Positions 1 to 64,000 of a stretch of 64,000 nucleotides of DNA are shown in pieces. A program made the translations under genes and the position numbers. Numbering within the stretch: the first letter of the stretch is position 1; each line of letters begins with the position of its first letter. The stretch spans positions 496,001 through 560,000 of the forward strand of contig NZ_JAIUGV010000001.1 in the NCBI RefSeq assembly GCF_020164745.1, in the 5' to 3' direction. Under the pieces are notes generated by a model. The model did no database searches and was not told the origin of the DNA. It saw only the letters and a list, made by a program, of their open reading frames with translations. This stretch comes from Mesorhizobium sp. ES1-4 (GTDB lineage Bacteria; Pseudomonadota; Alphaproteobacteria; Rhizobiales; Rhizobiaceae).

Positions 1-94
1 CGATCGCGGCCGTCCAATAGACGAAGCCGAAAGCCGCCAGGATCGCTACCAGCGTGAAAATGCCGACAATGACGTAGTTGGCTCTGGTTTCCAT
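1..94 (-). CDS. mlaD: MlaD/MCE-family protein, N-terminal fragment cut by window edge
   Basis: Only the first 31 codons lie in the window; the gene continues to the left. The reading frame begins METRANYVIVGIFTLVAIL and is a short cytoplasmic tip followed by one hydrophobic segment (about residues 7-28), which is the usual start of MlaD/MCE proteins that are anchored in the inner membrane and bind phospholipid in the periplasm. It starts 14 bases after the stop of the ATPase gene and is on the same strand, so it is the third gene of an mlaE-mlaF-mlaD operon. The MCE domain itself is not visible, so the call rests on the N-terminus and gene order. Confidence 0.8.
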   Translation of the reverse strand, partial: METRANYVIVGIFTLVAILAAFGFVYWTAAI

Positions 95-108
95 TGCTTC
101 ACTTATGG

Positions 109-918
109 CTATGCACGTGCGGCAAGATCAAGTTGCCGGGCGCGTTTTCCGCGGAAATAGGACTTTACCCACGGCTCCTCGCTCTTCAGCATGTCGTCGA
201 TAGTGCCTTCGACCAGCACCTTTTTCTTGCCGAGCACCGCCACGTGGTCGCAGGCGGTAAACAGCGTGTCGAGGTCGTGGGTCACCATGTAGACGGTCAG
301 GTCCATGGTGTCGCGCAGCTTGACGACGAGCTCGTCGAACTCGGCCGCGCTGATCGGATCGAGGCCCGACGTGGGCTCGTCGAGAAAGACGATATCCGGA
401 TCAAGCGCCAGCGCCCTGGCAAGCGCGGCCCGCTTGATCATGCCGCCGGAGAGCTCGGAGGGGAATTTCTGCGCCGCGTCAGGCGGTAGCCCGACCAGTT
501 CGACCTTCAGCAGCGCCAGCTCATCCATCAGCTTCCTTGGCAAATCGAGATATTCGCGCATCGGCACCTGCACGTTCTCCATCACGGTCAGCGACGAAAA
601 CAGCGCACCATGCTGGAACAGCACGCCCAGGCGCATGTCGATGCGTAGCCGCTCCATATCGCTGGCCGTGTCGACGTCGACGCCGAACAGATTGATTGTC
701 CCCGACTGCTTGGGCATCAGCCCGAGAATGGTGCGCAACAGCACGGACTTGCCGGCGCCCGAGGCGCCGACGAACCCCAGTATCTCGCCGCGTTTGATGT
801 CGAGCGAGAGACTGTCGAGGATCAGCTTGTCCTCGATGGCAACGGTGACATCGCGCACCGAAAGCACGATTTCGCTCTCGTTAGGCACCTCATTCGTAAG
901 TCCGTTGCCCTTTGCCAT
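109..918 (-). CDS. mlaF: Mla-type ABC transporter ATP-binding protein
   Basis: This 269-residue ATPase would power phospholipid or related lipid traffic across the envelope together with the MlaE permease and MlaD. Walker A GASGAGKS is at about residues 51-58, the signature is LSGGM, Walker B reads VFLFLDEP-like (IVFLDEPTSGLD), and the switch histidine is in VTHD. The LSGGM-x-KR variant and the FQHGALFSSLTV stretch are characteristic of MlaF-like ATPases. I chose the ATG at 918 because it lies 4 bases beyond the stop of the permease gene; an upstream in-frame start at 963 would overlap the permease. Translationally coupled to its neighbours. Confidence 0.93.
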   Translation of the reverse strand: MAKGNGLTNEVPNESEIVLSVRDVTVAIEDKLILDSLSLDIKRGEILGFVGASGAGKSVLLRTILGLMPKQSGTINLFGVDVDTASDMERLRIDMRLGVLFQHGALFSSLTVMENVQVPMREYLDLPRKLMDELALLKVELVGLPPDAAQKFPSELSGGMIKRAALARALALDPDIVFLDEPTSGLDPISAAEFDELVVKLRDTMDLTVYMVTHDLDTLFTACDHVAVLGKKKVLVEGTIDDMLKSEEPWVKSYFRGKRARQLDLAARA

Positions 919-922
919 GTTG

Positions 923-2110
923 CTAGAACTGGATCGCTGCGTAGAACATGGCGAAAAGCCCATCGAGGATGATGACGATGAAGATCGACTTCACCACCGA
1001 GGCAGTCACATGCTGGCCGAGTGATTCGGCGCTGCCGCCGACCTTCATGCCCTCGACGGAGGCGATCGTGCCGATGATCATCGCCATGAACGGCGCCTTG
1101 ATGAGTCCGGCAAAAATGGTGCTGAGATCGATGGCGACGCGCAGCCTGTCGAGGAAAGCAGCCGGCGGAATGTCGGAGTAAAGCCAGGCAGCGACAATGC
1201 CGCCGCCGAGTGCCGCGAAGTTGGCGATGATCGTCAGGCAAGGCAAGGCGATCACCAGCGCCACAAGGCGAGGAAAGACCAGGACGCCGATCGGATTGAG
1301 GCCGATGACCTTGAGCGCATCGACCTCTTCGCGCATCTTCATGGAGCCGATTTCGGCGGTGATCGCGCTGCCGGAGCGGCCGGCGATCATGATTGCCGTC
1401 ATCAGCACGCCGAGTTCGCGCAGGATCAGCACGCCGACGAGGTCGACCACGAAGATGTCGGCCCCGAAATAGCTGAGCTGGTAGGCGCCCTGCTGGGCCA
1501 CGATGGCGCCGACGATCGCCGACATCAGTACCACCACGGGGATAGCGCCGACGCCCATGCGATCGATCTGGTTGAAGATCGCAGCCGGGTTGACGGCATG
1601 GCCGCGGCCGAGCTTCATCTGCGCGCCACGGATGGTGGCGCCCAATATGTTCATCGAGGCGAGGAAATCGTCGCGCATCTCGTAGACGCGCCGGCCAACC
1701 GCCTCCAGGGCCCGAATGACGATGTTGGGTGGCCGCGCCGGCCGGGATTCGGGCTCGCGCCGGACGGCCTCGCTGACCGCTTCGAGCAGTATGGAAGCGA
1801 CATCGCTTTGGCCCTGCAGCCTTACCTCGATGTTCTTCTTCTCGAAGACGCTGACCAGCCGGTCGATCAGCCAGGCACCGGCGGTATCGATCTTCTCGAT
1901 TTTCGAAAGATCGAGCGCCAAAATCTTGAAACCGCTTCGCTTCTCGATTTTACGCATGTCGGCGTCTATCAGTGCCACGGTCCGGGTGGTCCAGACACCG
2001 GAGAACGCGCAGCCGAGGACGCCATCCTCCTCGCCAATGGCCACGCGCGGGTCGTGGTCAGCCCCCGATGCGGTCGTGCCGCTTGCGTCGCGTTTGCCGA
2101 TGGTCAACAT
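923..2110 (-). CDS. mlaE: MlaE-family ABC transporter permease with N-terminal STAS-like domain
   Basis: This 395-residue inner-membrane protein is the permease of the Mla-type lipid transporter. Residues from about 150 to the end form the MlaE domain with five or so hydrophobic segments, including the conserved EVDALKVIGLNP-x-x-VLVFPR coupling region. The first 110 or so residues are soluble and contain DLSKIEKIDTAGAWLID, typical of a STAS/anti-sigma-antagonist fold, so the protein is a STAS-MlaE fusion as seen in many alphaproteobacteria. The start at 2110 was preferred over a longer frame reaching 2293 because the latter would run into the divergent epimerase gene. First gene of the operon. 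Confidence 0.9.
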   Translation of the reverse strand: MLTIGKRDASGTTASGADHDPRVAIGEEDGVLGCAFSGVWTTRTVALIDADMRKIEKRSGFKILALDLSKIEKIDTAGAWLIDRLVSVFEKKNIEVRLQGQSDVASILLEAVSEAVRREPESRPARPPNIVIRALEAVGRRVYEMRDDFLASMNILGATIRGAQMKLGRGHAVNPAAIFNQIDRMGVGAIPVVVLMSAIVGAIVAQQGAYQLSYFGADIFVVDLVGVLILRELGVLMTAIMIAGRSGSAITAEIGSMKMREEVDALKVIGLNPIGVLVFPRLVALVIALPCLTIIANFAALGGGIVAAWLYSDIPPAAFLDRLRVAIDLSTIFAGLIKAPFMAMIIGTIASVEGMKVGGSAESLGQHVTASVVKSIFIVIILDGLFAMFYAAIQF

Positions 2111-2140
2111 GGCGTCCTGTTTAGCCTGATGAGCCCGACC

Positions 2141-2158
2141 TTGTCGATTTGCCGACAA
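2141..2158. promoter_or_regulatory. Inverted repeat in divergent mlaE / epimerase promoter region
   Basis: TTGTCG and CGACAA form perfect 6-base arms separated by 6 bases, in the 79-base gap between two divergent genes. The size and position fit a dimeric repressor site, but no regulator is encoded next door and the arms are short, so chance is possible. Confidence 0.25.
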
Positions 2159-2189
2159 CCCTTCTCGCATAGCCGGAGCAGAAAAAGAT

Positions 2190-3173
2190 ATGGCGCGTGT
2201 CATTTCGGTCGAGGCCGAGCGTTTTCCAATCGCCGGCACCTTCACCATTTCGCGCGGCTCCAAGACCGAGGCCGAGGTCATCACCTGCACCATCAGCCAA
2301 GGCGGTCATAGCGGGCGCGGCGAATGCGTTCCCTACAGGCGCTATGGCGAGACCCTGGACGGTGTCCGTGACGCGATCGAGGCGATGAGCGAACGGGTTG
2401 CCGGCGGGATGGACCGCACCACCCTGCTCGGCGCCATGCCTGCCGGGGCGGCGCGTAACGCCATAGACTGTGCCCTTTGGGACCTTGAAGCCAAGATCAG
2501 CGGCAACCCGGTGGCGAACGCGATCTGGCCAGCCCCGTTGCATCGGCTCGAAACCGCCTACACGCTGTCGCTCGGCGAACCCGAGGCGATGGCGGCCCAG
2601 GCCCGCGCCAACGCCGGCAGGCCGCTGCTCAAGGTCAAGATCGGTGGCGACAACGACATCGCCCGCATCCGGGCGGTCAGGCAGGCCGCGCCCGAGAGCC
2701 GGCTGATTCTCGATGCCAATGAAGGCTGGACCGACGACAACATCGTCGCAAATCTCGCTTTTGCCGCCGAGCAAGGCATCGCGCTGATCGAACAGCCGCT
2801 GCCGGCGGGCCGTGACGGCATTCTGCGCCACATCGGGCATCCCGTCCCGATCTGCGCCGACGAAAGCGTGCATGAGGCAACCAACCTGGAAGTGCTCATC
2901 GGGCTCTACGATGCCGTCAATATCAAGCTCGACAAGTCCGGCGGGCTGACGGCGGCGCTGATCTTGCGCGACCGCGCCCGTGAACTGGGTTTTGGCGTCA
3001 TGGTCGGCTGCATGGTCGGCACGTCGCTGGCAATGGCGCCGGCGGTGCTGCTCGCGCAAGGAGCCGATTTCGTCGACCTTGATGGCCCGCTGCTGCTTGC
3101 CCGCGACCGCGTGCCGGGTCTCGTCTACCAGGGATCGCTCGTCTTACCCCCGGAAAGGGCGCTGTGGGGCTGA
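2190..3173 (+). CDS. Dipeptide epimerase of the enolase superfamily (L-Ala-D/L-Glu epimerase or DgcA type)
   Basis: A 327-residue mandelate-racemase-like enzyme. The catalytic pair is visible as K148-x-K150 (LLKVKIG) and K249 (NIKLDKSGG), and the metal ligands as D175 (DANEGW), E201 (IEQPLP) and D224 (CADESV). A DLDGP sequence at about 296-300 supplies the DxD motif that in L-Ala-D/L-Glu epimerases binds the amino group of a dipeptide, so a role in recycling murein peptides is likely. The related rhizobial DgcA, which acts on N-acyl glutamate in D-glutamate catabolism, cannot be excluded. It is divergent from mlaE and its 3' end overlaps the tail of the convergent MFS gene by 30 bases. Confidence 0.87.
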   Translation: MARVISVEAERFPIAGTFTISRGSKTEAEVITCTISQGGHSGRGECVPYRRYGETLDGVRDAIEAMSERVAGGMDRTTLLGAMPAGAARNAIDCALWDLEAKISGNPVANAIWPAPLHRLETAYTLSLGEPEAMAAQARANAGRPLLKVKIGGDNDIARIRAVRQAAPESRLILDANEGWTDDNIVANLAFAAEQGIALIEQPLPAGRDGILRHIGHPVPICADESVHEATNLEVLIGLYDAVNIKLDKSGGLTAALILRDRARELGFGVMVGCMVGTSLAMAPAVLLAQGADFVDLDGPLLLARDRVPGLVYQGSLVLPPERALWG

Positions 3174-4385
3174 GCGCGCGGCAAGCCCGATCAGCACCAG
3201 GCCGATGATCGCGATCGGGATCATGGCCAGGAACCCGTCGGCGCCAAGACGGTCATAGAGCGGACCGGACGCAAGCGTGACGGCGGCCATGAAGAAGCCG
3301 TTGAAGAAATAGGCGATGCCCTGGGCGGCGCCGGTGCGCTCTTCGGGGACAGTTTCGGCGATCATCTTCTGCAGGCCGATCAGCACCATTGCGACAGACA
3401 CCGCATGCAGCGACTGCACGGCGAAGAAGCCCCCAACGCCAAGGCCGAGCGGCCACACCAGCGGAAAGGCGATCCAACGCACGATCGAACCGATGCCGGC
3501 AATGAGCATGACCCGCACGACGGAGACGGAGGCGAACAGACGGTTGAAAAACACGAACATGCAGACCTCGGACACAACTCCCCATGCCCATAGCAGGCCG
3601 ACGAGCGAATCGCTGATGCCGATCGATTTCCAATAGATCGAGACGAAGCCGTAGAGGAAGGCATGGCTGGCGGTGATGATGCCGACGCCAAGCGTGAAAT
3701 AGAGGAAGTACGCATTGAACAGACCCGGCGCCGCGAGCTGGATTTCTGCCGCCGACAGCGGCGAGGCCTTGCGCGGCCGTCCCAGGCGCGGCGCAAGCAG
3801 CCCTGCGATGAGTGCCGCGCCAAGGGCAAGGAAAATGATCACCGGAACGGCCTGAGGACCAGTGGCCGCCAGGATGAAGCCGCCCGCGACATTGGCCAGG
3901 AGATAGCAGATCGACCCCCATTTGCGCATGCCCGCGTAATTGGACCCGAAGCGGCGCACGCCTGAAAGCGCCAGCGAATCGGCGATCGGCGATTGCGGCG
4001 TCCAGACTATGGTCAGCAGCAACGACACCGCCAGCACCGTCGTGTAGGTCGGCGTCAGGAAGTACCCCGCGGAGAGCAGCAGCGACACCGCGACGAGCAC
4101 GACATAGACATCGGCGCGGTCCCTCGCCCGATCGGCGAGTGTCGTCAGCAGCGGCGTCGTCACCACGCGCAAAAACATCGGCGCCGCCAGGATGATGGCG
4201 ATCTGCTCGGCGTGAAATCCCTTGGCCTGCAGCCAAAGCGGGAAATAGGGCAAATGGGTGCCAAGCGATATGAACAGCGTGCCGAAGATCAGGCTCATGC
4301 GCAGTTCAAAACGGCTCGGCTTCACAAGTTGTTCGGGCGAAAGCGGTGGCAGCGGCATGAATCGATCCAATGGCGCTGCGCTCAA
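3144..4385 (-). CDS. MFS transporter, HcaT/phenylpropionate-permease-like
   Basis: A 413-residue integral membrane protein with about 12 hydrophobic segments. The N-terminal half has the SLGTHLPYFPLWLQAKGF pattern of MFS_1-like carriers of the phenylpropionate/nucleoside-type group, followed by LADRARDRAD, the loop 2-3 motif. The substrate cannot be told from sequence. It stands alone on the minus strand and overlaps the end of the dipeptide epimerase gene tail to tail, which gives no functional link by itself. Confidence 0.85.
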   Translation of the reverse strand: MSAAPLDRFMPLPPLSPEQLVKPSRFELRMSLIFGTLFISLGTHLPYFPLWLQAKGFHAEQIAIILAAPMFLRVVTTPLLTTLADRARDRADVYVVLVAVSLLLSAGYFLTPTYTTVLAVSLLLTIVWTPQSPIADSLALSGVRRFGSNYAGMRKWGSICYLLANVAGGFILAATGPQAVPVIIFLALGAALIAGLLAPRLGRPRKASPLSAAEIQLAAPGLFNAYFLYFTLGVGIITASHAFLYGFVSIYWKSIGISDSLVGLLWAWGVVSEVCMFVFFNRLFASVSVVRVMLIAGIGSIVRWIAFPLVWPLGLGVGGFFAVQSLHAVSVAMVLIGLQKMIAETVPEERTGAAQGIAYFFNGFFMAAVTLASGPLYDRLGADGFLAMIPIAIIGLVLIGLAARSAPQRPFRG

Positions 4386-4488
4386 CGAGCGGCGAGCAGC
4401 GCAAATCGATCCTTAACATGAGGAAAAACCGGGCGAAACCGGCTGGACCATTCGATTGACAGCAGAAAGCGCAGGCCCGGTTTCCGCC

Positions 4489-5304
4489 TCAGGCGGCCTT
4501 CACCACCCTGTCCTCGATGAGCATCGGGATGAAGGGCTCGTCAGGCGCTTCAGGCAGCACATGCGCCCAGGTCAGGATCTCCATGCGACCATCGAAATGC
4601 TCCACCACGGCCGTGCAGCTCTCCACCCAGTCGCCGGTGTTGATATATTGCACGTCGCCATAGCTTTCGATGGCGGCATGGTGGATGTGCCCGCAGATGA
4701 CGCCATCGACATGTGAGCGTCGCGCTTCCTCGCTAAGTACGGTCTGGAACGAGCCGATGAAGTTCACCGCCTTCTTGACCTTGACCTTGGCCCAGGACGA
4801 AAACGACCAGTAAGGCAGGCCGAGCAGTTGGCGCAGCCGCGTGATCACCCGGTTGACCTGCATGGCGGCGTCATAGGCATGGTCGCCGAGATAGGCGAGC
4901 CAACGCTGGTTGTGGACGACGGTGTCGAACTGATCGCCATGGATGACCAGCAGCCGCCGGCCATCGGCGGTTTCATGGATGGCGCGGTCGGCAACGACGA
5001 TGCCGCCGAAATGCACGCCCTGGAACTGGCGGGCGAACTCGTCATGGTTGCCGGCTATATAGGTGATGGTGGCGCCCTTGCGCGCCTTGCGCAGCAGCTT
5101 CTGCACGACGTCATTGTGACTTTGCGGCCAGTGCCAGCTGCGCTTCAGGCGCCAGCCGTCGACGATATCGCCGACCAGATAGATGATGTCGGCATCGTGG
5201 TAGCGCAGGAAATCGATCAGGAAGTCGGCCTTCGCCGCCTTCGAGCCCAGATGGACATCGGAAATGAACATGCTGCGGAAAGTGCGGGGCTCTTGGCCTG
5301 ACAT
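4489..5304 (-). CDS. Calcineurin-like metallophosphatase, UDP-2,3-diacylglucosamine diphosphatase (LpxH-like) family
   Basis: A 271-residue metallophosphoesterase. Metal-binding motifs appear in order: DVH at 16-18, GDIVD at about 45-49, GNHDE at 85-89, HGDQFD, and GHIHH near residue 210. The spacing and the WRLKRSW and TGDWVES stretches match the COG2908 proteins usually annotated as UDP-2,3-diacylglucosamine pyrophosphatases of lipid A synthesis. Many Rhizobiales also use LpxI for that step, so the exact substrate is uncertain. The ATG at 5304 was chosen over the one at 5355, which lies in the divergent promoter region and adds a tail without conserved features. Confidence 0.85.
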   Translation of the reverse strand: MSGQEPRTFRSMFISDVHLGSKAAKADFLIDFLRYHDADIIYLVGDIVDGWRLKRSWHWPQSHNDVVQKLLRKARKGATITYIAGNHDEFARQFQGVHFGGIVVADRAIHETADGRRLLVIHGDQFDTVVHNQRWLAYLGDHAYDAAMQVNRVITRLRQLLGLPYWSFSSWAKVKVKKAVNFIGSFQTVLSEEARRSHVDGVICGHIHHAAIESYGDVQYINTGDWVESCTAVVEHFDGRMEILTWAHVLPEAPDEPFIPMLIEDRVVKAA

Positions 5305-5423
5305 CGCGGATTCACCCTTGCTTTCGAGCAGCCTATGACCCGATTCATGCAACAACCGTATGACGGTTGCGATTGGTCCAGCGCTGGGGCTAGCCTACCG
5401 GGCAAATCACAGGAGAAATCGTC

Positions 5424-6203
5424 ATGGATCTCGGCATCAGGGGGAAGAAGGCAATCGTCTGCGCTTCGAGCAAGGGGCTTGGAAAAGGCTGCGCCATGGC
5501 GCTGGCCGAAGCCGGTTGCGATATCGTCGTCAACGGCCGGAACGCGGAGCTGGTCGCGAGAACCGCCGCGGAACTGCGCGAGCGCCATGGCGTGACGGTG
5601 ACGGAAGTGGTCGGCGACGTATCCAAGCCGGAGGTGCAGAAGGCGCTGCTTGCCGCCTGCCCCGAACCCGACATCCTCGTCAACAACAATGGCGGCCCGC
5701 CGCTTCGCGATTTCCGCGAACTCGATCGCGCCAAGATCCTTGAGGGCGTCACCCAAAACATGGTGACGCCGATCGAACTGGTGCAGGCGGTCATCGACGG
5801 TATGGCAAAGCGCGGCTTCGGCCGTATCGTCAACATCACCTCGCTGTCGGTCTATGTTCCAATTCCAGGCCTTGACCTGTCATCGGGCGCGCGCGCCGGC
5901 CTGACGTCGTTCCTTGCCGGCGTGGCGCGCACGGTGATCGAGCGCAACGTAACCATCAACAGCCTGCTTCCGGGCAAGCTTGACACCGACCGGCTGCGCG
6001 GCCCGCACGAGGCCGGCACGCCAGAGGATCCTCAGGCGGCCGCGGCGCGCAAGGCCCGCATCAGCGCCGACGTGCCGGCCAAGCGGCTCGGCACGCCGGA
6101 GGAATTCGGCCAGGTCTGCGCCTTCCTGTGCTCTGTCCATGCCGGCTATCTGACCGGGCAGAACATACCGGTGGACGGAGGTCTCTACGTCAGCGCTTTT
6201 TGA
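5424..6203 (+). CDS. SDR-family oxidoreductase-like protein lacking the usual Tyr/Lys pair
   Basis: A 259-residue Rossmann protein with the SDR cofactor motif CASSKGLG near the N-terminus, the NNNGG structural motif and the C-terminal GQNIPVDGG. An AGGAGA ribosome binding site lies just before the ATG. Where classical SDRs have Ser-x12-Tyr-x3-Lys, this protein has ITS followed 13 residues later by Ser and 17 later by Arg (in LSSGARAG), so the catalytic Tyr and Lys are replaced. A subfamily of SDRs with this SVYxPIPGLxLS pattern exists and is usually called 3-oxoacyl-ACP-reductase-like, but its reaction is unknown to me. It is divergent from the LpxH-like gene. Confidence 0.88.
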   Translation: MDLGIRGKKAIVCASSKGLGKGCAMALAEAGCDIVVNGRNAELVARTAAELRERHGVTVTEVVGDVSKPEVQKALLAACPEPDILVNNNGGPPLRDFRELDRAKILEGVTQNMVTPIELVQAVIDGMAKRGFGRIVNITSLSVYVPIPGLDLSSGARAGLTSFLAGVARTVIERNVTINSLLPGKLDTDRLRGPHEAGTPEDPQAAAARKARISADVPAKRLGTPEEFGQVCAFLCSVHAGYLTGQNIPVDGGLYVSAF

Positions 6204-6380
6204 CCGGCGCGTCTGCGAATCGGCAGAACCTAGTTTCGCATGAAACGGCGGTAACCAGCTGACAAACATCGGGTTTCGGCGTACCGGCATTTAAAGCTGC
6301 CGGCGCGTCAATTAGCGTCGCGAAAAACCTCGGCCTCATGTTAAAAGGACTCCCGAAGCAGGTTTCGAGGGAGCGGCCGC

Positions 6381-8705
6381 ATGGAAAGCGAGAACAAGAA
6401 AACGGCACGTTCGGACCTCGACGAAGCCGCCCTCTTCTTCCACAAACACCCGACGCCGGGAAAGCTCGAGATCCAGGCCACCAAGCCACTCGGCAACCAG
6501 CGCGACCTGGCGCTCGCCTATTCGCCCGGCGTCGCCGCCCCTTGTCTCGAAATCCGCGACAATCCGGCGACCGCCGCCGATTACACGGCGCGCGCCAATC
6601 TGGTCGGCGTCGTCTCCAACGGCTCGGCCGTACTCGGCCTCGGCAATATCGGCCCGTTGGCCTCGAAGCCGGTCATGGAAGGCAAGGCGGTCCTGTTCAA
6701 GAAGTTCGCCGGCATCGACGTCTTCGACATCGAGATCGACGCGCCGGAAATCGAGCGCATGGTCGAAACGATTGCCGCACTGGAACCGACTTTTGGTGGC
6801 ATCAACCTCGAGGACATCAAGGCGCCGGAGTGTTTTGAAGTCGAAGAACGGCTCAAAGCTCGCATGAGCATACCCGTGTTCCATGACGACCAGCACGGCA
6901 CTGCCATCATCGTCGCCGCCGCCGTGCTCAATGGGCTGGAATTCGCCGGCAAGACCATTTCGGACATCAAAGTCGTCACCTCCGGCGCCGGGGCCGCCGC
7001 CCTTGCCTGTCTCAATCTGCTCGTTTCGCTCGGCGTGCGCGTCGAGAACATCTGGGTCACCGACCGTTTCGGCGTCGCCTACAAGGGGCGTGTCGACGAG
7101 ATGGACCGCTGGAAAGACCCATATGTAAAGGACACCGAGGCGCGCACGCTGGCCGACGTCATAGCCGGCGCCGACGTCTTTCTTGGCCTCTCGGCCGCCG
7201 GCGTGCTGAAGCCGGAGCTGCTTCAACACATGGCGCCCAAGCCGTTGATCCTGGCGCTGGCCAATCCCAATCCGGAGATCATGCCGGAAGTGGCGCGCGC
7301 GGCGCGTCCAGACGCCATGATCTGCACGGGCCGCTCCGATTTCCCCAATCAGGTCAACAACGTACTTTGCTTTCCCTACATCTTCAGGGGAGCCCTCGAC
7401 TGCGGCGCCAGCGCCATCAACGAGGATATGAAGATGGCGGCGGTGCGGGCCATCGCCGCCCTTGCCCGCGAAGAACCTTCCGATGTCGCCGCGCGCGCCT
7501 ATTCCGGCGAGACGCCGATCTTTGGCCCTGACTTCCTGATCCCCTCGCCCTTCGACCCCCGCCTCATCCTGCGCATCGCTCCGGCCGTCGCCAAGGCAGC
7601 ATGCGACACCGACGTCGCCACGCGGCCGATCACCGACTTCGCCGCCTATGTCGACAAGCTCAACCGCTTCGTCTTCCGCTCCGGCCTGGTCATGAAGCCG
7701 GTGTTCTCCTCCGCCAAGGCTTCCAGTGCCAAACGGGTCATCTATGCCGATGGCGAGGACGAGCGTGTCCTGCGTGCCGCCCAGGTGGTGCTCGAGGAAG
7801 GCATCGCCGAGCCGATCCTGATCGGCCGCCCCCATGTCATCGAGGTCAGGCTGAAGCGCTACGGCCTGCGCATCAAGCCCGGTGTCGATTTCGGCCTGGT
7901 CAACCCGGAGGACGATCCGCGCTACCGCCACTATGTCGACCTCCTGATCGAACTCGCCGGCCGGCGCGGCGTGACGACGGAGGCCGCACGCACCATGGTG
8001 CGCACCGACAACACGGTGATCGCGGCGCTGGCGCTGAAGCGCGGCGATGCCGACGCCATGGTCTGTGGCCTCGAAGGCCGTTTCGAGCGGCATCTGCGCA
8101 ACTTGACGCTTGTCATCGGGCCGCGCACCGGCATCAAGGACCGGGACCTGTCGACCCTTTCCATGCTGATCTCGCAGCGCGGCATCATCTTCCTCACCGA
8201 CACTCATGTCTCCGTCGACCCGACGGCCGACGAAATCGCCGAGATGACCGTGCTGGCGGCCGAGGAAATCCAGCGCTTCGGCATCGAGCCAAAGGCGGCA
8301 CTGCTTTCGCATTCCGATTTCGGCTCGCGCGATTCGCCGAGCGCGCTGAAGATGCGTCAGGCCGCTGCGATTCTGGCGCGCATCGCGCCGGAGCTGCAGT
8401 GCGATGGCGAAATGCATGCCGATTCCGCCTTGTCGGAGCATCTGCGCCAGCGCGTCTACCCACATTCGCGCCTGAAGGGCGAAGCCAATCTTCTGGTGTT
8501 CCCGAACCTCGATTCGGCCAACATCACGCTGACGGCGCTGCGGGCCATGATGGATGCCCTGCATGTCGGCCCCATCCTTCTTGGCACCGACAAGCCGGCG
8601 CACATATTGACACCCTCGGTGACCTCGCGCGGCGTCGTCAACATGACCGCGCTGGCGGTGGTCGAAGCCGCTCACAAGGCGCAGGCGATCGTCAATCTGG
8701 ACTGA
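6381..8705 (+). CDS. maeB: Malic enzyme with C-terminal phosphotransacetylase-like domain
   Basis: This 774-residue enzyme oxidatively decarboxylates malate to pyruvate. The first 430 or so residues are the malic domain and NAD(P)-binding domain ([45 protein letters not shown]). Residues 440-774 resemble phosphate acetyltransferase, a regulatory fusion typical of Gram-negative long malic enzymes. Rhizobia carry two such enzymes, the NAD-dependent Dme, needed in bacteroids that live on dicarboxylates, and the NADP-dependent Tme; the sequence alone does not let me tell which one this is. A GAGGGA ribosome binding site precedes the ATG. It is monocistronic. Confidence 0.95.
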
Positions 8706-8886
8706 ACCCTCTTCTGGAAACCCAATAGATCCAGCTGTGGGCGGCGAACCGCCGCGCGCGTGTACAGGATCGAGTGTTGCGAGCCAACAACTGTTAACCG
8801 CGAAATCCGGCATTGGCCGAATGCGGATTTCTCGAAACGGACCAGTTTGATATGGTCACCCCGTCTGGTTAGGCGGTGAGAATGTC

Positions 8887-9564
8887 ATGAGAGCCCTGTT
8901 GCTCGCTTCGGCAATGCTGTCTGTGATTGGCGCAAAGGCGTTCGGCGCCGACGCCATCGGGTCGGCGCCGGCCGTTCATGACTGGTCCGGCGTCTATGTC
9001 GGCGGGCATCTCGGCTATGGCTTCGGCAGCACCGACGCGGCCTACAATCTGCCAAACACGCCAACGATCCGGGGCACGCAGGATTTTGACATCGACGGCT
9101 TTCTGGGCGGTGTCCAGATCGGCTACAACTACCAGGTCAACTCGGCGGTGCTGGGGATCGAGGCCGACATTTCGGGCGCCGATATCAAGGGGCATTCCGA
9201 CGAGATCAATGTCGGTGGGGGCGATGTCTACGACACCAAGGTGGATTGGTTCGGGACGATCCGCGCCAGGGCGGGCTATGCGTTCGACAACACTCTTGTC
9301 TACGCGACCGGCGGCCTCGCTTTCGGAGGTGTCGAGAACCGGTATCTCGATGGGCCCGCCAACAGCTATTCCGAAAAGAGCACCAAGGTTGGCTGGACGA
9401 TTGGCGCGGGGCTGGAGCAGGCAATCACCGATCATTGGTCGGCAAATGCCGAATATCGATATGTCGACCTGCGGGACCAGACGATCGATTACGGCCCCAA
9501 CTCCAATACGACCTTCGACAACACGTTCAGCACGGTCAGGATCGGCATGAACTACAAGTTCTGA
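8887..9564 (+). CDS. Outer membrane beta-barrel protein, Omp25/31 (RopB-like) family
   Basis: A 225-residue protein with a Sec signal peptide cut after about residue 20 (AFGADA), then the DWSGVYVGGHLGYGFG opening that marks Omp25/Omp31-like porins of Rhizobiales. Alternating hydrophobic strands follow, and the chain ends in MNYKF, with the terminal Phe used for BAM-dependent insertion. Members of this family are abundant surface barrels of about 8 strands, with loosely defined roles in envelope stability. The ATG at 8887 is preceded by GGTGAG; an ATG at 8882 is out of frame and stops at once. Confidence 0.92.
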   Translation: MRALLLASAMLSVIGAKAFGADAIGSAPAVHDWSGVYVGGHLGYGFGSTDAAYNLPNTPTIRGTQDFDIDGFLGGVQIGYNYQVNSAVLGIEADISGADIKGHSDEINVGGGDVYDTKVDWFGTIRARAGYAFDNTLVYATGGLAFGGVENRYLDGPANSYSEKSTKVGWTIGAGLEQAITDHWSANAEYRYVDLRDQTIDYGPNSNTTFDNTFSTVRIGMNYKF

Positions 9565-9708
9565 CGGCTGACCTGGCCTGTTGCCGAGACTGGTGGGCAC
9601 TATCGAATGGGCGCCGGTTTTCGGCCGGCAACGAGGCGACTTGCGAAATGGACGATTAACCGCGAACGGGTTAGCCTTGGCGACCACATGCAAGCGGGAT
9701 CGAGATAG

Positions 9709-10917
9709 ATGGCAAGCGGAGGTTTGAAGCAGGCGCATGCCGCCGTGCTGCTCGGCCTCCTGCTGTCCGGCGCGGCGGTCACCGAGCCGCAGGCCGCTTC
9801 AAGGGTCTGCCGTCAACTGGAGGCCGACCTCGCGGCGGCTTCGCGCGGCGGTGGCGGTGGTTCGGCACTGGTCGGGAAATACGACGCCGCGATCGAAAGG
9901 CAACGCGAACAGATCTCGAAAGCTCGCGGTCAGGCGAGCAGTGCCGGCTGCGGGTTCTCGCTGTTTTCGCGCAACATCAACCAGTGTGCCGGACTGAATG
10001 CCACCATCGCGCGCATGAACGCCAATCTGGATAGTCTGCAGGCCAAGCGTGCTCAACTCGCCGGCGGCGGCTCACGCCGCGACAGGGGCCGTATCCTGGC
10101 GGCGCTCGATGCCAATGACTGCCGGGACGATGCGGCGGCACCCCGCCGCGAGCCTTCGCGGGAGGCCAATCGTGAAGACGCCAATCGTGAGGGCGGGGGC
10201 AATGCCAACCTCTTCGACCAGCTTTTCGGCAGCGACAACCGGCGGATCGATACGCTGGACCAGCCTGACGATTCCGGCGAGGAACGCGATGTCTCCCGCC
10301 AAGCCGGCATTCCGGACTTTGCGGGCAGTGGCGGCGAATTCCACACCAGTTGCGTGCGCACTTGCGACGGCTATTTCTTCCCCATGTCGAACGCCGCCTC
10401 GGCCGGCGACTTCGAGCGTGACCAGAAGAATTGCGAATCGGCCTGCCCGGGCACCGAGATGCAGGTCTTCTATTCGCGCGGCATGGACGACGATTCGGCA
10501 TCGATGACATCATCGGTCACCGGCAGGCCCTACGGCGAATTGCCGACCGCCTATCTCTACAAGCAGCCCAACATGTCGCTGCCACCCGCTTGCGGCTGCA
10601 ATGCCGCGCAGAATTTTCAGATCATTGGCGGCAACCCGCCAAGCCAGCAACAATCAGAGCCCGCCCCGGATGCGGCGCCGGTTATTCCGGTGCCGGCCTC
10701 GAAGCCTGATCCGGGTGCCGACCCGGAAACCCTCGCCAATATGGAAGGCGGGCTCGACCGTGAAGCCATCAAGCGCCTCTCGGCCAAGCCGGTGACATCG
10801 CCCGTTTCGGCCGTGCCGCCGGAACAGCGCAAGGTCAGGGTCGTCGGGCCAACGTTCCTTCCCGACCCATCAGGGGCAATAGATCTGCAAGCTCCGGCCC
10901 CGAAGGCAGTCCAGTAA
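9709..10917 (+). CDS. DUF2865-domain secreted protein
   Basis: A 402-residue exported protein of unknown function. A signal peptide (about residues 1-30) ends near TEPQAAS. Residues 35-120 contain a predicted helical, possibly coiled-coil segment with a [12 protein letters not shown] motif. The DUF2865 core (about 205-305) has paired cysteines in [13 protein letters not shown] and NCESACPG and closes with [11 protein letters not shown]. The tail is proline-rich and low in complexity. Conserved cysteines suggest disulfide bonds in the periplasm. Its last 83 bases overlap the convergent gltX gene. Confidence 0.85.
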
Positions 10918-12208
10918 GGGCAAGCCTGAGCGGCATGAACAGCGCCTTGCCCTTGCGGCCCGTCGCTTCCCTGATCTTGCCGGTCCAATCCTTCCAGACC
11001 GTCCCGTTCCACGGCTCCTCAGGCAGGAGATCGAGTGCCTGATGGAGGAAATCGCGGTCGTCATCGGAAAATTCGGGCTTCTCCTGCGGCCCTTCGCGCA
11101 GGACTCGCCACCAGGCAGCCGCATCGGCAAGCCGGTCGAGATTGCCGCGCACCGCCAGCCAGAACGGTTCGGCGTGTTCGCCGGAAATACCCAGCACCAT
11201 CAGCCGGTCCCGCGCCTCGTCGAACGGCATATGGTGCAGCAGCGCCCGGTTGAGCACGAACAGTTCGTCCGGATCGAACTTGGCCGCCGATTTCGAGGTC
11301 GCGGCCGGGTCGAAATGGCCGGCGAGTTCGGTCAGGTCATGCGCGGCCGCGACATTCTCCGATGTGCCGACCAGCACGGCCAGCGAAGCGACGGCCATCG
11401 GCTCGATGCCGTCTTCGCGCAAGCTCTCGATGGAAAGTGCGCCGGTGCGCTTCGACAGCCCCTCGCCCGAGACGGTGGTCAGCAGATTGTGGTGGCCGAA
11501 GACGGGCGGCTCGGCGCCCAGCGCCTTGAACAGGGCGATCTGCACGCCGGTATTCGTGACATGATCGTCGCCGCGAATGACATGGCTGACGTGCATCTCG
11601 ATATCATCGACGACGGAGGGCAGCGTGTAGAGATAGGTGCCGTCCTCACGCACCAGCACCGGATCGGACAGCGAAGCCAGATCGACCGTCTCCTCGCCAC
11701 GCACCAGATCGTTCCAATGGATCTCGGTACGCTCCGGCTGCAGCGGATCGCTGGAGAAATTGGGCAACAGGAAACGCCAGTGCGGCCTTCGCCCGTCGGC
11801 TTGATATTCGGCCACCTGCTCTGTCGTCAGCGCCAGTGCCTCGCGGCCATAGACCGGAGGCAGGCCCCGCGTGCGGCGCACCTTGCGCCTGAGGTCGAGT
11901 TCTTCCGGCGTTTCGTAGCAGGCGTAAAGGACACCCGCCGCTTTCAGCCGCTCGACCGCCGCGTCATAGATTTCGAAGCGCCGCGACTGATACTCGGTGG
12001 CATCCGGGAAAATGCCCAGCCAGTGCAGGTCGTAAAGGATGGCGTCGGCGAATTCCTGCTTCGAGCGGGCGATGTCGGTGTCGTCGAAGCGCTGGATGAA
12101 GCGGCCCTTGTTGTTGAGGGCAAACAACCAGTTGAACAGAGCGGTGCGCGCATTGCCGATATGGATGCGGCCGGTCGGTGACGGGGCGAAACGAACGGTA
12201 ACTGTCAT
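10835..12208 (-). CDS. gltX: Glutamate--tRNA ligase
   Basis: A 457-residue class I aminoacyl-tRNA synthetase that charges glutamate. The HIGN signature is at residues 16-19 after FAPSPTGR, and the KMSKS-like loop is EGLSKRTG near residue 245. Rhizobiales usually encode two GltX proteins; the [12 protein letters not shown] context suggests this is the second, often non-discriminating, type, but that assignment is a guess. The 3' end overlaps the convergent DUF2865 gene by 83 bases; the tail past [14 protein letters not shown] is normal for the family, so the overlap looks real. Confidence 0.95.
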
Positions 12209-12364
12209 AAGCGGGGCGTACCGGATGCCTTTGTGATTGACAAGATGCGCCCCCGCACCGTGCCGCAGACATAGAACATGGCGGCTGGAATGAAAAGACC
12301 GGCAGGATGCGTCTCCGGCGGCGCATGGGCGACGGCCAGCCGACGAAGAAATTGTCGAAGGCGA

Positions 12365-13546
12365 TCAGCGGCCGAAATCGTCGGAACTGAGACGAGTCCA
12401 GCGGTCGCCAATCAACCCGCCAATAGCGATGTCGCCCGAGCGGACCGCTTGCGTGACCTCGGCTATCCGCGAGCGGACCATCGTCCCCCCGGCGTAGCGG
12501 AAGAAGAGATTCCTATAGCCGAAGAGTTGAGGCATGAAGCTGCCCTGGGTCTGCCCGGTGATGCCCACGCAGCCCATATCCCGCGCGGCCGCGACAAGGC
12601 CTTCCAGCGTCGCGCCCCAGTGATGTCCGGAAGCCTGGATTTGCAACAGGATCGCCATGTCGCCTGCTTGACCGTAGAAGGCATAGCAACCGAGCATTTT
12701 GCCCGTCTCGTCGTAAGTCCCGCCGAAATGAAGTGGGCCGTCGGCTCGCTTCTCTGCCGCCAATGCGAGCAGCCGCTGCAACTCCCCATCCCGCCAACTC
12801 GGCCGAAGCGAGTAATCGGACAGGAGGGTCGGAAACCGCTCGGCAAATTGCGCGGCATCGATCGGCTCGGCATGGACCCGATGCGACGATGAAGGCTGCA
12901 CGGGCGGTTCGAACCTTCGCTTCGCGAGAGCGTCGAATGCCCTGGCGCAGGGATCGAGTGCCAAGCGAGGCAGGCGAGGCCACTTGCGGTGCAGTGCCGC
13001 GGCGGCCATGGCGGCCGGCCGGAAGATATAGGTCCATCCCAGACAATGGACCGGCAGGAGCTGGTATTTCATCGGACGCGCGAAAGCCAGAGATACCCGG
13101 TTGGCCGAATCCGTCAGTTGCAGATCGAACCCGCCTTGATGCAAGGCACGCAGCAATTGCGGCCCCGCCGAGCCGTGATCGGCGCCAGGGTCGGCCATGA
13201 ACGGACCGATGATCGCCGCTTTCAATGCCGCCCCGTTGAGCTCGTAGCGGGCTTTCAGGACGCCGAGGAACCCACCGAGGTCGCCTTGCGGGTTGATCTG
13301 GACAAGTGCGCTGCTCGCACCGGGCCGACCGGCGGGGTCAAGATAGATCTTTCTCATATACTCGGCCGTCTCCGCGATCGCGCGATCGAGGAGGTGACGG
13401 CGCCGCCGGCGAAACTTCGTCAGGAAGAGTGCGGCGACGCGTTCGAGATCTTCGGCGGCAAGCGGCCGAACCGAGCCGTGCCGGGATTCCAGCACCGATG
13501 GCGCAGCCACCTTTTTCACACCGGCAGGTTCGGAAACAAGATGCAT
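12365..13546 (-). CDS. Protein with two GNAT-like halves, function unknown
   Basis: A 393-residue protein. Its N-terminal part (HGSVRPLAAEDLERVAALF, about residues 20-45) looks like the opening strand and helix of a GNAT acetyltransferase, and a second GNAT-like unit seems to start around residue 230 (VHAEPIDAAQFAERF) and ends with LVAAARDMGCVGITGQTQ. Neither half shows a clean acetyl-CoA-binding RxxGxG/A loop. I chose the ATG at 13546 rather than 13585 because the upstream extension has no conserved character. It lies 156 bases upstream of gltX on the same strand, but is not obviously in its operon. Confidence 0.65.
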   Translation of the reverse strand: MHLVSEPAGVKKVAAPSVLESRHGSVRPLAAEDLERVAALFLTKFRRRRRHLLDRAIAETAEYMRKIYLDPAGRPGASSALVQINPQGDLGGFLGVLKARYELNGAALKAAIIGPFMADPGADHGSAGPQLLRALHQGGFDLQLTDSANRVSLAFARPMKYQLLPVHCLGWTYIFRPAAMAAAALHRKWPRLPRLALDPCARAFDALAKRRFEPPVQPSSSHRVHAEPIDAAQFAERFPTLLSDYSLRPSWRDGELQRLLALAAEKRADGPLHFGGTYDETGKMLGCYAFYGQAGDMAILLQIQASGHHWGATLEGLVAAARDMGCVGITGQTQGSFMPQLFGYRNLFFRYAGGTMVRSRIAEVTQAVRSGDIAIGGLIGDRWTRLSSDDFGR

Positions 13547-13724
13547 CGTGAGACCGCTTAGGTTGTGCTGTTTAGCATACAACAACCAAAAGTAGGGACA
13601 ACGAATCTCGGTCGGTAACGTAAACGGACGTCACAAACCCGGTTTCTGGAAGACTCACAGACGGATTTGCTCGGCCGGCATACGCCACGTGACAAGGACT
13701 TCGGCGTCACGCAGCGTGTTATGG

Positions 13725-13756
13725 AGATGGCCTCCAGCAAAAGCCGGAGGCCATCT
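13725..13756 (-). terminator. Strong hairpin after the ABC exporter gene
   Basis: An 11-base perfect inverted repeat (AGATGGCCTCC at 13725-13735 and its complement at 13746-13756) encloses a 10-base loop and sits 4 bases past the stop of the minus-strand ABC gene. It is GC-rich but not followed by a clear U-tract, so it may be an atypical terminator or an mRNA-stabilising stem. Confidence 0.5.
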
Positions 13757-13760
13757 CGGG

Positions 13761-15566
13761 TCAGCTCACGAGGCCCTTGGTCAGTTCCAGCGCCTGGCGT
13801 TCGAACAGGCGGCGGTAGATGCCGCCCTTCAGCCGGATCAGCTCGTCATGCGAGCCTTCCTCGACGATTTTGCCGCGATCGAACACCAGCAACCTGTCCA
13901 GCGCCCTCACCGTCGAAAGCCGGTGCGCGATAACCAGCGTCGTGCGTCCGACCATCAGCCGTTCCATCGCCTGCTGGATCAGCACCTCGGATTCCGAATC
14001 GAGGCTCGACGTCGCCTCGTCCAGGATCAGGATGCGCGCATCGGCCAGGAAAGCCCGGGCGATCGCGACGCGCTGGCGCTCGCCGCCCGATAGTTTCACG
14101 CCGCGCTCGCCGACCAGCGTACCGTAGCCCTTCGGCAGGTTGGCGATGAAATCGTGCGCGCTCGCCAGCCTCGCGGCGTGCTCTATCTCCTCCTGGCTGG
14201 CGCTTGGTCTGCTGTAGGCGATGTTTTCGGCCAGCGAACGATGGAACAGGATCGGCTCCTGCTGGACGATGGCGATCTGCCCGCGCAGCGACGCCTGCGC
14301 GACCTGCGAGATATCTTGTCCGTCGATCACGATCCTTCCCGCACTCACGTCATAGAGCCGCTGGATGAGCTTGACGAAGGTGGTCTTGCCCGAACCCGAG
14401 TGACCGACGAGCCCGACACGTTCACCCGGCGCGATATCGACCGAAAAGCCGCGGTAGAGCGGCGACCGGTGATTGCCGTAGTGGAAGGTGACGTTGTCGA
14501 AGGCGATGTGACCCTGCACGATGGCAATCGGTCCGGCGCCGGGCCGATCCTCGATGCCGAGCGGTTCGGACTGGAAATCGACCAGTTCCTCCATATCGTT
14601 GATCGAGCGCTGCAAATTGCGGATATGCGTGCCGATATCGCGCAAATAGCCTTGCAGCACGAAGAACGAGGTCAGCACGAAGGCGACATCGCCGGCACTC
14701 GCCTGCCCCCACGACCACAGCATCAGCGCCAGGCCGATCACGGCGGCCCGCATGACCAGCAACAGCGCCCCTTGCGTGGTGCCGTTGATGGTGCCGCGCA
14801 CCCAGGTGCGCCGCGTGCGCGCGCGCCATTTGGCGACCACCCGGGCCAAGCGGCGCTCCTCGCGCTCCTCGGCGCCAAAGCCCTTGACCACCGCGTTGCA
14901 GCTGACCGCATCGGCGAGCGAGCCGCCAAGGCGCGTGTCCCAGGTGTTGGCAAGCCTTGCCGCCGGCGCGACGTAGCCGAGCGACAGCATCGCCGTCACC
15001 ATGATGAACAGCACGGAGCCGGCTGCGACGACCGCGCCCATCAGCGGCCAGAACCAGCCGAGCAGCAGCGTCGAGCCGGCGAGCATGACCACCGACGGCA
15101 GCAACGCGATCAGGATGGTGTCGTTGAGCAGGTCGAGCGCCCACATGCCGCGTGTCACTTTTCGCACTGTTGAGCCGGCAAAGGAATTGGCATGCCAGTC
15201 GGTGGAAAAGCGTTGGACGCGATGGAAGGCGTCGGCCGCGATGTCGGCCATCATCTTCAGCGTGAGCTCGACAATCGCCATGAAGGCAAGGTTGCGCAGC
15301 ACAACGCCGGTGAGCGCCAGCGCCATCAGGGTGAAGAATGCCGTTATCGCGGCATTCCAGGCAATCGCGTCCGCGCCGGCGCTGCTGGCGACGGCATCGA
15401 CCAGCCGACCGGAATAGAGCGGCGTGAGCACGTCGGCCAGCGTCGACAGCAGGAAACCGCCCATGATCAGCGAAAGCCGCCAGGGCTGACGCCGCCAATG
15501 GGTTAGCGTGAAACCAAGCACGCTGCGAAAGGCGCTCGCGCGCAAATCAATCTTGAAACGAGCCAT
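13761..15566 (-). CDS. ABC transporter, fused permease and ATPase (exporter type)
   Basis: A 601-residue half-transporter that probably works as a homodimer. The N-terminal 330 residues carry about six membrane helices of the type I exporter fold. The C-terminal ATPase has Walker A GHSGSGKTT, a Q-loop in IVQQEPILFH, signature LSGGERQR, Walker B ILILDEATSSLD and switch His in IAHRLST. This arrangement resembles MsbA or multidrug/lipid exporters, but the substrate cannot be deduced. The start at 15566 (MARFKIDLRAS) is preferred to 15629, since the longer form adds an atypical tail. A strong hairpin follows the stop. Confidence 0.9.
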   Translation of the reverse strand: MARFKIDLRASAFRSVLGFTLTHWRRQPWRLSLIMGGFLLSTLADVLTPLYSGRLVDAVASSAGADAIAWNAAITAFFTLMALALTGVVLRNLAFMAIVELTLKMMADIAADAFHRVQRFSTDWHANSFAGSTVRKVTRGMWALDLLNDTILIALLPSVVMLAGSTLLLGWFWPLMGAVVAAGSVLFIMVTAMLSLGYVAPAARLANTWDTRLGGSLADAVSCNAVVKGFGAEEREERRLARVVAKWRARTRRTWVRGTINGTTQGALLLVMRAAVIGLALMLWSWGQASAGDVAFVLTSFFVLQGYLRDIGTHIRNLQRSINDMEELVDFQSEPLGIEDRPGAGPIAIVQGHIAFDNVTFHYGNHRSPLYRGFSVDIAPGERVGLVGHSGSGKTTFVKLIQRLYDVSAGRIVIDGQDISQVAQASLRGQIAIVQQEPILFHRSLAENIAYSRPSASQEEIEHAARLASAHDFIANLPKGYGTLVGERGVKLSGGERQRVAIARAFLADARILILDEATSSLDSESEVLIQQAMERLMVGRTTLVIAHRLSTVRALDRLLVFDRGKIVEEGSHDELIRLKGGIYRRLFERQALELTKGLVS

Positions 15567-15938
15567 GATGTCATTCGGGCGCAAACGAGCCCGATCCCGG
15601 TAAAATCCAAATTGAAAAAAACCGCGCAAGGAGCCTATTTGGCCATGAATGCGGAGGTTCGGTTATGGTTGACCGCTCGCCCGAAGGCGGCGATCGGCAG
15701 CGGCAAATGCCCGTGCTGCGTCCGGTTCTGTTCCGAAGACAGTTCGGAACACCGGTGCAGACCTAGGCCTCGCGACCTCGCATAACGATGTCAAATCCTG
15801 GCATTCGGACCTCCCTAAAGGGAATCGCGGAGAAATCCTTATAGAGACGCCCCATCGCTTCGCCAAGACAGGCCGCCGTCGAAACGGCATCTGGTCCAAG
15901 CACTGAGACGAATTTGCAACAACGGCGCTCGTCGCCCG
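15567..15938. other. Intergenic region without a supported gene
   Basis: This 372-base stretch lies between the starts/ends of two minus-strand genes. It contains a short minus-strand open frame (15663-15899) with arginine- and proline-rich low-quality translation and no RBS, which I do not support. The promoter of the ABC exporter should lie at its left end; no clear sigma-70 boxes or repeats were identified. Confidence 0.6.
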
Positions 15939-16352
15939 TCAGGGTTTCGGCTGGCGGTCAAGGCGCATGTATCGGCCATCGGTCGACGGCTTGAACCCCA
16001 ACTTTTCGTAGACCCCGTGTGCGTCACTGGTCGACAGGCTCCAGTGCGAGACGGTGCTGAGTTCAGGATGGTCGATGAGCGCCCGCACCAGCCGCAAGCC
16101 GACGCCCTGCCCGCGATGTTCGGGCCAGATGATGATGTCGGCGAGATAGGCGAATACCGTGCGGTCGGTGATCGCCCTGCCGAAACCAACCTGTTTGCCG
16201 TCGATGTAAGCGGCGGCGCAGAACGAGTTGGCAAAGGCGCGGCGATGAAACTCGTCGCTGCGTCCAGCACCCCAGTAGCTCGCCATCAAAAGGTCGGAGG
16301 TTGCCCGGAAGTCGATACGCGAAAGGTCGAAGCTGATTTCACAATCGCGCAT
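15939..16352 (-). CDS. GNAT-family N-acetyltransferase
   Basis: A 137-residue single-domain acetyltransferase. The acetyl-CoA pyrophosphate-binding motif A is clear as EHRGQGVGLRLV near residue 79-90, and the C-terminal VYEKLGFKP is motif B. This compact form (AYLADIIIWPEHRGQGVG) is common for small-molecule or amino-acid N-acetyltransferases. The acceptor substrate is not evident. It ends about 370 bases upstream of the ABC exporter and starts 42 bases from the nadE stop, on the same strand. Confidence 0.9.
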   Translation of the reverse strand: MRDCEISFDLSRIDFRATSDLLMASYWGAGRSDEFHRRAFANSFCAAAYIDGKQVGFGRAITDRTVFAYLADIIIWPEHRGQGVGLRLVRALIDHPELSTVSHWSLSTSDAHGVYEKLGFKPSTDGRYMRLDRQPKP

Positions 16353-16394
16353 GGCCGAACCGCTTTCAACTGAGCTTGACAGCCGAAGAGGCTG

Positions 16395-18071
16395 CTATCC
16401 ACGATCCCTGAAACGGTTGGTGATGGGATAGCGGCGGTCGCGGCCAAAATTCTTCCTGGTGATCTTTACACCCGGCGCCGCCTGCCGGCGCTTGTATTCG
16501 GCGATGTAGAGCAAGTGCTCGATGCGCGTCACCGTCGCCCGGTCATGACCGCGCGCGACGATGTCGTCGACGCCCATCTCGTTCTCGACCAGGCATTCGA
16601 GGATATCGTCCAGCACCGGATAGGGCGGCAGCGAATCCTGGTCGGTCTGGTTTTCGCGCAATTCCGCCGACGGCGCCTTGTCGATTATGTTCTTCGGGAT
16701 CACCTCCCCCGAAGGCCCGAGCGCGCCCGGCGGCACATGGCTGTTGCGCCAGCGCGACAGTGCATAGACCTGCATCTTGTAAAGGTCCTTGATCGGATTG
16801 AAGCCGCCGTTCATGTCGCCATAGAGCGTGGCGTAGCCGACCGACATCTCGCTCTTGTTGCCCGTGGTGACGACCATCGAGCCGAACTTGTTGGAGATCG
16901 CCATCAGGATGGTGCCGCGCGCACGGCTCTGCAAATTCTCCTCGGTGATGCCTTCCTTGGTGCCTTCGAACAACTGCGTCAGCGCGTGCAAAAATCCTTC
17001 GACCGGCTCGAAGATCGGCACGATGTCGTAACGGCAGCCAAGCGCACGGGCGCAGTCCTCGGCATCCTTGAGGGAGTCCTTCGAGGTGTAGCGATAAGGC
17101 ATCATGACGGCACGCAACCGTTCCTCGCCGAGCGCGTCGACCGCAAGGGCGGCACAGATCGCCGAATCGATGCCGCCGGACAGGCCGAGCACGACGTTCT
17201 TGAAGCCGTTCTTGTTGACGTAGTCGCGCAGGCCCAGCATGCAGGCGCGGTAGTCTGCCTCCTCCTTGTCCGGGATTTTCGACATCGGTCCTTCCGAACA
17301 GACCCAGCCGTTATCCCGCCGCTTCCAGGTGGTGACGTCGACCGCCTCCTCGAACTGGCTCATCTGGAAGGCGAGCGTCTTGTCGGCACCGATGGCGAAA
17401 GAGGCGCCGTCGAAAATCAGCTCGTCCTGGCCGCCGAGCTGGTTGGCGTAGATCATCGGCAATCCACTCTCGATGACTTGCTTGATGACGACCTGGTGGC
17501 GAACATCGATCTTGGCGCGGTAGTAGGGCGAGCCGTTCGGCACCAGCAGGATTTCCGCGCCGCTTTCGGCCAGCGTCTCGCAGACCCCGACGTCGCCCCA
17601 GATGTCCTCACAGATCGGAATTCCGATGCGCACGCCACGGAAGTTGACCGGCCCCTGGATCTCGGGCCCGGCCTGGAAGACGCGTTTCTCGTCGAACTCG
17701 CCGTAATTCGGCAGGTCGATCTTGTAGCGCTCGGCGATGATCTTGCCGCCATCGGCGAAGACGATGGAATTATGCGTGCCGCTCTTGCGCTTCAGTGGCG
17801 TGCCGATGACGACACCCGGACCGCCATCGGCGGTATCCTTGGCAAAATCCTCGGCCGCCCGCTCGCAAGCCTTCAGGAAGGCCGGCTTCAGCACCAGATC
17901 CTCCGGCGGATAACCGGCAAGGAAAAGCTCGGTGTAGAGCACGAGATCGGCCCCCTGGCGGGCAGCATCGGCCCTTGCCTCGCGCGCTTTGGCGAGGTTG
18001 CCTGCGACGTCACCTACGGTCGGGTTGAGCTGGGCAATGGCGATACGCAGTATGTCGAGCTTCTTGGTCAT
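16395..18071 (-). CDS. nadE: Glutamine-dependent NAD+ synthetase
   Basis: A 558-residue two-domain enzyme that amidates nicotinate adenine dinucleotide to NAD+ using glutamine. The N-terminal nitrilase-type glutaminase has its Glu-Lys-Cys triad at E48 (LYTELF), K117 (ERYKIDLP) and C154 (PICEDIWG). The C-terminal synthetase has the ATP-pyrophosphatase P-loop LGLSGGIDSA at 295-304 and the TGNKSEMSVGYAT segment. The ATG at 18071 was selected; the alternative at 18107 adds 12 residues outside the fold. Probably the only NAD synthetase of the cell. Confidence 0.97.
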   Translation of the reverse strand: MTKKLDILRIAIAQLNPTVGDVAGNLAKAREARADAARQGADLVLYTELFLAGYPPEDLVLKPAFLKACERAAEDFAKDTADGGPGVVIGTPLKRKSGTHNSIVFADGGKIIAERYKIDLPNYGEFDEKRVFQAGPEIQGPVNFRGVRIGIPICEDIWGDVGVCETLAESGAEILLVPNGSPYYRAKIDVRHQVVIKQVIESGLPMIYANQLGGQDELIFDGASFAIGADKTLAFQMSQFEEAVDVTTWKRRDNGWVCSEGPMSKIPDKEEADYRACMLGLRDYVNKNGFKNVVLGLSGGIDSAICAALAVDALGEERLRAVMMPYRYTSKDSLKDAEDCARALGCRYDIVPIFEPVEGFLHALTQLFEGTKEGITEENLQSRARGTILMAISNKFGSMVVTTGNKSEMSVGYATLYGDMNGGFNPIKDLYKMQVYALSRWRNSHVPPGALGPSGEVIPKNIIDKAPSAELRENQTDQDSLPPYPVLDDILECLVENEMGVDDIVARGHDRATVTRIEHLLYIAEYKRRQAAPGVKITRKNFGRDRRYPITNRFRDRG

Positions 18072-18135
18072 GCCTGCTGACTTAGCGCGGCAAAATCCGC
18101 CCCGCAATGGCGTTCATTTGGACCAATCGAGACCG

Positions 18136-18852
18136 TCAATCGCTGCCCATATAGTCGCGCAACGATTGCGCAGAGTGGTTTTCGCCGATCGACATCGCCA
18201 GGATTCGCGACAGGTGCCGGCGCGGCAAGCCTGTCTCATCGGCCCATCGGTTGATCTGGATCTGGATCTTGTCGAGATCCTTCTTCGACGTCGGATTTTC
18301 GGCGATGTCGAGGCCCGCGTCGCGAAGGGCTGCCGCCATGTCGGCCGAAATGATGAAAGCATCCCAACCCAGCCAGCGCAGGAAATACTGGCCGGTGTTG
18401 CCGCCGAGCCGGCTGCCATGCTTGCCCAGATAGGCCATCAACCCGACCTGGTCGCCGGCGGGCCATTCGGCGAGAAAATTGCCGAACCCGTCATGTTCCC
18501 TGGACACGCGTTCGACGAAAGCGGCGTTGTCGCGAACGGATTTGATCTTCTGCGGATTGCGTACGATGCGCTGGTCGGAAGCCAGATCATGCCAGAAATC
18601 GTCAGGCTGAAACAACAGCCGCTTGGGCTCGAAGCGCAGGAACGCCTCCTCGAATCCAGGCCATTTCTGCTCGATGACCCTCCAGACGAATCCGGCGGCG
18701 AAGACGCGCTCGGCCATCGTCGAGAGGATGCGGTCATCGGTGATGTCGGCCACCGCCGCATTGTCCGGTGTCGGCCCCAACAGGGAGGTCAGTTCCGCCT
18801 CACCGCCCTTGCGCTTTGCCGCGCGAGCGCGAATTTTCTTGAAATCGGCCAT
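18136..18852 (-). CDS. DNA-3-methyladenine glycosylase I (Tag)-like protein
   Basis: A 238-residue helix-hairpin-helix protein of the Tag/adenine-glycosylase family (COG2818-like). The block MAERVFAAGFVWRVIEQKW corresponds to the base-binding region of Tag with its conserved Glu, and GNTGQYFLRWLGWDAF to the C-terminal part. Unlike E. coli Tag it contains no cysteine, so the zinc-snap ligands are missing and the N-terminal CxW motif is replaced by a basic leader. It should excise alkylated adenine from DNA, but substrate range may differ. Upstream of nadE on the same strand with a 64-base gap. Confidence 0.8.
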   Translation of the reverse strand: MADFKKIRARAAKRKGGEAELTSLLGPTPDNAAVADITDDRILSTMAERVFAAGFVWRVIEQKWPGFEEAFLRFEPKRLLFQPDDFWHDLASDQRIVRNPQKIKSVRDNAAFVERVSREHDGFGNFLAEWPAGDQVGLMAYLGKHGSRLGGNTGQYFLRWLGWDAFIISADMAAALRDAGLDIAENPTSKKDLDKIQIQINRWADETGLPRRHLSRILAMSIGENHSAQSLRDYMGSD

Positions 18853-18940
18853 CGGTCCCCTCGGTTCGCCTCAATCTAGCACTTCCCGCCCCGGCCGGCA
18901 GCCTCTACCTCTAGCGCAGCGAAGTCCTTTGGAGACGGCC

Positions 18941-19501
18941 ATGAACAAGACGATCGACGATCTGGCGAACCGCTGGCTGAAGCGAAAGCCGGATGGATTG
19001 AGCCAACTGGAAAGCCGGGTGCTGCAAAGCACTATCGAGCATACCACCATCACTCGGGACACCAACAAGGCAGTCGCTTTCCACCAGACCTTTGGCGACC
19101 GGCTTGCCGACACGATCGCCCGCATCGGTGGCTCCTGGTCCTTCATCCTGACCTTCATCGCTTTCCTGATCGTCTGGACATCAGGCAATGTCTGGCTGTT
19201 GTCGCGCGATGCATTCGACCCCTACCCGTTCATCTTCCTCAACCTCGTGCTGTCGATGGTCGCCGCCTTGCAGGCGCCGGTCATCATGATGGCGCAGAAC
19301 CGCCAGACCGAGCGCGACCGCATCGATGCCGCCCACGACTACGAGGTCAACCTGAAGGCCGAGATCGAGATCATGGCGCTGCATGAAAAAATGGACGAAC
19401 TGCGCCACGGCCAGATCATCGGCATGCGCGACGAGATCGTGCGGCTGGCGGAAATGGTCAGGCGGATCGATGAAAGACTGTCACCGCAGTCGGCGTCATG
19501 A
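18941..19501 (+). CDS. DUF1003 membrane protein
   Basis: A 186-residue inner-membrane protein. Two hydrophobic helices (about 67-87 and 97-117) around FILTFIAFLIVWTSGNVWLL and FIFLNLVLSMVAALQAP define DUF1003; the ALQAPVIMMAQNRQTERDR sequence is the family hallmark. The C-terminal 60 residues are helical and probably coiled coil. The start is the ATG at 18941 behind GGAGA; an upstream-extended frame from 18623 is antisense to the glycosylase gene and is not used. Its stop overlaps the start of the DedA gene by 4 bases (ATGA), so the two are co-translated. Function unknown. Confidence 0.9.
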   Translation: MNKTIDDLANRWLKRKPDGLSQLESRVLQSTIEHTTITRDTNKAVAFHQTFGDRLADTIARIGGSWSFILTFIAFLIVWTSGNVWLLSRDAFDPYPFIFLNLVLSMVAALQAPVIMMAQNRQTERDRIDAAHDYEVNLKAEIEIMALHEKMDELRHGQIIGMRDEIVRLAEMVRRIDERLSPQSAS

Positions 19502-20085
19502 CCGAGGCGATCCACCATTTCATCGAACAGTACGGGTTGTTGGCGGTTTTTCTCGGTTGCGTGGCCGAAGGCGAAAGTGCCGCGATCTTGGGGGGATTCT
19601 TCGCCCACCAGCATGTTTTCGTGCTGTGGCATGCTTTCGTCGCGGCAGCGCTGGGCGCCTTCGCCGGCGACACCTTCTTCTTCATCCTGGGCAGGAGTTT
19701 CGCAGACAATCGCCATGTCGTCAGGCTGCGCCGGCGGCCCGGCTTCCGCCGCGCCTACCGCCTGCTCAACACCCATCCCAACATCTTCGTACTGTCGAAC
19801 CGCTATATCTACGGCATGCGCCTGGTCGGCGGCATCGCGGCCGGCCTTTCAACCATCCCGGCGCCGCGCTTCGTCATCCTCAACGCCATCTCGTCGGTGA
19901 TCTGGGCGGTTCTGTTCAGCACCCTTGGCTATTTCTTCGGACTGGGCGCCGAACAGCTCATCGGCAAGGCACTGGCACACCACGAGCGACTGTTCATCGG
20001 TCTGGCCATTGGTCTGGCCGTTGCCATCATTGCCTGGTTCATCGCCCGTCACATCGCCAAACGAGAGCGCGCCCGGGAAAGCTGA
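19498..20085 (+). CDS. DedA-family membrane protein
   Basis: A 195-residue inner-membrane protein of the DedA/SNARE-associated family. Recognisable pieces are the GGFFAHQHVF re-entrant region, GDTFFFILGR, and the arginine-containing RYIYGMRLVGGIAAGLSTIP segment, which lines the charged pocket in this family. DedA proteins are thought to flip undecaprenyl phosphate or phosphatidylethanolamine and to support envelope homeostasis. It overlaps the DUF1003 gene by 4 bases. Confidence 0.92.
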   Translation: MTEAIHHFIEQYGLLAVFLGCVAEGESAAILGGFFAHQHVFVLWHAFVAAALGAFAGDTFFFILGRSFADNRHVVRLRRRPGFRRAYRLLNTHPNIFVLSNRYIYGMRLVGGIAAGLSTIPAPRFVILNAISSVIWAVLFSTLGYFFGLGAEQLIGKALAHHERLFIGLAIGLAVAIIAWFIARHIAKRERARES

Positions 20086-20130
20086 AATCTTCGCCTGCCA
20101 GAATTGCGGCGTGCTTTCAGACGACATGCG

Positions 20131-20718
20131 TCAGTCTATTTCGAGCGCCCGATCGCCGCGATCAAGAATGAGCGGGATGATCAGATCCTCCTCGTCGGCG
20201 AGATGACGGGTCAGCATGGCGATCAGCCTGCTGTTTTCGTCGGCATAGGCATCGGCGGCGAAGCGCTGCTTGTCCTCACTCTCCTGAAGTGTACGGATGA
20301 AGGCATTCGCTGCTTCCGCATTGCGCTCCAGCCCTTCGTGGATCGCGTGGTGATCGGCATCGAGAATGTCGAAGCCGCGTTTCAGGCGGGGCTCGGCCTT
20401 GGCGAAAACCGGGAAATATTGGTAGTCCTCGACATTGTGGTGACCATCGAGATTGCCGAGGAAATGGTTGAGGCGCGGCGTGAACCACCGCGCGAAATCG
20501 GGCGCTGTCAGCCTGCCTTCGCGATAGTCGCCAATACCGCCGCTCAGCATGCCGCCAAGTTCGCGGAACATGTCGTGCCGCTGCAGCCACATTTTGGCCA
20601 CGCCGTGAATATTCGCGTGACCCTGCCAGATCTCGCGCGGATACTTTTCGGCCAGCCAGCGCAGGTCTTCCGGCAGGCCCGGGCGTTCGAGAAGCGAGGA
20701 ATTCGTGGACCCTGTCAT
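20131..20718 (-). CDS. Hemerythrin-like domain protein
   Basis: A 195-residue four-helix protein with the His/Asp/Glu pattern of an iron-binding hemerythrin domain: HANIHG at the start, HFLGNLDGHHNVEDYQYFP in helix 2, DADHHAIHEGLE in helix 3 and LTRHLADEEDLIIP in helix 4. These residues would bind a di-iron centre for sensing or buffering oxygen or nitric oxide. It is cytoplasmic, without extra domains, and it lies next to but not in an obvious operon with the diacylglycerol kinase gene. Confidence 0.9.
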   Translation of the reverse strand: MTGSTNSSLLERPGLPEDLRWLAEKYPREIWQGHANIHGVAKMWLQRHDMFRELGGMLSGGIGDYREGRLTAPDFARWFTPRLNHFLGNLDGHHNVEDYQYFPVFAKAEPRLKRGFDILDADHHAIHEGLERNAEAANAFIRTLQESEDKQRFAADAYADENSRLIAMLTRHLADEEDLIIPLILDRGDRALEID

Positions 20719-20758
20719 GACGGTCTCCGTTGGTGACTGTCATATAGGGATCAATGTC

Positions 20759-21118
20759 TCAGATCGGCACCCCTGTCATGCGCTCGATCAGAGCGATGCC
20801 CCACACGCCGCCGGCAATCACCACCGAAATCAGCACCGCCAGCGAGCCGCAATCCTTGGCGAGCTGGATTTCTATGTGGAATTCACGAGAAATCGCGTCG
20901 CACGCCGCCTCGATGCCGGTGTTCAGCACTTCGACCATGATCAAGAGGAGCACGGCGCCGATCAGCAGCGCGTAGCCGCGCCATGACATTGAGATGAACC
21001 AGCCGGCGGGCAATGCCAGCGCCAGCAGCATCAGTTCCTGCTGGAAGGCCTTCTCGCTGACCGCAAGCTTGCGAAATGCCCGCACCGAATTGATAAAAGC
21101 ATCGATCAGCCGCTGCAT
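20759..21118 (-). CDS. dgkA: Diacylglycerol kinase
   Basis: A 119-residue prokaryotic-type kinase with three membrane helices. The active-site motif EVLNTGIEAACD and the following LAKDCGSLAV stretch are typical of DgkA, which phosphorylates diacylglycerol in the inner membrane and recycles it to phosphatidate, including the diacylglycerol released when periplasmic glucans are modified. The ATG at 21118 gives the normal family length; a longer frame to 21193 is not supported. It follows the GFA gene on the same strand with a 78-base gap. Confidence 0.93.
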   Translation of the reverse strand: MQRLIDAFINSVRAFRKLAVSEKAFQQELMLLALALPAGWFISMSWRGYALLIGAVLLLIMVEVLNTGIEAACDAISREFHIEIQLAKDCGSLAVLISVVIAGGVWGIALIERMTGVPI

Positions 21119-21196
21119 GCCCAAATCCCTCTCCGAGTCACCGGCACGGGATAAAGCAATGGCCCGATCAAGGGAATAAGGCGTCCCGCGCAAAGT

Positions 21197-21619
21197 TCAT
21201 TCGCCCGACGGCACCTTGATCGATGGCGTCGACTTTTCGAATTGCGGCAGCGCGTCGTCGACCGAATAGTAGTCGCCCTTGTCGCCGATGAAGATATGGC
21301 ATTGACCCTGCAGGCTTGTCGGAGCGTCAAACGATCCCGCCAGGACCGAGACATAAGCGTCGTCACGCGGCTTCCAGAACAGCAGCGATCCGCATGTCTT
21401 GCAAAAACCACGTCTGGCGGAAGACGATGCCTCGTACCAGGTGATGCTTTCCGTGCCTTCGATCAAGATGTCGGCATCGGCAACATTGGTCGCGGCATAG
21501 AAATGCCCGCTTTGTTTCCTGCACTGCGAACAATGGCAGTAGACAACGCCGCGCAGCGCCCCATTTGTCCGGAAGCGGACAGCTCCGCACAGACATGATC
21601 CCTGGTGGTTGTCGCTCAT
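21197..21619 (-). CDS. GFA-family zinc protein (glutathione-dependent formaldehyde-activating enzyme-like)
   Basis: A 140-residue Mss4-like zinc protein. Cysteines follow the GFA pattern: C9-x-C11 (SCLCGAVRF), C28-x-C30-x2-C33 (YCHCSQCRK) and C73-x2-C76 (CKTCGS), which bind two zincs. The name of the family comes from S-(hydroxymethyl)glutathione synthase, but most members have no proven activity, so the function is unknown here. Nothing nearby suggests formaldehyde metabolism. Confidence 0.88.
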   Translation of the reverse strand: MSDNHQGSCLCGAVRFRTNGALRGVVYCHCSQCRKQSGHFYAATNVADADILIEGTESITWYEASSSARRGFCKTCGSLLFWKPRDDAYVSVLAGSFDAPTSLQGQCHIFIGDKGDYYSVDDALPQFEKSTPSIKVPSGE

Positions 21620-22000
21620 TTCGACACTCCTCGAAGACGTCCTGCATCGTTGTCAGGATTCCAGCTTCGCGGCCGCTGCGCGCAAGCAAATACGACATCG
21701 ATTGGCGTGACGAATTCGAAAAGTCGTTTCATTTTTGCAGCGGCACGCCGCGAGTTTCGATTCCAAGAGTTGTCGGGATGGCATACAAAAAACGCTTCTA
21801 CAGCCGCAGGCAGAAAAATCTGTGGAAGCCGTGCGAATTAAGGAAACTTTAGCGCTGCCGCAACTATGATCTCCCGGCAAGAAGTGCGGTGGGGACGCGC
21901 GTCTTCACAAGGCTTTCTGGAGCATGGGTAACGCTCCCCAGGTCGGCGATCAATGGACCCGCGAATTCCGCGCCGGGATCCGAGGGGGAGTTAACCAGAC
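21620..22000. other. Divergent intergenic region without a supported gene
   Basis: This 381-base gap separates the GFA gene from the divergent diguanylate cyclase gene. Base composition is noticeably lower in GC from about 21690 to 21870. Short open frames on the plus strand are not preceded by ribosome binding sites and give no familiar sequence. The promoter of the cyclase gene is expected here; I could not pin it down. Confidence 0.6.
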
Positions 22001-23071
22001 ATGCAGCCAGCAGCAGCCCCGACCGAACGAAGTACCGATATCGCAGCCACCGTTGTCGCGACAATGCGCCAGCTTGGGGTACTGGGCGTGCCACGCAACT
22101 ACGAGATTTTCTATGAGGCCTTGAACGGCACCAACCGTGAACTCAGCCTCGCCGTCGTGTCGCTGAGCAATCGGCCTACGCAGGACGAGTTGGATCAGAT
22201 CGGGCGCGCCTTTTTTGCCCACAACCATGGCCCGGGCATCGTCGAGCATGCCAGGGACGTCATCGCCCGAGAACTCGAAGAAGTCGCATCGCTCCTGCGC
22301 AGCGAGCGCAGCCACATCGAAAAATACGGCAGAATCCTCGATGAGACCTCGAGCGGCCTGAGCAACCGCAGCCTGCTCTCCCAGGATCTTCTGCAAAAGA
22401 TCGCCAACGCAATGACGATCGCGACCAATTCGACCATCGATCACGGCCGGCAGATCGCCTCGACGCTCAGCGACAAGACGGCCGAGCTCGAAAGCGTCAA
22501 GTCCAAGCTCGAGGAATACAAGCGGCTGGCCGATACGGATCCATTGACCCAGATCTGGAACCGTCGTGCCTTCGACAAGGAAATCACCAGGATCTACAAC
22601 AGCAACAAGGGTATCCTGTTCAACGCCCTGATCCTTGTCGACATCGATCGGTTCAAGGACATCAATGACCGCCACGGCCATCCCGTCGGCGACAAGATCA
22701 TCCAGATCATCGCCGAGATTTTCCAGACCAGCATTCGCGGCGACATGTTCGTCGCCCGCACCGGCGGCGAGGAGTTCGCGCTGATCGTCGAGGGCGCCAG
22801 CGAGGACGCGACCTACCAGATCGCGGAACGCATTCGCGCCCTGATCGAGCAGACGCCGTTCACCAGCAGCCAGACCGGCATCAATTACGGCACCGTGACG
22901 GTATCGATGGGTATCTGCATGGCGTCCGAGGCGGACGGCCCCGAAGACCTCTACACCAAGGCGGATCGGGCGCTTTATCGCTCGAAGGTCAGCGGGCGCA
23001 ATCGCGTTACCAGGCATTCGGCCATGGCCGGGCGCGCCGGCAAGAGCTGGCTGCTCTACAAGAAAGACTGA
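22001..23071 (+). CDS. Diguanylate cyclase with degenerate product-inhibition site
   Basis: A 356-residue cytoplasmic protein that should make cyclic di-GMP from GTP. Residues 1-170 are helical, probably an input or dimerisation region without a recognised sensor domain or membrane segment. The GGDEF domain (about 175-340) has TDPLTQIWNRRAF, RFKDINDRHGHPVGD and the intact active site RTGGEEF. At the inhibitory I-site, the Arg nine residues before GGEEF is present but the position of the Asp (six before) is Met, so product inhibition may be weak. A GGGGAG ribosome binding site precedes the ATG. A terminator follows the stop. Confidence 0.92.
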   Translation: MQPAAAPTERSTDIAATVVATMRQLGVLGVPRNYEIFYEALNGTNRELSLAVVSLSNRPTQDELDQIGRAFFAHNHGPGIVEHARDVIARELEEVASLLRSERSHIEKYGRILDETSSGLSNRSLLSQDLLQKIANAMTIATNSTIDHGRQIASTLSDKTAELESVKSKLEEYKRLADTDPLTQIWNRRAFDKEITRIYNSNKGILFNALILVDIDRFKDINDRHGHPVGDKIIQIIAEIFQTSIRGDMFVARTGGEEFALIVEGASEDATYQIAERIRALIEQTPFTSSQTGINYGTVTVSMGICMASEADGPEDLYTKADRALYRSKVSGRNRVTRHSAMAGRAGKSWLLYKKD

Positions 23072-23128
23072 AGCCCTCGCTTTATAGGTTGCGCCGCCGA
23101 AGGCAAAACCCAAAAGCTGAAAATGGAC

Positions 23129-23155
23129 AAGGCGCCGAGTCCGCGGGCGCCTTTC
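23129..23155. terminator. Bidirectional terminator between diguanylate cyclase and DAHP synthase genes
   Basis: AAGGCGCC at 23129-23136 and GGCGCCTT at 23146-23153 form an 8-base stem with a 9-base loop, followed by TTCT on the plus strand. It lies between two convergent genes and could stop transcription from either side. Confidence 0.65.
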
Positions 23156-23178
23156 TCCACCAGTCCAATTGGCCGGGC

Positions 23179-24552
23179 TCAGCCGTTCGCGGCCTGCTTG
23201 TGCTGCACCGGATGGCTCTTCTTCAGCAGGTCCGAGACCAGGAAGGCCAGTTCGATCGCCTGGTCGGCATTGAGGCGCGGGTCGCAATGGGTGTGGTAGC
23301 GGTCCTGCAACTCCTCGGCCGTGATGGCGCGCGCGCCACCGGTGCATTCGGTGACGTTCTTGCCGGTCATCTCGACATGGATGCCGCCCGGATGGGTGCC
23401 TTCGGCGCGATGCACCTCGAAGAAAGTTTGCACCTCCTTCAGGATACGGTCGAAAGGCCGCGTCTTGTAACCGGCGGCCTCGATCGTGTTGCCGTGCATC
23501 GGGTCCGACGACCAGACCACGCTGCGGCCCTCCCTCTGCACCGCGCGCACCAGCTTCGGCAGATGGTCGGCAACCTTGTCGGAACCGAAACGTGCGATCA
23601 GCGTCAGCCGCCCCGGCTCGTTTTCGGGGTTCAGCAGGTCGATCAGCTCCAGCAAGCCGTCAGGCGTCAGCGACGGACCGCATTTCAGGCCGAGCGGGTT
23701 CTTGATGCCTCGGCAATATTCGACGTGCGCGTGGTCGGGTTGACGCGTGCGGTCGCCGATCCAGATCATGTGACCCGACGTCGCGTACCAGTCGCCCGAG
23801 GTTGAATCGACACGGGTCAGCGCTTCTTCGTAGCCGAGCAGCAGTGCTTCGTGGCTGGTGTAGAAGTCGGTTTCGCGCAGCGCGAAATTGGTCTCGGACG
23901 TGATGCCGACCGCGCGCATGAAGTCCATCGTTTCGGTGATGCGATTGGCCAGCGACTCGTATTTTTCACCCTGCGGGCTGTCGGACACGAAGCCGAGCAT
24001 CCAGCGATGCACGTTCTCCAGGCTGGCATAGCCGCCCTGCGCGAAGGCACGCAGAAGGTTGAGCGTCGCCGCCGACTGGCGGTAGGCCATCTCCTGCCGG
24101 GCGGGATCGGGAATGCGCGATTTCGCGTCGAATTCGATGCCGTTGATGATGTCGCCGCGATAGCTCGGCAGCGTCACGCCGCCCTTGGTTTCGTTGTCGG
24201 ACGAGCGCGGCTTGGCGAACTGGCCAGCGACGCGACCAACCTTCACCACCGGCTGCGCGCCGGCAAAAGTCAGTACGACCGACATCTGCAGGAAGACGCG
24301 GAAGAAGTCGCGGATGTTGTCGGCGCCATGTTCGGCGAAACTCTCGGCGCAATCGCCTCCCTGGAGCAGGAAGGCTTCGCCGGCGGCAACGGCCGCCAAT
24401 TGCTTCTTCAGCTTGCGGGCCTCGCCGGCGAAAACCAGCGGTGGAAAGGTGGCGAGTTGGGCTTCCGTGGACTTCAGAGCGGCAAGGTCCGGATAGGCGG
24501 GAACCTGCTTGATCGGCTTTGCTCTCCAAGAATTCGGCGACCATTTCGTCAT
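23179..24552 (-). CDS. aroG: Class II 3-deoxy-7-phosphoheptulonate (DAHP) synthase
   Basis: A 457-residue plant-type DAHP synthase that condenses phosphoenolpyruvate with erythrose 4-phosphate, the entry to the shikimate pathway. Class II landmarks are [49 protein letters not shown] and [17 protein letters not shown]. The class II metal ligands and the PEP-binding Arg/Lys residues lie in these blocks. ATG 24552 gives the family N-terminus [10 protein letters not shown]; an extension to 24630 is improbable. It stands alone and should be the main supply of aromatic precursors. Confidence 0.95.
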
Positions 24553-24744
24553 CGCTGCACCCAACGCTCTTTCCGGCGAGCACCCTCGCCCGCCATTTCC
24601 GCCCCTATATGGGTTGGCGGCTCCATACACGAAGCCGAATTCCTATTCTAGACCGGAATTTCGGTGCTGGCGAATGAGTCAGGCGGCTCACTCTGCCACC
24701 TGAGACAGGGCGAGATAGAAAAAACTCAGCCCCAGCAGCAAACA

Positions 24745-25122
24745 TCACGGGCTGTAGAACCAGCTATCATAGCGGGCAAAACGTGTGGTCCTGACTCGCT
24801 TGAACAATCCGAAATACCGGGACCAACTGAACGCCCGCCCGGTGAAGACGGCGGCCCACAAGATGATGCCTGCCTTGAGCACCTGTTGCGACAGCGGCAA
24901 ACGGACCATGCCGGCGAAGCCAAGAATCAGCAGAAGCACCAACGCCAGGATCAACCCAACCGCCATGGCGCCAAAGGCCGTTTCCTTGACAGCCGGAGTG
25001 CCGTCCTCACGTTGCGGGAGCGCGACGCCGGCGCCGATGCGGCCACCGAAACCCCAATAGATATGAAAGCCGGAACCAAGCAGCAGCAGCGCCGTGCAGA
25101 AGGCGATGACCGCTACCGTCAT
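24745..25122 (-). CDS. DUF3995 small membrane protein
   Basis: A 125-residue protein with four predicted membrane helices: IAFCTALLLLGSGFHIYWGF near the N-terminus, GAMAVGLILALVLLLILGF, the QVLKAGIILWAAVFTGRAF segment, and a short tail. The GFHIYWGFGGR opening and the ILWAAVFTGRAFSWSRYFGLF block fit the DUF3995 family, whose role is unknown. ATG at 25122 overlaps the stop of the Mpo1-like gene by 4 bases (ATGA), so the two are translated together and may act together in the membrane. Confidence 0.8.
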   Translation of the reverse strand: MTVAVIAFCTALLLLGSGFHIYWGFGGRIGAGVALPQREDGTPAVKETAFGAMAVGLILALVLLLILGFAGMVRLPLSQQVLKAGIILWAAVFTGRAFSWSRYFGLFKRVRTTRFARYDSWFYSP

Positions 25123-25457
25123 GCCTGTCGGGCGACGTCGTTCAGACGCTTGAGCTGGCGGCCAAGCCCACCCGTCGAGTCGAGCGCAAGCATGCGCAGC
25201 AGCGCGATGGCGCTCCACAAAGGCCGGTCCGCGAACGGCTTGTTGCTATTGTGCTCAAGCAAAGGATGGGTGAGCAGGGCAGCGAGATAAAACAACGGAA
25301 TGATTACCAGAAAAGCCCACCAGACGACAAGAAAAGACGCAGCGACCCCGGCGATCGGCGCGAAAAACAGACCGATATAGTGGATAAACCGGGTCGAAGG
25401 TTTTGAATGGCCGGCAAGATAGCCAAGCCAGTATTCATCGAATGTCTGCGGGTTCAT
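25119..25457 (-). CDS. Mpo1-like (DUF962) membrane protein
   Basis: A 112-residue membrane protein resembling yeast Mpo1, an iron-dependent dioxygenase of 2-hydroxy fatty acid alpha-oxidation. Conserved histidines are H17 (LAGHSKP), H26 (FIHYIG), H64 and H69 (HPLLEHN), which correspond to the iron ligands, and two to three hydrophobic stretches surround them. A role in breaking down hydroxylated fatty acids would fit the long hydroxy acids of rhizobial lipid A, but that is inference. It is the first gene of a two-gene unit with the DUF3995 gene. Confidence 0.85.
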   Translation of the reverse strand: MNPQTFDEYWLGYLAGHSKPSTRFIHYIGLFFAPIAGVAASFLVVWWAFLVIIPLFYLAALLTHPLLEHNSNKPFADRPLWSAIALLRMLALDSTGGLGRQLKRLNDVARQA

Positions 25458-25543
25458 GGACTTCCCCGTTCAGCGATGAGTTGCAAGGCCATTTGACCCT
25501 TTGGACCCAATATTTCAATGGCTCCAATCGTCGCACATGCCGG

Positions 25544-25567
25544 GAGGGCGCCAATCCTTGCGCCCTC
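25544..25567. terminator. Hairpin downstream of mfd
   Basis: GAGGGCGC at 25544-25551 and its complement at 25560-25567 form an 8-base stem with an 8-base loop about 75 bases past the mfd stop (minus strand). There is no convincing U-tract, so this is only a possible terminator. Confidence 0.35.
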
Positions 25568-25641
25568 GGTTACTGTCCCGTTTAGACATGGTGCTGTTGG
25601 CCAGCGCCTTCCCTTCTCTGAAAGGGCTAACCGCTCTAAGT

Positions 25642-28600
25642 CTAAGCCGCTTTCTCCACCAGCCGCGCCAGTTGCGTCATCACCACCGCCGAGCCCGCCA
25701 GCCGCTTCTCTGGCGTCGGCCAGTCACGCGCGAAGACCACGCTGTGATCCGGCCTGATCTTGGCCAGTGAACCCTGCTCGCCGATGAACTTGACCAGCCC
25801 GACGGGGTTGGGGAATTCGCGCTTGCGGAAATGAAGGACGACGCCCTTCGGCCCGGCATCGAGCTTCTCGACATTGGCCTTGCGGCAGAGCGCCTTGATG
25901 AAGACGATCTTCAGGAGATGCTTCACCTCCTCCGGCAGCGGCCCGAAACGGTCGATCAGCTCGGCCCCGAAAGCGTCGATCTCCTCGGTGGTTTCGAGAT
26001 CGCCGAGGCGGCGGTAAAGCGCCAGCCTGAGCTGCAGATCCGGCACATAGCCTTCCGGGATCATCACTGCCGTGCCGACGGCGATCTGCGGCGACCAGCC
26101 GCCGTCCTGGACCTCGCCGGAATCCTTCACCTCGGCCACCGCCTCCTCCAGCATCTGCTGGTAGAGCTCGAAGCCGACCTCCTTGATGTGGCCGGATTGC
26201 TCTTCACCCAGAAGATTGCCGGCGCCACGGATGTCAAGATCGTGGCTGGCGAGTTGGAAGCCGGCACCCAGCGTGTCCAGCGATTGCAGCACCTTCAGCC
26301 GACGCTCGGCCGTGTCAGTGAGCTTGCGATTGGCCGGCAGCGTGAACAGCGCATAGGCGCGCACCTTCGAGCGACCGACGCGGCCGCGCAACTGGTAGAG
26401 CTGCGACAGGCCGAACATGTCGGCGCGATGGATGATCAGCGTGTTGGCGGTCGGGATGTCGAGGCCCGATTCGACGATGGTGGTCGACAGAAGCACATCG
26501 TACTGGCCGTCGTAGAAGGCGTTCATGATGTCGTCGAGTTCGCCTGGCGGCATCTGGCCATGCGCCACGGCGATTTTCAGTTCAGGAACAGATTCCTTCA
26601 GGAAATCGTGGATCTCAGCGAGATCGCTGATGCGCGGCACCACGTAGAAGGAATGCCCGCCGCGATAGCGCTCCCGAAGCAGCGTTTCGCGGATGACCAG
26701 CGGATCGAAGGGCGAGATGAAGGTCCGCACCGCCATGCGGTCGACCGGCGGCGTGGCGATCAGCGACAGTTCGCGCACGCCGGTGAGGGCCAATTGGAGG
26801 GTACGCGGAATGGGTGTCGCCGACAGCGTCAGGACGTGGACGTCGGTCTTCAGGTCCTTGAGCCGCTCCTTGTGCTTGACGCCAAAATGCTGCTCCTCGT
26901 CGATGATCAGCAAGCCAAGGTTCTTGAACGATATCGAGGACCCAAGCAACGCATGGGTGCCGACCACGATATCGACCTGGCCCTCGGCCAAGGCCTTCTT
27001 CGTCTCGGCGAGTTCCTTGGCACCGACCAGCCGCGAGGCCTGGGCGACACGGATCGGCAGCCCCGAGAAACGCTGCGAGAATGTCTTGAAGTGCTGGCGC
27101 GACAACAGCGTCGTCGGCACCACCACCGCGACCTGAAACCCTTCCATCGCCGCGATGAAGGCGGCGCGCAGCGCCACTTCGGTCTTGCCAAAGCCGACGT
27201 CACCGCAGATCAGCCGGTCCATCGGCTTGCCGGCGCCAAGGTCGTCGCGCACCGAGTCGATCGCCGTCTGCTGGTCATCCGTCTCCTCGTAGGGGAAACG
27301 GGCGGCAAACTCGTCATAGAGGCCCTCGGCCGGCACCAGCGCCGGTGCGGCGCGCATCTGCCGCTCGGCGGCGATGCGGATCAACTGCCCGGCCATGTCG
27401 AGCAGGCGCCGCTTCAGCCTGGCCTTGCGCGACTGCCAGGCGCCGCCGCCAAGCTTGTCCAGCGTCGCCTCGGCTGTGTCGGAGCCGTAGCGCGACAGCA
27501 GTTCGATGTTTTCCACCGGCAGGAACAGCCGGTCGTCGCCGGCATAGTGGATTTCCAGGCAGTCATGCGGCGCGCCGACCGCTTCGATGGTGCGCAGGCC
27601 GATGAAGCGGCCAATGCCATGATCGGTATGGACGACAATGTCGCCGGCCGACAAGGCCGAGGCCTCGGCAATGAAATCGGAAGCGCGCTTCTTGCGCTTC
27701 GAGCGCCGGATCAGCCGGTCGCCCAGAATATCCTGCTCGGCGACAACAACCAGCTTTTCAGTCTCAAAGCCGGATTCCAGCGGCAAAACCGCCAAGGCCG
27801 CCTGCCCCGGCTCGAGCTGTTCCGCCTCCGCCAGCGTTTCGACCTGTTTGAGATTGCCGAGATGGTGCTCGGCCAGGATCTGGCCAAGCCGGTCGAGCGA
27901 GCCTTCGGTCCAACCGGCGATGACGACCCGGCGGCGCGCCGCACGCTCGTCGGCAATGTGCCGGACGACGACATCGAAGACATTGACGTTCGGATCGGCT
28001 CGCTCCTCCACGAAGCTGCGGCCATGGCGCGAGCCGGCGTGGAAGACTTTCTTACCGCCCAAATCGGGCGCATCGAACACGGTAAAGTCGATGTCCTCCC
28101 GCTGCCCGAGCGAAGCCTTGAGATTCTCCGGCGAGAGATAGAGCAGGTCCGGTGCAACTGGTTTGTAGGGTACCGCGTCCTTGAGCGCCCCGTCAGCCTG
28201 CTTTTTGCGCGCCTCGTAGTGGTCGAGGATCAGCGTATGGCGTTCGGCAAGCGCCTCATGCGCCAGATGGTCGAAAACCACGGGGGCGTCGGGCAGGTAG
28301 TCGAACACCGTCTCCAGCCGCTCGTAGAAGAACGGCAGCCAATGCTCCATGCCGGCGAAGCGCCGCCCCTCGCTGACCGCCGCGTACAGCCCGTCGTCGC
28401 GCGATGGCGCGCCGAAGGCTTCGATATAGGCGCGGCGGAAACGGCTGATGGTTTCGGGTGTCAGCGCCACCTCGCTCATCGCCTGCAGCGCCATCGACTT
28501 GCGCTGGCCGGTGGTACGCTGCGTGGCGGCGTCGAAGACGCGGATCGATTCCAGCGTGTCGCCGAAGAAATCAAGGCGCAGCGCCTCGGTCCAGCCGGGT

Positions 28601-29142
28601 GCGAAGAGGTCGAGAATGCCGCCGCGCACCGCGAATTCACCGATTCCGCGCACGGTCGGCACACGCTCGAATCCCGACGTCTCCAGCCGCGCGATCAGCG
28701 CATTCATGTCGATCTGGTTACCGGGCCTCGCATGGAAGGTTTGCGCCTCGACAAGCTCGGCGGGCGGGATGCGCTGCAGCAGCGCATTGGCGGTGGTCAG
28801 AATAACGGCACGGTGCGGTTTCTTCGCCAGTGCGATCATGGCGGTCAGCGCATCGAGACGCTTGGCGGCGGCATCGGAACCAGGCGACACGCGGTCGTAT
28901 GGCAGACAGTCCCAGGCAGGCAGCTCCAGCACAGGCAGGCCGGGCGCGACGAAGGACAGCGCTTCGATGATGGAAGGCAGGCGCTGGCCGTCGCGGGCCA
29001 CGAACAGCACCGGCTTGTCGGGTGCGATCTCGAGCGCCGTCTGCACCAGCGCGAAGGCTTCGTAGCCATCGGCGACACCGTCGACGATGAATTGGCCGGC
29101 GCGGCCCTTCGGCAAGCCAATGGTGGGAATGAGAGCCATCAA
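25642..29142 (-). CDS. mfd: Transcription-repair coupling factor
   Basis: A 1166-residue SF2 translocase that releases stalled RNA polymerase and recruits UvrA to DNA lesions. In order are the UvrB-homology region (first 300 residues), the RNA-polymerase-interaction domain around 460-540 (HTDHGIGRFIGLR, the CarD-like RID), the helicase motor with Walker A GDVGFGKTE near residue 645 and the DEEQHFG box near 747, TPIPRTLQ as motif III, and the C-terminal TRCF domain. Full length for the family. It is followed downstream by no operon partner on the minus strand; upstream lies sdhE. Confidence 0.97.
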   Translation of the reverse strand: MMALIPTIGLPKGRAGQFIVDGVADGYEAFALVQTALEIAPDKPVLFVARDGQRLPSIIEALSFVAPGLPVLELPAWDCLPYDRVSPGSDAAAKRLDALTAMIALAKKPHRAVILTTANALLQRIPPAELVEAQTFHARPGNQIDMNALIARLETSGFERVPTVRGIGEFAVRGGILDLFAPGWTEALRLDFFGDTLESIRVFDAATQRTTGQRKSMALQAMSEVALTPETISRFRRAYIEAFGAPSRDDGLYAAVSEGRRFAGMEHWLPFFYERLETVFDYLPDAPVVFDHLAHEALAERHTLILDHYEARKKQADGALKDAVPYKPVAPDLLYLSPENLKASLGQREDIDFTVFDAPDLGGKKVFHAGSRHGRSFVEERADPNVNVFDVVVRHIADERAARRRVVIAGWTEGSLDRLGQILAEHHLGNLKQVETLAEAEQLEPGQAALAVLPLESGFETEKLVVVAEQDILGDRLIRRSKRKKRASDFIAEASALSAGDIVVHTDHGIGRFIGLRTIEAVGAPHDCLEIHYAGDDRLFLPVENIELLSRYGSDTAEATLDKLGGGAWQSRKARLKRRLLDMAGQLIRIAAERQMRAAPALVPAEGLYDEFAARFPYEETDDQQTAIDSVRDDLGAGKPMDRLICGDVGFGKTEVALRAAFIAAMEGFQVAVVVPTTLLSRQHFKTFSQRFSGLPIRVAQASRLVGAKELAETKKALAEGQVDIVVGTHALLGSSISFKNLGLLIIDEEQHFGVKHKERLKDLKTDVHVLTLSATPIPRTLQLALTGVRELSLIATPPVDRMAVRTFISPFDPLVIRETLLRERYRGGHSFYVVPRISDLAEIHDFLKESVPELKIAVAHGQMPPGELDDIMNAFYDGQYDVLLSTTIVESGLDIPTANTLIIHRADMFGLSQLYQLRGRVGRSKVRAYALFTLPANRKLTDTAERRLKVLQSLDTLGAGFQLASHDLDIRGAGNLLGEEQSGHIKEVGFELYQQMLEEAVAEVKDSGEVQDGGWSPQIAVGTAVMIPEGYVPDLQLRLALYRRLGDLETTEEIDAFGAELIDRFGPLPEEVKHLLKIVFIKALCRKANVEKLDAGPKGVVLHFRKREFPNPVGLVKFIGEQGSLAKIRPDHSVVFARDWPTPEKRLAGSAVVMTQLARLVEKAA

Positions 29143-29209
29143 ATCACGGTCTTGTTATCGCAATTCCGGACGGAAAACCGCTTCGCACTTTTCCTGGAAT
29201 CGCTTTTGT

Positions 29210-29497
29210 TCAGAATGTCATGGTCCGGCGGGACGCCAGGATTTTTTGCAGGACGGCACAGTCGATCTCCGCCGGCACCGGGCGTTCGCCCGTGATCAGC
29301 GGCAGGAATTCCGTGTCGGCAATATCGAGGAGCCTGTCATATTGATCGATTTCCTCGGCGGTCAAGGTGCCGATCTCGGCATCGGCGAAAATGCCGAGGA
29401 TGAGGTCCATCTCGCGCATGCCGCGATGCCAGGAGCGGAACAACAGCTTGCGGCGGTGAGGGTCCAGCCCCTCGCTTGATCGTTTCGTTCCGGTCAT
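29210..29497 (-). CDS. sdhE: Succinate dehydrogenase assembly factor SdhE
   Basis: A 95-residue helical protein that attaches FAD to SdhA and other flavoproteins. The family signature RGMREMD is in SWHRGMREMDLILG. ATG at 29497 gives the normal size; an upstream frame to 29578 overlaps the recG promoter and is not likely. The mfd-sdhE-recG neighbourhood is common in Rhizobiales. It sits 68 bases upstream of mfd and is divergent from recG. Confidence 0.93.
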   Translation of the reverse strand: MTGTKRSSEGLDPHRRKLLFRSWHRGMREMDLILGIFADAEIGTLTAEEIDQYDRLLDIADTEFLPLITGERPVPAEIDCAVLQKILASRRTMTF

Positions 29498-29589
29498 TGT
29501 GCCGCATCCTCGCTTCAAGCGGCGCATATAGCGTGGATAGTCGGCGGTGTCAGCCTTGCGCTGCGGCTGTCGCGACATAAGCTGACATC

Positions 29590-31698
29590 ATGCGTCCTTC
29601 CATCCTCGATCCGCTGTTTGTCCCGATCACCTCGCTTGCCGGCGTCGGGCCAAAGGTCGGCGGGCTAATCGAGAAGGTCGTGGCGGCAGATCTCGGCGAT
29701 CGCGCCGCGCGCGCCGGCGATCTCTTGTTCGTGCTGCCGCATACCGTCATCGACCGCCGCAACCGGCCTGGCATCGCCCTTGCCGCGGAAGGCGCCATCG
29801 TCACGCTGGACGTACGGATCGACCGCCACCAGCCGCCGCCGCGTGGCAACAGGTCGGTGCCGTACCGGGTCTACGCCCATGACGACACGGGTGAAATCGC
29901 ACTGACTTTCTTCCACGCCCATGCCGCCTATCTCGAAAAGGCGATGCCAGCGGGCGAACATGTTATCGTTTCCGGCCGCATGGAATGGTTCAACGGCCGC
30001 CCGTCGATGGTCCATCCCGACCATATCGCACTGGCCAGCGACGCCGAGAACCTGCCGCTGGTCGAGCCCGTCTATCCGTTGACGGCAGGGCTGTCGGGCA
30101 AGGTTCTGCGCCGTGCGATCGGCCAGGCGCTCGGCCGCCTGCCGGAACTGCCGGAATGGCAGGATGGCGCCTTCATGCGCCGGCAGAGCTTTATGTCCTT
30201 CGGCGACGCGCTGACCCGCATCCACTATCCCGCGGACCCCATCGATGTCGCGGTCGAAGGACCTGCATGGCGCCGCCTCGCCTATGACGAATTGCTCGCC
30301 GGCCAGGTCTCGCTGGCCCTGGTGCGGGCAAAGGTACGACGCCTGTCAGGCCGCCCCTTGATCGGCGATGACCGCATCGTCGAGAAATTGCGTACAGCCC
30401 TTCCCTATTCGCTCACTCCCTCGCAGGAATTCGCGCTCGCCGAAATCAATGCGGATCTCGCTGACCCCGAGCGCATGCTGCGGCTGCTGCAGGGCGATGT
30501 CGGCTCGGGCAAGACGGTGGTGGCGCTGCTTGCCATGGCACGCGCCGTCGAGGCCGGCGGTCAGGCCGCGCTGATGGCTCCGACCGACATCCTGGCACGC
30601 CAGCATCTGGCGACGATCACCCCGCTTGCGGCCAAGGTCGGCTTGCGCGTCGCCATCCTGACCGGCCGTGAAAAGGGCCGCGAGCGAGCCGAAACGTTGG
30701 CTGGTCTTGCCAGCGGCGAGATCGACATCGTCGTCGGGACCCACGCACTGTTTCAGGAAACGGTCACCTTCCACGACCTCGTCTTCGCTGTGATCGACGA
30801 ACAGCACCGCTTCGGCGTCCACCAGCGCCTTGCCATCACCGCGAAAGGCGACGCGCCCGACATGCTGGTGATGACCGCGACCCCCATCCCGCGCACGCTG
30901 GTGCTGACCGCCTTCGGCGACATGGATGTGTCGAAGCTGACGGAAAAGCCGGCTGGCCGCCAGCCGATCCGCACCGTCACGCTGCCGCTCGAACGGCTCG
31001 ACGAACTGGTCGGCCGCATGCTCGATGCCGTTGCGGATGGCCAGAAGATCTACTGGATCTGCCCGCTGGTCGAGGAATCCGAAGAGATAAAACTGATGTC
31101 GGCCGAGGATCGTTTCGCCTCGCTGAAGCCGCTGTTCGACGATCGCATCGGCCTTGTCCATGGCCGCATGAAGGGTGCCGAGAAGGACGAGGCGATGCGC
31201 GCCTTCAAGCAAGGCGAGACGCGCATCCTGATCGCCACCACGGTGATCGAAGTCGGCGTCGACGTTCCCGACGCCACCATCATGGTCATCGAACATGCCG
31301 AGCGCTTCGGCCTCGCCCAGTTGCACCAGCTGCGCGGCCGGGTCGGGCGCGGCGACAAGCCATCGTCCTGCGTGCTGCTCTACAAGGACCCGCTTGGCGA
31401 AACCGCCAAACGCCGGCTGTCGGTGATGCGTGACACAGAGGACGGCTTCCTGATCGCCGAGGAGGACCTGAAATTGCGCGGCGAAGGCGAATTGCTCGGC
31501 ACCCGCCAGTCCGGCACGCCGGGTTTCCAGGTGGCGCGCATCGAGGCGCATGCCGACCTTCTCGAAGCCGCCCGAGACGACGCCAGGCTCATCCTGTCGC
31601 GCGATCCGGAGCTGCAGTCCGACCGCGGCGAGGCCCTGCGCCTGCTGCTTTATTTGTTCGGGCGCGACGAGGCGGCGCGGCTTTTGCGCGCCGGGTGA
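29590..31698 (+). CDS. recG: ATP-dependent DNA helicase RecG
   Basis: A 702-residue branched-DNA helicase that regresses stalled replication forks and processes recombination intermediates. The N-terminal wedge domain includes an OB fold (about residues 50-150), followed by the SF2 motor with Walker A QGDVGSGKTVV near 303 and the DEQHRFG box near 403, then TATPIPRT and the C-terminal QLRGRVGRG motif. The last 49 bases overlap the convergent DUF502 gene. No upstream Shine-Dalgarno of note. Confidence 0.97.
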   Translation: MRPSILDPLFVPITSLAGVGPKVGGLIEKVVAADLGDRAARAGDLLFVLPHTVIDRRNRPGIALAAEGAIVTLDVRIDRHQPPPRGNRSVPYRVYAHDDTGEIALTFFHAHAAYLEKAMPAGEHVIVSGRMEWFNGRPSMVHPDHIALASDAENLPLVEPVYPLTAGLSGKVLRRAIGQALGRLPELPEWQDGAFMRRQSFMSFGDALTRIHYPADPIDVAVEGPAWRRLAYDELLAGQVSLALVRAKVRRLSGRPLIGDDRIVEKLRTALPYSLTPSQEFALAEINADLADPERMLRLLQGDVGSGKTVVALLAMARAVEAGGQAALMAPTDILARQHLATITPLAAKVGLRVAILTGREKGRERAETLAGLASGEIDIVVGTHALFQETVTFHDLVFAVIDEQHRFGVHQRLAITAKGDAPDMLVMTATPIPRTLVLTAFGDMDVSKLTEKPAGRQPIRTVTLPLERLDELVGRMLDAVADGQKIYWICPLVEESEEIKLMSAEDRFASLKPLFDDRIGLVHGRMKGAEKDEAMRAFKQGETRILIATTVIEVGVDVPDATIMVIEHAERFGLAQLHQLRGRVGRGDKPSSCVLLYKDPLGETAKRRLSVMRDTEDGFLIAEEDLKLRGEGELLGTRQSGTPGFQVARIEAHADLLEAARDDARLILSRDPELQSDRGEALRLLLYLFGRDEAARLLRAG

Positions 31699-32402
31699 GG
31701 TCCTAGCCGCGGGTTGGCCATGGTTCCGTTGATCGGCTCGCCATTCAACGTCACTATCTTGGTTTTCACTTCCGGCGCCACCAGCCCGGCCGACACGATC
31801 AGCTTGGCGCCGTCCTCGATCGTCATGTCGAGCAGCACGATGTCAGACTTCAGCACATACATCAGGAAACCGGTCGTCGGGTTCGGCGTGCAAGGCATGA
31901 ACACCGCGATCAGCGGATCGCCTTCCTGATCGAGTTTCTGATTGATCTCGGTTTCCTTCTCGCTGGCGACAAACACCAGCGACCACACGCCCTTGCGTGG
32001 ATATTCGACCAGCCCGACCTGACGGAACATGTCCCCTTTGTTCGACAGCACGGTCTCGAAAATCTGCTTCAGCGAGCCATAGATGCCGCGCACCAGCGGC
32101 ATGCGGCCAAGCAGGCGCTCGCCGAAACCGACAATGGCGCGGCCGACAATGTTGGCAGCAAGGAAACCGATCAGCGTGATCAGGATCAGCGCGACGATCA
32201 GCCCGAATCCGGGAACCGGGAACGGCAGGTAGGTGTCGGGGCTGTAACGCGCCGGAATATAGGGTTTGACCCAGGAATCGACCCAGCCGATGAAGGACCA
32301 GGCGATATAGGCGGTGATCGCCAGCGGCGCGCAGACGATGAAGCCCGTGAGGAAATAGTTCCTCAGCCGGGTCATGCCGGAAGTCCTGGGAGCGTCTGAC
32401 AT
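31650..32402 (-). CDS. DUF502 membrane protein
   Basis: A 250-residue inner-membrane protein. Two hydrophobic helices (about 10-35 and 60-90, FIVCAPLAITAYIAWSFIGW and GFGLIVALILITLIGFLAAN) flank a WVDSWVKPYIPARY loop, and the C-terminal half is a soluble beta-rich domain with NPTTGFLMYVLKSDIVLLDM. This is the DUF502 family, found in many bacteria and plant chloroplasts (COV-type) with no defined biochemical role. Its tail overlaps recG. Confidence 0.88.
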   Translation of the reverse strand: MSDAPRTSGMTRLRNYFLTGFIVCAPLAITAYIAWSFIGWVDSWVKPYIPARYSPDTYLPFPVPGFGLIVALILITLIGFLAANIVGRAIVGFGERLLGRMPLVRGIYGSLKQIFETVLSNKGDMFRQVGLVEYPRKGVWSLVFVASEKETEINQKLDQEGDPLIAVFMPCTPNPTTGFLMYVLKSDIVLLDMTIEDGAKLIVSAGLVAPEVKTKIVTLNGEPINGTMANPRLGPHPARKSRAASSRPNK

Positions 32403-32482
32403 GGTTCACCGGGGCGCGGGTTGCGGCTCGACACTAGTGAACCGGAAGACGCTTTGGAACTGCTAAGTTTTTAAAGGTCCTG

Positions 32483-32782
32483 CTATGCGGCTGCTTCCAG
32501 AGGCGCGATCTTCTCAAGTTCCGGCGCCAGCTTCTTCGCCTCGGTCTCAAGCTCGTAAGCCTGCTGAAAATTCATCCAGAATTCAGGCGTGGTGTTGAAA
32601 AACCTGGCGAGGCGAAGGGCCGTGTCGGGAGTCAAGCCGATTTCCTCTTTGGCAATGCGTTCAATACGGGTGCGCGGAAGATTGAGCTCTTTCGCCAGCG
32701 CGCCTGCACTCATGCCGAGCGGGACGAGATATTCTTCACGCAGGAATTCTCCAGGATGAACTGGACGTGCGAACTTGAGCAT
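32483..32782 (-). CDS. higA: HigA-family antitoxin, apparently orphaned
   Basis: A 99-residue HTH antitoxin. The HPGEFLREEYLVPLGMSAGALAKEL start and the following SAGALAKELNLPRTRIERI helix-turn-helix match HigA of the HigBA toxin-antitoxin systems, where the antitoxin binds the operator and neutralises the RelE-like HigB mRNase. The usual order is higB first, then higA; upstream of this gene only fragments of higB remain (see 32821-32985), so the antitoxin is probably an orphan. It may still repress or protect against other HigB toxins. Confidence 0.9.
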   Translation of the reverse strand: MLKFARPVHPGEFLREEYLVPLGMSAGALAKELNLPRTRIERIAKEEIGLTPDTALRLARFFNTTPEFWMNFQQAYELETEAKKLAPELEKIAPLEAAA

Positions 32783-32820
32783 GGTTGAGGACTCCTCAAG
32801 GGTTCAGGGCAAGTGCCCGT

Positions 32821-32985
32821 TGAATATTGCCCAACGCGACTCCCTTTCAGGGCTTCCAGATGGTTGCCGGGCGGCGATCGAAGGTCATTCAGCTGGGCAG
32901 CATTGGCAATCGCGCGAAGACGACGTTCGCCACGACCAACCAAATCCGACGGAAAGCCTTTTGGCGCATCGATCGATACAAATTT
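32821..32985 (-). pseudogene. higB: Remnant of HigB toxin gene
   Basis: Reading the minus strand from 32985 to 32821 gives a HigB-like segment, KFVSIDAPKGFPSDLVG and then RRLRAIANAAQLNDLR-SPPGNHLEALKGSRVGQYS. The PPGNxLEALKGxRxGQ block is the HigB hallmark. The N-terminal start with the MIxSF motif and the C-terminal IRINxQWRICF block are missing, and the stretch after GQYS leads directly to the higA ribosome binding area, suggesting an internal deletion. So the toxin has lost its catalytic end and cannot be active. It abuts the end of glmS. Confidence 0.72.
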
Positions 32986-33014
32986 GCCGAGGCAAAAATG
33001 GGGGTTGCCGATAG

Positions 33015-34838
33015 CTATTCCACCGTCACCGATTTCGCCAGATTGCGCGGCTGATCGACGTCGGTGCCCATGAACACGGCGGCGAAATAGGCGAGCATCT
33101 GGATCGGAAGCGCATAGATGATGGGCGAGATGATTTCCGGCACATCCGGGAGCACGATCGTCTCCATCGTCTTCACGCTCACCTGCGCCGCGCCCTTGGC
33201 GTCGGTGATCAGGATGATCTTGCCGCCGCGCGCCGCCACTTCCTGCATGTTGGACACGGTTTTCTCGAAGATGCGGTCATGCGGCGCAATCACGATCACC
33301 GGCATGTTCTCGTCGATCAGCGCTATCGGCCCGTGCTTCAGCTCGCCCGCCGCATAGCCCTCGGCATGGATGTAGGAAATCTCCTTGAGCTTCAGCGCCC
33401 CTTCCATCGCCAGCGGGAAATTGGTGTCGCGGCCGAGATAGAGCACATCCTTGTAGCGCGAGATCTCGCGCGCGATCCGCTCGATCTGCTCTTCGAGCTT
33501 CAGCACCTGGTTGGCGTAGCGCGGTGCCTCCGACAAAGCGCGTACCAGCGCCTTCTCCTCTTCGCTTGAGATCGTGCCGCGCGCGACGCCCGCGCGCACC
33601 GCGAGCGAAGCCAGCACCGAGAGCTGGCAAGTAAAAGCCTTGGTGGAAGCGACGCCGATCTCGGGGCCGGCAAGCGTCGGCAGCACGACGTCGGATTCGC
33701 GCGCCATGGTCGATTCCCGCACATTGACGACGGCGCCGATCTTCATGCCTGCCTTGCGGCAGTAGCGCAGCGAAGCCAGCGTATCGGCGGTCTCGCCCGA
33801 CTGCGAGATGAAGAAGGCGGCATCGTTGGCCGACAGCGGCATCTCCCGGTAGCGGAACTCCGAGGCGACATCGATGTCGACCGGCAGCCGCGCATAGCGC
33901 TCGAACCAGTATTTGCCGATCAGGCCGGCGAGATAGGCAGTGCCGCAGGCGGAGATGGCCAGGCGGCCAATCTTGGCGAAGTCGAATGGCAGGTCGAGCG
34001 GCTTCGAGACGCCGGAGACGAAATCGACGTAGTGCGCCAGCGTATGCGAGATCACCTCGGGCTGCTCATGGATTTCCTTCTCCATGAAATGGCGGCGGTT
34101 GCCCTTGTCGACCATGAAGCTGGTCGACAGCGACTGCTGGCGCTTGCGGTCCACCTTTTTGCCGTCGATGTCGAAAATGGCGACGCTGTCACGGCGCACC
34201 ACCGCCCAGTCGCCATCCTCGAGATAGGTGATCGAGTTGGTGAACGGAGCGAGCGCGATCGCATCCGAGCCCAGGAACATCTCGCCATCGCCATGGCCGA
34301 CGGCCAGCGGCGGGCCGTTGCGCGCGCCGACAATCAGATCCTCGTCGTCCTTGAACATGATGGCCAGCGCAAAAGCGCCTTCCAGCCGCTTCAGCGCCTG
34401 ATGCGCCGCCTCAACCGGCTTCAGCCCCTTGGCAAGCTCGCGCGCCACCAGATGTGCCACGACCTCGGTGTCGGTCTGCGACGAAAAGGAATAGCCGGCG
34501 CGCGTCAGCTCGTCGCGCAGTTCGGCGAAATTCTCGATGATGCCGTTGTGGACGATGGCGACGCCGTTCGAAAAGTGCGGGTGCGCATTGGTCTCGTTGG
34601 GCACGCCGTGCGTTGCCCAGCGCGTGTGGCCGATGCCGATCGTGCCGTCGAGCGGGTCATCCTTGAGCCGGCGTTCGAGGTTGACCAGCTTGCCCTCGGC
34701 GCGGCGGCGGCCGAGTTCGCCCTTTTCGACGGTGGCAACGCCCGCCGAGTCATAGCCGCGATATTCCAGCCGCTTCAACGCGTCGACGATGAGCGGCGCA
34801 ACCTGCGAACGGCTGACAATTCCAACGATACCGCACAT
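33015..34838 (-). CDS. glmS: Glutamine--fructose-6-phosphate aminotransferase
   Basis: A 607-residue enzyme that makes glucosamine 6-phosphate, the first step of UDP-GlcNAc synthesis. After Met, the N-terminal Cys2 in MCGIVGIV is the nucleophile of the class II glutaminase domain, with RWATHG and DTEVVAH typical contacts. Two SIS domains follow (about 285-420 and 455-595), with the SQSGET phosphate-binding loop, and the chain ends in NLAKSVTVE. No upstream ribozyme or riboswitch was seen. It is next to glmU on the same strand, with a 162-base gap. Confidence 0.97.
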   Translation of the reverse strand: MCGIVGIVSRSQVAPLIVDALKRLEYRGYDSAGVATVEKGELGRRRAEGKLVNLERRLKDDPLDGTIGIGHTRWATHGVPNETNAHPHFSNGVAIVHNGIIENFAELRDELTRAGYSFSSQTDTEVVAHLVARELAKGLKPVEAAHQALKRLEGAFALAIMFKDDEDLIVGARNGPPLAVGHGDGEMFLGSDAIALAPFTNSITYLEDGDWAVVRRDSVAIFDIDGKKVDRKRQQSLSTSFMVDKGNRRHFMEKEIHEQPEVISHTLAHYVDFVSGVSKPLDLPFDFAKIGRLAISACGTAYLAGLIGKYWFERYARLPVDIDVASEFRYREMPLSANDAAFFISQSGETADTLASLRYCRKAGMKIGAVVNVRESTMARESDVVLPTLAGPEIGVASTKAFTCQLSVLASLAVRAGVARGTISSEEEKALVRALSEAPRYANQVLKLEEQIERIAREISRYKDVLYLGRDTNFPLAMEGALKLKEISYIHAEGYAAGELKHGPIALIDENMPVIVIAPHDRIFEKTVSNMQEVAARGGKIILITDAKGAAQVSVKTMETIVLPDVPEIISPIIYALPIQMLAYFAAVFMGTDVDQPRNLAKSVTVE

Positions 34839-35000
34839 GCAGACAGTCCCCGATTGCCCGTGGAAAACCAGCGCTATTTAAGCGTGGCCGGCCTGCCGCG
34901 AAAGTCACATTGCATTTCGTCCGGTGTAACGGACGCTTGCGCACGCATGCACCATGACACACCGCTCTTGCAATCCGGTTACTGCGATCGTTCGGTTTTT

Positions 35001-36371
35001 TCAGCTCGGGTTTTGCTTCTTCTTCGCCGCCGCTGCCGACGCAAAGCGCTCCCGCAATTCCTTGCCCTTGCCGGGGATCGTCTTCTGGCGAGCCCGGCCG
35101 AAGGCCAGCGCGTCGTCGGGAACGCTTTCGGTGATGACGCTGCCCGAGGCTATATAGCCGCCATTGCCGATGGTGACCGGCGCCACCAGCGAGGAATTGG
35201 AGCCGATGAAGGCGCCTTCGCCGATATCGGTGAAGAATTTCGAATAGCCGTCGTAGTTACAGGTGATGGTGCCGGCACCGATATTGGCTCCGGCGCCGAC
35301 GCGCGCGTCGCCAATATAGGTCAGGTGATTGACCTTGGCGCCTTCCTCGACCACGGCCTGCTTGACCTCGCAGAAATTGCCGACCTTGGCCTTGTTCCTG
35401 AGATCGGCGCCTGGCCGCAGCCGTGCGAACGGCCCGACATCGCAATTGGACGCAATGCTGGCGCCTTCGATGTGGCTGAAGGCGTGGATCTTGGCGCCGC
35501 CGGCAATTTTTACGCCCGGGCCGAACCAGACATTGGGTTCGACGATCGTGTCGGCGCCGATCTCGGTGTCGTGCGAGAAATAGACCGTCTCCGGCGCGAT
35601 CAACGTCACGCCCGACAGCATGGCCTCCTGCCGCCGGCGCGTCTGCCAGATGCCTTCGGCCTGCGCCAGCTCGGCACGGTTGTTGATGCCGAGCGCATTC
35701 TCGAAACTGGCTTCGGTGGCGACCACATCGAGACCTTGCGCGCCCGCGATCTCGACGATGTCGGTGAGGTAATACTCACCCTTGGCGTTGGTGTTGCCGA
35801 CCGCGTCGAGCAGTTTCAGCGCATGCTCACCGGCCACCGCCATCATGCCGGCATTGCAGAAGCCGATTTTCTTTTCCGCCTCGGAGCAATCCTTTTCCTC
35901 GCGGATGGCGATCAGCTTGCCGCCCTTTTCGACCAGCCTGCCATAGCCGTTTGGAACGGGAGGACGGAAGCCGATCACCACGACGGCCGCGCCTTCGGCA
36001 AGCTTAAGCCGCGCCAGCGTCAGCGCTTCCGCATCGATAAGCGGCGTGTCGCCGAACATGACCAGAATGTCGTCATAACCCCTTGCTATCGCTTCACGCG
36101 CGGCAAGAACGGCATGCGCCGTACCCAAGCGCTCCGCCTGCACGAATGTCTCTGCCTTCGGTGAGAATTTCGCCACCGCCTTGCGCATCTCTTCCGCGCC
36201 GTGGCCGATCACGATCGCCTCGCTGCTGGCGCCGGCAGCTTCGGCCGCCTTCACCACATGGGCCACCATCGGCAACCCGGCGATCTGGTGCAGCACCTTC
36301 GGCAACGCGCTCTTCATGCGCGTGCCTTCGCCGGCGGCGAGAATGACGGACAGGCAGGATCTCTGGCTCAT
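35001..36371 (-). CDS. glmU: Bifunctional UDP-N-acetylglucosamine pyrophosphorylase / glucosamine-1-phosphate acetyltransferase
   Basis: A 456-residue enzyme that acetylates glucosamine 1-phosphate and then uridylylates the product to UDP-GlcNAc. The N-terminal nucleotidyltransferase has the [10 protein letters not shown] loop (about residues 10-19). Residues 250 to 420 are left-handed beta-helix hexapeptide repeats, with the catalytic region containing [20 protein letters not shown] at 36371 ([16 protein letters not shown]) gives the normal start; an extension to 36428 is not used. Its product feeds lipid A, peptidoglycan and Nod-factor synthesis. glmU precedes glmS in transcription order. 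Confidence 0.97.
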
Positions 36372-36568
36372 GAAAGGACAACCATATGAAATGCGTCGGG
36401 AATCGAGGCAGGATAGCAGCGGTGCCATGCTGCACCAATGCGGTTAAATTCCGGTGAGATCGGCGGTCACGGCTGGAGCGAAGTGTGACGGTCGCATATC
36501 ACTTCATCCAAAATAAATACTCTGTCGGTATTGCTGTTGGAAAATTTCATTTTTGCAAAAAAGTTCGC

Positions 36569-36784
36569 ATGAGAACCTTATACAAAATCTTCAACGCTTT
36601 GGTTGTCTTCTTCATAGGGGCAAGCATTGGCAGTGTTGCAGGCATCGTTCTTATCATTATTCTAACAGTAGAATCAGACGTTTCGGGATTTCTAGAAAAG
36701 TCTTTTATTGTTGTCCCCATATGTGCCTTGATCGGCGGACTTGGGTCCCTGTTCGTATTCGGCCCTATGGGACAGCGGGAATGA
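36569..36784 (+). CDS. Small AT-rich two-helix membrane protein, unknown
   Basis: A 71-residue ORF from the ATG at 36569 to the stop at 36784; the same frame could start from a GTG at 36485 with 28 more residues. Two hydrophobic helices are visible: IFNALVVFFIGASIGSVAGI to about residue 28 and SFIVVPICALIGGLGSLFVF. The region has a markedly lower GC content than its flanks (my estimate about 42 per cent), and codon use is unlike its neighbours, which points to foreign origin or relaxed selection. No homolog is recognised. The reading is plausible, but expression is unproven. Confidence 0.5.
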   Translation: MRTLYKIFNALVVFFIGASIGSVAGIVLIIILTVESDVSGFLEKSFIVVPICALIGGLGSLFVFGPMGQRE

Positions 36785-36819
36785 TATCGCAAACATCACT
36801 GGTAAGATCAAAATCAAGC

Positions 36820-37566
36820 CTACCCCAACCGCCCCAACACCGGAAAATTCTCCAGCAGCCAGTAGGACACCGTCTGCACGCCGCCGGTAAGGAAAAACAC
36901 GCCGGCGACCACCAGCAGCGCGCCGATCGCCTTCTCGACGCGGCCGAGATGGACGCGGAATTTGCCGAGGAAGCGCATGAAGGCGCCGGAAAACAGCGCG
37001 GCGATCAGGAACGGTATGCCCAGCCCCAGCGAATAGGCGGCAAGCAGCAGCGCGCCTTCGCCCACCGTCTCGCGGCCGCCGGCCAGCGTCAGGATCGGCC
37101 CGAGCACCGGGCCGATGCACGGCGTCCAGCCGAAGGCGAAGGCCAGGCCCATCACATAGGCGGCGACGGCGCTGGCCGGTTTGCCCTGCGACTGGAAGCG
37201 CGCCTCGCGTGACAACAGCGGGATGCGCAGGATGCCGAGAAAATTCAGGCCCATCAGGATGATCAGCACGCCGGCGCCCATGGCCAATGGTTCCTGCCAG
37301 ACGCGCAGCAGCCGGCCGATGGTCGAAGCGCCCGCGCCCAGCGTGACGAATACGGTAGAGAAGCCGAGCACGAAGGCGATCGAGGAATAAAGCAGCGCGC
37401 CGCGCGCGCCTTCCCTTGCCGTCACGCCGGCATTGCCGCGGAAATCGTCGACCGAGACGCCGGCCATGTAGCAGAGATAGGGCGGCACCAGCGGCAGCAC
37501 GCATGGCGACAGGAACGAGATGGCCCCCGCCCCGACCGCGCTGACATAACCGATGTCCAATGCCAT
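36820..37566 (-). CDS. ccdA: CcdA-type cytochrome c biogenesis membrane protein
   Basis: A 248-residue six-helix inner-membrane protein of the DsbD/CcdA family, which carries electrons from thioredoxin across the membrane for cytochrome c maturation or other periplasmic thiol proteins. Both redox-cysteine motifs are present: SPCVLPLVP in helix 1 and TPCIGPVLGP in helix 4. ATG at 37566 (MALDIGYVS) is the family start; a frame extending to 37689 has a non-conserved tail. No thioredoxin-like partner is next to it. Confidence 0.93.
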   Translation of the reverse strand: MALDIGYVSAVGAGAISFLSPCVLPLVPPYLCYMAGVSVDDFRGNAGVTAREGARGALLYSSIAFVLGFSTVFVTLGAGASTIGRLLRVWQEPLAMGAGVLIILMGLNFLGILRIPLLSREARFQSQGKPASAVAAYVMGLAFAFGWTPCIGPVLGPILTLAGGRETVGEGALLLAAYSLGLGIPFLIAALFSGAFMRFLGKFRVHLGRVEKAIGALLVVAGVFFLTGGVQTVSYWLLENFPVLGRLG

Positions 37567-37848
37567 TCCAAAGCTCCGACTGTTCTGGCGACGGTATAGC
37601 GACGCACCGCCCTGTGCGCCAATCACCAATGTGTGGCAACCGGTCGCTGTTTGGGCAATCGCACCGCCCCGAATTCCACTGCGCACCAAGCCAAGTACGA
37701 TCGAACCGGAGGAATTGTTACTGGCAACCGCGTCCGACAGCCATCGATGACGGCAAGCCTTCTCGGGAAGAAAGCACCCGTGCGCGGCGTTGACACAACG
37801 AGGCCGCGATTTCCCGCGGGTCTCAAGATATCAGCCAGGGAGATTTTC

Positions 37849-38226
37849 ATGAAAATGATAGCCACAGGGCTTGCCGCACTGCTGCTCAGCACCGCCGCAT
37901 CCTTCGCTGCCGAGGCGTGGAAGGAAGGCGAGGTCGGCGGTACCAAGATCTATACCGACGCCATGGGCATGACGCTCTACACCTATGACAAGGATGAGAA
38001 GGGCAAGAGCAATTGCTACGACAAATGCGCGGCCAACTGGCCGCCGCTCAAAGCCGAGGCCGGTGCCAAGGCGGAAGGCGAATGGAGCGTTGTCGACCGC
38101 ACCGACGGCACCAAGATGTGGGCCTATGACGGCAAGCCGGTCTACACCTTCATCAAGGACAAGAAGGCTGGCGACATGAACGGTGACGGCGTCGCTGGCG
38201 TCTGGCACGTCGTCAAGGCCAACTAA
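37849..38226 (+). CDS. Secreted-repeat (COG4315) protein
   Basis: A 125-residue exported protein. A Sec signal peptide (about 1-21, AASFAAEA) is followed by two repeats of the secreted-repeat family, with TLYTYDKDEKGKSNCYDKC and VYTFIKDKKAGDMNGDG. The cysteine pair in CYDKCAANWPPL is conserved. Such small proteins are often induced by stress or secreted to the surface, but the role is unknown. The ATG at 37849 is the first of the signal peptide; a longer frame reaching 37633 has no RBS. CcdA is divergent upstream and might reduce its disulfide, a guess. Confidence 0.85.
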   Translation: MKMIATGLAALLLSTAASFAAEAWKEGEVGGTKIYTDAMGMTLYTYDKDEKGKSNCYDKCAANWPPLKAEAGAKAEGEWSVVDRTDGTKMWAYDGKPVYTFIKDKKAGDMNGDGVAGVWHVVKAN

Positions 38227-38565
38227 GCCCGCCCTGCTCTTCGCCTGCCTGCGGGCAAGCTGGTCGCCGCGTTCCTTCATGCAGCCGGCGGCCAGCATCG
38301 ATCAGCGGCATTGCCCGGCGCGGTCTACGACTCGCCCGGAGTTTGAAGCGGTCGCTTCCGCCGACTCCCGGCCGCCCTCGCCCTTGACCGGAATTCCGTG
38401 ATTTCTCCATACACTCTAAGAGTGTATCGCTGGCGGCACCCTTGCAATTTGGCCACGTCCCCTTGACCGGATGCAAAAGCGCGGCCATGTGAGCGACAAC
38501 CAGAAACGAGATTTCGTCGCGCGCAGCGGAATTCTTCTGCCGCATCACAGCTGATATGAGACCTC
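38227..38565. other. Intergenic region upstream of topA
   Basis: This 339-base gap has no supported gene. It holds a perfect hyphenated palindrome at 38409-38427 (annotated separately). A TTGACC box at about 38386-38391 lies some 17-19 bases before the palindrome, so a topA promoter overlapping it is possible. Confidence 0.55.
38409..38427. promoter_or_regulatory. Operator-like palindrome upstream of topA
   Basis: The sequence ATACACTCTAAGAGTGTAT is a perfect 8-base inverted repeat around a 3-base spacer (TAA). It is about 140 bases upstream of the topA start codon in an otherwise plain intergenic region. The arrangement resembles MarR- or TetR-type repressor sites. No transcription-factor gene is next to it, so it may be a member of a regulon controlled from elsewhere. 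Confidence 0.45.
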
Positions 38566-41187
38566 ATGGACGTCGTCGTCGTCGAATCGCCGGCCAAGGC
38601 AAAGACAATCAACAAATATCTGGGCAGGAACTACAAGGTTCTGGCCTCGTTCGGCCATGTCAGGGATCTGCCGGCCAAGGACGGCTCGGTGCGCCCGGAT
38701 GAAGATTTTGCCATGTCCTGGGCCGTCGATACCGCCTCGGGCAAGCGGCTCGCCGATATCGCCAAGGCGGTCAAGGATGCCGACGGCCTGATCCTCGCCA
38801 CCGACCCGGATCGCGAAGGTGAAGCTATCTCCTGGCACGTGCTGGAGGTGCTGAAGCAGAAACGCGCGCTGAAGGATAAGCCGGTCAGCCGCGTGGTCTT
38901 CAACGCCATCACCAAGTCGTCGGTGCTCGAAGCCATGGCCAATCCGCGCCAGATCGACGCGCCGTTGGTCGATGCCTATCTCGCGCGCCGGGCGCTTGAC
39001 TATCTCGTCGGCTTCACCCTGTCGCCGGTGCTTTGGCGCAAATTGCCCGGCGCCCGGTCGGCTGGCCGCGTCCAGTCGGTTGCGCTGCGCCTGGTCTGCG
39101 ACCGCGAATCCGAAATCGAACGCTTCATCCGCGAGGAATACTGGCAGATCGCCGCCATCCTCGGCACGCCGCGCAATGAGACTTTCGAAGCCCGCCTGAC
39201 CGCCTTCGAGCGCAAGAAGCTGCAAAAGCTCGACATTTCCAACAAGGCGCAGGCCGACGATATCAAGGCGATGCTCGAGGGTGCTGCCTTCAAGGCGCTG
39301 TCGGTCGAAGCCAAGCCGACCAAGCGCAACCCCGGTCCGCCCTTTACCACCTCGACGCTGCAGCAGGCCGCTTCATCGGGCCTTGGCTTCTCGGCCACCC
39401 GCACCATGCAGGTGGCGCAGCGGCTCTATGAGGGCATGGACATTGGCGGCGAGACCGCTGGTCTCATAACCTATATGCGAACCGACGGCGTCCAGATGGC
39501 GCCCGAGGCGATCGACGCCGCCCGCGACGCCATCGCCAAGGAGTTCGGCCCCAGATACCTGCCGGAAAAGCCGCGCCAATACACCGCCAAGGCCAAGAAC
39601 GCCCAGGAAGCGCATGAAGCGATCCGTCCGACGGATTTCATGCGCACCCCGGCATCGGTCCGGCAATATCTCGATGCCGACCAGGCGCGGCTCTATGAGC
39701 TGATCTGGAAGCGTGCCATCGCCAGCCAGATGCAGCCGGCCGAGATCGAGCGCACCACTGTCGAGATCGAAGCGCTCAACGGCGCCCGCACGGCAGAGCT
39801 TCGCGCCGTCGGCTCGGTCGTCCGTTTCGACGGGTTCATTGCCGCCTACACCGACCAGAAGGACGACGACGCCGAGGACGAGGAAAATCGCCGTCTGCCG
39901 GAAATCCGTGCCGGCGAGCAGCTTGACCGCCGCGCAATCAATGCGACCCAGCACACCACCGAGCCGCCACCACGCTACTCCGAGGCGTCGCTGATCAAGA
40001 AGCTGGAAGAACTCGGCATCGGCCGCCCCTCGACCTATACGGCGATCCTGAAGACGCTCGAGGACCGCGACTATGTCACGATCGACAAGCGCCGGCTGGT
40101 GCCGCAGGCCAAGGGCCGCCTGCTCTCGGCCTTCCTCGAAAGCTTCTTCGAGCGCTATGTCGAGTACGATTTCACCGCCTCGCTGGAGGAAAAGCTCGAC
40201 GAGATCTCCGACGGCAAGCTCGCCTGGAAGGACGTGCTGCGTGATTTCTGGAAGGATTTTTCCGGCGCCGTCGCCGACATCAAGGAATTGCGTGTCACCG
40301 ATGTGCTCGATGCGCTGAACGAGGAACTGGCGCCGCTGGTTTTCCCCGCCCGCGAGGACGGCTCCAATCCCCGCATCTGCCCGAAATGCGGCACCGGCAA
40401 TCTGTCGCTGAAGCTCGGCAAGTTCGGCGCCTTCGTCGGCTGCTCGAACTATCCCGAATGCTCCTTCACCCGCCAGCTCGGCGACGCCGCCAACCCCAAT
40501 GGCGAGAATGGCGGTGGCGAGGACGGCACCAGAGTGCTCGGCAAGGATCCCTACACCGCCGAGGAAATCACGCTGCGTTCGGGCCGCTTCGGCCCCTACA
40601 TACAGCGCGGCGACGGCAAGGAGGCCAAGCGATCGAGCCTGCCCAAGGGCTGGACGCCTGAATCCATCGATCACGAGAAGGCGCTGGCGTTGCTGGGGCT
40701 GCCGCGCGACGTGGGCAAACATCCCGAAAGCGGCAAGATGATTTCGGCGGGGCTCGGCCGCTACGGCCCGTTCGTGCTGCACGATGGCACCTACGCCAAT
40801 CTCGACAGCATCGAGGACGTGTTCTCGATCGGCCTCAACCGGGCCGTCAGTGTGATCGCCGAGAAGCAGTCCAAGGGCAAGGGCGGCCGCAACGGCGGCA
40901 CGCCGGCGGCGCTGAAGGAGCTCGGCGACCATCCGGGTGGCGGCGGCAAGATCGTCGTGCGCGACGGCAAATACGGACCTTACGTCAATTTCGGCAAGGT
41001 CAACGCCACGCTGCCCAAGGGCAAGGATCCGCAATCGGTGACGATCGAGGATGCGCTGGCGCTGATTGCCGAGAAGGAAGCCAAGGGCGGCGGCGGCAAG
41101 AAGCCGTTCCGCAAGGCCGCAGCGGCCAAGGCGCCGGCAGCCAAGAAAACGGCGGCAAAAAAACCGGCCGCGAAGAAAAAAGGATAG
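38566..41187 (+). CDS. topA: DNA topoisomerase I
   Basis: An 873-residue type IA topoisomerase that relaxes negative supercoils. The Toprim domain is at the start (VVVESPAKAKTI; DPDREGEAISWH), and the active-site tyrosine is Y303 in LITYMRTDG. A four-cysteine zinc finger begins at C605 (CPKCGTGNLSLKLG with CSNYPEC) and is followed by Topo_C repeats. The last 30 residues are a Lys/Ala-rich tail, which may bind DNA non-specifically. rnr starts 6 bases after the stop with a GTG codon, suggesting a common transcript. Confidence 0.97.
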   Translation: MDVVVVESPAKAKTINKYLGRNYKVLASFGHVRDLPAKDGSVRPDEDFAMSWAVDTASGKRLADIAKAVKDADGLILATDPDREGEAISWHVLEVLKQKRALKDKPVSRVVFNAITKSSVLEAMANPRQIDAPLVDAYLARRALDYLVGFTLSPVLWRKLPGARSAGRVQSVALRLVCDRESEIERFIREEYWQIAAILGTPRNETFEARLTAFERKKLQKLDISNKAQADDIKAMLEGAAFKALSVEAKPTKRNPGPPFTTSTLQQAASSGLGFSATRTMQVAQRLYEGMDIGGETAGLITYMRTDGVQMAPEAIDAARDAIAKEFGPRYLPEKPRQYTAKAKNAQEAHEAIRPTDFMRTPASVRQYLDADQARLYELIWKRAIASQMQPAEIERTTVEIEALNGARTAELRAVGSVVRFDGFIAAYTDQKDDDAEDEENRRLPEIRAGEQLDRRAINATQHTTEPPPRYSEASLIKKLEELGIGRPSTYTAILKTLEDRDYVTIDKRRLVPQAKGRLLSAFLESFFERYVEYDFTASLEEKLDEISDGKLAWKDVLRDFWKDFSGAVADIKELRVTDVLDALNEELAPLVFPAREDGSNPRICPKCGTGNLSLKLGKFGAFVGCSNYPECSFTRQLGDAANPNGENGGGEDGTRVLGKDPYTAEEITLRSGRFGPYIQRGDGKEAKRSSLPKGWTPESIDHEKALALLGLPRDVGKHPESGKMISAGLGRYGPFVLHDGTYANLDSIEDVFSIGLNRAVSVIAEKQSKGKGGRNGGTPAALKELGDHPGGGGKIVVRDGKYGPYVNFGKVNATLPKGKDPQSVTIEDALALIAEKEAKGGGGKKPFRKAAAAKAPAAKKTAAKKPAAKKKG

Positions 41188-41193
41188 GACGGC

Positions 41194-43500
41194 GTGGCGC
41201 GCAGGATCACCGGACGAAGCCACGGCGATCCGCGCACCGCCGACACCAGGGCCAAGGTCAAGGACGACTACCGGCCCTCGCGTGACGAAATCCTGCGCTA
41301 CATCGCCGAAAACCCCGACCGTGCCGGAAAACGCGACATCGCAAAGGCGTTCGCGCTGCGCGGCGACGACCGCATCTGGCTGAAGGATCTCCTGCGCGAC
41401 CTGCAGGACGAAGGCGTTCTGACCAAGGAACGCAAGCGGCTGGCCCGCGTCGGCGCCCTGCCCCAGGTCGCCGTGCTCGACATCTTTGGCCGCGACGGCG
41501 ACGGCATCTTGCTGGCGCATCCGGCCGAGGCCGTCGGCCCGGGCGAGCCTCCGGTGGTTTCGATCCGCGTTTCGCGCGGGGGCAACGGACCGGCGCCGGG
41601 CATTGGCGACCGCGTGCTGGCCAAGACCTTCCCGACCGACGATCCGCCAGGGCCTGCCTATACCGGCCGGGTGATGAAGATCTTCGAAAAGCGCACGGAC
41701 GCCGTCCTCGGCGTCTTTCGCGTGCTTCGGGACGGCAGCTTCCGCATCGAGCCGGTGGAACGCCGTCAGCCGGAATTGATCGTCGACAAGGAATTCCAGA
41801 ACGGCGCCAAGAACGGCGATCTTGTCGAGGTCGAGCCCGCGCGCGCCTCGCGCTACGGGCTGCCGCGCGCCAAGGTGCTCAACGTGCTGGGTTCGCTGAC
41901 CAGCGAAAAGGCGGTCTCGATGATCGCCATCCACGCGCACGACATTCCGCACATCTTCCCAGCCGACGTCATCGCCGAATCCGAAGCCGTCAAGCCGGCG
42001 ACGCTTGACCATCGCGAGGACTGGCGCGACCTGCCGCTGGTCACCATCGATCCGGCGGACGCCAAGGACCACGACGACGCCGTCTTCGCCACGCCTGACC
42101 TCGACGCCAGGAATCCCGGCGGCGTCATCGCCACGGTGGCCATCGCCGATGTCGCCGCCTACGTCCGCTATGGCACCGCCCTTGACCGCGAGGCCCTGAA
42201 GCGCGGCAATTCGGTCTATTTCCCGGACCGCGTCGTGCCGATGCTGCCCGAGCGCATCTCCAACGATCTCTGCTCGCTGCGCGAGGGCCAGGATCGCCCG
42301 GCGCTGGCGGTGCGCATGACCTTCTCCGCCGATGGCCACAAGATCAGGCATTCTTTCCACCGCGTGATGATGAAATCGGTGGCCAAGCTCGCCTACAGCC
42401 AGGCCCAGGCAGCGATCGACGGCGTGCCGGACGACAAGACCGGCCCGATCCTCGATACCGTGCTGAGGCCGCTGTGGGACGCCTATTCGATCCTCAAGCG
42501 CGGCCGCGACAATCGCCAGCCGCTCGAGCTCGACCTGCCGGAGCGCAAGATCCTGCTCAAACCGGACGGCACGGTCGACCGCGTCATCGTGCCGGAGCGG
42601 CTCGACGCCCATAAGCTGATCGAAGAATTCATGATCCAGGCCAATGTCGCGGCCGCCGAGGCGCTTGAGGGCAAGAAACAGGCGCTGGTCTACCGCATTC
42701 ACGACGCGCCCTCGCTGGCCAAACAGGAATCGCTGCGGGAATTCCTGCAGACGCTTAGCCTGTCCTTGGCGCGCGGTGCGCAGATGCGCCCCAGCCAGTT
42801 CAACGGCATTCTGGAGCGGGTACGCGGCGCCGACAACGAGGCGTTGGTCAACGAAGTGGTGCTGCGCTCACAGAGCCAGGCTGAATATTCACCCAAGAAC
42901 ATCGGCCATTTCGGTCTTAACCTCAGGCGCTACGCGCACTTCACCTCGCCGATCCGCAGATATGCCGACCTGATCGTGCATCGCGGGCTTATCGCCGCGC
43001 TCGGCCTCGGGCCGGGAGGGCTGACACAGGACGAGGAGGCCCGCCTCGAAGACGTTGCGGTGCTGATCTCAGGCACGGAACGGCGCGCAATGGCCGCCGA
43101 GCGCGACACGGTGGATCGTCTGATCTCCGCCTACCTCGCCGAGCGCATCGACGACCGCTTCGACGCCCGTATCTCCGGCGTCACAAAATCAGGACTTTTT
43201 GTCCAATTGCCGCAGTATGGCGCTGATGGTTTCATCCCCGTGTCAACTCTGGGCGGCGATTACTATATATACGACGAAACGGCCCGCTCCCTGTTCGGAG
43301 AGCGCTCGGGCAAAGGTTATCAGCTCGCGGACCGCGTGGAGGTCCGGCTCGTCGAGGTGGCGCCAATGGCCGGCGCGATGCGCTTCGAGATGTTGACCGA
43401 CCCAAAGCCCCTGCCAGGCTCCAGCAGGTCGTTTCACAAGGCTAAAGGCCGCGCCCGTGCGTCGCAATCGCGACCGGGGTCGCGCGGCAGGAGACGATGA
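41194..43500 (+). CDS. rnr: Ribonuclease R
   Basis: A 768-residue 3'-5' exoribonuclease that digests structured RNA. The order is an N-terminal winged-helix domain (GxxxDPRTADT...DEILRYIAENPDR), two cold-shock domains, the RNB catalytic domain with DPADAKDHDDAVF near residue 285 (metal-binding Asp residues), and a C-terminal S1 domain near 655 (ISGVTKSGLFVQLPQYGADG). The GTG start at 41194 lies 6 bases after topA, so it is very probably co-transcribed. Its stop overlaps the ATG of the DUF983 gene. Confidence 0.96.
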   Translation: MARRITGRSHGDPRTADTRAKVKDDYRPSRDEILRYIAENPDRAGKRDIAKAFALRGDDRIWLKDLLRDLQDEGVLTKERKRLARVGALPQVAVLDIFGRDGDGILLAHPAEAVGPGEPPVVSIRVSRGGNGPAPGIGDRVLAKTFPTDDPPGPAYTGRVMKIFEKRTDAVLGVFRVLRDGSFRIEPVERRQPELIVDKEFQNGAKNGDLVEVEPARASRYGLPRAKVLNVLGSLTSEKAVSMIAIHAHDIPHIFPADVIAESEAVKPATLDHREDWRDLPLVTIDPADAKDHDDAVFATPDLDARNPGGVIATVAIADVAAYVRYGTALDREALKRGNSVYFPDRVVPMLPERISNDLCSLREGQDRPALAVRMTFSADGHKIRHSFHRVMMKSVAKLAYSQAQAAIDGVPDDKTGPILDTVLRPLWDAYSILKRGRDNRQPLELDLPERKILLKPDGTVDRVIVPERLDAHKLIEEFMIQANVAAAEALEGKKQALVYRIHDAPSLAKQESLREFLQTLSLSLARGAQMRPSQFNGILERVRGADNEALVNEVVLRSQSQAEYSPKNIGHFGLNLRRYAHFTSPIRRYADLIVHRGLIAALGLGPGGLTQDEEARLEDVAVLISGTERRAMAAERDTVDRLISAYLAERIDDRFDARISGVTKSGLFVQLPQYGADGFIPVSTLGGDYYIYDETARSLFGERSGKGYQLADRVEVRLVEVAPMAGAMRFEMLTDPKPLPGSSRSFHKAKGRARASQSRPGSRGRRR

Positions 43501-43934
43501 TGGAACAACAGATTTTTGGCGGCGAACATCAATCGGGTCGGATTGCGCGCCCACTGTGGACGGCGATGAAGCGCGGCCTGCTGGGCCGCTGCCCGAATTG
43601 CGGCGAGGGCAAGCTCTTCCGCGGCTTCACCAAGACCGTCGAGACCTGCAGCGTCTGCGGTGAGGAGATCCACCACCATCGCGCCGACGACCTGCCGGCC
43701 TATCTGGTCATCGTCATCGTCGGCCACATCGTTCTCGGCGCCTTCATGGGCGTGGAAGCGACATCGACGCTCTCCACCTGGCAGCACATCGCGATCTGGG
43801 TGCCCTTGACCATCCTTTTGTCGGTTGCGTTGCTGCAGCCTGTCAAAGGCGCCGTCATCGGATTGCAATGGGCGTTCTATATGCACGGATTTGGTGGCGA
43901 AAAGGATGTGGTCGAGCCGCATCCGGGGACCTGA
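43497..43934 (+). CDS. DUF983 zinc-finger membrane protein
   Basis: A 145-residue protein with two CxxC pairs (CPNCGEGKLF and CSVCGEEI), which form a zinc finger, followed by HHHRADDLPAY, and two hydrophobic helices (about 70-90 and 103-122). This is the DUF983 layout; members occur near rnr and cytochrome oxidase assembly genes in alphaproteobacteria, yet function is unknown. Two ATGs (43497 and 43500) overlap the rnr stop, so the genes are translationally coupled. Confidence 0.88.
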   Translation: MMEQQIFGGEHQSGRIARPLWTAMKRGLLGRCPNCGEGKLFRGFTKTVETCSVCGEEIHHHRADDLPAYLVIVIVGHIVLGAFMGVEATSTLSTWQHIAIWVPLTILLSVALLQPVKGAVIGLQWAFYMHGFGGEKDVVEPHPGT

Positions 43935-43969
43935 CGCGCCGGCACCTGAGGCAGACAGAACGCACGCTT

Positions 43970-44404
43970 ATGGAATTTCTCAATCCGGACCAGCTGCTCA
44001 CGGATGCCATGATCGATCAATGCGAGGAGGCTTGCCGGCTGGTGTTTCCGGCCCCGGTTCGCGAGTTCTACCTGAAGGCCAATGGCGGCGAGCCGGAATT
44101 CTACGTTTTCCAGAATGATGAGCTCGACACGGCGGTTTCCGAGTTCCTGCCCCTTGTTTCGCGATCGCGCGGAACAGCGGTTCAGAGTTATCGGCGATTG
44201 GTGACTGAAAAAGCTCTGGTTCCAGTCAATCTCTTTCCCTTTGCCGTCGATGGCGGAGGCGACTATTTCTTCGTGGATACGAGCACCGCGGAGGGTGCGG
44301 TCTATTTTTATCGAAGTGATACCGTTCGTGATGAGAAGCTTGTTCCTCTTAATTTGAACTTCGCCGCATTTTGGGCGACTCCTATCGCCGAACGACCCAG
44401 CTGA
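43970..44404 (+). CDS. SMI1/KNR4-family immunity-type protein
   Basis: A 144-residue protein with the SMI1/KNR4 (SUKH) profile: LVFPAPVREFYLKANGGEPE near the start, then VPVNLFPFAVDGGGDYFFVDTS and AAFWATP at the end. SUKH proteins are best known as immunity proteins against toxins of polymorphic secretion systems, though solitary ones may have other roles. Its GC content seems lower than that of its neighbours. The ATG at 43970 was chosen; a longer frame from 43868 overlaps the DUF983 gene. No toxin gene is seen here, so it is an orphan. Confidence 0.8.
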   Translation: MEFLNPDQLLTDAMIDQCEEACRLVFPAPVREFYLKANGGEPEFYVFQNDELDTAVSEFLPLVSRSRGTAVQSYRRLVTEKALVPVNLFPFAVDGGGDYFFVDTSTAEGAVYFYRSDTVRDEKLVPLNLNFAAFWATPIAERPS

Positions 44405-44476
44405 GCCAGAGCTGGCGCAACATCCCGATCATCAAGGCCACTTTCGCATGAAGGAAGTTTCCGCTAGGTCCAGCGC

Positions 44477-45217
44477 ATGGAAGCAATGACCAAGGCGGAC
44501 GTCGACAAGCTCGACAAGGGACTTGCCGCACATAGCGGTCGGCCCTTGCGCCCGCGCGATGCAGCGACCCTGATCCTGCTCGACCGCAAGGGCGATGAGG
44601 TTCTTGTGCTGATGGGCCGCCGCCACGCCGGCCACGCCTTCATGCCAGGCAAGTTCGTGTTTCCCGGCGGCCGCACCGATCCCGCCGACAGCCGCATCCC
44701 CGTAGCCGCCCCGCTGCATCGCGAGGAAGAGGCAAGGCTGGCCAGTGGTCCCGGCCGCGTGAGCGTCGTACGCGCCCGAGCCATCGCTTTGTCGGCAATC
44801 CGTGAAACCTACGAGGAAGCCGGTCTGCTGATCGGCCGCAATGGCCCGTTCGCGACCGCCAGGCGGGACTGGCAAGGGTTTGTCGAACACGGCGTGGCGC
44901 CCTCGCTGGAGGTACTGCGCTTCGTGGCGCGCGCCATCACCCCGCCCAATAGGGTGCGTCGCTTCGACACCCGCTTCTTCAGCGCCTGGCGCGACGACGT
45001 CGCCGTGGAATTGCCCGACGGTGGCCCGACAAACGAGTTGGAGGAACTCGTCTGGCTGCCCCTCGCCGACGCCCGCAAAGCCGACATTCCCGACATCACC
45101 CGCATGATCCTGGAAGAACTGGAAAAGCGGCTCGTCCATGACCCATTGCTGCGTCCAGGTGGCGCCGTACCTTTCTTCCGGCTTGTCCGTAACCGCTTCG
45201 TCCGCGAAGTCCTTTAG
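44477..45217 (+). CDS. NUDIX hydrolase
   Basis: A 246-residue protein of the NUDIX fold. The Nudix box, here VFPGGR ... RETYEEAGLLIG (about residues 60 and 108-118), holds the catalytic Glu residues that bind magnesium; a long insertion of some 30 residues separates the GG and RET parts. It likely hydrolyses a nucleoside diphosphate derivative, but the substrate is unknown. It is 20 bases upstream of an MFS gene. A second ATG at 44486 may also serve as start. Confidence 0.88.
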   Translation: MEAMTKADVDKLDKGLAAHSGRPLRPRDAATLILLDRKGDEVLVLMGRRHAGHAFMPGKFVFPGGRTDPADSRIPVAAPLHREEEARLASGPGRVSVVRARAIALSAIRETYEEAGLLIGRNGPFATARRDWQGFVEHGVAPSLEVLRFVARAITPPNRVRRFDTRFFSAWRDDVAVELPDGGPTNELEELVWLPLADARKADIPDITRMILEELEKRLVHDPLLRPGGAVPFFRLVRNRFVREVL

Positions 45218-45237
45218 AACACAGAGCATTCATATCC

Positions 45238-46416
45238 ATGACGGTCGATACCCAACCACAGGGCGACGAACGCGTACACTGGCTGCCGATGGTGGCGGCG
45301 ATCTCGTCGATCAGCGTCGTCGGCATCGCCATTGGCCTCGGTATGCCGCTGCTCAGCGTCATCCTGGAGACACGCGGCCATTCGGCCTCCATGATCGGCC
45401 TCAACACGGCCGTCGCCGGCTTGGCCTCGATCGCCGGGGCGCCGCTGGCCACGCCGCTCGCCATGCGCTTCGGCGTCGCCTGGACCATGATCGCCATGAT
45501 CGCCACCGGCGCGTTGGCCTTCGTCGGTTTCCATTTCGCGCCTGACTTCTGGATGTGGTTCCCGCTGCGCGTCGTGCTGCACATCGCGCTGACCGTGCTG
45601 TTCATCCTGTCCGAATTCTGGATCAGCACGTCGGCGCCGCCGCACCGGCGCGGCCTTGTGCTCGGCATCTACGCAACCGTCCTGTCGCTCGGCTTTGCCG
45701 CTGGGCCGTGGCTGTTCGCCCATCTTGGCAGTTCCGGCTTCAGGCCGTTCGGCGTCATCATCGCCCTGGTGACCCTGGCCGCCGTACCGGTGCTGGCCGC
45801 GCGCAACGAAAGCCCCGCCATCGTGGCTGACAGCGAAACCAGCCACTTCCTGCGCTACATCTGGCTGGTGCCAACCGCGACGTTCGCCGTGCTGGTGTTC
45901 GGCGCGGTCGAGACCGGCGGCTTCGCGCTGTTTCCCGTCTATGGCAGCCGCATCGGTTACTCCGAGGCCGATGCGGCGCTGCTGCTGACCATGATCGGCC
46001 TCGGCAATGTGCTGTTGCAGATCCCGATCGGCATGATCAGCGACCGCGTTTCGGATCGGCGCTATCTGCTGCTCGCCTGCGCCATGGTCGGTCTCGCCGG
46101 CACGATATTCATGCCTTTCTTTGCCGTGAACTGGCACTTGATGGCCGCCTTGCTTTTCGTCTGGGGCGGCGTCGTCGCGGCCATGTACACGATCGGCCTT
46201 GCCCATCTCGGTTCGCAACTCTCCGGCCACGAACTGGCGTCGGCCAATGCCGCCTTCGTGCTGTGCTACGGCGTCGGCATGGTGCTTGGTCCGCAGGCGA
46301 TCGGCATCGGCATGGACAGTTTCGGGCCTTCCGGCTTCGGCTGGTCGCTCGGCGTGTTCTTCGCAGCCTACATCGCACTGGTCTGCTTCCGGCTTGTCCG
46401 CAAGATCCTCCTGTAG
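45238..46416 (+). CDS. MFS transporter
   Basis: A 392-residue integral membrane protein with about 12 hydrophobic helices. The first half has the ISVVGIAIGLGMPLLSVILETRG opening and the WISTSAPPHRRGLVLGIYA block, and in the second half the loop motif DRVSDRR. It belongs to the YcaD-like group of unassigned carriers. The substrate is not visible. Close spacing to the NUDIX gene (20 bases) suggests a shared transcript. Confidence 0.88.
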   Translation: MTVDTQPQGDERVHWLPMVAAISSISVVGIAIGLGMPLLSVILETRGHSASMIGLNTAVAGLASIAGAPLATPLAMRFGVAWTMIAMIATGALAFVGFHFAPDFWMWFPLRVVLHIALTVLFILSEFWISTSAPPHRRGLVLGIYATVLSLGFAAGPWLFAHLGSSGFRPFGVIIALVTLAAVPVLAARNESPAIVADSETSHFLRYIWLVPTATFAVLVFGAVETGGFALFPVYGSRIGYSEADAALLLTMIGLGNVLLQIPIGMISDRVSDRRYLLLACAMVGLAGTIFMPFFAVNWHLMAALLFVWGGVVAAMYTIGLAHLGSQLSGHELASANAAFVLCYGVGMVLGPQAIGIGMDSFGPSGFGWSLGVFFAAYIALVCFRLVRKILL

Positions 46417-46454
46417 AGCCCGACCAGTCGTTCATCGGCGCTGTGCGGCGGCAG

Positions 46455-46480
46455 GCTGCTGACAGAACCGTGTCAGCAGC
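46455..46480 (+). terminator. Hairpin after the MFS gene
   Basis: GCTGCTGACA at 46455-46464 and TGTCAGCAGC at 46471-46480 form a perfect 10-base stem with a 6-base loop. It sits 39 bases after the MFS stop. The bases after it (AACCGGTTAA) are not a U-tract, so it could be a weak terminator or part of the leader of the next gene. Confidence 0.45.
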
Positions 46481-46492
46481 AACCGGTTAAAA

Positions 46493-46526
46493 GGGTGTCC
46501 TAAAACACCTTGAACCGAGGACACCC
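46493..46526 (+). promoter_or_regulatory. Alternative hairpins covering the ribosome binding site of the YqfO-like gene
   Basis: GGGTGTCC (46493-46500) pairs with GGACACCC (46519-46526); this stem covers GAGG (46517-46520), the ribosome binding site of the gene starting at 46529. The same left arm can instead pair with ACACC (46505-46509) to form a local hairpin that would free the site. The mutual exclusion looks like a translational switch, though the stems are short. Confidence 0.35.
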
Positions 46527-46528
46527 CG

Positions 46529-46987
46529 ATGATCGACAGCGGCTTTGAAACCACTTCGCTGCGAATGACGCTCCTGCTGCTCGTCAGCTTCCAGGCTCCG
46601 GCCGCCGATGTCGACCGGATCATGGACGCTGTTGTGGCGATCGCGCCGCTTGCCATGGGCAGGTATGACCGCAATGCGTACCAGTCGGCGCACGGCATCG
46701 AGCGCTACAGGCCGCTTGAAGGGGCCGCTGCCGGCGCCGAAACCGAATTGCGCCGCCGCCCGGGCACGGTCGAGGTCTCATTCGAATTGCCCGACGACCA
46801 GGCGCTGGCTGCCCGCGTCGTCGAGGCGATTTTCCAGGCGCATTCCTATCAGGAGCCGGTGATCCGGATACAGCCGATCCTTGCCAGTCGCTCCAAGGGT
46901 CTGGACGACCGCGCCAATCCGAATCGCTGGTGGAATACGGCCGGTGACTGGAAGAAGGTCGCGGCACCCGAGACGGAAACCGTCTGA
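46529..46987 (+). CDS. YqfO/CutA-like (NIF3 middle domain-like) protein
   Basis: A 152-residue protein. Residues 15-115 resemble the CutA/PII-like domain of the YqfO group, with VSFQAPAADVDRIMDAVVAI, GRYDRNAYQSAHGIERYRPL and AIFQAHSYQEPVIRIQPI. In larger YqfO/NIF3 proteins this domain is inserted in the middle of a metal-binding hydrolase; here it stands alone, with no NIF3 flanks. The function is unknown, possibly metal or nucleotide binding. The preceding leader may fold to hide its ribosome binding site. Confidence 0.72.
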   Translation: MIDSGFETTSLRMTLLLLVSFQAPAADVDRIMDAVVAIAPLAMGRYDRNAYQSAHGIERYRPLEGAAAGAETELRRRPGTVEVSFELPDDQALAARVVEAIFQAHSYQEPVIRIQPILASRSKGLDDRANPNRWWNTAGDWKKVAAPETETV

Positions 46988-47035
46988 TTTATGCATACCG
47001 GGCAGTTTGCTCGGGTCACAGCGGGACCGCCGGGC

Positions 47036-47063
47036 TTGACTTTCCAGGCACGTTCTTTATGTG
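47036..47063 (+). promoter_or_regulatory. Likely rpmG promoter
   Basis: TTGACT at 47036-47041 and TATGTG at 47058-47063 are separated by 16 bases, close to the sigma-70 consensus of alphaproteobacteria. The start of rpmG lies about 80 bases downstream. Confidence 0.45.
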
Positions 47064-47141
47064 TCGCGCCAAGTTTCCCGCGTCCGGGTGTTTTCCCCGT
47101 GCTCCAGCGGCCAAAACTCCACGAACAAACGGACTGATACC

Positions 47142-47309
47142 ATGGCCAAAGCCGCAAACATCAAGATCAAGCTTCTGTCGACCGCCGACACCGGTTTCTT
47201 CTACGTCACCAGCAAGAACAGCCGTACCAAGACCGACAAGCTGTCGTTCCGCAAGTACGACCCGGTCGCCAAGAAGCACGTCGAATTCAAGGAAACCAAG
47301 ATCAAGTAA
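47142..47309 (+). CDS. rpmG: 50S ribosomal protein L33
   Basis: A 55-residue ribosomal protein of the large subunit with the family text [15 protein letters not shown] and [12 protein letters not shown]. It contains no cysteine, so it is the zinc-independent (C-minus) form and should be the constitutive one. The ATG at 47142 fits the normal length; a longer frame from 47061 adds an unlikely leader. A strong terminator follows. Confidence 0.97.
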
Positions 47310-47333
47310 TCTGGGTTTTACCTTTGAAATGCA

Positions 47334-47360
47334 AAACGCCGCCCATCGGGCGGCGTTTTT
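47334..47360. terminator. Rho-independent bidirectional terminator between rpmG and the ABC ATPase gene
   Basis: AAACGCCGCCC (47334-47344) and its complement (47348-47358) form an 11-base GC-rich stem with a 3-base loop, followed by a T-run on the plus strand and by TTTT on the minus strand. The two flanking genes are convergent, so it can end both transcripts. Confidence 0.88.
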
Positions 47361-47393
47361 GTTTGCAAGGCAAAGGCTACAGGCTGAGCTGCC

Positions 47394-48461
47394 TCAACCG
47401 ATTCGATCACCGCTTTTCGCATCGAAAAGATGCAGCGACGCGGGATCGGCTGCCAGACGCACAACGTCGCCGGGCTTCACGCCGGCGCGTCCCATGGCAA
47501 AGACGCAAAGCTGTTGGCCGGCCAGCTTGACGTAGAACTGCGTCGAAAGGCCGAGCGGCTCCACCACCCCCACCTCGCCTTGCAAGGTGCCGTCGTCCGC
47601 GAGCCTGACATGCTCGGGTCGCAGGCCGACCGTGATGGCATCACCGTCCTTCAGCGGCAGACCATCCGACAGTCGCAGCTTCTGGCCGTCGGACAGAACA
47701 GCGTCCGCCTTGCCGCCCTTCTCCACCGTCGCCGGCAGGAAATTCATGCCGGGCGAGCCGATAAAGCCGGCGACGAACATGTTGGCCGGCCGGTCATAGA
47801 GATCGAGTGGCGCGCCGACCTGCTGGATCAGCCCGTCATGCATGACGACGATGCGGTCGGCCATCGTCATCGCCTCGATCTGGTCGTGGGTGACGTACAC
47901 AGAAGTGGTCTTCAACTGCTGGTGCAGCGCCTTGATCTCGGCGCGCATATGGACGCGCAGCTTGGCGTCGAGGTTCGACAGCGGCTCGTCGAACAGGAAG
48001 ACCTTGGGATCGCGCACGATGGCGCGGCCCATGGCGACGCGCTGGCGCTGACCGCCGGACAGCTGCCTGGGCAGGCGTTGCAGGAAACTGTCCAGGCCCA
48101 GCCGCTTGGCGGCGCCGTCGACGCGCGCATCGATCGCCGGCTTCTCGGCCTTCTTCAGCATCAGGCTGAAGCCCATGTTCTTCGACACATCCATGTGCGG
48201 ATAAAGCGCATAGGACTGGAACACCATGGCGATGTCGCGGTCCTTTGGCGCCACGTCGTTGACCAACCGCTCGCCGATACGGATCTCGCCGCCCGAGGCT
48301 TCCTCGAGCCCGGCGATCATGCGCAAAAGCGTGGACTTGCCGCAACCGGACGGTCCGACCAGGACGACGAACTCGCCATCGGCGATCTCGAGGTCGACCG
48401 CGTGCAGGACGCGCACGGCGCCATAATCCTTACGGACTTTTTCGAGCGTAACAGAAGCCAT
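47394..48461 (-). CDS. ABC transporter ATP-binding protein, sugar (UgpC/MsmK) type
   Basis: A 355-residue ATPase of the carbohydrate-uptake class. Walker A GPSGCGKST lies near residue 38, the signature is LSGGQRQR, Walker B VFLFDEPLSNLD, and the D-loop and H-loop (VTHDQ) are present. The last 120 residues are the OB-type regulatory domain (GLRPEHVRL) typical of MalK-like proteins. It is the last gene of the lyase/ABC operon, 4 bases after the second permease. Confidence 0.93.
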   Translation of the reverse strand: MASVTLEKVRKDYGAVRVLHAVDLEIADGEFVVLVGPSGCGKSTLLRMIAGLEEASGGEIRIGERLVNDVAPKDRDIAMVFQSYALYPHMDVSKNMGFSLMLKKAEKPAIDARVDGAAKRLGLDSFLQRLPRQLSGGQRQRVAMGRAIVRDPKVFLFDEPLSNLDAKLRVHMRAEIKALHQQLKTTSVYVTHDQIEAMTMADRIVVMHDGLIQQVGAPLDLYDRPANMFVAGFIGSPGMNFLPATVEKGGKADAVLSDGQKLRLSDGLPLKDGDAITVGLRPEHVRLADDGTLQGEVGVVEPLGLSTQFYVKLAGQQLCVFAMGRAGVKPGDVVRLAADPASLHLFDAKSGDRIG

Positions 48462-48465
48462 CGAT

Positions 48466-49314
48466 CTATCCTTTGACGGCGCCGGCGGTCAGACCGGTGA
48501 CGAGATAGCGTTGCAGGAAGGCGAAGAAGATGCAGACCGGGATCAGCGCCAGGATCGACGCCGCCATCATCTGCCCCCAGTCGACGGCGAACTTGCCAAT
48601 AAACGTAAGCAGGCCGACGGCGAAGGTTTTCTGGTCGTCGCTGGAAATCAGCATCAGCGCGAACAGAAGCTCGCTCCACGCGGCGGTGAAGACGAAGCCC
48701 AGCGTCGCGCCCATGCCGGGCAGTGTCAGCGGCACGATCACGCGGCGCATGGCTTGAGCCCGCGTGCAGCCGTCGATCATCGCCGCCTCTTCCAGATCCT
48801 TCGGGATGCCGTCGAAGAAGGACTGCATCAGGAAGGTGGCAAACGCGGTGTTGAAGGCGGTGTAGATGATGATCAGCCCGGTCAGGCTGTTGATCAGGCC
48901 GATCTGGCCCATCACGCGGTAGATTGGCGGAATGACCATCACCAGCGGAAAGGTCTGGGTCAGCAGCAACAAGAGAGCCAATGCCGCCTTGCCGCGAAAG
49001 GTGAAACGCGACAAGGCGTAGCCGGCGAGCGTGGCTATGACCGTCACCAATGCCGCCGTCGACACCGAGACGATGACGCTGTTGAGGAAATAGCGTGGAA
49101 AATCGGTGGCCTCGAGCACCGTGACGAAATTCTGCAACGTCATGTGCGACGGCCAGAAGGTAATGCCTTCGGAATAGAGCAGCCGCTCGGGCGTGACCGA
49201 GATCTTCAACGTCCAGTAGATCGGGAACAAGGCGAAGACCACATACACCGCGATCGCGGCGTAAAGGCCGATACCACCGAAGAAACGCTGTGAGGCTGAG
49301 CGTCCCGCGATCAT
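48466..49314 (-). CDS. Sugar-type ABC permease (MalG-like)
   Basis: A 282-residue inner-membrane protein with six hydrophobic helices and the EAA motif DLEEAAMIDGCTRAQAMRRVIVPL, where the ATPase docks. The start at 49314 (MIAGRSASQRFFGG) overlaps the stop of the preceding permease by 1 base; a longer frame to 49602 would run into the MalF-like gene. Together with the MalF-like protein it forms the transmembrane channel. Confidence 0.93.
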   Translation of the reverse strand: MIAGRSASQRFFGGIGLYAAIAVYVVFALFPIYWTLKISVTPERLLYSEGITFWPSHMTLQNFVTVLEATDFPRYFLNSVIVSVSTAALVTVIATLAGYALSRFTFRGKAALALLLLLTQTFPLVMVIPPIYRVMGQIGLINSLTGLIIIYTAFNTAFATFLMQSFFDGIPKDLEEAAMIDGCTRAQAMRRVIVPLTLPGMGATLGFVFTAAWSELLFALMLISSDDQKTFAVGLLTFIGKFAVDWGQMMAASILALIPVCIFFAFLQRYLVTGLTAGAVKG

Positions 49315-50237
49315 CAGACGTGCCTCACGAGCGAGCGGCGGATGGCGATCAGCACGATCGCATAGGCGATGAGCAGGACGAGCAGCAGCACGGCCACAGC
49401 CGAGGCATAGCCCTTGTCCAGCGACTTGAACGCGCTGACATAGATGTAGACCGGCACCGTGTTGGTCGAGCCGGCCGGTCCGCCCTCGGTCATCACGAAG
49501 ATCAGGTCGGCGAAAGTGGCGATCCAGATCGTGCGCAGCATCACCGTGATGGCGATGGTCGGCGCCAGGAACGGCAGCGTCACCTTGGTGAAGCGCTGCC
49601 ATGGCGAAGCACCGTCGATGGCCGCCGCCTCATGCAGTTCCGAGGGAATCGACTTCAGCGCCGCCAGCAGCGTGATGGCAAAGAACGGAATGCCGAACCA
49701 GACATTGGCGATAATCGGCCCCCACATCGCGGTGGCAGGGTCGGACAGCACGTTGGTCGGCTCGGCCTTCAGCCCCAATGCAAACAGCCAGTGCGGCAAC
49801 GGACCGACGATCGGGTTGAACAGCCAGGCCCAGGTCAGCCCCGACAGGAAGGACGGCACCGCCCAGGGCAGGAAGACCAGCGCCTGCACCGCCTTGCGGC
49901 CCCAGAACGGCTTGTCGAGCAGCAGCGCCAGGCCCAGGCCGAGGAAGAACTGGAAGAACAGGCTGGCGACCGTCCACCACAGCGTGTTGACCAGGGCCTG
50001 GCCCAGCACCTGATCCGACAGCATCGCCTGATACTGCCCAAGCCCGACATATTCCGACTTGAAGGCGGAGAATTTGCGAAAGGAATAGCTGATGCCTATC
50101 GCCAGCGGCACGAGCAGCACCACGACCAGCAGGATGATCGCCGGGCTGAGATAGAGCCAGGGCTCGATGGTCGCGTAGGAGAGCCGCTTCTTTCGCGGCC
50201 GCCCTGCGGATCGAATTTCGGATACGGCGTAAGTCAT
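49314..50237 (-). CDS. Sugar-type ABC permease (MalF-like)
   Basis: A 307-residue protein with six hydrophobic helices in the first permease position of a carbohydrate ABC operon. The EAA loop is ELHEAAAIDGASPWQRFTKVTLPFL. The substrate specificity cannot be read. A composite palindrome of 134 bases precedes it, between it and the binding-protein gene. Confidence 0.92.
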   Translation of the reverse strand: MTYAVSEIRSAGRPRKKRLSYATIEPWLYLSPAIILLVVVLLVPLAIGISYSFRKFSAFKSEYVGLGQYQAMLSDQVLGQALVNTLWWTVASLFFQFFLGLGLALLLDKPFWGRKAVQALVFLPWAVPSFLSGLTWAWLFNPIVGPLPHWLFALGLKAEPTNVLSDPATAMWGPIIANVWFGIPFFAITLLAALKSIPSELHEAAAIDGASPWQRFTKVTLPFLAPTIAITVMLRTIWIATFADLIFVMTEGGPAGSTNTVPVYIYVSAFKSLDKGYASAVAVLLLVLLIAYAIVLIAIRRSLVRHV

Positions 50238-50280
50238 TGGCGCTCGCAGTGGAAGATTGGTGCCGACATGACAACAGCTT

Positions 50281-50414
50281 CCTTCTTCCCATTCACGGGG
50301 AGAAGATGCCGGCAGGCAGATGAGGGGCTGCGCGAACTTACGAGAGAATGGCGCCGCCCCTCATCCGTCACGTGGTGACACCTTCTCCCCTTGAAACGGG
50401 GAGAAGGAAGAAGG
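50281..50414. repeat. RIME-like composite intergenic palindrome
   Basis: Nested inverted repeats fill the gap between the binding-protein and MalF-like genes. The outer arms are CCTTCTTCC at 50281 and GGAAGAAGG at 50406-50414; an inner pair is GATGAGGGGC (50319-50328) and GCCCCTCATC (50356-50365); and a perfect 10-base stem with 7-base loop lies at 50381-50407 (CCTTCTCCCC / GGGGAGAAGG). Such mosaics (RIME/RPE type) are common in rhizobial genomes and probably fold in the mRNA here. Confidence 0.7.
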
Positions 50415-50417
50415 GCG

Positions 50418-51695
50418 TCACTTCTTGTTCTTAGCCATCCAATCCTGCTGTTCCTTGGTCAGGAACGCTGCCCATTGGTCGGCGACTTCCTTGGCCGTCT
50501 TCTGGCCAAGCAAGACTTCCTGGAAGTTCTTGATCGCCACCTGGTCGACGAAATTACCGAGGTTCTCCAGATGCGTCGGCGGCGTCACCATTTCGTATTT
50601 GGAGCTGTCGCTGAGCTCGGTGAACCAGCCCTTGAACTGCTCTGTCTTGAAATGCGCGTCCTGGTCGGCACCCTTGTGGATCGGGATGACACCGACTTCC
50701 TTCGCCCATTCGAGATTGTCCTTCGGCGACAGAAGGGTCGACATCAGCTTCCAGGCGTCGTCCTTGTGCTGCGAATTGGCGAACATCGCCCAGCCGGCAT
50801 AGCCCAGTGTCGGATAGGATTTGCCGCTCGGACCGACCGGCATCGGCGCCACGGCGAAGTCGTCGGCGCTCATCTTGTCGGCAATGCCGAGCAGCGCGTC
50901 CGGATCCTGGTTGAGCATGGCGCAAGTGCCGGAATAGAAGCCGGTGACAGTCTCGTTGAAGCCCCAGCTCACGGCATCCTTCGGCGCCAGGCCGTCCTTG
51001 TACATGTCGGCCAGCATCTGCAGGCCCTTGACCGAGCCTTCCTCGTTGATGGTCGAGGTGCCGTCCTCGTTGAAATAGCCACCCTTGCCGGCCGCAATGT
51101 TCATGAACATGTGCATGCCGTTGAAGGCGCCGGGTCCGCCACGCAGGCAGTAGCCGTATTTTCCGGGAATGGCCGAGATCTTCTTGGAATCGGCAACGAA
51201 ATCATCAAGTGTCGCCGGCGGGCCGTCGAGGCCGGCTTCCTTGAACAGCTTCTTGTTCCAGAACAGCGCGTTCACATAATAGCCGTAAGGGATCATGAAC
51301 TGGGTGTTGTTGACCGTCGAGCCGAACTGCTTGGCGCGGTCGCCGAGCGTCTTGGCGTCGTCCCACTTGGCCATATAGGGGCCGAGATCCTCGAGCTGGG
51401 CATTGTTGGCATAGAGGCCCATCCAGCGTTCCGGCATCTCGACCACATCCGGGGTATCGCCGGCTTGCACCATGGTCAGGAACTTTTCGAACGCTTGCCC
51501 CCAAGGCAGCGAGATCAGCTCGACCTTGATGCCGGGATTGGCAGCCTCGAATTCGGCGATCTGCTTCTTCAGGAACTCGGTGCGCGGCGGGCTGGTGATC
51601 ACCTCGACCATTTTCAGGGTCGAATCGGCCAGCGCGCTTCCGGCGGAAATCGTCAGCCCCGCAACGGTGGCAAGCATGACGGTCAGTTTCTTCAT
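50418..51695 (-). CDS. Extracellular solute-binding protein of sugar-type ABC transporter
   Basis: A 425-residue periplasmic binding protein of family 1. A Sec signal peptide (about 1-23, TISAGSALA) is followed by the EVITSPPRTEFLKKQIAEFEAANPGIKVEL start and the conserved DTPDVVEMPERW. The typical substrate class is oligosaccharides or polyols, but the adjacent PLP lyase suggests another kind of ligand. A stem-loop region follows the stop, which may protect this 5' part of the operon mRNA, so more binding protein than channel would be made. Confidence 0.92.
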   Translation of the reverse strand: MKKLTVMLATVAGLTISAGSALADSTLKMVEVITSPPRTEFLKKQIAEFEAANPGIKVELISLPWGQAFEKFLTMVQAGDTPDVVEMPERWMGLYANNAQLEDLGPYMAKWDDAKTLGDRAKQFGSTVNNTQFMIPYGYYVNALFWNKKLFKEAGLDGPPATLDDFVADSKKISAIPGKYGYCLRGGPGAFNGMHMFMNIAAGKGGYFNEDGTSTINEEGSVKGLQMLADMYKDGLAPKDAVSWGFNETVTGFYSGTCAMLNQDPDALLGIADKMSADDFAVAPMPVGPSGKSYPTLGYAGWAMFANSQHKDDAWKLMSTLLSPKDNLEWAKEVGVIPIHKGADQDAHFKTEQFKGWFTELSDSSKYEMVTPPTHLENLGNFVDQVAIKNFQEVLLGQKTAKEVADQWAAFLTKEQQDWMAKNKK

Positions 51696-51724
51696 GTTCA
51701 AGACTCCCATTTTGAACCCGCTTG

Positions 51725-52912
51725 TTATTTTCTGGCTTTTTCGAAGGCCTGGGCGACATCCGCCCAGAGATCCTCGACACTTTCCAATCCGACATTGAAG
51801 CGGATGGTTCGGGGGCTGACGCCGAAGCGCGCCATCGAATTCAGTCCTGGCGTCTGCTCCAGCGACGCCTTGGCCGGCACGACCAGGCTCTCATGCCCGC
51901 CCCAGCTGACGCCGATGCGGAAATATTTGAGCGCATCGACGAAGACGGGAACTTCGATGTCCTCCGTCACCTCGAACGAGAACAACCCGCCATAGCCGGC
52001 AAGCGTCGCCTTGCCCGGATGGTTCGAATAGGCGGGATGGTTGACGCGCTCGACATTGCCATGCGCCTTCAGCCGCTCGGCGATGGTGAGCCCGCTCTTC
52101 ATGTGGTGCGGCAAACGCAACGGCAGCGTGCGCAGCCCGCGCAGCAACAGCCAGGCCTCGAATGGCGATAGCTTTCCACCGAGATAGGAATAAGTCTGCT
52201 CGTTGATGTGTTTGATATGCACGGCAGAGCCTGCCACCACGCCGGCGACCGTGTCGCTGTGGCCGCCGAGGTATTTCGAGGCCGAGTGCAGCACCAAATC
52301 GACGCCGTGCGTGATCGGCTTCTGGAACACCGGCGTCGCCCAGGAATTGTCGATGGTGGTGATGATGCCCTGTTCCCTGGCCAGCCGCGTCAGGTGCGGC
52401 AGGTCCTGGAGTTCGAACATCATCGAGGTCGGGCTCTCCAGATAAAGCAGCTTGGCCCCTGGAAGCGCCGCCGCGACCGCGTCCGGGTCGGAACCGTCGA
52501 CATAGTCGACCTTGATGTTGAGCCGCGGCAGCAGGCGCTCGAACAGACGGTACGCGTCGCCGTAGCAGTTGCGCACCGCGACGATGCGCTCGCCCGCCCC
52601 GACGAAGGCAAGCACCGTGGCGCTGATCGCCGCCATGCCGCTGGAGAAGCCGCGCGCGGCTTCGGCGCCTTCGAGTGCCGCGACGCGCGCCTCGAACTCC
52701 ATCACCGTCGGATTGTCGCCACGTGAATAGATCGGCTGCTTTCGTTTGCCGGCAAAGGTATCGGCCATTTCCGCATAGTTGGCGAAGGTGAACAGCGAGG
52801 TCTGGTAGATCGGCGGTACGACAGCGCCGCCGGGGAACGGTTCGTCATGGGCCAAAAGCGTCGCCGCCTCGGCGAGATAATCTTGATCAAAGCCGATTGG
52901 GTGCTCGTTCAT
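51725..52912 (-). CDS. PLP-dependent transsulfuration-type enzyme (cystathionine lyase/gamma-synthase family)
   Basis: A 395-residue cytoplasmic enzyme of the Cys/Met-metabolism PLP family. The Schiff-base lysine is K213 in LHSASKYLGGHSD; Y62 and R64 (YSRGDNPT) bind the phosphate of the neighbouring subunit's cofactor; D188 (TIDNSW) contacts the pyridine nitrogen; Y117 is in NCYGDAY. It should cleave or form C-S bonds in an amino-acid derivative. The ATG at 52912 overlaps the stop of the regulator by 4 bases, so both are translated together. Which reaction is carried out is not evident. Confidence 0.9.
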   Translation of the reverse strand: MNEHPIGFDQDYLAEAATLLAHDEPFPGGAVVPPIYQTSLFTFANYAEMADTFAGKRKQPIYSRGDNPTVMEFEARVAALEGAEAARGFSSGMAAISATVLAFVGAGERIVAVRNCYGDAYRLFERLLPRLNIKVDYVDGSDPDAVAAALPGAKLLYLESPTSMMFELQDLPHLTRLAREQGIITTIDNSWATPVFQKPITHGVDLVLHSASKYLGGHSDTVAGVVAGSAVHIKHINEQTYSYLGGKLSPFEAWLLLRGLRTLPLRLPHHMKSGLTIAERLKAHGNVERVNHPAYSNHPGKATLAGYGGLFSFEVTEDIEVPVFVDALKYFRIGVSWGGHESLVVPAKASLEQTPGLNSMARFGVSPRTIRFNVGLESVEDLWADVAQAFEKARK

Positions 52913-53643
52913 CTCAGGTCCGAAAGTTTGAGTTTGGCCGCACCGCGCTTCAGGTCGTCCTCGACGGTGGCGATGAGCTTCAGCGCCTCGGCGCGCGCGC
53001 CTCGCGGATCGCGTGCGGCGATGCATTCGTAGATGGTGCGGTGATAGGGAAAGCTGGCATGGCCGAAATCGCGCACGCCGAGCGGATGCTCCCAGAAGCG
53101 GTGGAACAGTTCGTGCATGGCGGCGATGATTTGCTCGAACAGCGGATTGCCGGAGACCCGGTAGATCGCCTGGTGGAATTCCCAGTCCTCTTCCGACGAC
53201 ATGCCGTCAAGGGTGCGAAACGCCTGTTCCATGATGTCGAGCTTGCGTTCGATCTCGGCAATGTCGGCCGGGCTTGCGCGTTCGGCGCAGAGCGCCGCGG
53301 CTTCCGCTTCCAGCGCGCGGCGGATTTCCAGCGTCTGCATGAGGCTGGTGAAGTCGTTGCCGCCCGCCAGCGTCAGCGGCAGATGCAGCATGTCGGGTGA
53401 GACGGCCGCCTTGAGATAGGTGCCGCTGCCTTGCCGGCGTTCGACCAGACCAAGCCCCTCCCACCGCGTCAGTGCTTCGCGCACGGTGTTGCGGCTGACC
53501 TTCAGCCGATCGGAAAGGATGCGCTCGGTTGGCAGTTTCTGCCCCGGCTCCAGCGCTTCCTGCATGACAAACCTCACCAACGCCTTCAGCACGGCGTCGT
53601 CGCGCGCCGTCGTGTGAATGGGTGGCAGGCTGTTCTGGTCCAC
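52909..53643 (-). CDS. FadR-type GntR-family transcriptional regulator
   Basis: A 244-residue regulator. The N-terminal winged HTH includes KLPTERILSDRLKVSRNTVREALTRWEGLGLV; the C-terminal FCD domain contains the metal-binding pattern with DWEFHQAIYRVSGNP and HRTIYECIAARD. Such proteins bind carboxylates or amino acids. I start at GTG 53643 because GGAGGA lies 6 bases before it; a TTG-start frame from 53703 would place the operator inside the coding region. Two TGGTCCA units lie at 53656-53674. It begins the operon and may autoregulate it. Confidence 0.88.
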   Translation of the reverse strand: MDQNSLPPIHTTARDDAVLKALVRFVMQEALEPGQKLPTERILSDRLKVSRNTVREALTRWEGLGLVERRQGSGTYLKAAVSPDMLHLPLTLAGGNDFTSLMQTLEIRRALEAEAAALCAERASPADIAEIERKLDIMEQAFRTLDGMSSEEDWEFHQAIYRVSGNPLFEQIIAAMHELFHRFWEHPLGVRDFGHASFPYHRTIYECIAARDPRGARAEALKLIATVEDDLKRGAAKLKLSDLR

Positions 53644-54113
53644 AAATCCTCCGAGTGGTCCAATGGTCCAACCAATTTCTGCACAGATGGAAGTTCCTGT
53701 CAATCCGCCGTCAGGAGACGCCGCCAGATGCGACTGAAGCCCTCAAATCCAGGAGAGCGTCCTTCGGATTCTGCCGCGCATGGAAAAGCCCCGGTACTAC
53801 GGGGCTGGATGCGGAATCTGATGTCCTGGGCAAAGGGGGCCGGTCGGCGTTTGGCAGCGGTACGAGGAGGCCACTATGTGCCAGCGCCGGCCGGCCGACC
53901 CCACGGACCCAGGAGATGCGGCGGACCTGAGCATCATGGGGTATTTCTAGGGATCGAGCCGGCTGTCTACCCTCGTGCCGGCTTCGTCTTGGCCTGCACA
54001 TTTGCGCAAGAGCTTATGAAAATCAACAGTTTCTTAACCAAGGCTCGCGAATCGCTTGGATTAAGGTAAATGGGTAACCCTATTGGGTTGACCGGATAAT
54101 CAGGCTCGGGCCG
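53644..54113. other. Intergenic region with operator, otherwise empty
   Basis: A 470-base gap between the regulator gene and pleD (both minus strand). Its left end holds the operator-like repeats. The rest has short plus-strand open frames with no RBS or recognisable features. A weak inverted repeat with a 4-base loop (AACCC-TATT-GGGTT) near 54075-54088 lies past the pleD stop. Confidence 0.55.
53656..53674. promoter_or_regulatory. FadR/GntR-type operator candidate
   Basis: TGGTCCAACCA at 53664-53674 fits the FadR-family consensus TGGT-N3-ACCA. A second TGGTCCAATGG at 53656-53666 overlaps it partly and shares the left half. The pair is centred about 22 bases upstream of the regulator's start, so binding would block transcription of the whole operon. 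Confidence 0.55.
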
Positions 54114-55487
54114 TCAGGCCGCCTTGGCGACGACGCGGTTGCGGCCGCCGCTTTTGGCTTCGTAAAGCGCGAGATCGGCGCGCTTCATCAGGGCCGCCGC
54201 CGTATCCAGGCCCTTCAGCACCGATGACACGCCTACGCTGACCGTGACCTCGATGGTCTTACCGTCGGCGCCGATGGCGAATGGCATCTGGGCGATTTCG
54301 GCGCGGATGCGTTCGGCCACCTTCTCGGCCACGGCGCCGTCGGTGTCCGGCATCACCACCACGAACTCCTCGCCGCCGAACCGGCAGGCAAGGTCGATAC
54401 CCCTGACGTTCTTGCGCAGCCGCCGCGCGAATTCGCGCAGCACCTCGTCACCGCCATCATGGCCGTGCGTATCGTTGATTGACTTGAAGCGGTCGAGGTC
54501 GGTGATCATCACCGACAGCGGCCGGCGCCGTGCCACCGCGCGATCGAACAGCGTCTGCAGATGGCTGTCGAGATAGCGGCGGTTGTGCAGCCCCGTCAGG
54601 CCGTCGGTCACAGCCATTTCGATGGTCTGGGTGACGCTGGCCCGCAATTGGTCGTTGTAGCGCTTGCGGCGCACCTGGGTGCGCAGCCGCGCCGTCAGTT
54701 CCTGCTGGTCGATCGGCCGCATCAGATAGTCGTTGATGCCGAGTTCGAGCCCGCGGATGATGCGCTCGTCCTCGCCCTCCTCCGCCAGCAGGATGATCGG
54801 CACGAAACGGGTGCGGTCGAGCGAGCGCAGTTGCGAGCAGAGCCGGAGCGGATCGAAATCGGCGAAGGCCGTCGAGATGATCACGCATTCATAGGGCGTT
54901 TCGGCGGCCTGGAAGAAGCCGGCATGTGGATCGCCTGTGACATCGAGATCGGCACGGTCGCGCAGCATCTTCTGGATGCGCTCGACCGACGATGTGCGCT
55001 CGTCGATCAGGAGTACTTTCGGCGTCGTATCCTCGGACGCGAAATTTCGGCTCAAAAGTTCTTCGATGCCGATATTGCGCGTGGTCGAGGCGCGCAGCCG
55101 AAGCTCGTCGGTCAGCGACTTCAGGCGAACAAGGCTCTTGACGCGCGTCATCAGTTGCAGGTCGTTGACCGGCTTGGTCAGGAAATCGTCGGCGCCGGCC
55201 TCGAGCCCGCGCACGCGGTCGGAGACCTGGTCGAGCGCTGTGATCATCACCACTGGAATGTGCGACGTCGCCGGATCGCTCTTCAGCCGCCGGCAAACCT
55301 CGAACCCGTCCATCTCGGGCATCATTACGTCGAGCAGCACGACATCGACCTTGCCGTTCTCGCAGGTCTCGATCGCATCGGCCCCGTTGTTGGCGGTCAG
55401 CACCTCGAAATATTCGGCCAGCAGCCGGACTTCCAGCAGCCTCACATTGGCAGGGATGTCGTCGACGACGAGGATCCGCGCGGTCAT
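54114..55487 (-). CDS. pleD: Response regulator / diguanylate cyclase PleD
   Basis: A 457-residue protein with two receiver domains and a GGDEF domain. Receiver 1 has the phospho-acceptor D53 (LLDVMMPEMDG), receiver 2 (residues 155-275) lacks the acidic acceptor at the equivalent place (CVIISTAF), as in other PleD proteins. The GGDEF domain has RFGGEEF as the active site and RGID nine to six residues before it, so the inhibitory site is intact. PleD makes c-di-GMP at a cell pole upon phosphorylation. It is 36 bases after divK on the same strand. Confidence 0.95.
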   Translation of the reverse strand: MTARILVVDDIPANVRLLEVRLLAEYFEVLTANNGADAIETCENGKVDVVLLDVMMPEMDGFEVCRRLKSDPATSHIPVVMITALDQVSDRVRGLEAGADDFLTKPVNDLQLMTRVKSLVRLKSLTDELRLRASTTRNIGIEELLSRNFASEDTTPKVLLIDERTSSVERIQKMLRDRADLDVTGDPHAGFFQAAETPYECVIISTAFADFDPLRLCSQLRSLDRTRFVPIILLAEEGEDERIIRGLELGINDYLMRPIDQQELTARLRTQVRRKRYNDQLRASVTQTIEMAVTDGLTGLHNRRYLDSHLQTLFDRAVARRRPLSVMITDLDRFKSINDTHGHDGGDEVLREFARRLRKNVRGIDLACRFGGEEFVVVMPDTDGAVAEKVAERIRAEIAQMPFAIGADGKTIEVTVSVGVSSVLKGLDTAAALMKRADLALYEAKSGGRNRVVAKAA

Positions 55488-55523
55488 TTCACAAGGCTCC
55501 GGCTCGGCAGGAAGGGCACGTCA

Positions 55524-55901
55524 TCAGGCATCGCCCAGATAGGATTTGATGGTTTCGATAAAGCGCGGCACCGAGATCGGCTTCGAAATATAAGCCTCGC
55601 AACCGCCTTGGCGGATGCGCTCCTCGTCGCCTTTCATCGCGAAAGCAGTCACGGCTATGACCGGGATAACGTGCAAATCGTCGTCCTCCTTCAGCCATTT
55701 GGTCACTTCCAGACCCGACACTTCGGGCAACTGGATGTCCATGAGAATGAGGTCCGGCCGGTGCTGGCGCGCTAGGTCAAGCGCCTCCAGACCGTTGCGG
55801 GTGCGCACCGTTTCGTACCCGCTTGCTTCGATGAGGTCCCGAAAGAGCTTCATATTGAGCTCGTTGTCCTCGACGATCATGACCTTCTTAGGCATCGACA
55901 T
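55524..55901 (-). CDS. divK: Cell-cycle response regulator DivK
   Basis: A 125-residue single receiver domain with phospho-acceptor D55 ([13 protein letters not shown]), acidic pair E11-D12 (IVEDNE) and a conserved Lys in ISKPIS. DivK is shuttled by the DivJ and PleC kinases and controls CtrA through DivL and CckA in alphaproteobacteria. ATGs at 55901 and 55895 are both in frame. The divK-pleD pair is a conserved alphaproteobacterial operon. Confidence 0.95.
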
Positions 55902-56140
55902 CCCGTCCCAACCGTCCTCCGCCCGGAGGTGGCCGTCATGCGTTCTTTCCTGAACGCACCAAACCCTGCTTCACTATACGGCGATATGATTGACGAAACG
56001 GAAACCCGCGGCCTGCAAAGCAACGCGAATCCGCCTCGCCTCCCGCGCGTCCAAAGGGCGCGCCACGCTCCTAATGGCTTGCCGCAAGCAACTCTTGCCA
56101 TTACTGCGGGAGAGACTCATTCCACACGACGAAGGTAGTG

Positions 56141-56440
56141 ATGGCAAACGCAGCGTCAATGCGCGAAGAGGCGGAAACCATTGCCGTGAAGGCCTTGGGC
56201 TTCGTTGCCGCCGATCCGGAGCTTTTGCCGCGCTTTCTGGCGATCACGGGAATAGAGGCGCATTCGATCCGCCGCGCGGCCGTCGAGCCGGGTTTCCTGG
56301 CCGGCGTCCTGCAGTTCATTCTCGCCCACGAGCCGACTTTGATGCGCTTCGCCGAGGAAACCGGCACGCCACCGGCGGCTGTCGGCAAGGCGTTGCGCGC
56401 CTTGCCGCTTGGCGATGACAATCATGAGCGCTCCACATGA
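56141..56440 (+). CDS. DUF3572 protein
   Basis: A 99-residue small protein with the ALGFVAADPELLPRFLAITG and PGFLAGVLQFILAHEPTLMRF blocks of the DUF3572 family, found almost only in alphaproteobacteria. It has no signal peptide or membrane segment and is probably helical. The ATG at 56141 follows a GAAGG sequence. Its stop overlaps the HAD gene by 4 bases. It is divergent from divK, as is frequent in this group. Function unknown. Confidence 0.82.
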   Translation: MANAASMREEAETIAVKALGFVAADPELLPRFLAITGIEAHSIRRAAVEPGFLAGVLQFILAHEPTLMRFAEETGTPPAAVGKALRALPLGDDNHERST

Positions 56441-57099
56441 GCGATGATCCCGAAACCGCGCGCCAGATCGAGGAACTGGCGGCTGACGACCGGCCGCTGC
56501 TGGTGCTCGATGTCGACGACGTGGTGCTCGAATTCATCCGCCCGTTTCCGCATTTCCTCAAGGCGCGCGGCTACGGCCTGACACTGGCTTCCTTCCGGTT
56601 GACCGGCAACATTGCCGAAACGGCTAGCGGTCGCCTGATCGAGCAACCCGAAGTCACGGCACTCCTGGGCGACTTTTTCGACGCGCAAGCCGAGTGGCAG
56701 AGCATCACCGATGGAGCGGCGAAAGCCCTGACGGGGCTTGGAGACCGCGCGGAAATCATACTGCTGACGGCCATGCCGCACAGGCATCGCGCCGTTCGCC
56801 GCGCCCATCTCGATGCGCTGGGGCTGAGCTACCCGCTTCTGACCACCGAAATGGCCAAGGGTCCGGCGGTAGCCAGACTTCGCGGCAAGACTGGACGGCC
56901 CGTTGTCTTCGTCGACGATCAGCCGCACAATCTGGCGTCGGTGCGGGAATCGGTCGCCGACGCAAGTCTTTTCCACCTGATGGCCGACAATTCGCTGCGC
57001 GCATTCCTGCCTTCGGTCCAGAACGATGTCATCGTCGTCCAGGACTGGCATGAAGCCGCACCGAAAATCGCGGGCGCGCTTGGGGTCAAGGCACTTTGA
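56437..57099 (+). CDS. HAD-superfamily hydrolase
   Basis: A 220-residue HAD phosphatase-like protein. Motif I is LVLDVDDVVLEF with nucleophile D25 and acid D27; motif II is ILLTAMP; motif IV is VVFVDDQPHN with two acidic residues. A helical cap of about 60 residues lies between motifs I and II. The substrate is unknown. It is translationally coupled with the DUF3572 gene through a 4-base overlap. Confidence 0.82.
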   Translation: MSDDPETARQIEELAADDRPLLVLDVDDVVLEFIRPFPHFLKARGYGLTLASFRLTGNIAETASGRLIEQPEVTALLGDFFDAQAEWQSITDGAAKALTGLGDRAEIILLTAMPHRHRAVRRAHLDALGLSYPLLTTEMAKGPAVARLRGKTGRPVVFVDDQPHNLASVRESVADASLFHLMADNSLRAFLPSVQNDVIVVQDWHEAAPKIAGALGVKAL

Positions 57100-57159
57100 C
57101 GCAATTGCGACCGGAAAAACGCTTTATACCTTTGCTTGGATTGCTCGAGGGATCAACCC

Positions 57160-58728
57160 TCAGGGATTGAGCTTCGCCCCTGCCCCGCCGTTCGCGCTGC
57201 CGCCATTGTCGCTGCCGCCGTTGTCACCGCCGCTCTCATCGTTTGCGCCGTCACCGTCGTCGACGCTGTCATCCACCGCCGGATCGGCCGGCTTCAGCAT
57301 GACACCGTTGACAGCGACCGAGCCGTCGGCCTTGGTGTTGATGATCCATTCCAACCTGCCATCCGGCAGCGTCTTGGCAAAACCCTTCGCCATGAGAGCG
57401 ACAGGCACGTATTGCCCGATCTCCGGCTCTGCCTTCGCCGCGTCCTGCAGATGCGCCATGATCTTGTCGAAGCCGGCGACGCCGACGGTGAGACTTGCGT
57501 CGGGTTTCTGGCCGAAGCTTGTCATCTCGCCCTCAAGCGCGATCTCCATGTCCTTGTTCTTGATGGTGCTATGGCCGATGACGACCTTCGGCGTCTTGGC
57601 CAGGAAGTCGGCCTTGAGCTGATCGCCGAATTCGGCCGGCAGCGGCGGGTCCTTATTGAGATCAAAGGCTTCGATTGCTTTCTTCGCCATGCTGTCGAGG
57701 TCGATGTCGGCGCCGCCGAAATTCAGGTCGACATCGGTGGGCAGCAGGGCCACGCTCCAGCTTGGCAAAAGCTGCTGCGGCACCGTCAGCCCTGAAGCCT
57801 TGATGCCGTAGCTGATCTTGCCGTTCTGGGAGACGCCGTCGGTACCGAACGCGGCGCTGAGCTGGGTCGCCCCGAAAGTGCCGATCGGGCTGTCGACCGC
57901 GAAATCCTTGAAGCCGTATGTACCATCGATGCGCTGCCACACCGGGAGCGCGGCGAGCAGAAGCGACTTGAGTTGCGCCTGGTTTGCCTTCAGCGTCTTT
58001 TCGTCTTCATTGGCCACGGCAAAGGCCAGGAGATCGAGCAGCGGCTTGGTCTGCACGCCCTTGCCGCTGGCTTCCACCGACAATTCCGGCGACTTCACGG
58101 TAACCGGAAAATTCAGTCCGCTCTCGGGATCATTGAATTTTATCGCTTCGACGAAGCTCGAAATCTTTTGCGACGTCGTGAAATCGACGCCGCCATTGGC
58201 CGCCTTTGTCGCGGACAGGGTCGCGGTGCCCGCGCCGGCGCTCATATCGATCTGCTGCTTGGCGTCCTTCGATGCCATCGTCATGCTTGAGATCGAGCTC
58301 GCGCCGCTGGTGAATGCCGCCAGATTCGGGTCATAGACACCGGAAGCCTTGCCGTCCTTGATCGAAAATTGTGTGCTTTGCAGCCCCTCGGGCCCATTGA
58401 ACTCGAAAGATGCGGTTTGCGAAAAATCCATCGAGACATCCCAGGATCCGTCACTGCGCGGCTTGACCAGCAGGGCGTAGGGCGCAAAGTCGAACTTCAC
58501 CAGCTTCTGGTCGGGAAAGCTCTGAGCCAGCGCCTTGAAATCAAACGCTATCCTGTAGGCGTCCCCTTCGGCCGAAACCTTCAGGATGCCCTTGTCCAGG
58601 GCTTGTTTGCCGACATAGCGCGACAGGTCGTCGGACAACTGCTTTGCGCCCTGGCTGTCGACGGCCTGGCCGAAAGCGGGTGCACTGAGCAGAAGCGCGG
58701 TAAAGGCGATTGGCAACACACGGCTCAC
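57160..58728 (-). CDS. Secreted protein of unknown function, paralog 1
   Basis: A 522-residue exported protein. A signal peptide (about 1-21, LLLSAPAFGQA) is followed by an alternating beta-rich region and a final Asp/Gly/Asn-rich tail that ends in GAKLNP. It shares most of its length with the protein encoded next to it (58893-60365): the same KQLSDxLSRYVGKQ and KPADPAVDDS blocks, equal order of segments, and the same ending. No known family is recognised. Start chosen as GTG 58728 with GGAGA 8 bases before; a longer frame to 58791 has no signal. Periplasmic or surface location is likely. Confidence 0.8.
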   Translation of the reverse strand: MSRVLPIAFTALLLSAPAFGQAVDSQGAKQLSDDLSRYVGKQALDKGILKVSAEGDAYRIAFDFKALAQSFPDQKLVKFDFAPYALLVKPRSDGSWDVSMDFSQTASFEFNGPEGLQSTQFSIKDGKASGVYDPNLAAFTSGASSISSMTMASKDAKQQIDMSAGAGTATLSATKAANGGVDFTTSQKISSFVEAIKFNDPESGLNFPVTVKSPELSVEASGKGVQTKPLLDLLAFAVANEDEKTLKANQAQLKSLLLAALPVWQRIDGTYGFKDFAVDSPIGTFGATQLSAAFGTDGVSQNGKISYGIKASGLTVPQQLLPSWSVALLPTDVDLNFGGADIDLDSMAKKAIEAFDLNKDPPLPAEFGDQLKADFLAKTPKVVIGHSTIKNKDMEIALEGEMTSFGQKPDASLTVGVAGFDKIMAHLQDAAKAEPEIGQYVPVALMAKGFAKTLPDGRLEWIINTKADGSVAVNGVMLKPADPAVDDSVDDGDGANDESGGDNGGSDNGGSANGGAGAKLNP

Positions 58729-58771
58729 GGGAATTCTCCGCTCGGTCGAAGGCAAAATCGTTTCCTGTCTT

Positions 58772-58800
58772 TGGTAGGCAAATACGATCACGACTGCAAG
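58772..58800 (-). promoter_or_regulatory. Candidate promoter of secreted paralog 1
   Basis: On the minus strand CTTGCA (58800-58795) and CTACCA (58777-58772) are 17 bases apart, close to the CTTGAC and CTATAT boxes of alphaproteobacterial housekeeping promoters. A related pair precedes paralog 2. Confidence 0.4.
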
Positions 58801-58892
58801 ACGATGACAATCAGGCCATCGGCTTCTGCACCGGCCGCATTTGGCGCGGCGGATGGTTCATCGACCAGCGGCACAATCTTGCCCGCTGAAGA

Positions 58893-60365
58893 TCAAGGAT
58901 TGAGCTTCGCCCCGCCCCCACCGCTATCGTCGACGGCCGGATCGGCTGGCTTCAGCATGGCGCCATTGACCGTCACGGAGCCGTCGGGCTTGGCATTGAT
59001 GACCCACTCCATCCTGCCGTCCGGCAACGTCTTGGCAAATCCCTTGACGGCCAATGCGAAGGGAAAATATTGCGCCGCCACCGGTTCGGTTTTGGCCGCC
59101 GTCTGCAGCGCCGCAACGATCTTGTCGTAGCCCGCGACGTCGACGGTCAAGGTTGCATCTGGTTTATGGCCGGGGAAGGTCATCTCGCCCTCCATCGCGA
59201 TCTCCGTACCGCCATTCTTTAAAACGCTGTGACCGACGATGAATTTGGGTGTGTTGGCCATGAAGCCGGCCTTGATCTGATCGCGGAACCCCGCGGGCAG
59301 CGGTGGGTTCTTGCCGAGATCGAATGCCTCGATCGTCTTTCTCGCCATGCTGTCGAGGTCAATATTGGACCCACCGAATCTCAGGTCGAACTCGGTTGGC
59401 AGCATTACGGCCATCCAGCCCGGCGTGACCTTGGGAAAGGTCAGGCCGGAGGCCTTGATTGTGTAGTCGACCTTACCGTTGCGAGAAACGCCATCAGCCC
59501 CGAACGTGGTGTCCAGTTGCGCCACGCCCCAATTGCCCGCGTATGTATCGAACGCGACATTTTTGAATGAATAGCTTCCGGCCATCCGATCCCACAGCGG
59601 CAGCGCCGCGAGCAGAAGCGCTTTCAGCTCTGCCTGGTCGGCCTTCAACTGGGTCTCATCTTCATGAGCCACGGCGAACGCCAACAAGTCCAGGAACGGC
59701 TTAGTCCGTATCGCTTGGGCGTTCAAATCCACAACGAGATCCGAGGCCTTGACCGCCCCAACAACCCGGCCGTCGATTTTCACGGTTTCGACGAAGTCGG
59801 CCATGGCCTGCGTCACCTTGAGGTCGACGCCTCCGTTCACCGATTTGCTGGCACCGAAATTGGAGGAGCTCGAGCCGACGCCGAGTTCCGTTACCTGCCT
59901 GGGCATGCGCGAGACCATCGTCATGCCTGCCATCGAGCTGCCGCCGCTGGTAAATGCCGCCAGTTCGGGATCATAGACGCCCGTGAACTTGCCGTCCTTG
60001 ATGGCGATCAGCGCGCTTTTTTGACCGTCCGGATCATTTACCTGGATAGATCCGCTGGTCGAAAAATCCGAGGAGACGTCCCAGCCGCCGTCGCCGCGTG
60101 GTTTGACCAGCAGCGTGTAGGGCGGGAAATCGAACTTCGGCAGGTTCTGCTTCGGCAGGCCCGCTGCGATCGCCTTCAAATCCAAGGTAATCTTGTAGGC
60201 ATCGCCTGCGGCTGAAATCTTCAAAATGCCTTCGTTGAGCACCTGCTTCCCGACATAGCGCGACAGCTCATCGGAAAGCTGCTTTGCGCCCCGATTGTCG
60301 ACGGTCTGCCCCCAGGCAGGCGCAACCAGGGCAAAACCAAGAACAACTGGCAGAACACGCTTCAA
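58893..60365 (-). CDS. Secreted protein of unknown function, paralog 2
   Basis: A 490-residue paralog of the gene at 57160-58728, in the same orientation with a 164-base gap. It has a signal peptide (LGFALVAPAWGQ), the same order of beta-rich segments, but a shorter tail (DDSGGGGAKLNP). Repeated blocks include a KxxFDxPPYTLLVKPR segment, TKPFLDLLAFAVAxED and GFAKTLPDGRMEW. The start is put at TTG 60365 because GGGGAAG lies 8 bases upstream; an in-frame start at 60395 would place the ribosome binding site inside the gene. Function unknown. Confidence 0.8.
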   Translation of the reverse strand: MKRVLPVVLGFALVAPAWGQTVDNRGAKQLSDELSRYVGKQVLNEGILKISAAGDAYKITLDLKAIAAGLPKQNLPKFDFPPYTLLVKPRGDGGWDVSSDFSTSGSIQVNDPDGQKSALIAIKDGKFTGVYDPELAAFTSGGSSMAGMTMVSRMPRQVTELGVGSSSSNFGASKSVNGGVDLKVTQAMADFVETVKIDGRVVGAVKASDLVVDLNAQAIRTKPFLDLLAFAVAHEDETQLKADQAELKALLLAALPLWDRMAGSYSFKNVAFDTYAGNWGVAQLDTTFGADGVSRNGKVDYTIKASGLTFPKVTPGWMAVMLPTEFDLRFGGSNIDLDSMARKTIEAFDLGKNPPLPAGFRDQIKAGFMANTPKFIVGHSVLKNGGTEIAMEGEMTFPGHKPDATLTVDVAGYDKIVAALQTAAKTEPVAAQYFPFALAVKGFAKTLPDGRMEWVINAKPDGSVTVNGAMLKPADPAVDDSGGGGAKLNP

Positions 60366-60404
60366 TTTAATCTTCCCCTTGTTTCCAACGACCAAATCGC
60401 TTTG

Positions 60405-60434
60405 CTGTAGAAAATACTATGTTGCAATTGCAAG
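60405..60434 (-). promoter_or_regulatory. Candidate promoter of secreted paralog 2 with palindrome
   Basis: CTTGCA (60434-60429) and CTACAG (60410-60405) on the minus strand are 18 bases apart and similar to the pair before paralog 1. The palindrome TTGCAATTGCAA (60422-60433) overlaps the upstream box and might be a protein-binding site. Confidence 0.4.
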
Positions 60435-60445
60435 TTGAAGTTCCG

Positions 60446-61021
60446 TTACAACACCAGCCGCATCAGCGGCCGGCCGGCCTTCCGCTCGACGAGCCTCTCG
60501 AAACCGGCCTTCTCGAAGACCCCAGATGAGCCGACAAACAGGCCGATCGAGCGCGAATCGCGGGACAGGTCGATCGGGCAGGCCTCGACAAGCCGTGCCC
60601 CGTTCCTCCGGGCGAAATCGATGCCGCCCTCGACCAGGCAGTGCGTGATGCCCCTGCCGCGCGCCTTGGCGCGGATGAAAAAGCAGGAGATCGCCCAGAC
60701 AGCCGGATCGGAAGCGTCGGCGGGGTCGATCGGCGCCGAGCCCCTGCCCTTGTTGTTCCATTCGGGCACGTCGGCGCGTGGCCCGATCTGCATCCAGCCA
60801 ACCGTCTTGCCATCCTCGAAAGCCAGCAGGCCGGGCGGCGGGCCGGCCTCGATGCGCGCCTTGATATGGTCCTTGTTGCGTTCACGGCTGCTCTCGCGCC
60901 TCGCTGCCGGCGCCAGTCGGAAATGCGTGCACCAGCAGCCGTAGCAGGCGCCTTGCTTGCCGAAAAGGTCCTCGAATTCAGGCCAGAGCTCTGGCGCCAA
61001 CGGCACTATGGTCGTGCTCAT
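60446..61021 (-). CDS. GNAT-family acetyltransferase
   Basis: A 191-residue acetyltransferase with a Cys-rich opening ([11 protein letters not shown]), the [21 protein letters not shown] motif A and [13 protein letters not shown] as motif B. This form occurs in many bacteria as a GNAT of undetermined substrate. ATG at 61021 gives the most conserved N-terminus. It is divergent from dinB by 65 bases. Confidence 0.85.
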
Positions 61022-61086
61022 GCGTTCTCCCCAGGCCAAGCTTGTCGCTGGCCCTGCACTGTCGTACCATTGCGTCTGTTCTCTTT

Positions 61087-62415
61087 ATGTTCGCAGCGAT
61101 GGCGGCTTCTGTCAACAATCCCGATCACGGTTTTTGTCGTGACTGCCTGATGTTTCAGCGCGGTGAAAAGCGCCGCTGCGAACGCTGCGGCAGTCCTCGC
61201 CTTGCCCGCCATCCCGAGCTTTACCGGCTGCACCTCGCCCATGTCGACTGCGACGCCTTCTACGCGGCGATCGAGAAGCGCGACAACCCGGCACTCAAGG
61301 ACAAGCCGCTGATCATAGGCGGAGGCAAACGCGGGGTCGTCTCCACCGCATGCTACATCGCGCGCATCCAAGGCGTTCGTTCCGCGATGCCGATGTTCAA
61401 GGCGCTCGAAGCCTGTCCCGAGGCGGTCGTGATCCCGCCCAACATGGAAAAATACGTCGCCGTCGGCCGCGAGGTGCGGGCCATGATGCAGGCGCTGACG
61501 CCGCTGGTCGAGCCGCTTTCGATCGACGAGGCATTTCTCGATCTCGCCGGTACAGAGCGGCTGCACGGCCTGCCGCCGGCCGTGGTGCTGGCGCGCTTCG
61601 CGTTGGCCGTGGAGAAGGAGATCGGCATCACTGTCTCGGCCGGCCTGTCCTACTGCAAGTTCCTCGCCAAGATTGCGTCCGACTTCCGCAAACCGCGCGG
61701 CTTTTCCGTCATTGGCGAGGCCGAGGCGGTCGGCTTTCTGGCAACGCAGCCGGTGACCATGATCTGGGGCGTCGGCAAGGCGTTCAACGCCACGCTCGAA
61801 CAGGATGGCATCCGCACGATCGGCCAGCTTCAAGAGATGGAGCGTGGCGACCTGATGCGCCGCTACGGCGTGATGGGCGAACGGCTCTACCGGCTTTCGC
61901 GCGGCGAGGATGTCCGCCGCGTCGACCCCGACCAGGACGCCAAGAGCGTATCGGCCGAAACCACTTTCGACACCGACATCGCCTCGCTGGACGAGCTTGT
62001 CTCGGTGCTGAGAGGCCTTTCGGAGAAGGTCTCGGCGCGGTTGAAGAAATCAGGCATTGCCGGGCGCACCGTGGTGCTGAAGCTGAAGACCCAGGATTTC
62101 AAGCTGCGCACGCGCAACCGCCAGCTCGGCGACCCGACCCGGCTCGCGGACCGCATCTTTTCGACCGGCGTGGAGCTTCTTCGCAAGGAGACTGACGGGA
62201 CGAAATTTCGATTGCTGGGCATCGGTGTCAGCGATCTCTCCGACGACGACAAGGCCGATCCGCCCGATCTGGTCGATGTCCAGTCGCGCAAGCGCGCCAT
62301 GGCCGAAGGCGCCGTCGATGCGTTGCGCGACAAGTTCGGCCGCAAGGCCGTGGAAACCGGCTATACCTTCGGCAGGGGTCGCGACGCCCATCCGCCGGAA
62401 CCGCTCGAAGATTGA
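61087..62415 (+). CDS. dinB: DNA polymerase IV with N-terminal zinc ribbon
   Basis: A 442-residue Y-family polymerase for translesion synthesis. The palm/finger motifs are [13 protein letters not shown] (catalytic Asp near 54) and SIDEAFLD near 145, and the thumb region reads [11 protein letters not shown], where DinB usually has SYNKFLAK. Before the polymerase lies a 45-residue leader with CRDC and CERC pairs, a probable zinc ribbon that is characteristic of rhizobial DinB proteins. ATG 61087 is used; 61099 is also possible, and neither has a strong RBS. It may be part of the SOS response, but no LexA box was identified. Confidence 0.92.
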
Positions 62416-62435
62416 GGCCGGATACGGTGCACCCG

Positions 62436-62942
62436 TCAGGTGCGCTTTAGATCGATACGACTGGTCACCACGTTCTTGCCGGTTTTGGGATCGTGGTCGG
62501 TGACCGTCAACAGAATGCCGTCGGAGCCTTTTTTCTCCACGGTCAATTGCGAAACGCTGTTGCCGTTGACCGGCTTGGCCCAACGGATGGCGAGGTTGAT
62601 CGCATTGCCGGAGCGGCTGCCGTTGAGCTGCGCCGGACCAGTGCGCGATCCAACATAGACGCCGCTATATCTGACGCCACTGGTTTTCAGATGGGCGCTG
62701 ATGGCGCGGCTCATCAGGATAAGGCCGGTGCAGCTGCCGTCGAGCGACAGCGAGGATGATGTCGAGTCCGATTTGAACGTGCAGGAAACATTGACGGTCG
62801 GGGCCGCGCTTGTTACCTGGACAGCCCCCTTGCCGGCGAAATTCCCCCTGAAGGACTGGAGAAATTTGCTCTCGTCGGCATGTGCGGCATTGGCGGCAAC
62901 CAACAGGCACCCGGCAAGCATAAACCGCGCTGGTGACATCAT
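62436..62942 (-). CDS. Small secreted protein of unknown function
   Basis: A 168-residue exported protein with a signal peptide (about 1-24, CLLVAANAAHA), then a serine-rich beta-type domain containing CTFKSDSTSSSLSLDGSC with two cysteines that could form a disulfide, and a repetitive VTVTDHDPKTGK end. No family was recognised. GGAGAG lies 6 bases before the ATG at 62942; a longer frame to 63326 would be antisense to the next gene. It is convergent with dinB, 20 bases away. Confidence 0.75.
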   Translation of the reverse strand: MMSPARFMLAGCLLVAANAAHADESKFLQSFRGNFAGKGAVQVTSAAPTVNVSCTFKSDSTSSSLSLDGSCTGLILMSRAISAHLKTSGVRYSGVYVGSRTGPAQLNGSRSGNAINLAIRWAKPVNGNSVSQLTVEKKGSDGILLTVTDHDPKTGKNVVTSRIDLKRT

Positions 62943-63126
62943 CGAAGCTCTCCTCGTCAGGCGTGGGCAACCAGTAAGGGTTGGGTGAGTACGACGTCTC
63001 AACGCCCCGTGCCCTGTCGAGTTCCGCCCGCCACGCCACGGTTTGCAGCGCCACCACCGCAACTGGCCCAGAAGAATGGGGCGGCTAGTGGTTGCGGCAA
63101 GAACCCCGGCTTGCGACATAGCGGAT

Positions 63127-64000
63127 ATGGCACCCACCCCTTCGATCCCCAAGGCCGCGTTCTGGATGGCGCTGTCGATCGCCTCGTTCCTGGCGATGTC
63201 TGTCGCCGGCCGCGCCACGACGGCCGAACTGAATGTCTTCCAGGTGCTGGAACTGCGCTCGGTGATCGGCTTCTTTATCCTTCTGCCGCTGGTGTTTGCG
63301 AGCGGCGGATTTGTTGCGATGCGCACGCAGCGCCCCCTCGCCCATATCGCCCGAAACGTTATCCATTACACCGGGCAGGCGGCATGGCTTTACGCATTGA
63401 CCTTGATTCCGCTGGCCGTGCTGATCTCGATCGAATTCACCACGCCGATCTGGACGGCTATCCTGGCGGTGACTTTTCTTGGTGAAAGGCTGTCCCGGCC
63501 GAAGCTTGCCGCGATCGTGCTGGGCCTGATCGGCGTGGTGGTCATCGTTCGCCCCGGTGTGGGCTCGGTCGATCCTGGCCATCTCATCGTGCTCGGCGCC
63601 GCGGTCTGCTTCGGCGTCTCGGTGGTCATGGTCAAGTCGCTGACGCGGACGGACAGCGTCGTGCGCATCATCTTCTGGATGCTGATCGTCCAGTCTTTGG
63701 TCGGCCTCGTCCCAGCCCTTTATGAGTGGCGCAACCCGCCGCTGGAACTGTGGCCATGGATCGTGCTGATTGCCTTCACCGGCATGTCGTCGCATTTCTG
63801 CATGGCCCGCGCGCTCGGCTATGCCGACGCCACCGTCATTTCGCCGATGGATTTCCTGCGCGTGCCGTTGTCCGCGCTGATCGGCTGGTTGCTTTACAGC
63901 GAGCAGATCGACGCCTTCACCGCCGGCGGCGCGTTGCTCATCCTGATGGGCAACCTGCTCAACCTTCAACGCAAACCGGCAAGGCCGGCGGAAGTGGCCG
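63127..64000 (+). CDS. EamA/DMT-family transporter, cut by window edge
   Basis: The first 291 codons of a drug/metabolite transporter with about ten hydrophobic helices in two EamA repeats. The first repeat has ELRSVIGFFILLPLVF and TLIPLAVLISIEFTTPIW, and the second GMSSHFCMARALGYADAT and PLSALIGWLLYSEQ, typical of the EamA proteins. The substrate is unknown; amino acids or metabolites are usual. The chain has no stop before the right edge, though it is near the usual end. Confidence 0.88.
   Translation, partial: MAPTPSIPKAAFWMALSIASFLAMSVAGRATTAELNVFQVLELRSVIGFFILLPLVFASGGFVAMRTQRPLAHIARNVIHYTGQAAWLYALTLIPLAVLISIEFTTPIWTAILAVTFLGERLSRPKLAAIVLGLIGVVVIVRPGVGSVDPGHLIVLGAAVCFGVSVVMVKSLTRTDSVVRIIFWMLIVQSLVGLVPALYEWRNPPLELWPWIVLIAFTGMSSHFCMARALGYADATVISPMDFLRVPLSALIGWLLYSEQIDAFTAGGALLILMGNLLNLQRKPARPAEVA

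Follow-up and report, generated by a model that had tools for sequence, protein, structure and literature searches.

The closest described relatives of the two proteins analysed here, A and B, are found in DUF2125 (PF09898), an uncharacterised alphaproteobacterial domain of 319 positions. In the excerpted text of PMC6791001, DUF2125 is called unstudied and is listed beside Chorein-N in one HHsearch. The Chorein-N link made there involves the N-terminus of DUF2993 and is weak (56% and 45%); by contrast, the homology reported below is to the C-terminal half of DUF2125. As far as its available text goes, PMC12502724 names DUF2125 only within a protein list, and the accessible sections of PMC10900882, which belongs to the AsmA-like literature, mention neither DUF945, DUF2125, nor YdgA. 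DUF945 (PF06097), represented by E. coli YdgA, is similar to A and B in length (YdgA is about 500 aa); a literature search for YdgA together with YihF found none. A further comparison is with the AsmA-like/Chorein-N and TULIP lipid-transfer proteins found in the envelope of diderm bacteria. Like these, A and B are predicted by modelling to contain a long amphipathic periplasmic beta sheet; unlike them, A and B have no anchor and no significant fold match.

The A/B locus and its relation to DUF2125

Genes A and B are adjacent, separated by 164 bp, in a 64-kb window (the whole stretch of Mesorhizobium DNA that was analysed). The locus is marked on its two sides by neighbours that are outside the A/B system:

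56437..57099, plus strand: neighbour coding for a 220-aa protein, convergent, marks the downstream side of the locus
57160..58728, minus strand: gene A, GTG start, 522-aa putatively exported protein, M. loti-clade ortholog of the family
58893..60365, minus strand: gene B, TTG start, 490-aa putatively exported paralog, member of a separate B-type clade
60446..61039, minus strand: neighbour coding for a GNAT acetyltransferase, upstream marker of the locus

Over 43 residues, the 220-aa neighbour matches DUF2608 at 27.6 bits, against a cut-off of 22.6, and is presumably HAD-like. A purine-rich ribosome site precedes each of A and B, and a terminator scan between B and A found none. The two products have 297/525 identical residues (57%, BLASTP) and a common GAKLNP end, which in A closes a Gly/Asp-rich tail of 40 residues, described as acidic and flexible, while the tail of B is short. 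Their N-termini read as signal peptides ending in APAFG-Q and APAWG-Q, respectively, and both proteins are devoid of cysteine and of any later strongly hydrophobic segment. Judged by sequence, A and B look Sec-exported. A preliminary description of this DNA as carrying tandem exported paralogs with an identical AKLNP C-terminal end was confirmed in both respects.

In Pfam, A and B had no match at E up to 1, and scans against NCBIfam and PHROGs also returned no family. The sole NCBIfam row for B, acylphosphatase, had an E-value of 0.029, far below cut-off, and was dismissed as a chance match. Neither protein reaches the gathering cut-off of DUF2125 (24.2 bits) or that of DUF945 (26.8 bits). A different result was obtained with relatives. 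We assembled an alignment (A3) of 33 diverse members, consisting of A, B, one L031 copy, and 30 of the 32 listed stretches from outside Mesorhizobium (neither L049 nor the second, cut copy of L104 was included, and the split L051 was absent from the list). DUF2125 matched nine of the 33 at E up to 1, and two of the 20 members that were scanned singly, besides A and B, passed its cut-off (L055, 31.9 bits; L052, 25.6 bits). A as query finds both of these at E 1e-70 or better. DUF945 gave weak matches in two of the 33 (19.7 and 17.1 bits), both below its cut-off.

Comparison of the family with 29 DUF2125 proteins (29 of 30 loci, L135 being left out) by hhalign gave 94.2% at E 1.1e-7 over 193 columns, while the value for the reversed family was 5.0%; four unrelated families did not exceed 1.6%, and 20 column-shuffled controls did not exceed 1.1%. 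The DUF945 profile, built from 16 of 17 loci (without L166) and YdgA, gave 41.2%, with a reversed control of 1.1%. When long DUF2125-positive proteins were used as links (n = 4), one had a weak family match (E 6e-4) and one had none at E 0.1. The C-terminal half of the A/B family is related, at the profile level, to DUF2125; the N-terminal half is extra with respect to DUF2125 and has no demonstrated relative. At 490–522 aa, A and B are longer than the DUF2125 domain. If curated cut-offs are applied to A and B themselves, the claim that no family could be recognised stands, but it does not stand for the family, since kin of A pass the DUF2125 cut-off and the profiles align. Most DUF2125 proteins (25/29) have an N-terminal 19-residue stretch with a mean hydropathy of at least 1.6, i.e., a hydrophobic anchor, in place of which A and B carry putative signal peptides. 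The anchor without a cleavage site is a feature read in the DUF2125 proteins compared here rather than a curated criterion.

Promoter-like boxes and two old clades

The S. meliloti σ70 promoter consensus is given, in the portion of PMC2873474 available, as CTTGAC-N17-CTATAT. Upstream of A and B, boxes are present whose first element likewise starts with CTTG and whose second starts with CTA, with the N17 spacer at A; unlike the consensus, CTTGCA and CTACCA match only partially, and the spacer at B is N18:

58774..58800, minus strand: CTTGCA-N17-CTAC upstream of A, promoter-like, with near N17 forms in many relatives
60407..60434, minus strand: CTTGCA-N18-CTAC upstream of B, promoter-like

When both strands of the window are searched for CTTGCA-N17/18-CTAC, no other site matches, and scanning for TTGACA/TATAAT gave nothing upstream of A or B. 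Of 66 distinct upstream regions, among them the two from the window, 35 contain a looser form, CTTGC[AG]-N16..18-CTAC, and 31 do not; in 200 base shuffles the mean was 0.075 and the maximum 2. Since the 66 regions are related, the count measures conservation, not independent recurrence. The upstream region of the nearest ortholog of B, in genome G302, does not contain CTTGCA. The boxes noted earlier at 17–18 bases are real upstream of both genes, and a near form is kept in about half of the relatives examined. Beyond the boxes, the two upstream regions resemble each other only loosely. A and B may each be expressed from a σ70-like promoter of their own.

With B as query, a relative was found in 133 of 146 Mesorhizobium genomes; A as query found relatives in 43 of 199 genomes sampled across the family and, across the order, in 17 of 150 (the window's genome is counted in each case). 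A search of plasmids yielded eight records, none above 29% identity, of which seven are annotated as hypothetical protein and one has no annotation. Outside Mesorhizobium, no constant partner was found within 1.5 kb on each side, and neighbours change between genera. A gene tree was built from 68 rows, i.e., the loci examined, which cover part of the 133 matching genomes (rows that were short or identical, L042, L043, and L035, whose gene is split, were left out). In this tree A follows its Mesorhizobium lineage, while B falls in a separate clade with 100/100 support, four members of which are the only copy in their genomes. Among the other Mesorhizobium genomes, G302 has both genes.

The dS value between A and B is about 1.05. 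Relative to the G302 orthologs, dS is 0.40 for A and 0.36 for B, similar to the neighbour genes (0.27–0.34), and omega is 0.13 for A and 0.21 for B. Both genes are under purifying selection. Among A, GNAT, and DinB, A is the least similar in 31 of 31 loci, which indicates faster evolution than in the genes beside it. The idea raised earlier was that of a recent local duplication, promoter included, retained for the sake of gene dose, and the adjacency of A and B, their common strand, and their shared boxes and C-terminal end would fit it. Yet A and B belong to separate supported clades, their identity and dS are those of long-separated genes, B-type genes are the sole copy in four other genomes, and the boxes also occur upstream of single-copy relatives, so that we regard this explanation as hardly credible. 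What survives of the suggestion is a diverged pair with its own promoter-like blocks, kept by selection. A and B are old diverged relatives, not a recent copy pair.

Origin of the tandem arrangement

Single-copy B-type genomes occupy three separate places on a tree of neighbour genes (the tree leaves out seven of 45 taxa that lack DinB or GNAT on the stretch, and L143, apparently the same assembly as L031). Three of the four share both flanking neighbours; the fourth, G338, keeps the downstream side, with the GNAT gene about 4.4 kb away. A second tandem pair is present in M. neociceri/G233, with a 75-bp remnant of the GNAT 3′ end between the copies of G233. A similar element may be present in the window:

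58811..58841, minus strand: possible degenerate GNAT 3′ remnant between B and A, 30 bp at 90% in the alignment with L003 (E 1e-6)

From the window alone, the match is 12 bp with an E-value of 6.8, and is not significant. This segment may be read as a joint that remained after recombination had set B beside A. Strain WSM3626, which is sister to the two-gene G302, has a scar of B deletion (L003), and a ghost was found in L013.

In the history that we prefer, recombination through the 3′ end of the GNAT gene next door would have set B beside A in an ancestor of this M. loti-type group, most of whose descendants would later have lost B. In a rival version of this history, which we consider to have nearly an even chance of being correct, B is a xenolog: an ancestor of the window/G302/WSM3626 group would have acquired a B-type allele of another Mesorhizobium lineage, through homologous recombination within the 3′ end of GNAT, and kept it next to its resident A. 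This leaves the function of the protein as proposed below, and differs from an old tandem sorted by loss in history alone. The scattered positions of the single-copy B-type genomes, their common neighbours, and the GNAT remnants in G233 and, degenerate, in the window group argue for it. On the other hand, the dS of B between the window and G302 is as large as that of A and the neighbours, so any entry of B predates the window/G302 split, and the G233 tandem and the L013 ghost indicate pairs that repeatedly arise and vanish, which old paralogs sorted by loss would also explain.

Predicted fold and possible role

The model of mature B (pLDDT 85.2, pTM 0.73) consists of a long predicted beta-sheet and helices, with 21 strands, six of them 15–20 residues long, and helical blocks that interrupt the strands. 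The model of full A was weaker (pLDDT 70 versus 85). Foldseek searches of the PDB gave no significant match (best E 0.12 and 0.023, none at 0.001 or better), a sequence search of solved structures gave nothing meaningful (best E 0.98 and 0.11), and the rows of the PDB fold searches were generic beta-sheets and barrels. JlpA (3uau) was among the fold-search rows listed for A only; a literature search for JlpA with two structural phrases found none. Strand alternation on A, summed over 17 of 21 predicted strands (four terminal ones of 3–4 residues were left out), exceeded all 2000 shuffles. Taken singly, 8/17 strands alternate at p under 0.1, and 9/17 are not above shuffles (p above 0.1). Amphipathic strands are common to most beta-sheets. 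Within the folded region, conservation between A and B is lowest in the beta stretch 96–225 (42%, compared to 59–78% elsewhere there).

We tentatively propose, at rather less than even confidence, that A and B, long diverged from each other, belong to a soluble periplasmic family of alphaproteobacteria that binds a hydrophobic ligand, with B joined to A through GNAT recombination and each gene having its own promoter. Computation shows the family, the locus, purifying selection on both genes, the distinct clade of B, and, in a relative, a scar where B was lost. The protein would be a scaffold, made of a curved, amphipathic beta-sheet and helices, that holds the ligand, most likely a lipid or lipid-linked precursor carried or presented within the envelope. 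Since A and B differ most in the beta sheet, they may differ in ligand.

The same sheet, together with the acidic flexible tail of A, would also suit a structural or chaperone-like periplasmic protein that binds proteins and not lipids. No partner gene is conserved in the neighbourhood outside the genus, and we consider this explanation rather unlikely. An outer-membrane beta-barrel or a surface-exposed adhesin-like protein appears improbable. The putative signal peptide and the six long modelled strands are compatible with a barrel, and outer-membrane barrels make up most of the best rows from VIA-align (top Z 13.4 and 10.4), but the rmsd of these rows is mostly 6–11 Å, no Foldseek row reaches E 0.001, and helical blocks interrupt the modelled strands. 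Outer-membrane barrels usually end in an aromatic residue of the last strand, while A and B end in AKLNP; the anchor of most DUF2125 relatives also speaks against a barrel. Of the periplasmic or surface role suggested initially, the periplasmic location is thus the likelier, judging from sequence, and a surface role found no support here.

The link to DUF2125 provides a shared frame for unstudied envelope proteins, among them A and B, which match no Pfam or NCBIfam model although most Mesorhizobium genomes carry a relative. The sorting of A and B at one locus warns against transferring function by synteny, since the same place may hold a different paralog. A bolder version of the ligand-binding proposal, which we put forward as speculative and unlikely as it stands, is that A and B are soluble periplasmic carriers of lipids or lipid precursors with different cargo, and that Mesorhizobium lineages kept A, B, or both at one locus. 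If this were true, single-copy genes that look like orthologs between sister species would carry different cargo.

The A/B pair and its promoter-like blocks

The pair consists of two adjacent genes separated by 164 bp:

58893-60365, minus strand, gene B, TTG start, 490 aa
57160-58728, minus strand, gene A, GTG start, 522 aa

The products are 57% identical (BLASTP), share the C-terminal end GAKLNP, and are the only copies found when their own genome was searched with A. Judged from sequence, both N-termini read as cleavable signal peptides. Because neither protein contains cysteine or, past the N-terminus, a strongly hydrophobic segment, A and B are most likely soluble periplasmic proteins. The tandem exported paralogs with promoter-like boxes of the preliminary description were real and carefully read.

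Counting both strands, the 64-kb window has CTTGCA-N17/18-CTAC at just two sites, one upstream of A (58800) and the other upstream of B (60434). Of 66 distinct upstream regions of Mesorhizobium loci (the window's two included), 35 contained the relaxed pattern CTTGC[AG]-N16..18-CTAC; 200 base shuffles gave 0.075 on average. The spacer was N17 in 34 of the 35, and the block ended 40-49 bases upstream of the start codon. It was absent from 31 regions, including that of the B ortholog in genome G302. Since the upstream regions are related, the shared block counts as conserved, not as having recurred independently. The block partially matches the S. meliloti sigma-70 consensus, CTTGAC-N17-CTATAT in the accessible text of PMC2873474. 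In an M. ciceri-like group of loci (L011, L016, L019, L098, and partly L088), a palindromic repeat of the ATGCATGTCG ... CGACATGCAT type lies just 5' of the start codon, preceded in most of them by AAAGCGCATGCGCTTT.

Distribution and history of the locus

With B as a query, matches were obtained in 133 of 146 Mesorhizobium genomes (the window's own included); 11 of the 13 genomes that gave no match are 4.8 Mb or less. Two complete side-by-side copies are present in three of the 146, the window's genome, G302, and G233. G215, G221, and G295 each carry two pieces of one split gene. Together with G064 and L035, this makes five records with a two-piece gene, which reflect either real decay or assembly errors. 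Searches with A matched 43 of 199 genomes at family level and 17 of 150 at order level, each count including the window's own genome. Pairing recurs among relatives of A and B, since tandem copies are also found elsewhere in the order and class (L139, 747-2342 and 2406-3989; L148; G409; G444).

The setting is largely kept across 38 Mesorhizobium loci: GNAT acetyltransferase gene upstream in 33, convergent 220-aa gene downstream in 31, DUF3572 in 37, and divK in 37; the upstream side differs in five. Median identity to the window was 82.9% for A (n = 38), 92.4% for GNAT (33), 94.5% for DinB (31), and 99.2% for the DivK-like protein (37). Thus, the gene of this family changes more quickly than those around it (window 55527-62412 versus loci L003-L040). 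Elsewhere in the window, 53833-53944 (minus strand) matches Rfam RF02500 Atu_C6, described as small RNA EcpR1, at 107.9 bits (cut-off 60).

On a protein tree of 68 rows, A falls within M. loti-type strains, adjoining L036 and L101, and B joins a six-row clade (100/100) with the G302 B protein and the single-copy, B-type genes of G246, G311, G249, and G338. Three of these four genomes have the same neighbours on both sides; G338 shares the downstream neighbours only, its GNAT gene lying ~4.4 kb off. A tree of DinB, GNAT, and DUF3572 puts the four at three separate positions. B may be an old paralog that losses have sorted among lineages, or else an allele introgressed early.

Traces of loss were found in relatives. 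L003 (strain WSM3626; 3700-4010), sister of G302 on both trees, carries a clean deletion scar of B: the end of GNAT and then the leader of B run straight into the final codons of B, after which the leader of A begins. L013 (3650-4010) has the apparent start, recognised by eye, and end (short matches, E 6e-5 and 0.008) of another lost copy. Between the two copies of G233 there is a 75-bp remnant of the GNAT 3' end; the window's counterpart has degenerated and is recognised by its alignment with L003 and G302. Between the window and G302, A has a dS of 0.40 and an omega of 0.13, and B a dS of 0.36 and an omega of 0.21; dS for three neighbours was 0.27-0.34. The common ancestor therefore most likely had both genes already, and both are kept by selection. 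Previously taken as a duplication that included the promoter, the pair is better seen as ancient, in a locus where genes have repeatedly been gained and lost.

Relationship to DUF2125 and a candidate ligand role

Pfam and PHROGs scans of A and B returned no family and NCBIfam a chance row only, in line with the earlier statement that no family was recognised. Among 33 diverse relatives (E up to 1), nine matched DUF2125 (PF09898; best E 1.3e-7) and two DUF945 (PF06097). Of 20 relatives scanned singly, L055 (31.9 bits) and L052 (25.6) passed the DUF2125 cut-off of 24.2; A finds them at E 1e-70 and 2e-82. Aligned to 29 DUF2125 proteins with hhalign, the A/B family scored 94.2% (E 1.1e-7; 193 columns, C-terminal half), compared with at most 1.6% for four unrelated families, 5.0% for the reversed family, and at most 1.1% for 20 column-shuffled versions. 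The alignment to DUF945, a possible relative, reached 41%. As possible links, four long proteins above the DUF2125 cut-off were compared, two from G526 and two from G508. The A/B profile matched the two tandem G526 proteins (DUF2125 28.6 and 32.1 bits) at E 2e-14 and 3e-13, and one G508 protein at E 6e-4; the other had no match at E 0.1. Aligned jointly, the four scored 98.2% to the A/B family and 97.6% to DUF2125. By these comparisons, A and B are relatives of DUF2125 and, at the curated cut-off, not members. In 25 of the 29 DUF2125 proteins the N-terminus has a hydrophobic stretch resembling an anchor, whereas A and B have apparent signal peptides instead.

An AlphaFold model of mature B, made with 34 other rows (pLDDT 85.2, pTM 0.73), predicts N-terminal helices, a long strand meander, a helical block, more strands, and a C-terminal helix-strand unit. 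Foldseek searches of the PDB with both models gave no match at E 0.001 or better; VIA-align rows were barrels and lipid-particle sheets with high rmsd, which may simply reflect a common arrangement. Taken together, the strands predicted for A are amphipathic, with a summed value that none of 2000 shuffles reached; tested singly, nine of 17 had p above 0.1. A and B are 68% identical at residues 22-95, 42% at 96-225 (beta), 78% at 226-262 (helices), 59% at 263-403, 71% at 404-482, and 35% in the tail. From the model, strand amphipathicity, and regional identity, we infer that A and B could be scaffolds for a hydrophobic ligand whose specificity would have diverged between them. No ligand or phenotype was found; the accessible text of PMC6791001 treats DUF2125 as unstudied and has it beside Chorein-N in one weak HHsearch only. 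For the unstudied A/B family, these results offer a first placement, near DUF2125, and a testable ligand question.
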